The notes beneath the pieces are model-generated. The model made no database searches. It saw nothing but the letters and a program-made list of their open reading frames with translations, and was not told the DNA's origin. A stretch of 30,103 nucleotides of DNA, from positions 1 to 30,103 of IMG/VR virus record IMGVR_UViG_3300030419_000073; one strand, given 5' to 3'. Below, in pieces: positions 1-30,103 of this stretch (position 1 is the stretch's first letter; each line of letters starts with the position of its first letter). A program made the translations under genes and the position numbers. The stretch is from a virus.

Positions 1-1
1 C

Positions 2-1465
2 AGTGGCACCAGTGGCTCTGTTTCCGGTCCGTCAAAAGGCGGTGATGTTGGTGCTGGGGAATTTGGTGGGGGAACCAGCGGCACCACAGGTGGTCCCGGA
101 GGTGGTAAAAGCGGCGGGACAGCCGGTGCTTATGGCGGCTTCGACGCGGACGGCGCAAGCTGGGACTGTTTTATTAAAGGAACTCCAGTATTGATGCAGG
201 ATGGCTCTACAAAAGCCATTGAAAAAATTGCAATAGGCGATCTCGTTGCTGGTAAAGACGGCAACGCCAATGAAGTTAAAGCCACACATATTAGAAAGCC
301 AGACATTCCTTTCCTATATGGTTTCAATGGTCATAAACCCTTTGTAACAGCATACCATCCGTTTATGACAAAAGAGGGATGGGGCTGTTTTGAACCGGAG
401 AAGTTTAAAGAACATCGTCCCACTGCATATCAAGAACTTGCTGACGAACAGGACGGTAAAGACCTAATTAAAATTAAAAAGGATTGTGAAATCCTACGTA
501 GCGACAATGAATGGGTATTAGTTGAAGATATTGTTGTTGAAGGTTGTGATCCTAATCTGACAGTATATAATCTTTCCGTAGCTAATGATAAAACTTTTGT
601 AGCAAATAATTATATTGTTCATAATAAAGAAAACGGCTCGGAATGTTTTATTCCCACGGCTCAAGTTACAATGTCTGATGGTTCAAACAAACAAATAAAA
701 GATATTGAAGTTGGCGATAAAGTTATGAGTATAGATGGGGGGGTTAATACAGTTGTAGCCACTCCAGTATTTAACTTAGGCAATAATAAAATTCATGGCT
801 TCAACGGGAAAAAGCCGTTTGTTACATCAATGCACCCAATCCTTACAAAAGAAGGATGGAAAAACTTTAATCCTAAAGCATACAAAGAAAGTTGGCCGGA
901 AGATTATGAAAAAGTTGCGTCTGAAAATGCAGATGGAGTTATTCACGAGATAACAGAAAATGATGAGCTTGCTTGGAAAAATAACACGGACGATGTAACT
1001 TACGTTCCTCTTAAAGACTCAACAGTTTTGCACGAAGACTCAAACTTTAAAGTTTATAACTTAACATTAGATGGCGACCATACTTTTATTGTTGAAGGTT
1101 TGGTTGTTCACAATAAAGGTGAGGGCGGTAAAATAATTTGCACAGCCATGAACAAAATGTATGGCTTCGGCTCTTATCGCAACGCTCTGTGGATGAAGTA
1201 TCAAAGTTCTCACATGATAGCGGAGGAATATGAACTAGGCTACCATAAATTATTTATGCCTCTGGTTAAAAGAATGCCAACAAATAAGTACATTAGAGTG
1301 TTTTTAGAAAAAATGGCTAAAAATCGGACAGTAAATTTGAGAAAAGAAATGCGGGGTCAAAAAACAAACATTGAGTACAAGCTATATAAATATGCAGTTA
1401 GGCCCTTACTTTTTGCAGTTGGTTGGTTAGTTAAGAAAAAGGTACTGTCTAAGACGGAAGTGTAG
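2..1465 (+). CDS. Glycine-rich adhesin-like protein with two tandem Hint domains (5' end outside window)
   Basis: The reading frame is open from the first in-frame codon at base 2, so the gene starts upstream. The first ~55 visible residues are a collagen-like Gly/Ser/Thr stretch, as in phage tail adhesins. Two intein-like Hint domains follow (167-625 and 644-1114), separated by only six residues (KENGSE). A C-terminal domain of ~115 residues begins KGEGGKIICTAMNKMYGFGS and ends in a basic, hydrophobic tail. Both Hint domains begin with Cys and end with His-Asn, but the next residue is Lys, not Cys/Ser/Thr, so classical splicing is not expected; self-cleavage is possible. The stop TAG (1463-1465) abuts the ATG of the desaturase gene. 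A TTG at 191 could be mistaken for a start but lies inside the first Hint domain. I infer a tail or receptor-binding role from the glycine-rich region; the C-terminal domain's function is unknown to me. Confidence 0.8.
   Translation, partial: SGTSGSVSGPSKGGDVGAGEFGGGTSGTTGGPGGGKSGGTAGAYGGFDADGASWDCFIKGTPVLMQDGSTKAIEKIAIGDLVAGKDGNANEVKATHIRKPDIPFLYGFNGHKPFVTAYHPFMTKEGWGCFEPEKFKEHRPTAYQELADEQDGKDLIKIKKDCEILRSDNEWVLVEDIVVEGCDPNLTVYNLSVANDKTFVANNYIVHNKENGSECFIPTAQVTMSDGSNKQIKDIEVGDKVMSIDGGVNTVVATPVFNLGNNKIHGFNGKKPFVTSMHPILTKEGWKNFNPKAYKESWPEDYEKVASENADGVIHEITENDELAWKNNTDDVTYVPLKDSTVLHEDSNFKVYNLTLDGDHTFIVEGLVVHNKGEGGKIICTAMNKMYGFGSYRNALWMKYQSSHMIAEEYELGYHKLFMPLVKRMPTNKYIRVFLEKMAKNRTVNLRKEMRGQKTNIEYKLYKYAVRPLLFAVGWLVKKKVLSKTEV
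167..625 (+). other. Hint (intein-like) domain 1, 153 residues
   Basis: The domain starts at Cys (TGT 167-169) in the block A motif CFIKGTPVLMQDGS, followed by the typical AIEKIAIGD stretch. Block B is PFVTAYHPFMTKEGW, with the conserved T-x-x-H. The C-terminal blocks are VYNLSVANDKTFVANNYIVHN, ending in His-Asn at 620-625 and followed by Lys. No homing-endonuclease insertion fits in 153 residues. The Lys at the +1 position matches bacterial-intein-like domains that cleave rather than splice; that activity is inferred. Confidence 0.88.
644..1114 (+). other. Hint (intein-like) domain 2, 157 residues
   Basis: A second complete copy starts at Cys (644-646) with CFIPTAQVTMSDGSNKQIKD. Block B is PFVTSMHPILTKEGW and the C-terminal blocks are VYNLTLDGDHTFIVEGLVVHN, with His-Asn at 1109-1114 followed by Lys. 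The two copies align through their whole length, notably at the GFNGxKPFVT and KEGW segments. They look like an old tandem duplication that diverged while keeping every catalytic position. Confidence 0.88.
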
Positions 1466-2137
1466 ATGCTAGAAGTTTTTTTATATATATTTTTAGGTTT
1501 TTTATGGTATCAGTTTATTGCTATATTCGCAATCTCAATAGGATTACACAGGGGTCTTTGTCATAAGCAGGTTGAACTATCTAAAGCATATGAAGCGTTT
1601 GCTTTGTTTCTTGTGACTCTTACTGGAGCAAGATCACCTCTTGGGTGGATAGGCGCACACAAAATACATCATGCCACTGCAGATACTGTGGATGATCCCC
1701 ACTCTCCAGATATTAAGGGGTTTTGGAAGGTTCTTTTTAATAGGTGGACTTGCAAAAATATTCCAAGGAAGTATATTAAGGATGAGCTTAAAAATCCTAG
1801 AATTATGTTTTTCCATCAATACTGGAAACACATTCATCTCTCCGCTGCGTTAATAGCTTTGCTAATAGGTATTGATGTATTTATCGTCTTTATAGCCGTA
1901 CCTTTTATTTTAGGCTTCTTGGGTTACGGGTTTTTTAATGCAGCAGGACATAAAGACTTCAGGCCAAGAACAAACAAATGGATAAACATTCTGTCTGCCG
2001 GTGAGGGATATCACGACGCACACCACAACAATCCTAAACAGGTTAGACTTAATAAGTATGATTTGGCCGGTTTTATATTGGAAACGATAAACAAGAGAAA
2101 GTGCTTTTATGGAAGTGTATTGCTCCAGAAAAAATAG
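1466..2137 (+). CDS. Membrane fatty-acid (acyl-CoA/acyl-lipid) desaturase
   Basis: This 223-residue integral membrane protein resembles delta-9 stearoyl-CoA desaturases. All three di-iron histidine boxes are present: HRGLCH (H28, H33), HKIHH (H65, H68, H69) and HDAHH (H183, H186, H187). The accessory NAAGH motif typical of the family is also there. Hydrophobic segments lie near residues 1-25, 40-55 and 120-155. Known members insert a cis double bond into an acyl chain using O2 and electrons from a ferredoxin or cytochrome b5-type donor. It is shorter than most bacterial members (about 270-320 residues), but no box is missing. The ATG directly follows the upstream stop, and the gene is followed by three oxygenase genes. 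A phage copy could alter host membrane fluidity or acyl composition during infection; that role and the exact substrate are inferred. Confidence 0.88.
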   Translation: MLEVFLYIFLGFLWYQFIAIFAISIGLHRGLCHKQVELSKAYEAFALFLVTLTGARSPLGWIGAHKIHHATADTVDDPHSPDIKGFWKVLFNRWTCKNIPRKYIKDELKNPRIMFFHQYWKHIHLSAALIALLIGIDVFIVFIAVPFILGFLGYGFFNAAGHKDFRPRTNKWINILSAGEGYHDAHHNNPKQVRLNKYDLAGFILETINKRKCFYGSVLLQKK

Positions 2138-2939
2138 AAAAGAACTTCCTGCTTTGGGCGTGGTTAAGAATATAAAAATAAATACAAAGTTACTTATAGA
2201 ATACTGCATTGATAAGGGACTTCTTGATACTAAGCTGTATGACGACATAAATGTAACTACTCGCCCTGATGATATAAAGATGACTAGGTTTCCCCTTGTA
2301 GATGGGCGGCTTGATCCATCTTCACACTTTAATACAAATAAAGGGATGCAAAATTTTACAATAGCTAACTCTTACTGCAAGGAAAGCTTTTTTAAAGAAA
2401 AAGACGAAGGGTTTTTGCAAAGCGAAAAGTACAAACAGCTATACTTAACTGAATTTGATTCTTCAAAGCGTTCAGAAAAAGTATCTCTCAATAAAACAAC
2501 TATTTTTGAAAGAAGTAGAAGACTTAATCCAAAACATCCAAGCTATCTTCCAGAAGCCGATGAACACAACTATGGAATAAGAAATTCTTTGGTTTGCGGC
2601 GAAATTGAAAAAGTCTTAAATTGCTTTAAATCACCTCTAGCCAGAGTCAGATTTGCAAATCTATCTTCTAATTTTAAGTTAAAGCCGCACGTAGATTATG
2701 ACCCGTCTTACATAACTAGGTATCACATACCACTAAAAACAAATGAAGATTGTCTTATGTGTGTGTTTGATAAAAATGGAAAAAGTATAAAAAAACATTT
2801 ACCCGCTGATGGGCAAGTCTACTTTTTAAATACTGGTTTAAAACACTGGGCAGAAAACAACTCAAATGAGAACCGCATACATCTTATTGTAGATACAAAA
2901 AGTCAGGAGGATTTGATATCTTTACAGGAGTATAGTTAG
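2109..2939 (+). CDS. Aspartyl/asparaginyl beta-hydroxylase-like (AspH/LpxO-type) Fe(II)/2OG oxygenase
   Basis: The 276-residue protein has a C-terminal double-stranded beta-helix half resembling the Asp_Arg_Hydrox family. Visible metal ligands are H194-x-D196 (in KPHVDYD) and H246 (GLKHWAENN). R256 (NENRIHLIVD) is placed to bind 2-oxoglutarate, ten residues after the distal His. The RYHIPL strand (R204, H206) after the HxD also fits this family. The first ~110 residues are not recognisable. Relatives hydroxylate Asp/Asn side chains or, in LpxO, the secondary acyl chain of lipid A; the substrate here cannot be read from sequence. The ATG at 2109 overlaps the desaturase by 29 bases behind a weak AGAGAAAG; a GTG at 2160 is an alternative start. 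Confidence 0.78.
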   Translation: MEVYCSRKNRKELPALGVVKNIKINTKLLIEYCIDKGLLDTKLYDDINVTTRPDDIKMTRFPLVDGRLDPSSHFNTNKGMQNFTIANSYCKESFFKEKDEGFLQSEKYKQLYLTEFDSSKRSEKVSLNKTTIFERSRRLNPKHPSYLPEADEHNYGIRNSLVCGEIEKVLNCFKSPLARVRFANLSSNFKLKPHVDYDPSYITRYHIPLKTNEDCLMCVFDKNGKSIKKHLPADGQVYFLNTGLKHWAENNSNENRIHLIVDTKSQEDLISLQEYS

Positions 2940-3463
2940 TGTCTGAAGTAATTCAATTTGTAGAAGAAATGCCACAAATACCAGAAGAGTTGTTAGTATA
3001 CGACATAGATAAAATAAAGAGTGGAGTAAATAAGTTTACCGCAACACGAATTAAAAAGAAGGCTCGGTATTCTACCCACGAGGTATCTTCTAAAATACAT
3101 GAGTTTTTAAGTCCGTACTTTGATGGCGAGATAAATATACGATATCAGGTTATGAAATCTCAACTGCCGATTCATATTGATAACCATGCCACACACATTT
3201 TTAACTATGTCTTACTTACGGGTGGGGATAACGTCTTAACTAGATGGTGGAATATGCCAAAAGAAAAGCGATTGGTGTTTTTACCTAATGTCCCCCACGA
3301 TTTCTGCCGAGGGGAAGAACAGGATTACGATCAACTAATATATGAAACAGTAATACCACCAAAAAAATGGTATAAACTTCAAGTCAATATTCCACACGAT
3401 ATATCTGTAATACAGACGCCAAGATTAGGGATTACTGTGTGGGAGAAAAAAGATGAACTCTGA
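2939..3463 (+). CDS. Small Fe(II)/2OG-oxygenase-like or cupin-fold protein
   Basis: This 174-residue protein starts at a GTG sharing its first base with the upstream stop (TAGTG), which implies translational coupling. A core double-stranded beta-helix is suggested by H79-x-D81 (PIHIDNHATH), a second His 72 residues after D81 (H153, in NIPHD) and an Arg nine residues later (R162, in PRLGITV). That layout, HxD...H...R, is the Fe/2OG oxygenase signature. The sequence is divergent, and H115 in the LPNVPHDF segment could be the distal ligand instead. I cannot assign a substrate. It sits between an AspH-like and a TauD-like gene, both overlapping, so a role in the same modification pathway is plausible but inferred. 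Confidence 0.62.
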   Translation: MSEVIQFVEEMPQIPEELLVYDIDKIKSGVNKFTATRIKKKARYSTHEVSSKIHEFLSPYFDGEINIRYQVMKSQLPIHIDNHATHIFNYVLLTGGDNVLTRWWNMPKEKRLVFLPNVPHDFCRGEEQDYDQLIYETVIPPKKWYKLQVNIPHDISVIQTPRLGITVWEKKDEL

Positions 3464-4445
3464 TGTTGCGTATTTCTTAAAAACAAACATTAAAGATTTA
3501 TCAGATGATCAAGTTAAGAAAATTTCAATATTAACAGCATATAATATAAATGTTGTAATTAAAGATCAGGATTTTACTAAAAAAGAACTTGCAAAATTAT
3601 ATTCTTTGTGGGGTCAAAATCCAAAACGAAAGCTTTGGTACGAAGATAAAGAAAACCACGAAGTAATGTATGTTACTAACAAGCACAAAATTGGCAAAGA
3701 AAAAAAGCAGGGGGTTTTTGCTAACGGAGAATTAGGATGGCATTGTGATGGTGCTTTGGCACTTGATCCAGAGGATTGTATAGCTCTGTATTGCCGCCAA
3801 CCTACAAAAGACCCTTGTAACACAATTTTCTCTAACGGAGTGCTTGCGTATAAAACTTTACCCAAAGACGTTAAGGAGCAGATTAAAGATACGTTTCTTA
3901 TATTAGGATACGGAGAGAGAAACTTTCAAAAACTAAAGTTAGACTACTTAGTTAAAACTAAAATTCAGCCGAGGCTATTAAGTAACACCATACCTTACGA
4001 GGTAGACAACGGCAAAGTTTCTTTGGAAGAACATAGAGAGATGCTAGCAGTGTCTAGTAGGGCCAGATCAAAAAATTCTTCTGTAGTTAAAGAGATGCTG
4101 CATCTTAAATCCCGCTTTTCTGATCCAAAAGGTTTGTGGAATTGCGTGTATAAGAAGCTAGTCCATAGGCACAGATTAACAGGCGTAGAAGGACTTTACT
4201 TTCCTTTCACAAATGCTGTTGGATTTAACAATGTGCCAAAAGATGAATGGCAGGAATTATGTGCTTTTTTAGAAAGCCATTATCTAAAACATACATATTC
4301 ACATTTTTGGGAAGAAGGCGATATTGTAGTATTTGATCAGACACAGGGGTTACATAGAAGAGACAACATACCTGTAGACGAAAATAACATTCCTCAAGAA
4401 AGAGAGCTTTGGCGAGGTGCTTTTTGGTATGATGGAATTGTATAA
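3453..4445 (+). CDS. TauD/TfdA-like Fe(II)/2OG dioxygenase
   Basis: The 330-residue protein has the TauD/clavaminate-synthase-like layout. H97-x-D99 lies in LGWHCDGAL, the distal H301 in DQTQGLHRRD, and R321 in RELWRGAFWYDG. The N-terminal region (INVVIKDQDFTKKELAKLYS) resembles the start of the TauD fold. The gap from H301 to R321 is 20 residues rather than the ~15 of TauD, because of a longer loop. Known members hydroxylate small molecules such as taurine, 2,4-D, carnitine precursors and amino acids; the substrate here is unknown. It overlaps the upstream oxygenase by 11 bases and ends 12 bases before the next gene. Base composition is very A+T-rich: a hand count of 3481-3540 gives 13 G+C of 60. 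Confidence 0.82.
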   Translation: MNSDVAYFLKTNIKDLSDDQVKKISILTAYNINVVIKDQDFTKKELAKLYSLWGQNPKRKLWYEDKENHEVMYVTNKHKIGKEKKQGVFANGELGWHCDGALALDPEDCIALYCRQPTKDPCNTIFSNGVLAYKTLPKDVKEQIKDTFLILGYGERNFQKLKLDYLVKTKIQPRLLSNTIPYEVDNGKVSLEEHREMLAVSSRARSKNSSVVKEMLHLKSRFSDPKGLWNCVYKKLVHRHRLTGVEGLYFPFTNAVGFNNVPKDEWQELCAFLESHYLKHTYSHFWEEGDIVVFDQTQGLHRRDNIPVDENNIPQERELWRGAFWYDGIV

Positions 4446-4457
4446 GGCTAAATAATT

Positions 4458-6047
4458 ATGGAAATAACACAAGATCAATTTACAGCTAATATGAATGCAA
4501 TGCCTGAAGAAGCACAGGTACAGGTCATAGAAATTATCGAAAACAATGAACCTCCTGCGCTGCAAGCGTTTGCTGCTAGCTTGGGTATTACGCTTTCTAC
4601 AAGTGCAGATCAAGGGCTAATGGACTCTCCTGAAGCTCTAGAAGAGGGTGGTGGCATGGGGCGGCTATCGCCAAGAGAAAGAAATATTCAGGAGATGCAG
4701 GAGTTTGAAAGCCCCTACCGAGGTAGCTCCGAACCTGATCCTGAGCCTCTTGCAGACCGAGGAATGATCGGATTAAAACCTAGCACAACACCAAGCAAGA
4801 GTCCAGAGGAAGAACCGCAAGGACCAATGGATTCTCCTGATGATTTAGAGGAAGCTGGTGGCATGGGGCGCTTAATGCCAAGAGAAAGAAACATTAGGGA
4901 AGTGAAGGATTTTGATGCCCGCAGGGCTGCTGAACAGATGCAACAGCTAGCGATGGGTGATCAGGTAGTAGGTATGATTGATCAGCCGGGAGCAGAAGAT
5001 CAGACAGGCGTAGCTGATGATGTACCCATGAATGCAAGGGAAGGCGCGTACATTGTAAACGCAGCCGCTATTGCAAAGGTGGGTAAAAAGGACTTTGAAG
5101 AGCGCATCATTGAACCTGCTATTGAATACCTAAGAGAAAAAGAGGGTATAGAGATAGACAAAGCTAATATTACAAGGCCAGCACAGCAGGTTAATGGTGA
5201 GCAAAAAATACTGGCTTCAAATAAAGAGTACCATATTCCTCCAGAATTAGCCGAAGTGATAGGTACGGACCTGCTTGACAAGATTAACAAGCGGGGTGAA
5301 GCGGAGACAGAGAAGAAGTTAGAGGAGCAAGAGCAACAGCCCCAGCAAAAGCAGGAAGCTCCTATAAGAGCTAACACCGGGGGTGAGATTAAACCTAAAA
5401 AAAAGCCAAAAGTCCCCCTTCTAGATAAAAGGGGGGAGATTGATATGCTTGCACGGTTATTGATTGCTGAGTCTGAAGGTGAAGGCCGAGAAGGGATGCA
5501 AGCAGTTGCTAACGTAGTTCAAAACAGAATAGATGACTCTTCACCAAACACGGGTTTTAAGAATCAAAAAACTTTTGAAAGCGTTATCACCGCAAAAAAT
5601 GAATTTGCAGGGTACGCTAATGACAACTACTACAAAGCCCCATCAAAAGGTGCTGCTTGGAAAATGGCTTTAGATGTAGCTAAAAAAGCAGTTGAAGGTA
5701 AACTACAGGACATTACTGAAGGCTCTACGTACTATAGAAACAAAAACACGCCCATAGGAACAGAAGGTTCAACTAAAGAAGGACAGGGATTTTTTGATAA
5801 GGCTTTAGCTAAGGGCGACCTTGAAATATTTAGAAATATTGGAAAACACACGTTTTACAAAGATACAAGGTCTTCTACGTATGTCCCCCGACCTAAAATA
5901 AAACCCCCGCTGCCAGCGCAGCAAACACAAAACAATTTTATGGGGTCCGCTCCCCCCATAGGTTCTCCTGAAGATGAAAGGATAAACCAAGAAGCAAGCG
6001 AGCGACTTGATGCAGCCACCCGCCAAGCAGCGGCCCTGCGAAAATAA
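4458..6047 (+). CDS. Virion-associated-type protein with SleB/CwlJ-like cell-wall hydrolase domain
   Basis: The 529-residue protein has three parts. Residues 1-150 are acidic and low in complexity, with a 32-residue motif repeated twice (MDSP...GGMGRL.PRERNI). Residues ~165-320 hold a segment (PMNAREGAYIVNAAAIAKVG) that I associate with marine phage structural proteins, then a charged Gln/Glu linker. Residues ~333-450 match the SleB/CwlJ hydrolase_2 family: LARLLIAESEGEGREGMQAV with the presumed catalytic Glu338, then ANVVQNRI and later TEGSTYYRN. Family members cleave peptidoglycan. There is no signal peptide or membrane segment, and the gene lies directly before the scaffold rather than with the lysis genes. 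I therefore favour a virion-borne lysin that opens the wall at entry, though it could also serve as endolysin. Confidence 0.8.
   Translation: MEITQDQFTANMNAMPEEAQVQVIEIIENNEPPALQAFAASLGITLSTSADQGLMDSPEALEEGGGMGRLSPRERNIQEMQEFESPYRGSSEPDPEPLADRGMIGLKPSTTPSKSPEEEPQGPMDSPDDLEEAGGMGRLMPRERNIREVKDFDARRAAEQMQQLAMGDQVVGMIDQPGAEDQTGVADDVPMNAREGAYIVNAAAIAKVGKKDFEERIIEPAIEYLREKEGIEIDKANITRPAQQVNGEQKILASNKEYHIPPELAEVIGTDLLDKINKRGEAETEKKLEEQEQQPQQKQEAPIRANTGGEIKPKKKPKVPLLDKRGEIDMLARLLIAESEGEGREGMQAVANVVQNRIDDSSPNTGFKNQKTFESVITAKNEFAGYANDNYYKAPSKGAAWKMALDVAKKAVEGKLQDITEGSTYYRNKNTPIGTEGSTKEGQGFFDKALAKGDLEIFRNIGKHTFYKDTRSSTYVPRPKIKPPLPAQQTQNNFMGSAPPIGSPEDERINQEASERLDAATRQAAALRK
4611..4706 (+). repeat. 32-residue internal repeat, copy 1
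   Basis: This in-frame segment of the SleB-domain gene encodes QGLMDSPEALEEGGGMGRLS followed by PRERNIQEMQEF. The second copy is 207 bases downstream (start to start). Confidence 0.85.
4818..4913 (+). repeat. 32-residue internal repeat, copy 2
   Basis: It encodes QGPMDSPDDLEEAGGMGRLM followed by PRERNIREVKDF. About 21 of 32 residues match copy 1, without gaps. Conservation is strongest in GGMGRL and PRERNI. Confidence 0.85.
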
Positions 6048-6053
6048 CCCAAC

Positions 6054-6085
6054 TGCGGCTACCCCTCAGAGGCCCCGCAAGGAGG
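6054..6085 (+). promoter_or_regulatory. Leader hairpin plus strong Shine-Dalgarno before the scaffold/capsid genes
   Basis: The only sizeable gap in this stretch (6048-6089) contains TGCGG (6054-6058) able to pair with CCGCA (6075-6079). A possible inner CCT/AGG pair (6064-6066 with 6070-6072) lies within it. The closing A of the stem is also the first base of the Shine-Dalgarno AAGGAGG (6079-6085), four bases before the ATG. The pairing is short. I infer a role in translation or mRNA processing only because it sits before the most heavily expressed genes. Confidence 0.4.
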
Positions 6086-6089
6086 AAAA

Positions 6090-6929
6090 ATGACTACCCA
6101 AGAACAGGAAAATCTAGGCCCCTATCGTGGCAAATATCGTTCTGAATTAGAGGATAATGCACAAGACGAACAGGCTACCCTAGAAGAAAGTGAAACTGAA
6201 GGCGAGGTTATTGATGATGAAACCATTTCCGTCTCTACAGAAGTAAAGACGGAGGAGCATGACTACAAGAAACGCTATGATGATCTCAAGAAGCATTACG
6301 ACTCTAAACTCTACGAGTGGAAAGAAGAACGTGAACAGCTTATGCAAGGACCGCAACCTATAGAGGAATCTCCTGAAGAGGATGCGGACATTGCAAACTT
6401 TAAAGAGAATTATCCTGACGTTTACAACGTAGTTGAAGCTATGACTACTAAAAATTCTGCAAAAGAAGTTCAAGAACTAAAAGAAGAGATTGAACGTCTT
6501 TCTGCAAAGGAAGAGCAGTTACAAGCTAAAAATGCTTACCAAGCACTATTAGCCCTGCATCCAGACTTCTCTGATATCAAGAAGTCAGACCAGTTTAAAG
6601 AATGGTTAGGAAAGCAGCCACCTAGTATTGCGGATGGAATCACCAAAAATAATAACGATGTTCAGTACGCCTCTCGCGTTCTAGATTTGTACAAAGCAGA
6701 TACAGCTAGTACAAAGAAAACCAGAGGGCGTCCATCTAAGAAACAGTTAGAAGCTGCGGCAGAGGCTGTTACTCGGACTACCCCTGTTAACGTCTCTACT
6801 AATAATAGCGATGCTAATAAAAAAGTATGGACGACCTCAGAGATACGTAGACTCAAACCGCATGAGTTTGACAAGCTTGAAGCAGAGCTAGATCAGGCAA
6901 ATGCGGAGGGACGTATCGTTAATGGCTAA
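6090..6929 (+). CDS. Scaffolding protein (putative)
   Basis: This 279-residue, very hydrophilic protein is rich in Glu, Lys and Gln, with an extended acidic N-terminus. Predicted coiled coil covers residues ~60-85 and ~120-155 (KEVQELKEEIERLSAKEEQL). A basic patch KKTRGRPSKK lies near residue 210, and the C-terminal helix (EIRRLKPHEFDKLEAELD) is charged. Internal scaffolds that drive capsid assembly and then leave have this composition and C-terminal helix. Its position 20 bases before the major capsid gene is the standard one. The start is fixed by AAGGAGG four bases upstream. The GRP segment resembles an AT-hook, but I would not claim DNA binding. The assignment rests on context and composition rather than a diagnostic motif. 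Confidence 0.72.
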   Translation: MTTQEQENLGPYRGKYRSELEDNAQDEQATLEESETEGEVIDDETISVSTEVKTEEHDYKKRYDDLKKHYDSKLYEWKEEREQLMQGPQPIEESPEEDADIANFKENYPDVYNVVEAMTTKNSAKEVQELKEEIERLSAKEEQLQAKNAYQALLALHPDFSDIKKSDQFKEWLGKQPPSIADGITKNNNDVQYASRVLDLYKADTASTKKTRGRPSKKQLEAAAEAVTRTTPVNVSTNNSDANKKVWTTSEIRRLKPHEFDKLEAELDQANAEGRIVNG

Positions 6930-6949
6930 ACTTATAGAAAGGTAAGGAA

Positions 6950-7924
6950 ATGGCTGTTGGTGTATCCGCCGGTTACGGTAATCTACCGTCCGGTAATTTC
7001 CAAGCCGAAATCTATAGCCAGAAGGTTCTCAAGTTTTTCCGCCGTGCGTCAGTTGTAGAAGACATTACTAACACTGACTACGCCGGGGAAATTGAGAATT
7101 TCGGTGACACGGTTCGCATTATGAAAGAACCGACTGTCTCCATTTCAGCGTACACCCGTGGTGCTGTGGTTACTCCGCAGGACTTGGCAGACGATGAAAT
7201 TCAATTGACTGTAGATCAGGCTCAAGCGTTTGCGTTCAAGGTAGATGATATCGAAGAACGTCAATCGCATGTTAACTTTGAGGCGCTTGCCACCTCTTCA
7301 GGTGCATTCTCTCTCAAACGTAACTACGACAAAAACGTACTTCAGGCCATGATTGATGGTGCGGGTATCAAGGGTGCTTCTGGCACGGTTGAAACCGACT
7401 CCAATCTTGGTACTGCAGGTACTCCTCATACGATGGCTGGCAGTGATGCTGGTGATGAGGCTGTACATATCATTGCTCTTATGGCGCGTCATCTTGATCA
7501 AGCTGATGTTCCAGAGGAAAATCGATGGTTTGTAGCGCCCCCGCGTTTCTATGAAACTCTCTACAAAGCGGGTGCTAAAATTGCTGAAGTTCAGGTAACT
7601 GGTGACGATCAGTCCCCCATGCGTAATGGTAGGCTGACGGCTCAGAAAGTTATGGGCTTCACGCTTTATAAATCCAATGCTCTGCGGCAGTCGGCTGATG
7701 CTACGACTACCACGGACATGGTATCCCTCAGTGGCGTTGGCACGGGCGAAAATATTGTCCTTGCTGGACATATGTCCTCAACGGCTACTGCTAACTCAAT
7801 TGCTAAGACTGAAGTTATTCGCGATCCCGATTCCTTTGCGGATGTGGTTCGTGGTCTGCACGTATATGGCCGTAAGGTCATTCGTCCAGAAGGCTTGGTC
7901 CTTGGCATTGTTGACTACAGCTAG
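6950..7924 (+). CDS. Major capsid protein
   Basis: The 324-residue protein begins MAVGVSAGYGNLPSGNF and has the order of features seen in P22/N4-type coat proteins of the HK97 fold. These are an N-terminal helix (QKVLKFFRRASVVEDITN), the EIENFGDTVRIMKEPTVSI strand segment, the FAFKVDDIEERQSHVNF segment, a spine helix with RNYDKNVLQAMIDGA, and a C-terminal RGLHVYGRKVIRPEGLV strand. The codon choice is richer in G+C than the flanking cargo genes (32 of 60 at 7141-7200), as expected of a strongly expressed phage core gene. AAGGTAAGGA precedes the ATG. It lies between a probable scaffold and a small head protein. I am confident of the role, less so of the exact capsid subfamily. Confidence 0.85.
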   Translation: MAVGVSAGYGNLPSGNFQAEIYSQKVLKFFRRASVVEDITNTDYAGEIENFGDTVRIMKEPTVSISAYTRGAVVTPQDLADDEIQLTVDQAQAFAFKVDDIEERQSHVNFEALATSSGAFSLKRNYDKNVLQAMIDGAGIKGASGTVETDSNLGTAGTPHTMAGSDAGDEAVHIIALMARHLDQADVPEENRWFVAPPRFYETLYKAGAKIAEVQVTGDDQSPMRNGRLTAQKVMGFTLYKSNALRQSADATTTTDMVSLSGVGTGENIVLAGHMSSTATANSIAKTEVIRDPDSFADVVRGLHVYGRKVIRPEGLVLGIVDYS

Positions 7925-7938
7925 AGGAGGTATGAATT

Positions 7939-8418
7939 ATGGCTACTTATGATCGTACTATTTCTGGCGGTGGAACCGTTGGTCATCCTTCGCGGATGCC
8001 TACTCCCTATGTGGTTACTTCACAGGTTTGGGATACTGCTGATGGTGGTACTGGAGGCGATGTTGTCCAGATGGTTGACGTCCCTGCAGATACCATGATT
8101 GTTGCTGGTGCGCTTGAAGTTCTTGAAGCGCGTGGTAATGGTCAGATTACCCTAGACGTTGGTATTACTGGTGGTGATGTAGACTGTTTTATTGACGGTT
8201 CTGCATGTGCCGCTGGTTTTACGCCGTTCCTAGAAGCTGCCGTTGGAGCCTCTGGTTCTAACGCCCGTATCTTGACAAGTGCTGACACGATTGACGCCCT
8301 CATCCTTGATGGTGGTTCGTCTGGTGAAAGTGCGCTTCGTTTCCGCCTTCACGTTTGCATGGTTGACATTTCGCGCAACCCGCTTACGGAAGCGGCCACG
8401 GTGTCGTCGGGTACGTAA
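7939..8418 (+). CDS. Probable head decoration or capsid-associated protein
   Basis: The 159-residue protein is rich in Gly, Ala, Val, Thr and Asp, with alternating beta-type hydrophobicity and no membrane segment. It follows the capsid gene by 14 bases with an excellent Shine-Dalgarno (AGGAGG, 7925-7930, eight bases before the ATG). Its codon usage matches the capsid gene, suggesting high expression. Cys residues occur at DCFIDGSACAAGF and at CMVDIS. A capsid-decorating or capsid-stabilising role is the usual one for a gene of this size here; I recognise no specific family motif. A terminator-like hairpin follows 17 bases after the stop. Confidence 0.55.
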   Translation: MATYDRTISGGGTVGHPSRMPTPYVVTSQVWDTADGGTGGDVVQMVDVPADTMIVAGALEVLEARGNGQITLDVGITGGDVDCFIDGSACAAGFTPFLEAAVGASGSNARILTSADTIDALILDGGSSGESALRFRLHVCMVDISRNPLTEAATVSSGT

Positions 8419-8435
8419 TCGTACTAAAGGTTTCT

Positions 8436-8460
8436 GTGGGGTTCCTTTTAAAAACCCCAC
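8436..8460 (+). terminator. Terminator-like hairpin after the capsid genes
   Basis: GTGGGGTT (8436-8443) pairs perfectly with AACCCCAC (8453-8460) around a nine-base loop. The following bases (ccttcttgcttt) are T-rich but lack a clean U run. It lies in the 78-base gap between the small head protein and the prolyl-hydroxylase-like gene. It may end or attenuate the abundant capsid transcript, or protect its 3' end. Confidence 0.65.
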
Positions 8461-8486
8461 CCTTCTTGCTTTGATATTGAATTGAC

Positions 8487-8491
8487 GGAGG
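8487..8491 (+). promoter_or_regulatory. Ribosome binding site deciding the 8497 start
   Basis: GGAGG ends five bases before the ATG at 8497. An in-frame TTG at 8482 lies upstream of this site and has no Shine-Dalgarno of its own, so 8497 is preferred. Confidence 0.75.
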
Positions 8492-8496
8492 TACAT

Positions 8497-9132
8497 ATGT
8501 TTATCAAGCTACTAACTGAAGATGAAGTAAATTTTTGTCTGGACAAGATTGACCAGAACACGTTTAAGAATGGGGAAGATACTGCCCCTGATCTAGAGGA
8601 CATAAAAAGTAACAAAGAATCAAATGGTGTCCCAGATGAGGTAAGAAAGCTAGTCACAGACAAGCTATATGATACACACTATATTGACAGCGTGTATTGT
8701 CCTACCAGAGTATCAGTAAATTTTTACAACAAGTATCTTGAAGGCGATTACTACGATTTACACATAGACGCTTTCAAGGCAAGGCCAAAATCAAACAACG
8801 TATTTTTTGACTACGGCTGGAGCATAAACTTAACAGATGACTACGAAGGGGGAGAATTTACTTTATCCACGCCAGTAGGACGGATAGGTAAGAAACTAAA
8901 CGCAGGTGAAGCTGTAATCTTTCCTATCATTTACCCTCATGGTGTGGAAAAAGTTACCAAGGGATTTAGGCAAAATATAATTGGATGGATGTCTTCTAAC
9001 GTATCCTACGAACAGTCTTTTATTTTGCAGAACATGTACGAAGTAAACGCTTATCTTATGCAAGCTCAAAAGGACATGTTTACAAAATCAACGCTCGTTC
9101 AAATGTACTTAAAGAAGGCTTGGGGAATGTAA
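8497..9132 (+). CDS. Prolyl-4-hydroxylase-type (P4H/PKHD) Fe(II)/2OG oxygenase
   Basis: The 211-residue protein has the full signature of the P4H-type 2OG-Fe(II) oxygenases. H89-x-D91 lies in YYDLHIDAF, with a typical SINLTDDYEGGEF strand pair, distal H148 (IIYPHGVEK) and R158 (GFRQNIIGWMSS) exactly ten residues later. Residues ~165-211 form a helical tail. Such enzymes hydroxylate prolyl or other side chains, or small molecules; the substrate is unknown. The gene sits between the capsid module and the tail module, downstream of a terminator-like hairpin. It is more A+T-rich than its neighbours (20 G+C of 60 at 8701-8760), like an inserted accessory gene. Confidence 0.85.
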   Translation: MFIKLLTEDEVNFCLDKIDQNTFKNGEDTAPDLEDIKSNKESNGVPDEVRKLVTDKLYDTHYIDSVYCPTRVSVNFYNKYLEGDYYDLHIDAFKARPKSNNVFFDYGWSINLTDDYEGGEFTLSTPVGRIGKKLNAGEAVIFPIIYPHGVEKVTKGFRQNIIGWMSSNVSYEQSFILQNMYEVNAYLMQAQKDMFTKSTLVQMYLKKAWGM

Positions 9133-9133
9133 G

Positions 9134-9439
9134 GTGAAATTTTTTTTAGCGGCGGTACTTTTTTGTGTAACGACAGGTTTTAGCCAAGCACAACAAGACA
9201 GCATTCTGTGTTTTCCAGTTGGCGCACTTGAATCTCAGGCTGAAAAACATGGAGAGTACCCCGCTTTTTCATTTAAAGACGCTCAGTATAATATAACTTT
9301 TACCATGTACATAAATCCAGTTACCGGGACATACACACTTCTTGGCATATCTGATCTAAATCGCGAAGTAGAGTGTGTAGCCTCGATTGGAAGTGATTTT
9401 AAACCTGCTGTATACAAACCTGAAGGAGTAGACTCTTGA
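9134..9439 (+). CDS. Small secreted or periplasmic protein of unknown function
   Basis: The 101-residue product starts at a GTG one base after the upstream stop. It has a clear signal peptide, MKFFLAAVLFCVTTGFSQA, with probable cleavage before QQDS. The mature protein of about 80 residues looks beta-rich and has two Cys (ILCFP and VECVAS), which could form a disulfide after export. I do not recognise the family. Its location among virion genes suggests either an envelope-targeted function in the infected cell or a minor virion component. Confidence 0.65.
   Translation: MKFFLAAVLFCVTTGFSQAQQDSILCFPVGALESQAEKHGEYPAFSFKDAQYNITFTMYINPVTGTYTLLGISDLNREVECVASIGSDFKPAVYKPEGVDS
9422..9428 (+). promoter_or_regulatory. 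Ribosome binding site supporting a TTG start
   Basis: GAAGGAG ends seven bases before TTG 9436 and lies inside the end of the previous gene. The spacing is ideal and there is no in-frame ATG or GTG near the start of the frame, so TTG is the likely start. Confidence 0.7.
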
Positions 9440-9792
9440 CCTCAACACTATCAAGAGCAGTAAGATTAAGAAATGCTGCAGTTGCGCTTGACGGCACGAG
9501 TCAGACAACTGTGTACACTGTTCCTGCAGGTCACGATGCTGTTCTAAAAAATATAATTATCTGTGAAACGTCAGGAAATGCTACTCCTGTAACCCTAGAG
9601 CTTACAGATGCGAGTGCTAGTGCTACCTATAAACTTCTTGGTAGTAAGAGCGTAGGAGCAAATGATTACATATTACTTGCTCTAGAATTAAACTTGAACG
9701 AGGGAGATATCATAAAGTTAACTGCAGGAACTGCTGACAGGATAGAGGCAGTGTTAACTATAGATGAACTCTTCTTAGCCAACCACAGTTAG
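9436..9792 (+). CDS. Small beta-rich probable virion protein
   Basis: The 118-residue protein starts at a TTG overlapping the upstream stop. Composition is Thr/Ala/Val/Leu-rich with alternating strands (TTVYTVPAGHDAVLKNIIIC, VTLELTD, KLLGSKSV). This resembles the small beta-sandwich proteins that appear beside head-tail joining genes in many phages. The VYTVPAG segment is often seen at the start of such proteins. It lies directly before the tail adaptor. I cannot name the protein: a neck, fibre-attachment or decoration role are all possible. Confidence 0.55.
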   Translation: MTSTLSRAVRLRNAAVALDGTSQTTVYTVPAGHDAVLKNIIICETSGNATPVTLELTDASASATYKLLGSKSVGANDYILLALELNLNEGDIIKLTAGTADRIEAVLTIDELFLANHS

Positions 9793-9799
9793 GCAAGCC

Positions 9800-11170
9800 A
9801 TGAATTATGTAGAACTAATCAACGCTGTTTTGTATGACCTAAACGAGACAACCATTGCAGAGACTGCTGCGGGTTTGTCAGGTACACGGGGCGTACAGAC
9901 GACAGTTAAAAAAGATATAAACAAAGCTATTCGCGATATTGATGCTGAATACATACAATGGCCGTGGCATTTCCACAACGGAAGGTACACGTTGTTTGGC
10001 GGCAAGGGCAAGTACAAGTACCCGGTAAAGATAGAAGTGTCCAGTGTCAGCGGAGGCTTTACTATTAACGAAATGATTACAGGGGGTACATCCTCTGCGA
10101 AGGGTGTCCTGCGTAGGGTGCCGCCGCATGGAGGACATACGGACGAACAGTACATGCTGATTGAGCCTGTGGAGGGTGAGTTTCAAGCGTCTGAAACTCT
10201 GACAGGAGTATCGTCCACTTTTACGGCTACATCCGGTGATATTACTTTCTGCACGGATGTAGATTATGACAGCTTCTTCTTGCGCCCCCAGAACCTTATT
10301 CGGCAGGGAGACTTTGACAAGACCTACACTCTAGGTTCTTTCTGGGATAGTAGAAGTTCAGACCCTGCAGGAACAAGCACCTCTGGAACTCCTGCCCTTA
10401 GTAACTCAGTTAGCGGTAGGACGTATGCTTCAGGAGTTTTGCGGCTAAACGCTGGGTGCGTAGATCAGGCAATACCCACCGTAGAGAACAGGACGTACCG
10501 GATTACAGCGAGGATAGCCTCTGGAACTATCTCGTCTACCTCGGAAACACTAAACGTATTTGCAGGGTCTAGCAGTGATAAGGACTCTGACTTATCTACT
10601 ACCTTCACCATTACAAATGTTGGTGGTGGAGAGATCAAGACCGCTACGTTTACAGCCTCCACACAACAGACTTTCATTAGTCTCAGCAACACTGCTTCGC
10701 AAAACCTTGATGTAGACTTTGTAGAGGTATTTGAGGAAGATGCTTCGTCTGGACCTCTCAAGTACAAATCTTTTGAAGAGTATCACGAGGGTCTTGGGCG
10801 GCACCATTCTTCGTACAGGCAGAGCGAATTTTTAGCCCTGTCTGCGCCAGATGACGGCTTCAATAGCCCTGACTGTGTGTACCGTGTAAGAAATGACAAC
10901 TCCTTTGGTATTACACCCATACCTGAAAACACACAGTATGACGTTCTTTTTGACTTTTACGACTCCTCTCCAGACCTATCCGTGTTTACTGATAAACCAA
11001 AAATACCCGTAAGATACCACGATGTAATCGTAGCGCGTGTAAAATACTACACGCATATTCTTAGGGGTAATGATCAGGCAGCACAGTTTGCGTTCCGCGA
11101 CTACGAGAATGGTATTCGTAGAATGAAGACTGAACTGCTAAATCAAAAAGACTACATGAGAGCCGTCTAA
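9800..11170 (+). CDS. Tail tubular/adaptor-type protein with extra beta domains
   Basis: In this 456-residue protein the N-terminal ~75 residues (MNYVELINAVLYDLNE...INKAIRDIDAEYIQWPWHF) and the C-terminal ~90 (VRYHDVIVARVKYYTHILRG...YENGIRRMKTELL) are the helical halves of a podovirus head-to-tail adaptor. Between them lie two beta modules. Residues ~80-155 carry two ETxTG-type repeats. Residues ~165-318 (nt ~10292-10753) look like a carbohydrate-binding-type jelly roll, with RTYRITARIASG and VDFVEVFEED strands. The second module interrupts the chain between DYDSFFL and LKYKSFEEYHE. The gene overlaps the next by one base (TAATG), typical of the adaptor/nozzle pair. The adaptor role is known for the family; the extra domain may decorate the tail or bind glycans, by inference. 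Confidence 0.7.
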   Translation: MNYVELINAVLYDLNETTIAETAAGLSGTRGVQTTVKKDINKAIRDIDAEYIQWPWHFHNGRYTLFGGKGKYKYPVKIEVSSVSGGFTINEMITGGTSSAKGVLRRVPPHGGHTDEQYMLIEPVEGEFQASETLTGVSSTFTATSGDITFCTDVDYDSFFLRPQNLIRQGDFDKTYTLGSFWDSRSSDPAGTSTSGTPALSNSVSGRTYASGVLRLNAGCVDQAIPTVENRTYRITARIASGTISSTSETLNVFAGSSSDKDSDLSTTFTITNVGGGEIKTATFTASTQQTFISLSNTASQNLDVDFVEVFEEDASSGPLKYKSFEEYHEGLGRHHSSYRQSEFLALSAPDDGFNSPDCVYRVRNDNSFGITPIPENTQYDVLFDFYDSSPDLSVFTDKPKIPVRYHDVIVARVKYYTHILRGNDQAAQFAFRDYENGIRRMKTELLNQKDYMRAV

Positions 11171-12717
11171 TGCCAATACAAGCCTTTCCTGTAAACTGCG
11201 ATGGTGGGTTAGTTCTCGACAAAAGTGTGTTCGTTGCAAAGCCCGGAGAAGCCATTACTCTGCAAAACTATGAACCGTCTGTAACTGGCGGCTACTCTAA
11301 AATACTAGGGTTCGATAAGTATGATGAGAATCAAGTTACAGGTTCTGGTGGAATACTAGGAGTAGCAGTTTGGAATAATAAAGTGGTTGCCGCTAGAGGC
11401 AGTAATGTTATGTTCAGCACGGGATGGGACGGATCAGCGTATTCTGGATGGACTTCAATAACCACTGCCCGCTCTAGTGCTGAAAGGTACACCTTCTCAG
11501 TATATAACTGGACAGGCACTGAAAAGATTGCAATGGCTGACGGAGTTAATGACGCGGCTACTTATGATGGCAGCACATACTTAGCTCTTACAGGAGGAGC
11601 CGGATCAGGAGCAGGTACAAAACCTACGGCTCCTGAAGTTGTAGTAGAACACAAAAATCATCTATTCTTCTGCGGCATGACTAATAAGAGGCACCTTCTG
11701 CAGTTCAGTGCGCCCTACAGTGAAAACGATTTTAGTGCTGCATCAGGTGCAGGAGAGATAGCCATTGGCGATGAGATAGTGGGGCTAGCTACATTCCGTG
11801 AAACTCTGGTTATCTTCTGCAAAGACAGCATCTATAGGCTAGCAGGTTCTAGTGTTTCAGACTTTGTTCTGCAGCCTGTCACACGAAACATTGGTTGTGT
11901 TTCACGCTTTAGCATACAGGAAATAGGCGGCGATCTAGTTTATCTTGCGCCTGACGGGCTACGCACAGTTGCAGGTACTGAAAAGATTGGCGATACAGAA
12001 CTAGGAACAATTTCTAAGCAAGTACAGTCTAGGTTAAATGATCTTAGTGCTGATCAGATATCCAATATATCGTCCCATGTAATAAGACGAAAAAGCCAAT
12101 ACAGACTGTACTACCCCACAACCCTTGGCACTGAAGCCAATATGACAGGGCTTATAGCCGTATTAAAACGGAGTTCTGACACGGGGCAGCTAGGTTGGGA
12201 ATACGCCGATATTAAGGGTTTAAAACCTATGTGTGCTACTCACGGAGATATCTCTGATGAGGAGTTTGTATTGCACGGGGATTATGACGGAGGGTACGTA
12301 TACAGACAAGAGTTTGGCGCTACTTTTGCTGGAACTAACATGTCCTGTATTTATAGAAGTATTGATTATAATATGGGTGATGTGGGCATACGTAAAAATA
12401 TGCAAAGAGTAGTCATCAATTACCTTGGAACAGGAACAGTGTCCTCTGTAGACATGAACCTTGAATACGACTATGGAGATATACTTCTACCAAGTCCTGC
12501 TTTGTATGACTTGCTAGACCCAACAGGGGCTGCGTTTTATGGCAGTGCGATTGTGGGTTCAGCAGAATATGGAGCCGAAGTTTACACGCCACTATACAGA
12601 CAATCTGTAGAGGGGTCAGGATTTGCCGTAGCACTAAAATTTACAGATACAAGCACAAACCCTACTTACACGTTTAAAGGGTTTTCATTAGAATTTACAC
12701 CGGGAGCTAGAATGTAA
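11170..12717 (+). CDS. Tail nozzle/tubular protein (beta-propeller type)
   Basis: The 515-residue protein has repeated four-strand blade-like units: GGILGVAVWNNKVVAARGSN, YTFSVYNWTGTEKIAMADGV, HKNHLFFCGMT and LATFRETLVIFCKDSIYRL. The segment RNIGCVSRFSIQEIGGDLVY continues the pattern, followed by a C-terminal beta domain. This is the pattern of P22 gp10 and T7 gp12-like nozzle proteins, which close the short tail. The first residues (MPIQAFPVNCDGGLVLDKS) match how such proteins begin in marine podoviruses. It is translationally coupled at both ends by TAATG one-base overlaps, to the adaptor upstream and the fibre downstream. There is no signal or membrane segment. Confidence 0.72.
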   Translation: MPIQAFPVNCDGGLVLDKSVFVAKPGEAITLQNYEPSVTGGYSKILGFDKYDENQVTGSGGILGVAVWNNKVVAARGSNVMFSTGWDGSAYSGWTSITTARSSAERYTFSVYNWTGTEKIAMADGVNDAATYDGSTYLALTGGAGSGAGTKPTAPEVVVEHKNHLFFCGMTNKRHLLQFSAPYSENDFSAASGAGEIAIGDEIVGLATFRETLVIFCKDSIYRLAGSSVSDFVLQPVTRNIGCVSRFSIQEIGGDLVYLAPDGLRTVAGTEKIGDTELGTISKQVQSRLNDLSADQISNISSHVIRRKSQYRLYYPTTLGTEANMTGLIAVLKRSSDTGQLGWEYADIKGLKPMCATHGDISDEEFVLHGDYDGGYVYRQEFGATFAGTNMSCIYRSIDYNMGDVGIRKNMQRVVINYLGTGTVSSVDMNLEYDYGDILLPSPALYDLLDPTGAAFYGSAIVGSAEYGAEVYTPLYRQSVEGSGFAVALKFTDTSTNPTYTFKGFSLEFTPGARM

Positions 12718-15164
12718 TGGGTACAGCATATACAAAAACAAGCCCAACAAATTTTGTAGATGGAGAGACAATCAATGCGTCCGACTTCACTACTGAATTT
12801 GATGCCATTGATGCTGCGTTTGAAACTGGAGGCCATCAGCATGACGGTACAGATGGTGAGGGCGGAGCGATTGAGAAACTTCTCAGCAATACCATTACTT
12901 TTGGTACTGGTGTTGATACAGATATTTCTGTAACCTTTAATGCTAATACAGCGGACGGTGTTCTGACATGGATGGAAGATGAAGACTACTTCCAGTTTTC
13001 AGACGACCTGTTAATTAGCAGTACGGAGAAGATACAGTTCCGCGATACAGCTATCTACATCAATTCATCCACTGATGGGCAACTTGACTTAGTAGCCGAC
13101 ACAGAAATTCAAATTGCCGCTACTACGGTAGATATTAACGGCAATGTAGATATTTCTGGCACACTTACTATTGGTAGTGCAGGTATATCAGAAGCTGAAC
13201 TAGAAATCTTAGATGGCGCAACTGTAACGACTACAGAATTAAATATAATAGATGGGGATACCTCTGCTAGTGCAACGACAGTAGTTGATGCAGATCGTGT
13301 TGTATTTAACGATGACGGCACGATGAAGCAGGTGGCAGTTACTGATTTAGCTGCTTATTTTGACGATGAGATTACGGCAATGCCTAATCTTGTCACAACG
13401 GCTGCTACCACAGTTGGTGCGCTTAATTCTGGCTCAATTACATCTGGCTTCGGCACGATTGATACTGGCTCATCAACAATTACAACTACAGGTTTGATCA
13501 CTGGTGGGTCGTTAGATATTGACGATGTTGTTATAAACGGGTCTACTATCGGCCACACAGACGATACAGACCTCATTACTGTGGCAAATGGTGTAGTTAC
13601 TGTTGCTGGTGAAGTGTCTATGACTACGTTAGACATTGGCGGAACAAATGTTACGTCAACAGCAGCCGAGCTAAATATACTTGATGGTAAAAGCTTCTTA
13701 GACGAAGATGATATGTCTTCAGACAGTGCAACAGGCATTCCATCACAGCAGTCTGTGAAAGCCTATGTAGATGCTGAAAAAGCAGACATGTCGTTTGTGC
13801 TAGAAGATGGCGATGGAACTGAAGTTACCATAAACAAAGACAATGAGGTTAAGTTTGTAGAGGGCGGTGGTCTTGATATTGATTGGACTGATACAGACAA
13901 TGGAACTGATGGCGACCCCTATGACCTTACGTTTACTGTTAATGCGACTCAAACAGGCATTACATCTCTTACAAATACGAGTTTGGTTATTGGCCGTGAT
14001 GCTGACAATGACATAGACTTTGCCACCGATAACAACATCATATTCAGAGCCGCTGGTGCTGATCAGATTAAACTAATTGACGGTGTTCTGGCCCCTGTAA
14101 GCGATAATGATGTTGACCTTGGTTCAAGCAGCCTTCAGTTCAAAGATGCTTATATACATGGAACGCTTGAAGCGGACGCCATCACTATTGGCGGAACAGC
14201 CATTGCTGCTGCAGGAACTTCAAGCATCACGACAGTTGGCGCTCTTGATTCAGGCTCTATCACTAGCGGATTTGGCACAATCAATAACGGCTCATCCACT
14301 ATTACGACTACTGGTGCAGTATCGGGAGGAAGCTTTGTAGTTCCTGATGATGGAGATATAGGTTCTGCAAGTGCTACAGATGCCATACAGATTTCTTCTG
14401 GGGGCATTGTTACCTTTAAAGACGATATTAAAATTAAGGACGGTGGCACAATTGGTGTAGCCTCTGCAGCAGATGCTATGACTGTTTCTTCTGCGGGTAT
14501 TGTCACGTTTAAAGATGATATCATAATTAAAGATGCTGGTACCATTGGCTCTGCATCAGATACAGATGCACTATCAATCTCTTCTGGCGGTGTGGTTAAC
14601 TTTACACAGGCTCCTACAATTGCAAGTGCTGCAGTTAAGACTGCTGGTAAAGAGACTATATTTGTTCCTGCAGCAGCTTGCCAACCCACTGCCTCCAACG
14701 GGTGTGCGGCTTTGCAAAATGTAGAAACAACGGCTGGCCGTCCTGATATGCAAGTTCTAGATTTTGATGCAAGTTCAGATGAACACGCTCAGTTTCAAGT
14801 TGCATTTCCAAAAAGTTGGAATGAAGGCACGGTTACTTTTCAGGTTTTTTGGACAACCGCTGCAACGGACACGGATGGTGTTGCTTGGGCATTATCAGCC
14901 GTTGCAGTTTCAGACAATGACACGATTGATGTTGATTATGGAGGTACCGTAGTAGTAACTGATGACGCTCTAGGTGCTGCAGAAGACTTGTGTGTAACTG
15001 CAGAAAGTAGTGCGCTTACTATCGGAGGAAGTCCTGCCGAGGGTGATATGTGTTATTTTAAAATTGCTAGAGATGTTTCTGATGCTAACGATGACATGGC
15101 AGAGGATGCGCGACTGATTGGTATTAAACTGTTCTACACAACAGATGCAGCTAACGACGCCTAA
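12717..15164 (+). CDS. Tail fibre / receptor-binding protein with repetitive shaft
   Basis: The 815-residue protein begins MGTAYTKTSPTNFVDGETIN, a typical virion-attachment head of marine phage fibres. The long shaft has recurring units including TAAELNILDG-type and SSTITTTG-type motifs, and SGGIVTFKDDI-type repeats near residues 546-629. The last ~170 residues are non-repetitive, with four Cys (ACQPTASNGCAAL, EDLCVT, GDMCYF) and a jelly-roll look; I take this as the receptor-binding or trimerisation tip. The shaft is strongly Asp/Thr/Ser/Gly-rich, which suits a beta-helical or triple-stranded trimer. It is coupled to the nozzle gene by TAATG and followed 13 bases later by a polyglycine adhesin. 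The antisense frame across the shaft is open for long stretches, only because of its repetitive codons. Confidence 0.8.
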   Translation: MGTAYTKTSPTNFVDGETINASDFTTEFDAIDAAFETGGHQHDGTDGEGGAIEKLLSNTITFGTGVDTDISVTFNANTADGVLTWMEDEDYFQFSDDLLISSTEKIQFRDTAIYINSSTDGQLDLVADTEIQIAATTVDINGNVDISGTLTIGSAGISEAELEILDGATVTTTELNIIDGDTSASATTVVDADRVVFNDDGTMKQVAVTDLAAYFDDEITAMPNLVTTAATTVGALNSGSITSGFGTIDTGSSTITTTGLITGGSLDIDDVVINGSTIGHTDDTDLITVANGVVTVAGEVSMTTLDIGGTNVTSTAAELNILDGKSFLDEDDMSSDSATGIPSQQSVKAYVDAEKADMSFVLEDGDGTEVTINKDNEVKFVEGGGLDIDWTDTDNGTDGDPYDLTFTVNATQTGITSLTNTSLVIGRDADNDIDFATDNNIIFRAAGADQIKLIDGVLAPVSDNDVDLGSSSLQFKDAYIHGTLEADAITIGGTAIAAAGTSSITTVGALDSGSITSGFGTINNGSSTITTTGAVSGGSFVVPDDGDIGSASATDAIQISSGGIVTFKDDIKIKDGGTIGVASAADAMTVSSAGIVTFKDDIIIKDAGTIGSASDTDALSISSGGVVNFTQAPTIASAAVKTAGKETIFVPAAACQPTASNGCAALQNVETTAGRPDMQVLDFDASSDEHAQFQVAFPKSWNEGTVTFQVFWTTAATDTDGVAWALSAVAVSDNDTIDVDYGGTVVVTDDALGAAEDLCVTAESSALTIGGSPAEGDMCYFKIARDVSDANDDMAEDARLIGIKLFYTTDAANDA
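13413..13511 (+). repeat. 33-residue fibre repeat A, copy 1
   Basis: It encodes VGALNSGSITSGFGTIDTGS followed by STITTTGLITGGS. Copy 2 lies at 14235-14333. Confidence 0.85.
14235..14333 (+). repeat. 33-residue fibre repeat A, copy 2
   Basis: It encodes VGALDSGSITSGFGTINNGS followed by STITTTGAVSGGS. Most residues match copy 1, but synonymous codons differ, so the duplication is old or is held by protein-level selection. Confidence 0.85.
14352..14603 (+). repeat. Tandem ~30-residue fibre repeats (three units)
   Basis: Units start at 14352, 14442 and 14535. Each reads roughly GxIGxASxxDAxxISSGGIV, and the first two continue TFKDDIxIKD. The third is truncated where the tip domain begins. Confidence 0.8.
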
Positions 15165-15177
15165 TTCGGAGTAAGTT

Positions 15178-15903
15178 ATGAGTTTTGGCTATAACATTCT
15201 AGGTTTTGGTTCTTTAGGCGGATCAAGAGTTAGTCCTTTAACACTAAATATAACATCTAACACTAGCGAGTATAATATCCTATCGGCAGCAAATGCTGCA
15301 GGATATGATGCTCCCTCCGGTCAGCCCATAATAGTTAATGTTGCTTCTGGAGTTACTGTAAGTGGTAGCAGTTCTCATGCTATGAGAACAGGAGCAATAA
15401 ATGCAGCATCTCCCCTAACTATCAACGTCACCGGCAATATAGATGGGTATACAGGTGCTAATGGTAGTGCTGGACGGCCCGGAGCAAACGGTTCAGCCGG
15501 TGGAGATGCTATATATTGGGAATCAAGCACACCATATACGGGAACTGGTATTGTTAATATTCTTTCTGGTGGTAAAGTTCGTGGCGGCGGAGGCGGAGGC
15601 GGTGGCGGCGGTCTAGGCCAAGTCAGAGACGGTTATGTTCCTGCTGCCGGTAAAGACCCTTCCACATGCGATGGACCTGATGTAACAGGGTCTACAGGCG
15701 CTACTGGTAGTGCAGGTGGTTTTGGTGCAGCAGGTTCTTCTGGTTCTAGTGGCGGTAGTGTTGGTGGCGCTCCGGGCGGTTGTCCAGTTGTTACAGCAGC
15801 CGGTAGTGGGGGATCAGGAGGAGCGGCAGGTTTTGCTGTTAGAAAAAACAGCAGAACTGTTACCGTTAATAACTCTGGTACAATGAACGGATCGGCGGGC
15901 TAA
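15178..15903 (+). CDS. Polyglycine-rich tail adhesin / receptor-recognition protein
   Basis: The 241-residue protein has an N-terminal beta-type domain (LTLNITSNTSEYNILSAANA, IIVNVASGVTVSGSSSHAMR). Glycine-rich segments follow: GYTGANGSAGRPGANGSAGG, a run of ten consecutive Gly (codons 15583-15612), and a collagen-like TGSTGATGSAGGFGAAG. Variable loops lie between them (VRDGYVPAAGKDPSTCDGPD, PGGCPVV). The alternation of Gly-rich strands with variable loops recalls the gp38 adhesins of T-even and S16-type phages, in which polyglycine II helices display the receptor-contacting loops. It lies directly after the fibre gene, as gp38 follows gp37. The two Cys could form a disulfide. The adhesin role is inferred from composition and position. 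Confidence 0.68.
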   Translation: MSFGYNILGFGSLGGSRVSPLTLNITSNTSEYNILSAANAAGYDAPSGQPIIVNVASGVTVSGSSSHAMRTGAINAASPLTINVTGNIDGYTGANGSAGRPGANGSAGGDAIYWESSTPYTGTGIVNILSGGKVRGGGGGGGGGGLGQVRDGYVPAAGKDPSTCDGPDVTGSTGATGSAGGFGAAGSSGSSGGSVGGAPGGCPVVTAAGSGGSGGAAGFAVRKNSRTVTVNNSGTMNGSAG

Positions 15904-15904
15904 A

Positions 15905-16699
15905 ATGAAAGTTTTGATACCGAGTAGCGGCGGAATAAACTCCACATATGCACTGTGGCGCTGGCTCTCTCAAACAAGCCATGAAGTTGTGTCTGTGCAT
16001 TTTAAAGAAAAATATTTATCTGATGACAAGATTCAAGCAGGAGAAGATGCTGCTGTTGCAATTAAAGATTGGTTAAAAGCTAACGTAAGGGATTTTACGT
16101 GGCTTTCTCCTGCATCTGTTGATTCTATTGCTGAAGAAAAACTACCTACTAGACAGGGAGGTAGTGAAGTTTCTCAGGGAGATATTAGTGTTCTTCTTAA
16201 TAGAAGAAATAAAATAATAACTGCAGCAAAAGATAATAGTTGTGACGGAATAGTTAGTGGGTACAGTCTTGAAAATACATCTTCGGATAGAATTTGGGAT
16301 ATTAGAGAGCATAGTTCAAGGGTAAGCTGGTCAGGTAAAAATTTTTATGGTGGCGCGGCAGATATAGAGTTTGAACCTCCTGATCCTTTTCCCTCAAGAA
16401 CAGATACAGGAACTTTCCTAGAGAATTTATCTGGCAGGTTTGAACAATATGAGGCACTACCATCTGCTTTGAAAGACTTAATATACAAGAATTTTGGAGA
16501 CGATATAGACATGTGTACGCAGCGTGGCACATGGGACGCATATGAAAAGTTTAGCGGCACAGGGGCAGAGTTTGATCAGTGGCTGGCTGAAAAAACCTGT
16601 GCGGGCAAGTGGCGTCCTAATGCTGGTGCGGATTACTTTTATAGAAACAATCAGCGCAAATTTCTAAGGGAGTTACGGAATGGGGGGTATAATTTCTAA
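15905..16699 (+). CDS. QueC-like PP-loop ATPase-fold protein
   Basis: The 264-residue protein opens with a PP-loop (ATP pyrophosphatase) motif, PSSGGINSTYALW, and continues like QueC, the preQ0 synthase of 7-deazaguanine pathways. A VVSVHF strand, a helix with AGEDAAVAIKDWL, and LLNRRNKIITAAKDNSCDGI correspond to the RN-containing helix and the VITG strand of QueC. Two departures are notable. The signature SGGxDS has Asn12 in place of Asp, and the C-terminal zinc cluster (CxxC-type Cys motifs of QueC) is absent, only isolated Cys (DMCTQRG, KTCAGK) remaining. It may therefore act on a different substrate or be non-catalytic. It starts one base after the adhesin stop and overlaps the next gene by 20 bases. 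The composition is A+T-rich (18 G+C of 60 at 16201-16260). Confidence 0.65.
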   Translation: MKVLIPSSGGINSTYALWRWLSQTSHEVVSVHFKEKYLSDDKIQAGEDAAVAIKDWLKANVRDFTWLSPASVDSIAEEKLPTRQGGSEVSQGDISVLLNRRNKIITAAKDNSCDGIVSGYSLENTSSDRIWDIREHSSRVSWSGKNFYGGAADIEFEPPDPFPSRTDTGTFLENLSGRFEQYEALPSALKDLIYKNFGDDIDMCTQRGTWDAYEKFSGTGAEFDQWLAEKTCAGKWRPNAGADYFYRNNQRKFLRELRNGGYNF

Positions 16700-17219
16700 A
16701 GTTCTTGTTTTCTTCTACACGGCAGTAATTTTATGTGCAGTGCTTAATTCACAAGCTAGTGCTGCAGACACTAATACCGTATCTTCCACCGTAGTTACAG
16801 ACAAGACTCCACCTACAGCCTCTGCACCTTCTGTAGTAATTAACAATACAGACGTATGTAAGAGCGCCAAGAGTGCAGCAGTGCAGACACAGATATTTGG
16901 TTTTGCAAGTGGTATTACCGTAACAGATGCTACCTGCGAACTGCTAAAACTTAGCCGCTCTCTGTACGGAATGGGCATGAAGGTAGCAGGGGTTAGCCTA
17001 CTCTGCACAGACCACAGGGTATTTGACGCTATGTGGATGGCAGGTACTCCCTGCCCCTATAAAGGAAAGATAGGGGATGAAGCAAGGGTCGCATGGGAAG
17101 CCAACATGAAGGATGCGCCTGAAGGAAACACAGTCTTAATTGAGAAAGAAGAGAAGTCTAATTATTCAGCACGGACTGAAAGCTACGAGTTCCCGGACGA
17201 ATATGAAAACTATGATTAG
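16680..17219 (+). CDS. Exported four-cysteine protein of unknown function
   Basis: The 179-residue protein has a signal peptide (ISKVLVFFYTAVILCAVLNS, cleavage probably after QASA). A Ser/Thr/Pro-rich linker follows, then a small domain with four Cys (DVCKSA, ATCELLKL, SLLCTDHR, GTPCPYKG). Spacing and export suggest two disulfides in the periplasm. The LSRSLYGMGMKVAG helix and FDAMWMAGTPCPY segment are the most family-like parts. The acidic C-terminal tail (EFPDEYENYD) overlaps the next gene. The cysteine in the signal region is not in a lipobox. No known function is recognised; candidates are an envelope modifier, such as superinfection exclusion, or a virion component. Confidence 0.62.
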   Translation: MGGIISKVLVFFYTAVILCAVLNSQASAADTNTVSSTVVTDKTPPTASAPSVVINNTDVCKSAKSAAVQTQIFGFASGITVTDATCELLKLSRSLYGMGMKVAGVSLLCTDHRVFDAMWMAGTPCPYKGKIGDEARVAWEANMKDAPEGNTVLIEKEEKSNYSARTESYEFPDEYENYD

Positions 17220-18501
17220 ATGGCTTCTTTTTCTATCTGTGCTGTTTGCAATTATGGCAGTCACATTTAGTTCTGATGCAGAAGAGACAGAGATTGTTAC
17301 GGGACAGGAGACTAGCCCAAACTATATACCTGAGATGGGGCAGTTTACCAGATCAGGCGGCACCAATACAGGCGGGGGCAGGGGGTGTTCTTCAGGCAAC
17401 TTCTGTACCGCAGGTAAGCAGGGACCGGGAGGAACGTACACAAGCACATTTGATCTGGAAGACAACATGACTTTGGATCAGATTAACCGGGGGTTTGATA
17501 TGGACTATGGTGTGGACGTTGAGTCCCACTCAAGTAATTCTGTACTAGCCTCATGTGTAGGCGGCAACGTCATGCAGAACAGTGACTGTCGAGATATATT
17601 CAATCTTACTGTTACTCTGCTAGATGTAGACAATGTTGTACACAAATTTGAACATGAAGTTGAGTTAGATTTTACTGGAACACGGCCCTTTGCTTTTTCT
17701 CAAACCATACCAGAAAATGACTTCACAGGACTAAGGGGGGAGTTTGAGTTATTCGGCATAGATGCGGGGTTTCCAAGTGGGTTTTTCGGGCCTCGATTTG
17801 ACAACCCCTTCCTCACTACGACTTTCGATCTCGTTACAATTTTAGAGACAGAGGTGTTAAATATCATTGAACTGCAGCAAGAAGTAGAAGTTGTTGATAT
17901 ACAGGAGATAGAGATAGAACTTGAGCCTGTAGAGCCTGAAGAAGTGGAGATAGCCACAGAAATAGTGGTTGAAGAAATTGAAACTGTAGAACTGGAAATA
18001 GAAGTGCAGCAGCCTGTAGAGCCGGAAACTGCACAGGAAGAAATGGAAGTTACTGCAGAGGTTGAAGAAGAAATACAAGAAGCGGAAGTAGCTGAAGAAG
18101 ATGTTGCAGAACCAGAACCGACCGAGCAAGAACCTGCTACTGAGACTGCTAGCGCCGATGAGCCAGAAGAACAGCAAGAAGAACAAGCTGAACCCGCTGA
18201 AAAGAAAACTGTTGCTCAGAAAGTTAAAGAGAAAGTCGCTAAAAAGATTATGAGCAAGATGAACGACAAGAGCAAGTATGACTCGACTAATCAGGTTAGG
18301 ACATTAGCCGTCATGGGCGTTCTTGGTAACAGCCGTAGCTTCTTTGGCGCACAGGCTACTCTGCAGGATACTCCCGGCTTTTTCAGCGGGGCTACCATAC
18401 CGGATGGTAGTATACCTACAAATAACACAGCGCAATACCTGATGTTTGGCGGTAGCAATCAGGCACACTCTCAAATGATGGATAGCCAATGGCAGAGGTA
18501 G
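17203..18501 (+). CDS. Exported protein with long Glu/Val-rich low-complexity region
   Basis: I place the start at ATG 17203 rather than GTG/ATG-type codons further upstream, because the product then begins with a clean signal peptide (MKTMIRWLLFLSVLFAIMAV, cleavage near SSDA). This gives 432 residues and a 17-base overlap with the previous gene. A mature N-terminal domain carries four Cys (GRGCSSGNFCTAG, LASCVGG, NSDCRD) and beta-type segments. Residues ~224-335 (nt 17872-18207) are almost wholly Glu, Val, Ile, Pro and Gln in short EVE/EIE/EPE repeats. A basic KKTVAQKVKEKVAKKIMSKM helix follows, then a conserved-looking C-terminus (RTLAVMGVLGNSRSFFGAQA). The low-complexity region could span the periplasm as an extended or amphipathic rod. 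Function is unknown. Confidence 0.65.
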   Translation: MKTMIRWLLFLSVLFAIMAVTFSSDAEETEIVTGQETSPNYIPEMGQFTRSGGTNTGGGRGCSSGNFCTAGKQGPGGTYTSTFDLEDNMTLDQINRGFDMDYGVDVESHSSNSVLASCVGGNVMQNSDCRDIFNLTVTLLDVDNVVHKFEHEVELDFTGTRPFAFSQTIPENDFTGLRGEFELFGIDAGFPSGFFGPRFDNPFLTTTFDLVTILETEVLNIIELQQEVEVVDIQEIEIELEPVEPEEVEIATEIVVEEIETVELEIEVQQPVEPETAQEEMEVTAEVEEEIQEAEVAEEDVAEPEPTEQEPATETASADEPEEQQEEQAEPAEKKTVAQKVKEKVAKKIMSKMNDKSKYDSTNQVRTLAVMGVLGNSRSFFGAQATLQDTPGFFSGATIPDGSIPTNNTAQYLMFGGSNQAHSQMMDSQWQR

Positions 18502-19028
18502 AAGTCGGTGGAGTAAAGTTTAAAGGGGGCAAGATGATGGTCTTGCTTACTGTACTATCTACTGCAGGGGGTGCTTTGTGGGCTGGCTTTGAGTTTTACA
18601 AAGACTACATGGATATGCGCGAGAAGATAGAAAGCTACTCTGCGCCAGACCTATCCGGCTTTGATAAAAAATTAGCCGTGCTACGACAGGACATGAATAA
18701 TCTCAAGGAGCTAGAGGCAATAATAAAACAGTCAGCCTCAGATGCCAGAGACTATGCAAGAGACATAAAAAACGATTTAAAAGACGAGATTGTACGAACA
18801 GAAAAATTAGTCGAGGCTGTAGATCGTAGAACCAAGACTATACAAGATGATGTTCGCAATGCAATAGATAAAGAGAATGATCGTAACAATACCTTGCGAG
18901 ACAGAATAAATTCTCGCATGGATAGCTTGGATGACTCTCTATCTAGCAAGATGAAAGCATTGCAGGAAGAAACAAATGCTAAAATTAGAAAAGCATTAGA
19001 TAATCCTCTTTCTAATATGCGGAAATAA
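18489..19028 (+). CDS. Membrane-anchored coiled-coil protein
   Basis: The 179-residue protein begins MAEVEVGGVKFKGGKMMVLL. One transmembrane segment (residues ~17-37) follows, then a long, highly charged helix from residue ~55 to 175 with heptad-like spacing (KNDLKDEIVRTEKLVEAVDR, RDRINSRMDSLDDSLSSKMK). The topology is that of a membrane-tethered coiled coil, comparable with inner-membrane spanins, although a clearer spanin pair exists at 29342-30071. Its position just upstream of a small holin-like gene points to lysis or envelope remodelling. It overlaps the upstream gene by 13 bases and ends directly before the promoter at 19030. Confidence 0.62.
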   Translation: MAEVEVGGVKFKGGKMMVLLTVLSTAGGALWAGFEFYKDYMDMREKIESYSAPDLSGFDKKLAVLRQDMNNLKELEAIIKQSASDARDYARDIKNDLKDEIVRTEKLVEAVDRRTKTIQDDVRNAIDKENDRNNTLRDRINSRMDSLDDSLSSKMKALQEETNAKIRKALDNPLSNMRK

Positions 19029-19029
19029 C

Positions 19030-19058
19030 TTGACTTTTTCTTTCAAATAGGGTATAAT
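19030..19058 (+). promoter_or_regulatory. Near-consensus sigma70 promoter
   Basis: TTGACT (19030-19035) and TATAAT (19053-19058) are separated by exactly 17 bases. The match is five of six in the -35 and six of six in the -10. It lies in the 33-base gap between two genes, the only such site I found in an intergenic position. The -10 ends only three bases before the ATG at 19062, so the expected transcript start (~19065) would fall inside that codon or after it. The promoter probably serves the following genes (19249 onward) rather than the 19062 frame. Confidence 0.75.
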
Positions 19059-19061
19059 ACT

Positions 19062-19259
19062 ATGGACCTAAAGTCTCCTGAATCACTAAAGAATATTACA
19101 GACACTACTATCGCTACTGGTTTAGTGTCTACACCCATCTGGTTGCAGTGGGTAGAACAGGGCCTTCAACTATTTATGCTGGTTGGCGGCTCCATTCTTT
19201 TAATCTTCAGGCTGTGGGCCATGTATCAGGAAAGGAAGAAGAAGCGAGATGGAACTTAA
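19062..19259 (+). CDS. Small holin-like membrane protein
   Basis: The 65-residue protein has one strong transmembrane segment (GLQLFMLVGGSILLIFRLWA, residues ~33-52) and a short, very basic C-terminal tail (ERKKKRDGT). The soluble N-terminus is about 27 residues. Size, single hydrophobic segment and positive tail fit small holins or pinholin/antiholin partners; a neighbouring coiled-coil membrane protein is consistent with lysis. There is no good Shine-Dalgarno, and the start codon lies within three bases of a near-consensus -10 box, so its translation probably depends on read-through transcripts from upstream. It overlaps the next gene by 11 bases. Confidence 0.58.
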   Translation: MDLKSPESLKNITDTTIATGLVSTPIWLQWVEQGLQLFMLVGGSILLIFRLWAMYQERKKKRDGT

Positions 19260-19416
19260 CATTACAGACAACTTAGTAAAGGTGCTGGTGCGCCAACGTG
19301 ATATGGCTATGTCAAAATGTGCAGAGCTAGAGGCAAAGCTACTAACTGTAAGCGAAAGACTAGCTGAATACGAAAACAAAGAACACGCCGAGGATTTGTT
19401 TAAAGACAAGGAATAA
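19249..19416 (+). CDS. 55-residue coiled-coil protein
   Basis: This short frame, MELNITDNLVKVLVRQRDMA through AEDLFKDKE, runs from ATG 19249 to TAA 19414-19416. A purine-rich GGAAAGGAAGAAGAAG precedes it and supports initiation. It is almost entirely helical, with heptad-type spacing (AELEAKLLTVSERLAEYENK) and one Cys. It overlaps the holin-like gene by 11 bases and ends three bases before the next ATG, filling the gap neatly, which argues that it is real. Function unknown. It would be the first complete gene downstream of the 19030 promoter. Confidence 0.62.
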   Translation: MELNITDNLVKVLVRQRDMAMSKCAELEAKLLTVSERLAEYENKEHAEDLFKDKE

Positions 19417-19419
19417 AAT

Positions 19420-20856
19420 ATGGCAGAGGAAAACCAAGAAGGAACAGAGCAGACCGCTGAAGAAACGGCAGAGCAAACTGCTGAAGAAATTCAAGCAGGT
19501 CAGTTTACCCCGGCAGGAGCAACAAGCAACCTTTTAACAAAGGTCACAGAAGAAGCGGCTCTTGATACAGCTACTTCTCCTGCGTTGCCTACAGGCACAA
19601 CTGTACCTTTTCAAGAACAGCAGGTCCAGCAGGAAGAACTATTTACTCCTACTCAGTTAGCTGCGCCTATGACGGAGCCTGTTAAGGAAGCCTCTGTAAC
19701 AGGATTAGAGTTGCCAACTCCCCCGCGCACAGCGGCAGCTACCTATCAGTCCTTTGTAGAAGAAGATACTCCAGAGTTTGCTGCAGCACAAGGGCAGGTA
19801 TCTGCACAGTCTCTTGTAGGTGACATTGAAGGGGCAGTGTCTGAGGAGTCAATTGCACAGGGAGCAACTGCAGAGCTAGACGAGAGAGCTACACTCAAGT
19901 TCCAGATGGGTAAACTCTTTGAGTCTTTTGAAGAAGGCAAACCTCCTCCTGCATGGGCAGCACCTGCGGTAAGGCAAGTAGGCGGCATGATGGCACAAAG
20001 AGGACTAGGACGGTCCTCTATGGCCGCTGCAGCCATTAGCCAATCAATCATGGAGTCGGGCATACCGATTGCCGCACAGGACGCAAACAAGTATGCCACC
20101 ATCCAGCTACAAAATCTCAACAACCAACAGCAAGCTACTCTGCAGAATGCAACCACCTATGCTGCAATGGACAGGGCTAATCTTAGTGCAGCCATGCAAG
20201 GCGCTGTAAACAATGCCCGTGCTTTCCTGCAGATGGACACGCAGAACCTGAACAATGAACAACAACTAAAAACAATTGATCTGCAGTCTAAGTTTCAGAA
20301 GATGTTTACTGATCAGGCGCAGGAGAATGCAGCCAGACAGTTTAACGCAAAGTCTCAGCTACAGGTAGACCAATTCTTTACTGAGTTAGAAACACAGGTA
20401 GCCAACGCTAACGCTAGCCGTATAGCAGCTATGGAACAGTTTAACGCTGACCAGACTAACGCAGCGTCACGTTACTTTACAAAAATTAACGATGCACGGG
20501 AGCGGTTCAACATCTCCAATGAGAACCTGATACAGCAATCTAACGCAGTGTGGCGTAGAAATATAAACACAGCCAATACTGCTGGTCAAAATGAAGCTAA
20601 CCGTACAAATGCACTGAACCTGCTAGGAGTTACACAAGCATCCTTGGACAAGCTGTGGCAAAGATACAGAGACGAGGCTACGTGGATGGTTGAGATATCT
20701 GAGAACGCTGCACAAAGAGCGCACAATGCAGCTATTCTAGCCCAGACACAGGACTTCAATGCAGATCAGTATGAAATAGAACGCGAGAGTCAGTTCTTTA
20801 GTGCGCTTGGTAGTACCGTGATCAACGGTGTGTTTGGTATATTGGGAGCAGAATAA
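19420..20856 (+). CDS. Internal virion / ejection-type protein (Gln/Asn/Ala-rich helical)
   Basis: The 478-residue protein has an acidic, disordered N-terminus (EQTAEETAEQTAEE...). A conserved-looking centre follows (WAAPAVRQVGGMMAQRGLGR, SSMAAAAISQSIMESGIPIA). A long helical region then carries many repeats of N-x-x-N-x-Q type (IQLQNLNNQQQATLQ, DTQNLNNEQQLKTIDLQ). The last ~25 residues are hydrophobic (LGSTVINGVFGILGAE). Composition and position before two very large proteins recall the gp14-gp16 ejection proteins of T7-like podoviruses. The equivalence is by context and architecture, not a motif match. Confidence 0.6.
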   Translation: MAEENQEGTEQTAEETAEQTAEEIQAGQFTPAGATSNLLTKVTEEAALDTATSPALPTGTTVPFQEQQVQQEELFTPTQLAAPMTEPVKEASVTGLELPTPPRTAAATYQSFVEEDTPEFAAAQGQVSAQSLVGDIEGAVSEESIAQGATAELDERATLKFQMGKLFESFEEGKPPPAWAAPAVRQVGGMMAQRGLGRSSMAAAAISQSIMESGIPIAAQDANKYATIQLQNLNNQQQATLQNATTYAAMDRANLSAAMQGAVNNARAFLQMDTQNLNNEQQLKTIDLQSKFQKMFTDQAQENAARQFNAKSQLQVDQFFTELETQVANANASRIAAMEQFNADQTNAASRYFTKINDARERFNISNENLIQQSNAVWRRNINTANTAGQNEANRTNALNLLGVTQASLDKLWQRYRDEATWMVEISENAAQRAHNAAILAQTQDFNADQYEIERESQFFSALGSTVINGVFGILGAE

Positions 20857-20857
20857 A

Positions 20858-21595
20858 ATGAGTTTAGCTGGAATGTTTGATACTTACTATTCTAGCCCGG
20901 AATTTGGGTCAAGTTATAGTGATTACGACTTTGATTATATAGATACAGTTTTTCAACCTACCTATGACATTGGGATGACAGATACTATTTCTTATGGTAT
21001 GGGAGATGATGAAGCAGAGGGTATGTTCTACAATCCAAACGAAACGGGGGGTGTTGCGTTTGATCTTGCAGATGAACGGATTGATACTAGCATGTATGAT
21101 GCGTATGGATATTCAGTACAAGAAGGCGTAGGAGAAGATGTTCAAAAAGGTGCACTATTTGCGCCACGAACTAGCCTAAAAGAAGATATATTTGATTTTC
21201 TAGGTATAGGCAAAGAAACAGCCAAAGCAATCAGCGCGTTTGCAAAAGCGGCTCAGAGAGGTGGCGGTAAACAGGGGCAAGCACAGGGCAGGGGTAGAAC
21301 TGGTCCTGCACTTCCTACATCAGCCCGTGCGCCAACGACAGCAGCAGGTAGAACATCTAGGGCTAGACAGGCCACTAGCGGTGAACGTGCAGTACAGGCG
21401 GCTATCTCTCAGTCTAACAGAGCGCAGTCTGCAGCCAGAGCAATCGCTGACCAGATGGCTAGGGCTGGCACAGTGACTACTACAAATGATTTAGCCGATA
21501 TGATATCTGGCTCGACTAAACCTGCTGGAACTAAAACTAAGCTTCCCGGTACGCAACTTAGACAGCTAGCAATACCACGAACACAAATGGCATAA
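20858..21595 (+). CDS. Virion-module protein with acidic/aromatic N-terminus and basic C-terminus
   Basis: I chose ATG 20858, one base after the upstream stop, over an in-frame codon at 20828 that would overlap by 29 bases and add an unlikely N-terminus. The 245-residue protein has a Tyr/Asp/Ser-rich first third (YYSSPEFGSSYSDYDFDYID). A short helix (EDIFDFLGIGKETAKAISAF) follows. The last ~115 residues are Arg/Gln/Ala/Thr-rich, disordered and basic (GQAQGRGRTGPALPTSARAP, SNRAQSAARAIADQMARA). The basic tail could contact packaged DNA or membranes. The family is not recognised; its place inside the ejection-protein block suggests a virion component. Confidence 0.55.
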   Translation: MSLAGMFDTYYSSPEFGSSYSDYDFDYIDTVFQPTYDIGMTDTISYGMGDDEAEGMFYNPNETGGVAFDLADERIDTSMYDAYGYSVQEGVGEDVQKGALFAPRTSLKEDIFDFLGIGKETAKAISAFAKAAQRGGGKQGQAQGRGRTGPALPTSARAPTTAAGRTSRARQATSGERAVQAAISQSNRAQSAARAIADQMARAGTVTTTNDLADMISGSTKPAGTKTKLPGTQLRQLAIPRTQMA

Positions 21596-21605
21596 AGGAA
21601 ATACA

Positions 21606-22232
21606 ATGGCGTTAAATCCCGATCCATACTACCGCGACCCTAAGATAGAGGAAGCACTGCGCCCACAAGAGGGCAGCATTGATGCCATTGACAGGTTCAA
21701 CGCGCCTCCTCCCGGCCACTCACTAACCTCAGAGCCACAGAAATGGGCGTGGGAAAAACCTGCACAATATACCGTTCCCGAAGAAGCTATGGAATGGGTG
21801 GTTAGCCGTATAGAGCAGCCAGAGGTAGAAGAAAACTTTCTGCGGCTCATGCTTAGTGGTGTGCCTATTGAGGCTATTACAAATACAATTACCTTTACAG
21901 GCTTTACAGAGGGTCACTGGAGTCCTGACATGTCAGAGATATTGAAGATGCCGATTGCCATGCACTTTATGGGGCTAGCCCTAGAGAATGGCATACCTGC
22001 AACCATCTTCAACAAAGACCCCAATCTTGCAAAAGAAGAAGACATGATACCTGAAGAGAAAGTCATGGCTGTCATGGAAGCAAACAGGCCAGACATGTAC
22101 AACAAACTTATGTATGCAACTGATCTTCTGTTAGAGGAGGATGGGGAGATGCTTGAAGAAGCGGGTGCAGAAGCACCTCCTATGATTGAGGATGCTAGCT
22201 TTATGGAAATGCAAGAAGAGGAGATGGTCTAA
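21606..22232 (+). CDS. Conserved-type protein of unknown function in the internal-virion block
   Basis: The 208-residue protein begins MALNPDPYYRDPKIEEALRP. It is acidic and mostly helical, with a compact centre (EEAMEWVVSRIEQPEVEENF, LSGVPIEAITNTITFTGF) and a Met/Glu-rich tail (EDASFMEMQEEEMV). AAAGGA lies 7-12 bases before the ATG. The last stop overlaps the ATG of the next gene (TAATGG), so the two are translationally coupled. The centre resembles a short helical interaction domain; I know of no function. Confidence 0.55.
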   Translation: MALNPDPYYRDPKIEEALRPQEGSIDAIDRFNAPPPGHSLTSEPQKWAWEKPAQYTVPEEAMEWVVSRIEQPEVEENFLRLMLSGVPIEAITNTITFTGFTEGHWSPDMSEILKMPIAMHFMGLALENGIPATIFNKDPNLAKEEDMIPEEKVMAVMEANRPDMYNKLMYATDLLLEEDGEMLEEAGAEAPPMIEDASFMEMQEEEMV

Positions 22233-24502
22233 TGGTATCACCTTTTATGAGTTTTGCAACAGGTGCGTTGCAAGCAGTTGATAAGAATATTGATAGGTAT
22301 CGTGCAGAACAAGCTGCAGAAGCAGAACGTGCAGACGCTGCTGCACAACGTATGAAAGAACTTAATTTTCAGAGACAAACTAAATTAGATGTGCAGGAAT
22401 TAGCAGGAGAGCAAGCCAAAGAAGCGGCTAGGATTCGTGCGGGTGCGTCAGATACTAAGAACTTTATTACTATCGGTGATTTAAAAATACCAAAGATGAA
22501 AGGCGCTGAAGGTGTTACGTCTACAATAACTTACTTAGCCCAAAACCCTGAAGCATACGCAGCGGCTAAAAAGGATGCGACTCTGGCTCCTCTTCTTCAG
22601 GCACAGCTAGCTAGGGCAGTTATGGCGGCTAAAACCATGACTGATTTTTATGAAAGAGTTAGTCCTGTGTCAAAAAGAGCGCCACGAATGGCTCAGTTAA
22701 GTGTTCTTTTTCGGCCCGCTCTTAGAAATAATCCCTTACTTCTCCGTGATATTCAAGCTCTAGAAAACATGGGAGTAGATATACCACAAGCACCATCAGG
22801 TGCTGCTGCCCAGATAAAATCTGGGGGTGAAGTAAAATATGTTCCTGACGGAGAGTGGGTTTCACCTGTAGTTCAGACTTTAGACAAAACAACTTTGGGC
22901 GGTTTGAAAGGCACAAACATGCCTGAAAAAGTTGCCAGTGCTGCTAGAAGGCTTGGAAATAGAAACTATGATAAGGGTCAAGGTCCATACCAAGGCAACA
23001 ACAAGTTTTGGAGTGCTGCCTCTAGCCCCTTTGTAAAGTTTATATCGGCTACAGGTCAGGCTTCTGAGGAAGAAACGAAGGCGGCTATGGATTGGATTAA
23101 CAATCCCATGCACGGTTTTGTAGATGAGCAGGGAAGAAAGACCGAGGACTATTTTCTTCTTGTAGATACCTACGCAAATAAGTCAGCAGGAACTACAAAC
23201 CAAGGTTTTGGAACTGATCCAAGCAGATTAGTTGAAATTTTAGCAACAGATAGCACTGCAAAAAAAGAGCGAGAAAGTGTGGTGGAAGCTCTACCTCTTG
23301 CTCAAGCTGCAAAAAGAAATTTAATGAGATTGCAAGAAAAGGTTGGAGAAACAGGCACAGGATCAAGATTTACAACATCTCTCCTTGCTGGAATTACAGG
23401 TGGAGAGGCACTTATCAGAGATTCTATAAACATCGTTGCCAACGCTCTTGCTAGACCTCCTGTAAAGGGGCGCATAGGCAACTATGATAGTTCTGTTAGG
23501 GCTAAATTTGAAGAAGCTACAAAAGAGCTAGACGCAGCTAAACGAGGCGGTAACAAAGAGGCTCTAGCCGCTGCCGAAATTAAGATGCTTGAAACTGCGC
23601 TAGCGTATCAGCTAACATCAATTCTACAAGGTGGAACGGGCGGTCGTACAATTTCAGATACGGACGTTACTCGCGCTCTTGATTTGTTTGGTGGTAATCT
23701 TTTGAGCGTTCAGCAGAAGCAGGGTAAGCTAAAATTTATAATGGGTATGATAGATAAAACAATTGAAAGAGGAAAACTATTTTCTCTTGTAAAAGAAACC
23801 GATAATGCAGAATACTACCGTACTATAAAGAAGCTGGATAACAGTGCAATATTTACCAATTACAATCTTAATAATCTAGAACAGACAGCAAAAGACCTCA
23901 ATGCTCAGTTTCCAAATCAAACAGGGGGTGGGCCTATAACCCAGACTATCAGTAAGATAGCTGGTCTTAATCCAGACTATAAAGAAGAAGTATATAGGAA
24001 GGAAATAACAAACCTTCTTGGAAACGCTGAACCCCTAGTTTCTGGAGGGCGCTATGTCGTAAATAAAAATGACGCAACAAAGTGGGCTAACGCGGTTAAG
24101 AGCGGCAATCCTCAAACTATCGAAAGAATAGCTAAAGAGCTAAACGAGGGTGGTAGAAACCGTGCGTTTGATGGTAAGTCTGGAAAGGTGATTCCTATTA
24201 GGTATTTTGTGGGTTCTGATGGAAGTGCTGAGATTCAACCTATGGGAGAAACAGAACAGCCTGTAAAAACTCCTGATCCCGACAGCGCGATGGGGGTTGT
24301 CCCCTCTAGGGTTCAACCTGTAGCCGCTGCACCCACTGCAGCACCAGCAAAACCCCCTGAGTCTCCAGCAATGAGAAACCTTAAAGAGCTAGCTGGGTTT
24401 GGAGCTTCACCCGGTGAACTAGTTGGAGTAATAAATAATCTCCCGCCAGAGGAACAAGCTAAAGCTATGGGAAATCTATTTAATATAATGGCAGGAAAGT
24501 AA
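22232..24502 (+). CDS. Large internal virion protein (putative)
   Basis: The 756-residue protein is mostly helical. Its N-terminal coiled coil (IDRYRAEQAAEAERADAAAQ) follows a short hydrophobic start (MVSPFMSFATGALQAV). A globular-looking middle follows (residues ~85-600), then a C-terminal Pro/Ala linker and a small terminal helix pair (FGASPGELVGVINNLPPEEQ). There is no recognisable enzyme motif. Together with the 1388-residue protein downstream it has the size and order of T7 gp15/gp16-like ejection proteins, which form the DNA conduit across the envelope. The assignment is from size, helical content and position. Confidence 0.6.
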   Translation: MVSPFMSFATGALQAVDKNIDRYRAEQAAEAERADAAAQRMKELNFQRQTKLDVQELAGEQAKEAARIRAGASDTKNFITIGDLKIPKMKGAEGVTSTITYLAQNPEAYAAAKKDATLAPLLQAQLARAVMAAKTMTDFYERVSPVSKRAPRMAQLSVLFRPALRNNPLLLRDIQALENMGVDIPQAPSGAAAQIKSGGEVKYVPDGEWVSPVVQTLDKTTLGGLKGTNMPEKVASAARRLGNRNYDKGQGPYQGNNKFWSAASSPFVKFISATGQASEEETKAAMDWINNPMHGFVDEQGRKTEDYFLLVDTYANKSAGTTNQGFGTDPSRLVEILATDSTAKKERESVVEALPLAQAAKRNLMRLQEKVGETGTGSRFTTSLLAGITGGEALIRDSINIVANALARPPVKGRIGNYDSSVRAKFEEATKELDAAKRGGNKEALAAAEIKMLETALAYQLTSILQGGTGGRTISDTDVTRALDLFGGNLLSVQQKQGKLKFIMGMIDKTIERGKLFSLVKETDNAEYYRTIKKLDNSAIFTNYNLNNLEQTAKDLNAQFPNQTGGGPITQTISKIAGLNPDYKEEVYRKEITNLLGNAEPLVSGGRYVVNKNDATKWANAVKSGNPQTIERIAKELNEGGRNRAFDGKSGKVIPIRYFVGSDGSAEIQPMGETEQPVKTPDPDSAMGVVPSRVQPVAAAPTAAPAKPPESPAMRNLKELAGFGASPGELVGVINNLPPEEQAKAMGNLFNIMAGK

Positions 24503-24505
24503 CAG

Positions 24506-27500
24506 ATGGTAAAATTGTTTGACGATGAACAGGATCAGCAGCTAACCCCTCAACCAATCAACCTGTCTCAAGACCTTCGATCCACTGTTGAAGCTAGAAC
24601 CATCAGTGAAGACACGGAAGATGTGGGCGACATAGCTGCAGGGCTTCTACGCGCTTATCAGGGACAGGCCGCAGAAACTGGCGGTCCTCCGCAAATAACG
24701 AATGTTGATCAGCTAACCCGTAGAGCTACAAACATTGAACGTGCGATTGAAAGGCTTCCGGGTGAAGAGAACACTTTAGGGCTAGCCCGTACTGGCTTCT
24801 CAATTGGTAAGTTTTTTGTAGATAATATTGCGGCTGTGGCTAATACAATGTCTGTTGGTGTTGATAGAGTTATTGGTCTTGGTGATGTACCGGAGGAGGG
24901 CGCAGATTTTCTTGGTGAATCCCTCCTTACTAAAAAACAAAAACTGTATGATTCAAAACGATATGAAGACTATTACGAAAGGCTTCGTGAAAAAGAAGGC
25001 AGGAGCATAGGCGGTGCTTCGCTTGCCACAGCTTACAAAGTGTTTGAAGAATCTCCTGAATTAAAAAATGAAGGTGAGTTTATAAAAGGTGTTGTAGATC
25101 GTCTTGCTGGTCAGGTTGGTACTATCACTGAACGGGAGGCAGACGAGATTACAGGATATTGGCGTCCAGAAGCTAGTATCACAGAGCAAGCAACCCGCTC
25201 TATTCCTGAGTTTATAGGTGTGACTGCAGCAGGTATAAAGTTCTTTGCCCGTGGCAGTAAGAAGATAATTAAAGAGTTTGAAGACACTCTCGGCAAATCG
25301 GTACTAAAAGCGTCTGAGGACGAGATTAGGGATACCACTCTGAAGATGATGGACAACGCCGTGTTCCCTATTGCTAACGCGCTAAAGCTAGGTGGTATAC
25401 GTAGAACGATGTATGGGAGGCGTGTTGCCGCTAACCTACGCATGAAGCAAATGCCCACTCGTTTTGTCGCGGCTAATAGAAAAATTGAAGCTGCGAGAAA
25501 TAAAGTCCGTGCTGCTAGAACTAAAGGTGATAAAGACCTGCTAGCCAGAGAAGAGGCTGCATTACGATTAGCCCGGTCTGAGCGTGTAAACACTATACCA
25601 AAAGAACTTATCGAAATACCAATTACAGAAGCGGGTGCGATAACTGGCTCTATCATTGCAGGTAATGTTTTTGGTGAAGAATACGGAGCATTGTTTGGCG
25701 CACTTGGTGGCGGTCTGTTTTCTGTGGTGGGCTTTAGTAAGCTGTATGATGTAGCTTCTGGAAGCGTCAGGGGCGTAGGTTCTCTCATAGCTGGACTAGG
25801 CAACAGTATTGGAGCCTTGAGCGATGATCAGATTCGACAGCTTGCTCGGAAGGGCTATATAACGGGCATGAGTAATCTTTCAAAGAAAGATCAACAAGCT
25901 CTAAAAGACTTTGGTTTCTTTATCCGCTCTCTGCCGGTAGAGGCTAGAGAGAATGTTTACTCTCAGCTAAAATTCTTTGGAGAAGTTAGAAACGACCTTA
26001 CAGATGCAGGTGTAAACCCTGAAGTTCTTGAGACTACGATGGGTAAGGCTACAGGGCTGATACCCCTGATGATGATGAAGAACACTATTTCTACGTACAA
26101 GCTTGATATGGCAAAGGGCATAGGCAAGATTGACAAAGAACTGGAGATTCTTCTCAAGAATGAAGATCAGATTAACAAGCAGTTGAGTGAGTTCCGTGGT
26201 CTGCTAGATAACTTAGCCGGTGCAGTAGGCGAGGCTGGTGTGCAGAATGATAAATTTAATGCTTTTGTAGCTGTGATGCGCCAAGCAGCCACTGAACAGA
26301 CTGACGCGATTAGCCGTAGCAAGCTTGAAGTAGATGGCTTTGTTCAGGAGTTACTAGACAAAGTGGCTGACCCAGCTATCGCGCAGAATGTTAAAGATAA
26401 AAAAACCTTAGATGATATCATACAAGCGATTATGGACTCACGCTATTTAGATGAAGATGTGTATGGCACTGATCCCGGTCTTGCTGGCTTGAGACAGGCT
26501 GAGACAGGAGGAGTAGCTACTCTTGGTCGAAGAGGCACAGAAGTTTTAGAGCAAACGGAAAGAACTGTAGAAGAAACAGAAACTGATCTTGTAAGGTTCT
26601 TAAACAGTTTTCTTGAGCCGGGTCAGTATCAGATTAACGCAGAAGCCGCAGGTGATACGCTAGCTGCCTACGCTAGAAATCGAAGGGCAGACATACTTGC
26701 AAAAGGTACCAAACGGTTTACAGATTTGGAAAATGAGGGTGTAGAGGTAGACATTACGGATTGGATGCGTAATCTCTACGGAGATGATGCTTATACAAGT
26801 GTTATTCCTTACACCGGCTCTAGTAAAATTTTACAGAGGCTCTCTGGCAGACGACTAAAAAGTGCTGGCACGCTTGAAGCATTCACCAATATAGAAGGTA
26901 AAACTGGCGCACAAAAGGCGCTGGAACAAAACCCCGGACTAAAAGAATCTATACGTGGGGCTATGGATGAAACAGAGTTTGAATATGATGTAGAAAGAGG
27001 CATAACCTATTATGATGTGAGAGCTTTCTTTCAAAAAGAATATGCTGATGTAGGAGAAAGACTTTCTGACTTTGATGTATTTATGATTATGCGTGAGATT
27101 GCTGAAGTAGAAGACTTAGGAGAACTTTCAATTACCGTAGGAATAAACGACATACAAAAGCTATCCTCTGCATTTTCAAATGAGTCTAGAAAGCTTTACA
27201 AAACAGAACGAGCAAATGCCGAGCGTTTTGGTAGTTTAGCCGAAAGCATAGTCGAGACTATTGATGAAAGCGGTTCTCCAGAAATAGCAACCAGACTAAG
27301 AGAAGCAAAGCAATACTGGTTAAATAATGTAGTAAAACGCTACAGAGATCGTTCTGGTAATGCTCTTGGATTTAAAGTTGATAATCCTATGACTGCAGAG
27401 GCTCCTGTTAAATGGATCGACATGAAGAAGATTGTAAACGGAGACAGCCAACTTGGTGCAGATATTATTGAGCAGGTAAAGAAAACTTTTGGTGGGTACT

Positions 27501-28672
27501 ATTCAGATACTGGCGAGTACGTTCTCAGCACTAAGGGCAAGAAGATTGTAAAAAATATAATGAATGATCTTCTTGCTCGACACATAAATGATCTTAAAAC
27601 TGTGGGGCTTGCTAGAGAAGCTGTTAAAGATATAGCTGGTGAAGCTCGTCTTAAAGACCTTCCTAAGATATCACAGGGCAGGGCTTTAGAAAAAACTAAA
27701 GGTATAAAAGGTTCAAAAATAACTAGTGAAGCTTTAAGGGCGCTTGAAAAAGAAGGGCTAATAGATTTAGATCGTGTTATACAATACAATCTTGCTGTAG
27801 ATAACTTTTTAGGTGGAACGCGGATACTGAAGAAAGCAGAAAACGATGTGCAGTCTGCAGCTAAACGTGCGGCCACTTCAGTTAAGAATGATTTTAATCT
27901 GCGCGAGAACTTTTTGAAAGAAGTTCTGAGAAACACTCCCACACAAGAAGGTGCGCGAGATGTGCGAAACTACGACAGGTTCCTGCAGTTCTTTATCACT
28001 GATCCGCAGGGCAAACAGCGGTTTGATGCGCTACTGCCCCAGATAGCTGAACAGATGAACAAGACTGAAGCAGAGGCTAGAAAGCTGTTCTCTGATCTTA
28101 CGATTGAGTCACTGTCTAGGGCTACCTATGGAGACATGAGAGAACATGGAGTAGGACAATATGGCCGTGACTTTGACCATCAAGGCTTCCTTAATTTTGT
28201 AAAGGATCGCGATATATCAAACAATATAAAAAATATTGTTGGGGATGATACTTTCAAGAGTATTGATCGTATGGCAGATGCCATGTCTATATTTAATAGA
28301 GACATAACGGCAAAGCTAAGAGAGTCAGGTATCAGCATACAAACTCCGCGTGGTCTATCAGTAGAGTCACTGTTATCGCGTGCTTATAGTATATCTCGTG
28401 GAGTGATTAGTCCTAAGTATGTAGCAACAGAAGTTGCCCTGCTTAGTTTTAGAAAGAGGAAAGCACAGGCTATGTCTCGCATTCTAAGTGACCCAAAGAT
28501 GGTAGATGCAGTCATTGATATAATTGAAACTGAGGGGGGAGAGGCAAGAAAGTATAACGCAAATTTATTTACAGTTCTTATAAATGGCCTTGGATATCAC
28601 GAACTTATAAAAAAACGAGAAAAGACTGCCGAACAAATTCGTCAGTTAGAACTTGATCAATTTAGGAGATAA
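24506..28672 (+). CDS. Giant internal virion/ejection protein (1388 residues)
   Basis: This is the largest gene in the window. Its N-terminus is acidic and disordered. Residues ~90-130 and especially ~370-440 are glycine-rich hydrophobic stretches (AGAITGSIIAGNVFGEEYGA, LFGALGGGLFSVVGF, LIAGLGNSIGAL) that could insert into a membrane. The remainder is charged and helical, with several long coiled-coil segments (KIEAARNKVRAARTKGDKDL; KIDKELEILLKNEDQINKQL). No lysozyme or transglycosylase motif is visible, in contrast to T7 gp16; the window's cell-wall hydrolase is instead at 4458. Length and order at the end of the virion block fit the terminal ejection protein of a podovirus. It stops two bases before the next gene. 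Confidence 0.65.
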   Translation: MVKLFDDEQDQQLTPQPINLSQDLRSTVEARTISEDTEDVGDIAAGLLRAYQGQAAETGGPPQITNVDQLTRRATNIERAIERLPGEENTLGLARTGFSIGKFFVDNIAAVANTMSVGVDRVIGLGDVPEEGADFLGESLLTKKQKLYDSKRYEDYYERLREKEGRSIGGASLATAYKVFEESPELKNEGEFIKGVVDRLAGQVGTITEREADEITGYWRPEASITEQATRSIPEFIGVTAAGIKFFARGSKKIIKEFEDTLGKSVLKASEDEIRDTTLKMMDNAVFPIANALKLGGIRRTMYGRRVAANLRMKQMPTRFVAANRKIEAARNKVRAARTKGDKDLLAREEAALRLARSERVNTIPKELIEIPITEAGAITGSIIAGNVFGEEYGALFGALGGGLFSVVGFSKLYDVASGSVRGVGSLIAGLGNSIGALSDDQIRQLARKGYITGMSNLSKKDQQALKDFGFFIRSLPVEARENVYSQLKFFGEVRNDLTDAGVNPEVLETTMGKATGLIPLMMMKNTISTYKLDMAKGIGKIDKELEILLKNEDQINKQLSEFRGLLDNLAGAVGEAGVQNDKFNAFVAVMRQAATEQTDAISRSKLEVDGFVQELLDKVADPAIAQNVKDKKTLDDIIQAIMDSRYLDEDVYGTDPGLAGLRQAETGGVATLGRRGTEVLEQTERTVEETETDLVRFLNSFLEPGQYQINAEAAGDTLAAYARNRRADILAKGTKRFTDLENEGVEVDITDWMRNLYGDDAYTSVIPYTGSSKILQRLSGRRLKSAGTLEAFTNIEGKTGAQKALEQNPGLKESIRGAMDETEFEYDVERGITYYDVRAFFQKEYADVGERLSDFDVFMIMREIAEVEDLGELSITVGINDIQKLSSAFSNESRKLYKTERANAERFGSLAESIVETIDESGSPEIATRLREAKQYWLNNVVKRYRDRSGNALGFKVDNPMTAEAPVKWIDMKKIVNGDSQLGADIIEQVKKTFGGYYSDTGEYVLSTKGKKIVKNIMNDLLARHINDLKTVGLAREAVKDIAGEARLKDLPKISQGRALEKTKGIKGSKITSEALRALEKEGLIDLDRVIQYNLAVDNFLGGTRILKKAENDVQSAAKRAATSVKNDFNLRENFLKEVLRNTPTQEGARDVRNYDRFLQFFITDPQGKQRFDALLPQIAEQMNKTEAEARKLFSDLTIESLSRATYGDMREHGVGQYGRDFDHQGFLNFVKDRDISNNIKNIVGDDTFKSIDRMADAMSIFNRDITAKLRESGISIQTPRGLSVESLLSRAYSISRGVISPKYVATEVALLSFRKRKAQAMSRILSDPKMVDAVIDIIETEGGEARKYNANLFTVLINGLGYHELIKKREKTAEQIRQLELDQFRR

Positions 28673-28674
28673 AA

Positions 28675-28845
28675 ATGGAACTGATCATCACTATCGTTGT
28701 GTTAGCCCTCGCAGGATTTGGAGGCTTCTCTATCCTCGCTGCTATCACGCCCAATGAAGCGGACAACAAAAAGGTGCAAGCCATCCTTACCGCTATCAAT
28801 GTATTTGGTATGAACATTATCAAAGCTAAAAACAGGCTTGGCTAA
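28675..28845 (+). CDS. 56-residue membrane protein
   Basis: This short frame starts at ATG 28675 behind AGGAG (28664-28668) and encodes MELIITIVVLALAGFGGFSI, then a second amphipathic segment (VQAILTAINVFGMNIIKAKN). One clear membrane span lies at residues 3-24; the second helix may lie on or in the membrane. It fills the space between the giant gene and the Usg-like gene, overlapping the latter by eight bases. Size and context suggest a holin or a lysis-regulating peptide; no motif proves it. Confidence 0.62.
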   Translation: MELIITIVVLALAGFGGFSILAAITPNEADNKKVQAILTAINVFGMNIIKAKNRLG

Positions 28846-29092
28846 ACTATATATAAAAAAAGAACCAGTGATACTGAGGGTGTACTACTGGATGCCAGAC
28901 TACAACAATATACTGCAGGAGTTTATGTGGCAGTTTCTAGACGTTGTACCTGAGTATCCAAGAGTACACCATTTTCTTGATCACTGGCACCACAACATAG
29001 AGGCCGTCATAGAGACGGTGGAGGTATCACATGGGAGAGCAAAAGAAGCTGGAGCCAGACAGCGAGTACAGCGCACTGGACCTCGACAATGA
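28838..29092 (+). CDS. usg: Usg-family protein
   Basis: The 84-residue product matches the short Usg family: strand VILRVYYWMPDYNNILQEFM, then WQFLDVVPEYPRVHHFLDHW and NIEAVIETVEV. The W-x-x-D-x-x-P-x-(Y/F)-P-R segment is diagnostic to my eye. Usg proteins are small, occur mainly in Alphaproteobacteria (often near trp genes) and have no proven function. The start is a TTG overlapping the previous gene; no better start precedes the conserved strand. The last ~20 residues (29031-29092) lie beyond the family domain, overlapping the start of the EF-hand gene in another frame, and may be a non-conserved extension. Confidence 0.72.
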   Translation: MAKLYIKKEPVILRVYYWMPDYNNILQEFMWQFLDVVPEYPRVHHFLDHWHHNIEAVIETVEVSHGRAKEAGARQRVQRTGPRQ

Positions 29093-29345
29093 CGGGGTAG
29101 TGAGCGACAAGGAGTTAGCCGTTATGGAGGCTCTGGAGAAAAAGGAAAAGATGGAAGCGCAGAAGAAGATGGCGTGGGTAGCAATGATATCCATGCTTGT
29201 GTTCACTGCGCTGGTGTTTCTGCCTATCTTTCCTGACACCCGGATTAAAGCACTTTCCGATCTGTTCGGGCTTTTCTACATTGGACAGGCAGGTGTGGTC
29301 GGAGCGTACATGGGAATGACCGCGTACATGAGTGCTAAGAAGTGA
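29031..29345 (+). CDS. EF-hand membrane protein (holin-like)
   Basis: The 104-residue protein starts at ATG 29031 after GGTGGAGG. Residues 17-28 (DLDNDGVVSDKE) are a canonical 12-residue EF-hand loop, with ligands D17, D19, D21, S25 and E28. A short charged helix leads to two membrane segments (MAWVAMISMLVFTALVFLP, ~47-65; LFYIGQAGVVGAYMGMTAYM, ~82-101). Two spans, small size and position beside the spanins suggest a holin. The calcium-binding loop on the soluble side is unusual and could make lysis timing depend on calcium; that is inference. Confidence 0.7.
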   Translation: MGEQKKLEPDSEYSALDLDNDGVVSDKELAVMEALEKKEKMEAQKKMAWVAMISMLVFTALVFLPIFPDTRIKALSDLFGLFYIGQAGVVGAYMGMTAYMSAKK

Positions 29346-29776
29346 TTAAAGTTTACATACTTATAGTCGTGTTAGGATTAGTCGGTGGCGTAGTCTACGG
29401 CGGGTACTATTACTACAAGGATACTCAGGAGAGGATACAGACACTCACTGAGAACAACGCCAAGCTGGAGACTGCAAAGCAACTGCAGGATGATACGATC
29501 AACGCTATGATCGAAGACCGTGAGAAGTTTGAGGAACTAAACAAAGAACTTCAAGGTAAACTGCAAGCGGCTAATAACTACAGGGACACGCTCATTGGTA
29601 AGCTGCGTAAGCACAACCTATTAGTCCTTAGTCTGAAGAAACCAAAACTTGTAGAGAAGAAGATTAACAATGGAACGAAGAAACTATTCGAGTCCTTTGA
29701 AGCTATTTCTGGTGCTATTGCTCCTCCCCCTAGTGGCGACGGGGTGCAGCAGCTTCCGAAAAGTTCTACCCCTTGA
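29342..29776 (+). CDS. Inner-membrane spanin (Rz-like)
   Basis: The 144-residue protein starts at a GTG overlapping the upstream stop. It has an N-terminal membrane anchor (VYILIVVLGLVGGVVYGGYY) and a coiled coil from ~28 to 85 (ERIQTLTENNAKLETAKQLQ, DREKFEELNKELQGKLQAAN). A periplasmic basic segment and Pro-rich end follow. This is the class of i-spanins that join with an outer-membrane lipoprotein to disrupt the outer membrane at lysis. The outer-membrane partner starts inside it at 29670 in the +1 frame, the classic embedded or overlapping Rz/Rz1 arrangement. Confidence 0.72.
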   Translation: MIKVYILIVVLGLVGGVVYGGYYYYKDTQERIQTLTENNAKLETAKQLQDDTINAMIEDREKFEELNKELQGKLQAANNYRDTLIGKLRKHNLLVLSLKKPKLVEKKINNGTKKLFESFEAISGAIAPPPSGDGVQQLPKSSTP

Positions 29777-30071
29777 AGTAAAAACAGTAGAGGTAGAGCG
29801 CAAGATTCCTGCACAGGCTAGACCTAAGAGTGTCAGCCTGAACGACATATATTTCTATGTAGTTACGGACAGGAACTTTGCGGATTTTAAAAAGACATTT
29901 GAGAAAGAAAATGGCGACTTGGTATTCTATGCCGTGAGTGTGCGTGACTACGAAACACTGGCACTAAACATGGCAGAACTAAAAAGGTATATTCAGCAGC
30001 AAAAAGAACTCATAGTCTATTATGAGAAAGCTATTAAACCAAAGGAAAAGAAAGAGCCGCCTAAAAAATAA
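29670..30071 (+). CDS. Outer-membrane spanin lipoprotein (Rz1-like)
   Basis: The 133-residue protein has a lipoprotein signal (LKLFLVLLLLPLVATGC) with lipidated Cys at residue 26. It shares 107 bases with the upstream i-spanin gene in another frame. The mature part is larger than classical Rz1 and contains strands (SLNDIYFYVVTDRNFADFKK, DLVFYAVSVRDYETLALNMA) and a helix (ELKRYIQQQKELIVYYEKAI) ending in Lys/Glu/Pro repeats. The lipobox is slightly unusual: Ala at -3, Thr at -2, Gly at -1. The strand content suggests an extra globular domain beyond the minimal o-spanin, so a different envelope role is possible. Only 32 bases remain after the stop; I see no feature in them. Confidence 0.68.
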   Translation: MERRNYSSPLKLFLVLLLLPLVATGCSSFRKVLPLEVKTVEVERKIPAQARPKSVSLNDIYFYVVTDRNFADFKKTFEKENGDLVFYAVSVRDYETLALNMAELKRYIQQQKELIVYYEKAIKPKEKKEPPKK

Positions 30072-30103
30072 AACCTTTTAAATCTCTGTACTGTCTATCA
30101 CTA

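Follow-up and report, generated by a model that had tools for sequence, protein, structure and literature searches.

A linked desaturase and AspH-type hydroxylase recur as mobile cargo of marine phages and have counterparts in some Bdellovibrionales

Introduction

Four consecutive, overlapping genes for enzymes that would use iron and O2 lie among the structural genes of a marine podovirus, and raise the question of whether they form one inherited pathway and what that pathway would act upon. A reading of the DNA made without database searches (the earlier note) had seen in them a desaturase and three Fe(II)/2-oxoglutarate (2OG) oxygenases, forming an unnamed modification pathway carried as cargo. 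Until now, phage desaturases (interpreted in terms of membrane fluidity) and phage 2OG oxygenases (without a clear function) have been regarded as separate auxiliary genes. Viral fatty acid desaturases (vFAD) are reportedly associated with the name of Roitman (2018). According to the accessible part of Zhong 2020 (PMC7300359), marine-phage desaturases are proposed to act on membrane lipids; they and the desaturase described here are PF00487 proteins of marine phages with conserved His boxes, and that part of the paper does not describe linkage to AspH-type hydroxylases. HTVC023P-type pelagiphages carry pairs of a 2OG-Fe(II) oxygenase and an annotated ferrochelatase (PMC9599517), and the portion of PMC7029224 available to us reports AspH as a core gene of pelagimyophages and, for their freshwater members, a stearoyl-CoA desaturase. 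Already known, then, are phage desaturases, 2OG clusters with ferrochelatase, and the AspH and desaturase genes of pelagimyophages taken separately.

Results

The phage and its four-gene cassette

The window (the whole stretch of DNA analysed) is a virus record of 30,103 bp. Its coat protein shares 56% identity with that of pelagiphage HTVC033P and about 41% with that of HMO-2011, and the gene order is also of the HMO-2011 type. From these two features the window is classified as a probable HMO-2011-like podovirus, neither a DNA polymerase nor a terminase gene having been identified in the 30 kb fragment. A DNA-level search of phage records with the first 10 kb of the window gave no match. The features discussed below are as follows, all on the plus strand.

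2..1465 (+): structural protein truncated at its 5' end, carrying two Hint-type domains and, C-terminally, an ICT domain (Pfam Hom_end_hint, Vint, Hint)
1127..1462 (+): ICT domain of about 112 aa (KIICTAMNKMYGFG...), lying before DES in all DES-bearing structural slots
1466..2137 (+): DES, short membrane di-iron desaturase-like enzyme, 223 aa (PF00487), module core
2109..2939 (+): AspH-type Fe(II)/2OG hydroxylase, 276 aa (PF05118), module core
2939..3463 (+): JmjC-like putative Fe(II)/2OG oxygenase, 174 aa, GTG start, accessory
3453..4445 (+): TauD-type Fe(II)/2OG oxygenase, 330 aa (PF02668), accessory
4458..6047 (+): cell-wall-hydrolase-domain protein (PF07486, E 4e-13), right boundary of the slot, outside the module
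8497..9132 (+): PKHD-type 2OG oxygenase (Pfam PF13640, 2OG-FeII_Oxy_3, E 1e-8; NCBIfam PRK05467, E 4e-26), in the structural block, outside the cassette

The four cassette ORFs occupy positions 1466 to 4445 and overlap by 29, 1 and 11 bases, exactly as first described. Three of them (DES, AspH and TauD) exceed the Pfam cut-offs and are firmly assigned, but the third falls below, so that of the four iron- and O2-dependent enzymes originally proposed one is only a probable 2OG oxygenase. DES matches FA_desaturase (PF00487) with E 3e-10 and 40.7 bits (cut-off 29.7), and its profile matches the acyl-CoA desaturase 4ymk (E 4e-13) as well as stearoyl-CoA desaturases, while its score of 59 bits against NF049918 (NCBIfam, DesA family fatty acid desaturase) lies below the cut-off of 400. 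The three His boxes and N158/H162 are kept in an alignment of 11 sequences, where H28 and H33 are nearly invariant, and H65, H68, H69, N158, H162, H183, H186 and H187 are invariant; we take these residues to be the di-iron ligands from what is known of SCD1. Unlike vFAD, the enzyme is short and embedded in a cassette of 2OG oxygenases.

The AspH protein passes PF05118 (Asp_Arg_Hydrox; E 4e-12, 46.8 bits, cut-off 22.6), and H194, D196, H246 and R256, which make up the HxD...H motif and the 2OG-binding Arg, are invariant in 28 sequences with a mean column identity of 38%. Its AlphaFold model (pLDDT 84.6) has the DSBH fold and gives Z scores of 13–17 to Cpz10, human AspH and prolyl hydroxylases. 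Cpz10 (7V4F/7V4M) is the best PDB match (Z 16.7, 158 residues at 2.8 A) and the closest solved relative by sequence as well as by fold, with 22% identity over the aligned part. It is the beta-hydroxylase of caprazamycin, and hydroxylates an aminoacyl nucleoside intermediate (PMC9814697), but its chain has 168 residues and the phage protein is longer; moreover, Cpz10 acts in a nucleoside antibiotic pathway, and no nucleoside-antibiotic genes were recognised in the window. The TauD-type ORF matches PF02668 with E 1e-29 and 104.7 bits (cut-off 27), and its best-matching relatives are carbapenem synthase and ScoE, which acts on N-carboxymethyl amino fatty acids.

For the third ORF, the match to JmjC (PF02373) is E 0.011 and 16.7 bits, under the cut-off of 24. 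An AlphaFold model built on a two-sequence alignment has a pLDDT of 29, a seven-sequence profile retrieved nothing credible from the PDB, and profile comparison with AspH gave a probability of 1.4%. H79, D81 and H153 are invariant in seven sequences, and the protein is a putative 2OG oxygenase. Loss of the HxD/His/Arg residues in most homologues, named in the earlier note as evidence that would tell against the cassette, is not seen in AspH, and the presumed metal ligands of DES and of the JmjC-like protein are kept. In the TauD family the first His, the distal His and the Arg are invariant, but the Asp of the motif (HCD in the window) is Asn in several homologues, including one that is 80% identical.

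All four genes are under purifying selection: pairwise dN/dS values against relatives are 0.09–0.19, compared with 0.105 for the capsid gene, showing that all four proteins are maintained. The GC content of the cassette is 34–37%, against 42–52% in most of the adjoining structural genes, as would be expected of cargo. A search for terminator-like sites on the forward strand detected none within the cassette, and the genes are presumably co-expressed. A carrier protein, ligase or other substrate-defining gene was not identified beside the cassette in the window.

Stepwise growth in a variable slot

The cassette sits immediately 3' of the Hint/ICT structural protein, a full-length relative of which has 1199 aa in L006. 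This neighbour had been taken for an adhesin, but only the Hint domains and the C-terminal ICT domain were detected in it, and the label is unsupported. In HMO-2011-type podoviruses, an ICT/hypothetical protein, a scaffold-position gene and the coat gene follow one another in a similar way; however, the annotation of HTVC033P shows no such cassette at this place, and the word desaturase is absent from the HMO-2011-type genome paper. The contents of the slot vary. It is empty in the closest podoviruses, L138 and L139 (capsid 98% identical), where the cell-wall-hydrolase gene follows the Hint protein directly. L158 and L215 carry a divergent desaturase alone, and L140 has another that is truncated by the end of the contig; L003–L008 and L153 carry DES and AspH; and the window alone holds DES, AspH, JmjC-like and TauD genes together. 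The cassette is therefore cargo, as had been proposed, and has grown stepwise in this slot.

What does not hold is the view that the four genes travel as one inherited set. Near relatives have DES and AspH only, or a divergent DES alone, and the closest homologues of the two accessory genes are found in other phages. The JmjC-like gene, found only in the window among its relatives, has a single close homologue, in L018 (79%), and the closest TauD homologues (80%) are in L016 and L017; none of these adjoins a desaturase gene. Full-length TauD homologues that do adjoin DES, in other phages, are 44–47% identical. In L010, a DES of 71% identity adjoins another TauD-type gene, and the further genes that L010 shares with L017 indicate that JmjC-like and TauD homologues circulate in one phage pool. 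The PKHD-type oxygenase, counted by the earlier note as a fifth enzyme of the same kind, does begin with an ATG at 8497, but it occurs in 80 relatives, nearly all lacking DES, and belongs to the structural block and not to the cassette.

Linkage of DES and AspH across phages

Although the four-gene set is not conserved in related phages, the enzyme combination recurs as a module. A scan of viral contigs based on DES returned 51 loci (32 non-redundant), and in 31 of the 32 an AspH- or TauD-type cluster lies no more than four ORFs from DES; L039 has a DES with neither, and L158 and L215 a DES without AspH. To avoid the circularity of that approach, viral contigs were also scanned with AspH only, and linkage was scored as a DES within 6 kb of each cluster (37 clusters, non-redundant at 90% identity). 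A DES was present in 33 of these, upstream on the same strand in 28 and adjacent in 15, and the four clusters lacking one include a contig with less than 4.2 kb of total flank. The corresponding figures for control genes were 2/28 for PKHD (Fisher p 1e-11) and 4/26 for the NodU-type carbamoyltransferase from the same islands as DES (p 5e-9), although NodU often lies 5–6 kb from DES within these islands, so that a 6 kb cut-off may underestimate how often the two are linked.

A common arrangement is small protein, DES, AspH, GNAT-like protein, AspH or TauD, and another 2OG-like protein, and the order DES-AspH-GNAT-AspH-2OG is repeated in many marine phages; the GNAT-like phage protein matches GNAT families below cut-off only. 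In seven loci (L100, L104, L105, L107, L108, L111 and L123), DES is followed by a full-length TauD (44–47% identical to that of the window) and then AspH, and loci where these three co-occur usually carry more 2OG enzymes. In the isolate Mosig EXVC030M, a stretch of about 7 kb holds DES, two AspH genes, a TauD gene and one for an N-acetyltransferase, so that the DES, AspH and TauD types of the window are also found in pelagimyophage AMG islands. Some larger islands include carbamoyltransferase and radical SAM genes, and some clusters adjoin nucleotide-sugar- and glycosyltransferase-like genes, as judged by eye.

Linkage persists where DES identity has fallen to 25–40%, both among diverse phage contigs and among the bacterial clusters. 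The desaturase of L061 shares only 38% identity with that of the window, against 77% for the ICT domain and AspH on either side of it; such replacement of the desaturase in situ is an argument for the two enzymes working together. The core of the module is DES and AspH, and their linkage is old and specific. The accessory genes vary widely between loci, which makes a single fixed product unlikely.

Compared with previously described cargo, HTVC023P-type phages also have co-located 2OG oxygenases in a marine podovirus, but there the partner is a ferrochelatase and the word desaturase is absent from PMC9599517. The available text of PMC7029224 describes neither DES-AspH as a linked module, nor a podovirus carrier, nor an insertion with the ICT domain. 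Our search of the open-licence literature turned up no account of the DES-AspH linkage, of a Bdellovibrionales counterpart or of the split gene described below.

Counterparts in Bdellovibrionales

Searching bacterial genomes with the AspH alignment retrieved two Bdellovibrionota MAG contigs, and an order-wide search gave matches in 25 of 141 Bdellovibrionales genomes, in four of which the match spans all or most of the profile. These are MAGs, in which mis-binning is possible, and several of the contigs carry ordinary bacterial genes. In each of the six Bdellovibrionales regions examined, an AspH-type gene has a DES no more than about 6 kb away, and DES, AspH, GNAT-like and 2OG genes occur together on such contigs. 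L246 has the phage families in phage order (AspH family c9, GNAT-like c2, AspH, 2OG c6, 2OG c22), and radical SAM genes are added in other clusters. A search of bacterial genomes with the DES alignment itself confirmed no relative. The small pelagimyophage protein that precedes DES (family c3) was compared with the small RR-start proteins of Bdellovibrionales, and a relationship was rejected (profile comparison 2.4%). One Bdellovibrionales GNAT-like protein matches FeeM below cut-off. The ornithine-lipid pathway, with its GNAT, AspH-type and di-iron enzymes, offers a lead, the GNAT-like and FeeM matches both being below cut-off.

The ICT domain and a split structural gene

Two T4-like contigs, L060 and L061, show the pair in an unrelated setting. 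There, ICT domain, DES and AspH interrupt what is a single gene of 2127 aa in phage Melnitz EXVC044M: the upstream ORF corresponds to Melnitz residues 2–1331 and then terminates in the ICT domain, and the downstream ORF to residues 1370–2127; PHROG 358 is likewise split in L060. The ICT domain preceding DES within this gene is 77% identical to that of the window. The AspH of the window is 79% identical to those of L060/L061 and 71% to those of podovirus relatives, and its DES is 88% identical to that of podovirus relative L006 and 70% to that of L060; the window is a mosaic, which predicts that the two genes are often exchanged. The module is mobile, and the split gene clearly exemplifies the entry of cargo, along with a capping domain, into a structural gene. 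The ICT domain stands immediately before DES in the structural slots of the window, the L002–L007 group, L009, L060, L061, L158 and L215.

Discussion

The reading we prefer, at about an even chance, is that of a mobile oxidative tailoring module whose substrate is an amino-acid- or acyl-containing small molecule or a specialised lipid of the infected cell. DES and AspH would serve in one pathway and on the same amino-acid/acyl-containing substrate, the membrane di-iron enzyme desaturating (or hydroxylating) an acyl chain and the soluble AspH-type enzyme hydroxylating an amino-acid-like part. Interchangeable accessory enzymes might then add oxidations or acylations, these being TauD and the JmjC-like protein in the window and GNAT, other AspH or TauD proteins and further 2OG enzymes at other loci. 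The likenesses to Cpz10, to carbapenem synthase and ScoE, and to acyl-CoA desaturases favour tailoring of a small molecule or specialised lipid over a bulk membrane change, although distant homologues (about 20% identity for AspH) point only faintly to a substrate. We infer the shared substrate, pathway and chemistry; the linkage itself is observed. Of the pathway first imagined at this locus, the cargo and the recurring enzyme module stand, and the single inherited four-gene unit does not.

Modification of host envelope lipids, in which DES would alter bulk acyl chains and thereby membrane fluidity and AspH would modify lipid A as LpxO does or ornithine lipids as OlsC does, perhaps so as to change the surface or block superinfection, appears unlikely. 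The DES profile does match stearoyl-CoA desaturases, a fluidity role has been proposed for viral desaturases (in the accessible part of PMC7300359), and some clusters lie beside the nucleotide-sugar/glycosyltransferase-like genes recognised by eye. AspH also matches the NCBIfam LpxO equivalog (E 4e-7), but at 29.5 bits against a cut-off of 500; its model most resembles Cpz10, prolyl hydroxylases and human AspH, it has no transmembrane anchor by inspection, and bulk fluidity would need no AspH, TauD or GNAT partners. Unrelated auxiliary genes might instead have accumulated at insertion hotspots with no common pathway, as the variable slot, accessory genes from different phages and the ability of DES to stand alone would allow. 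We consider this rather improbable, given that 33 of 37 AspH clusters have a linked DES, against at most 15% for NodU or PKHD, and that this linkage survives at 25–40% DES identity in diverse phages and bacterial clusters.

Two further readings give the ICT domain a part. That DES and AspH modify the virion, acting on the ICT-domain structural protein, for instance on an acyl chain carried by a conserved cysteine, is very unlikely in our view: ICT domain, DES and AspH have moved jointly into an unrelated tail-region gene, and the domain immediately precedes every DES in a structural-gene slot, but it also occurs without DES in HTVC033P, L138, L194, L214 and L329, and none was found near DES in the many DES-AspH clusters of the pelagimyophage type. 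Slim chances are likewise given to ICT C-terminal domain, DES and AspH being a self-contained mobile unit that inserts in or behind virion structural genes and both caps and modifies the interrupted product. The interrupted protein would gain a new end from the ICT domain, and a molecule linked to that domain, for instance an acyl group on the conserved cysteine, would be oxidatively modified in two steps by the enzymes of the unit; if true, this would be a new kind of gene-splitting cargo. Hypermodification of nucleic acid bases, known for other phage 2OG enzymes, is barely credible here. Carbamoyltransferase and radical SAM genes in some larger islands would suit it, but a membrane desaturase has no obvious role in DNA modification and no cassette oxygenase matches a TET/JBP-type family, leaving DNA hypermodification with no supporting family match.

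Returning to the tailoring module, if the desaturases and 2OG oxygenases of these phages are two halves of one module in common with predatory bacteria, the hypothesis for their role would shift from membrane fluidity to the synthesis or tailoring of a specific compound. That the same side-by-side core occurs in phages of very different kinds, and also in some bacterial predators, suggests a shared tailoring pathway that is passed among phages.

Structural proteins adjoining the desaturase gene

The desaturase gene is preceded by a structural protein (window 2-1465) with two Hint-type domains in tandem, terminating in HNK. In splicing inteins, a Cys, Ser or Thr comes directly after this end, and since none follows HNK here, the sequence suggests that the protein may undergo self-cleavage instead of splicing. 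Its C-terminal domain belongs to a family, designated ICT, that caps the C-terminus of many phage structural proteins; these domains have a common Cys-Thr motif and a hydrophobic end, and are frequently preceded by a Gly/Asp-rich linker. In L060 and L061, an ICT domain together with the desaturase and AspH genes divides a baseplate-adjacent gene known from Melnitz-type phages (2127 aa) into two ORFs.

Window 1127-1462: ICT domain; also in T4-like contigs L060 and L061 and in L009, L138, L158, L194, L214, L215 and L329
L060 1017-9306; L061 904-9300; L328 583-6966: the baseplate-adjacent gene and its split
L011 7695-7994 and 21 further loci: small protein c3

The conserved c3 protein (~100 aa) is encoded immediately 5' of the desaturase gene in the majority of pelagimyophage clusters, and a family search with it returned no match.

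Variation in related clusters

Clusters of Bdellovibrionales (L136, L243-L247) also include radical SAM proteins and small proteins starting with RR, and one L247 protein matches the N-acyl amino acid synthase FeeM at a sub-threshold score. In each of the phage contigs L084 and L087, a single AspH gene is surrounded by three desaturase-like genes in a region of about 5 kb, and a TauD gene is also present. The metal site is HxN, not HxD, in an 80% homologue of the window TauD (L016 7995-8984) and likewise in several further homologues. Across this podovirus group, in no fewer than 80 relatives, the block of capsid and tail genes stably includes the PKHD-type oxygenase (window 8497-9132).
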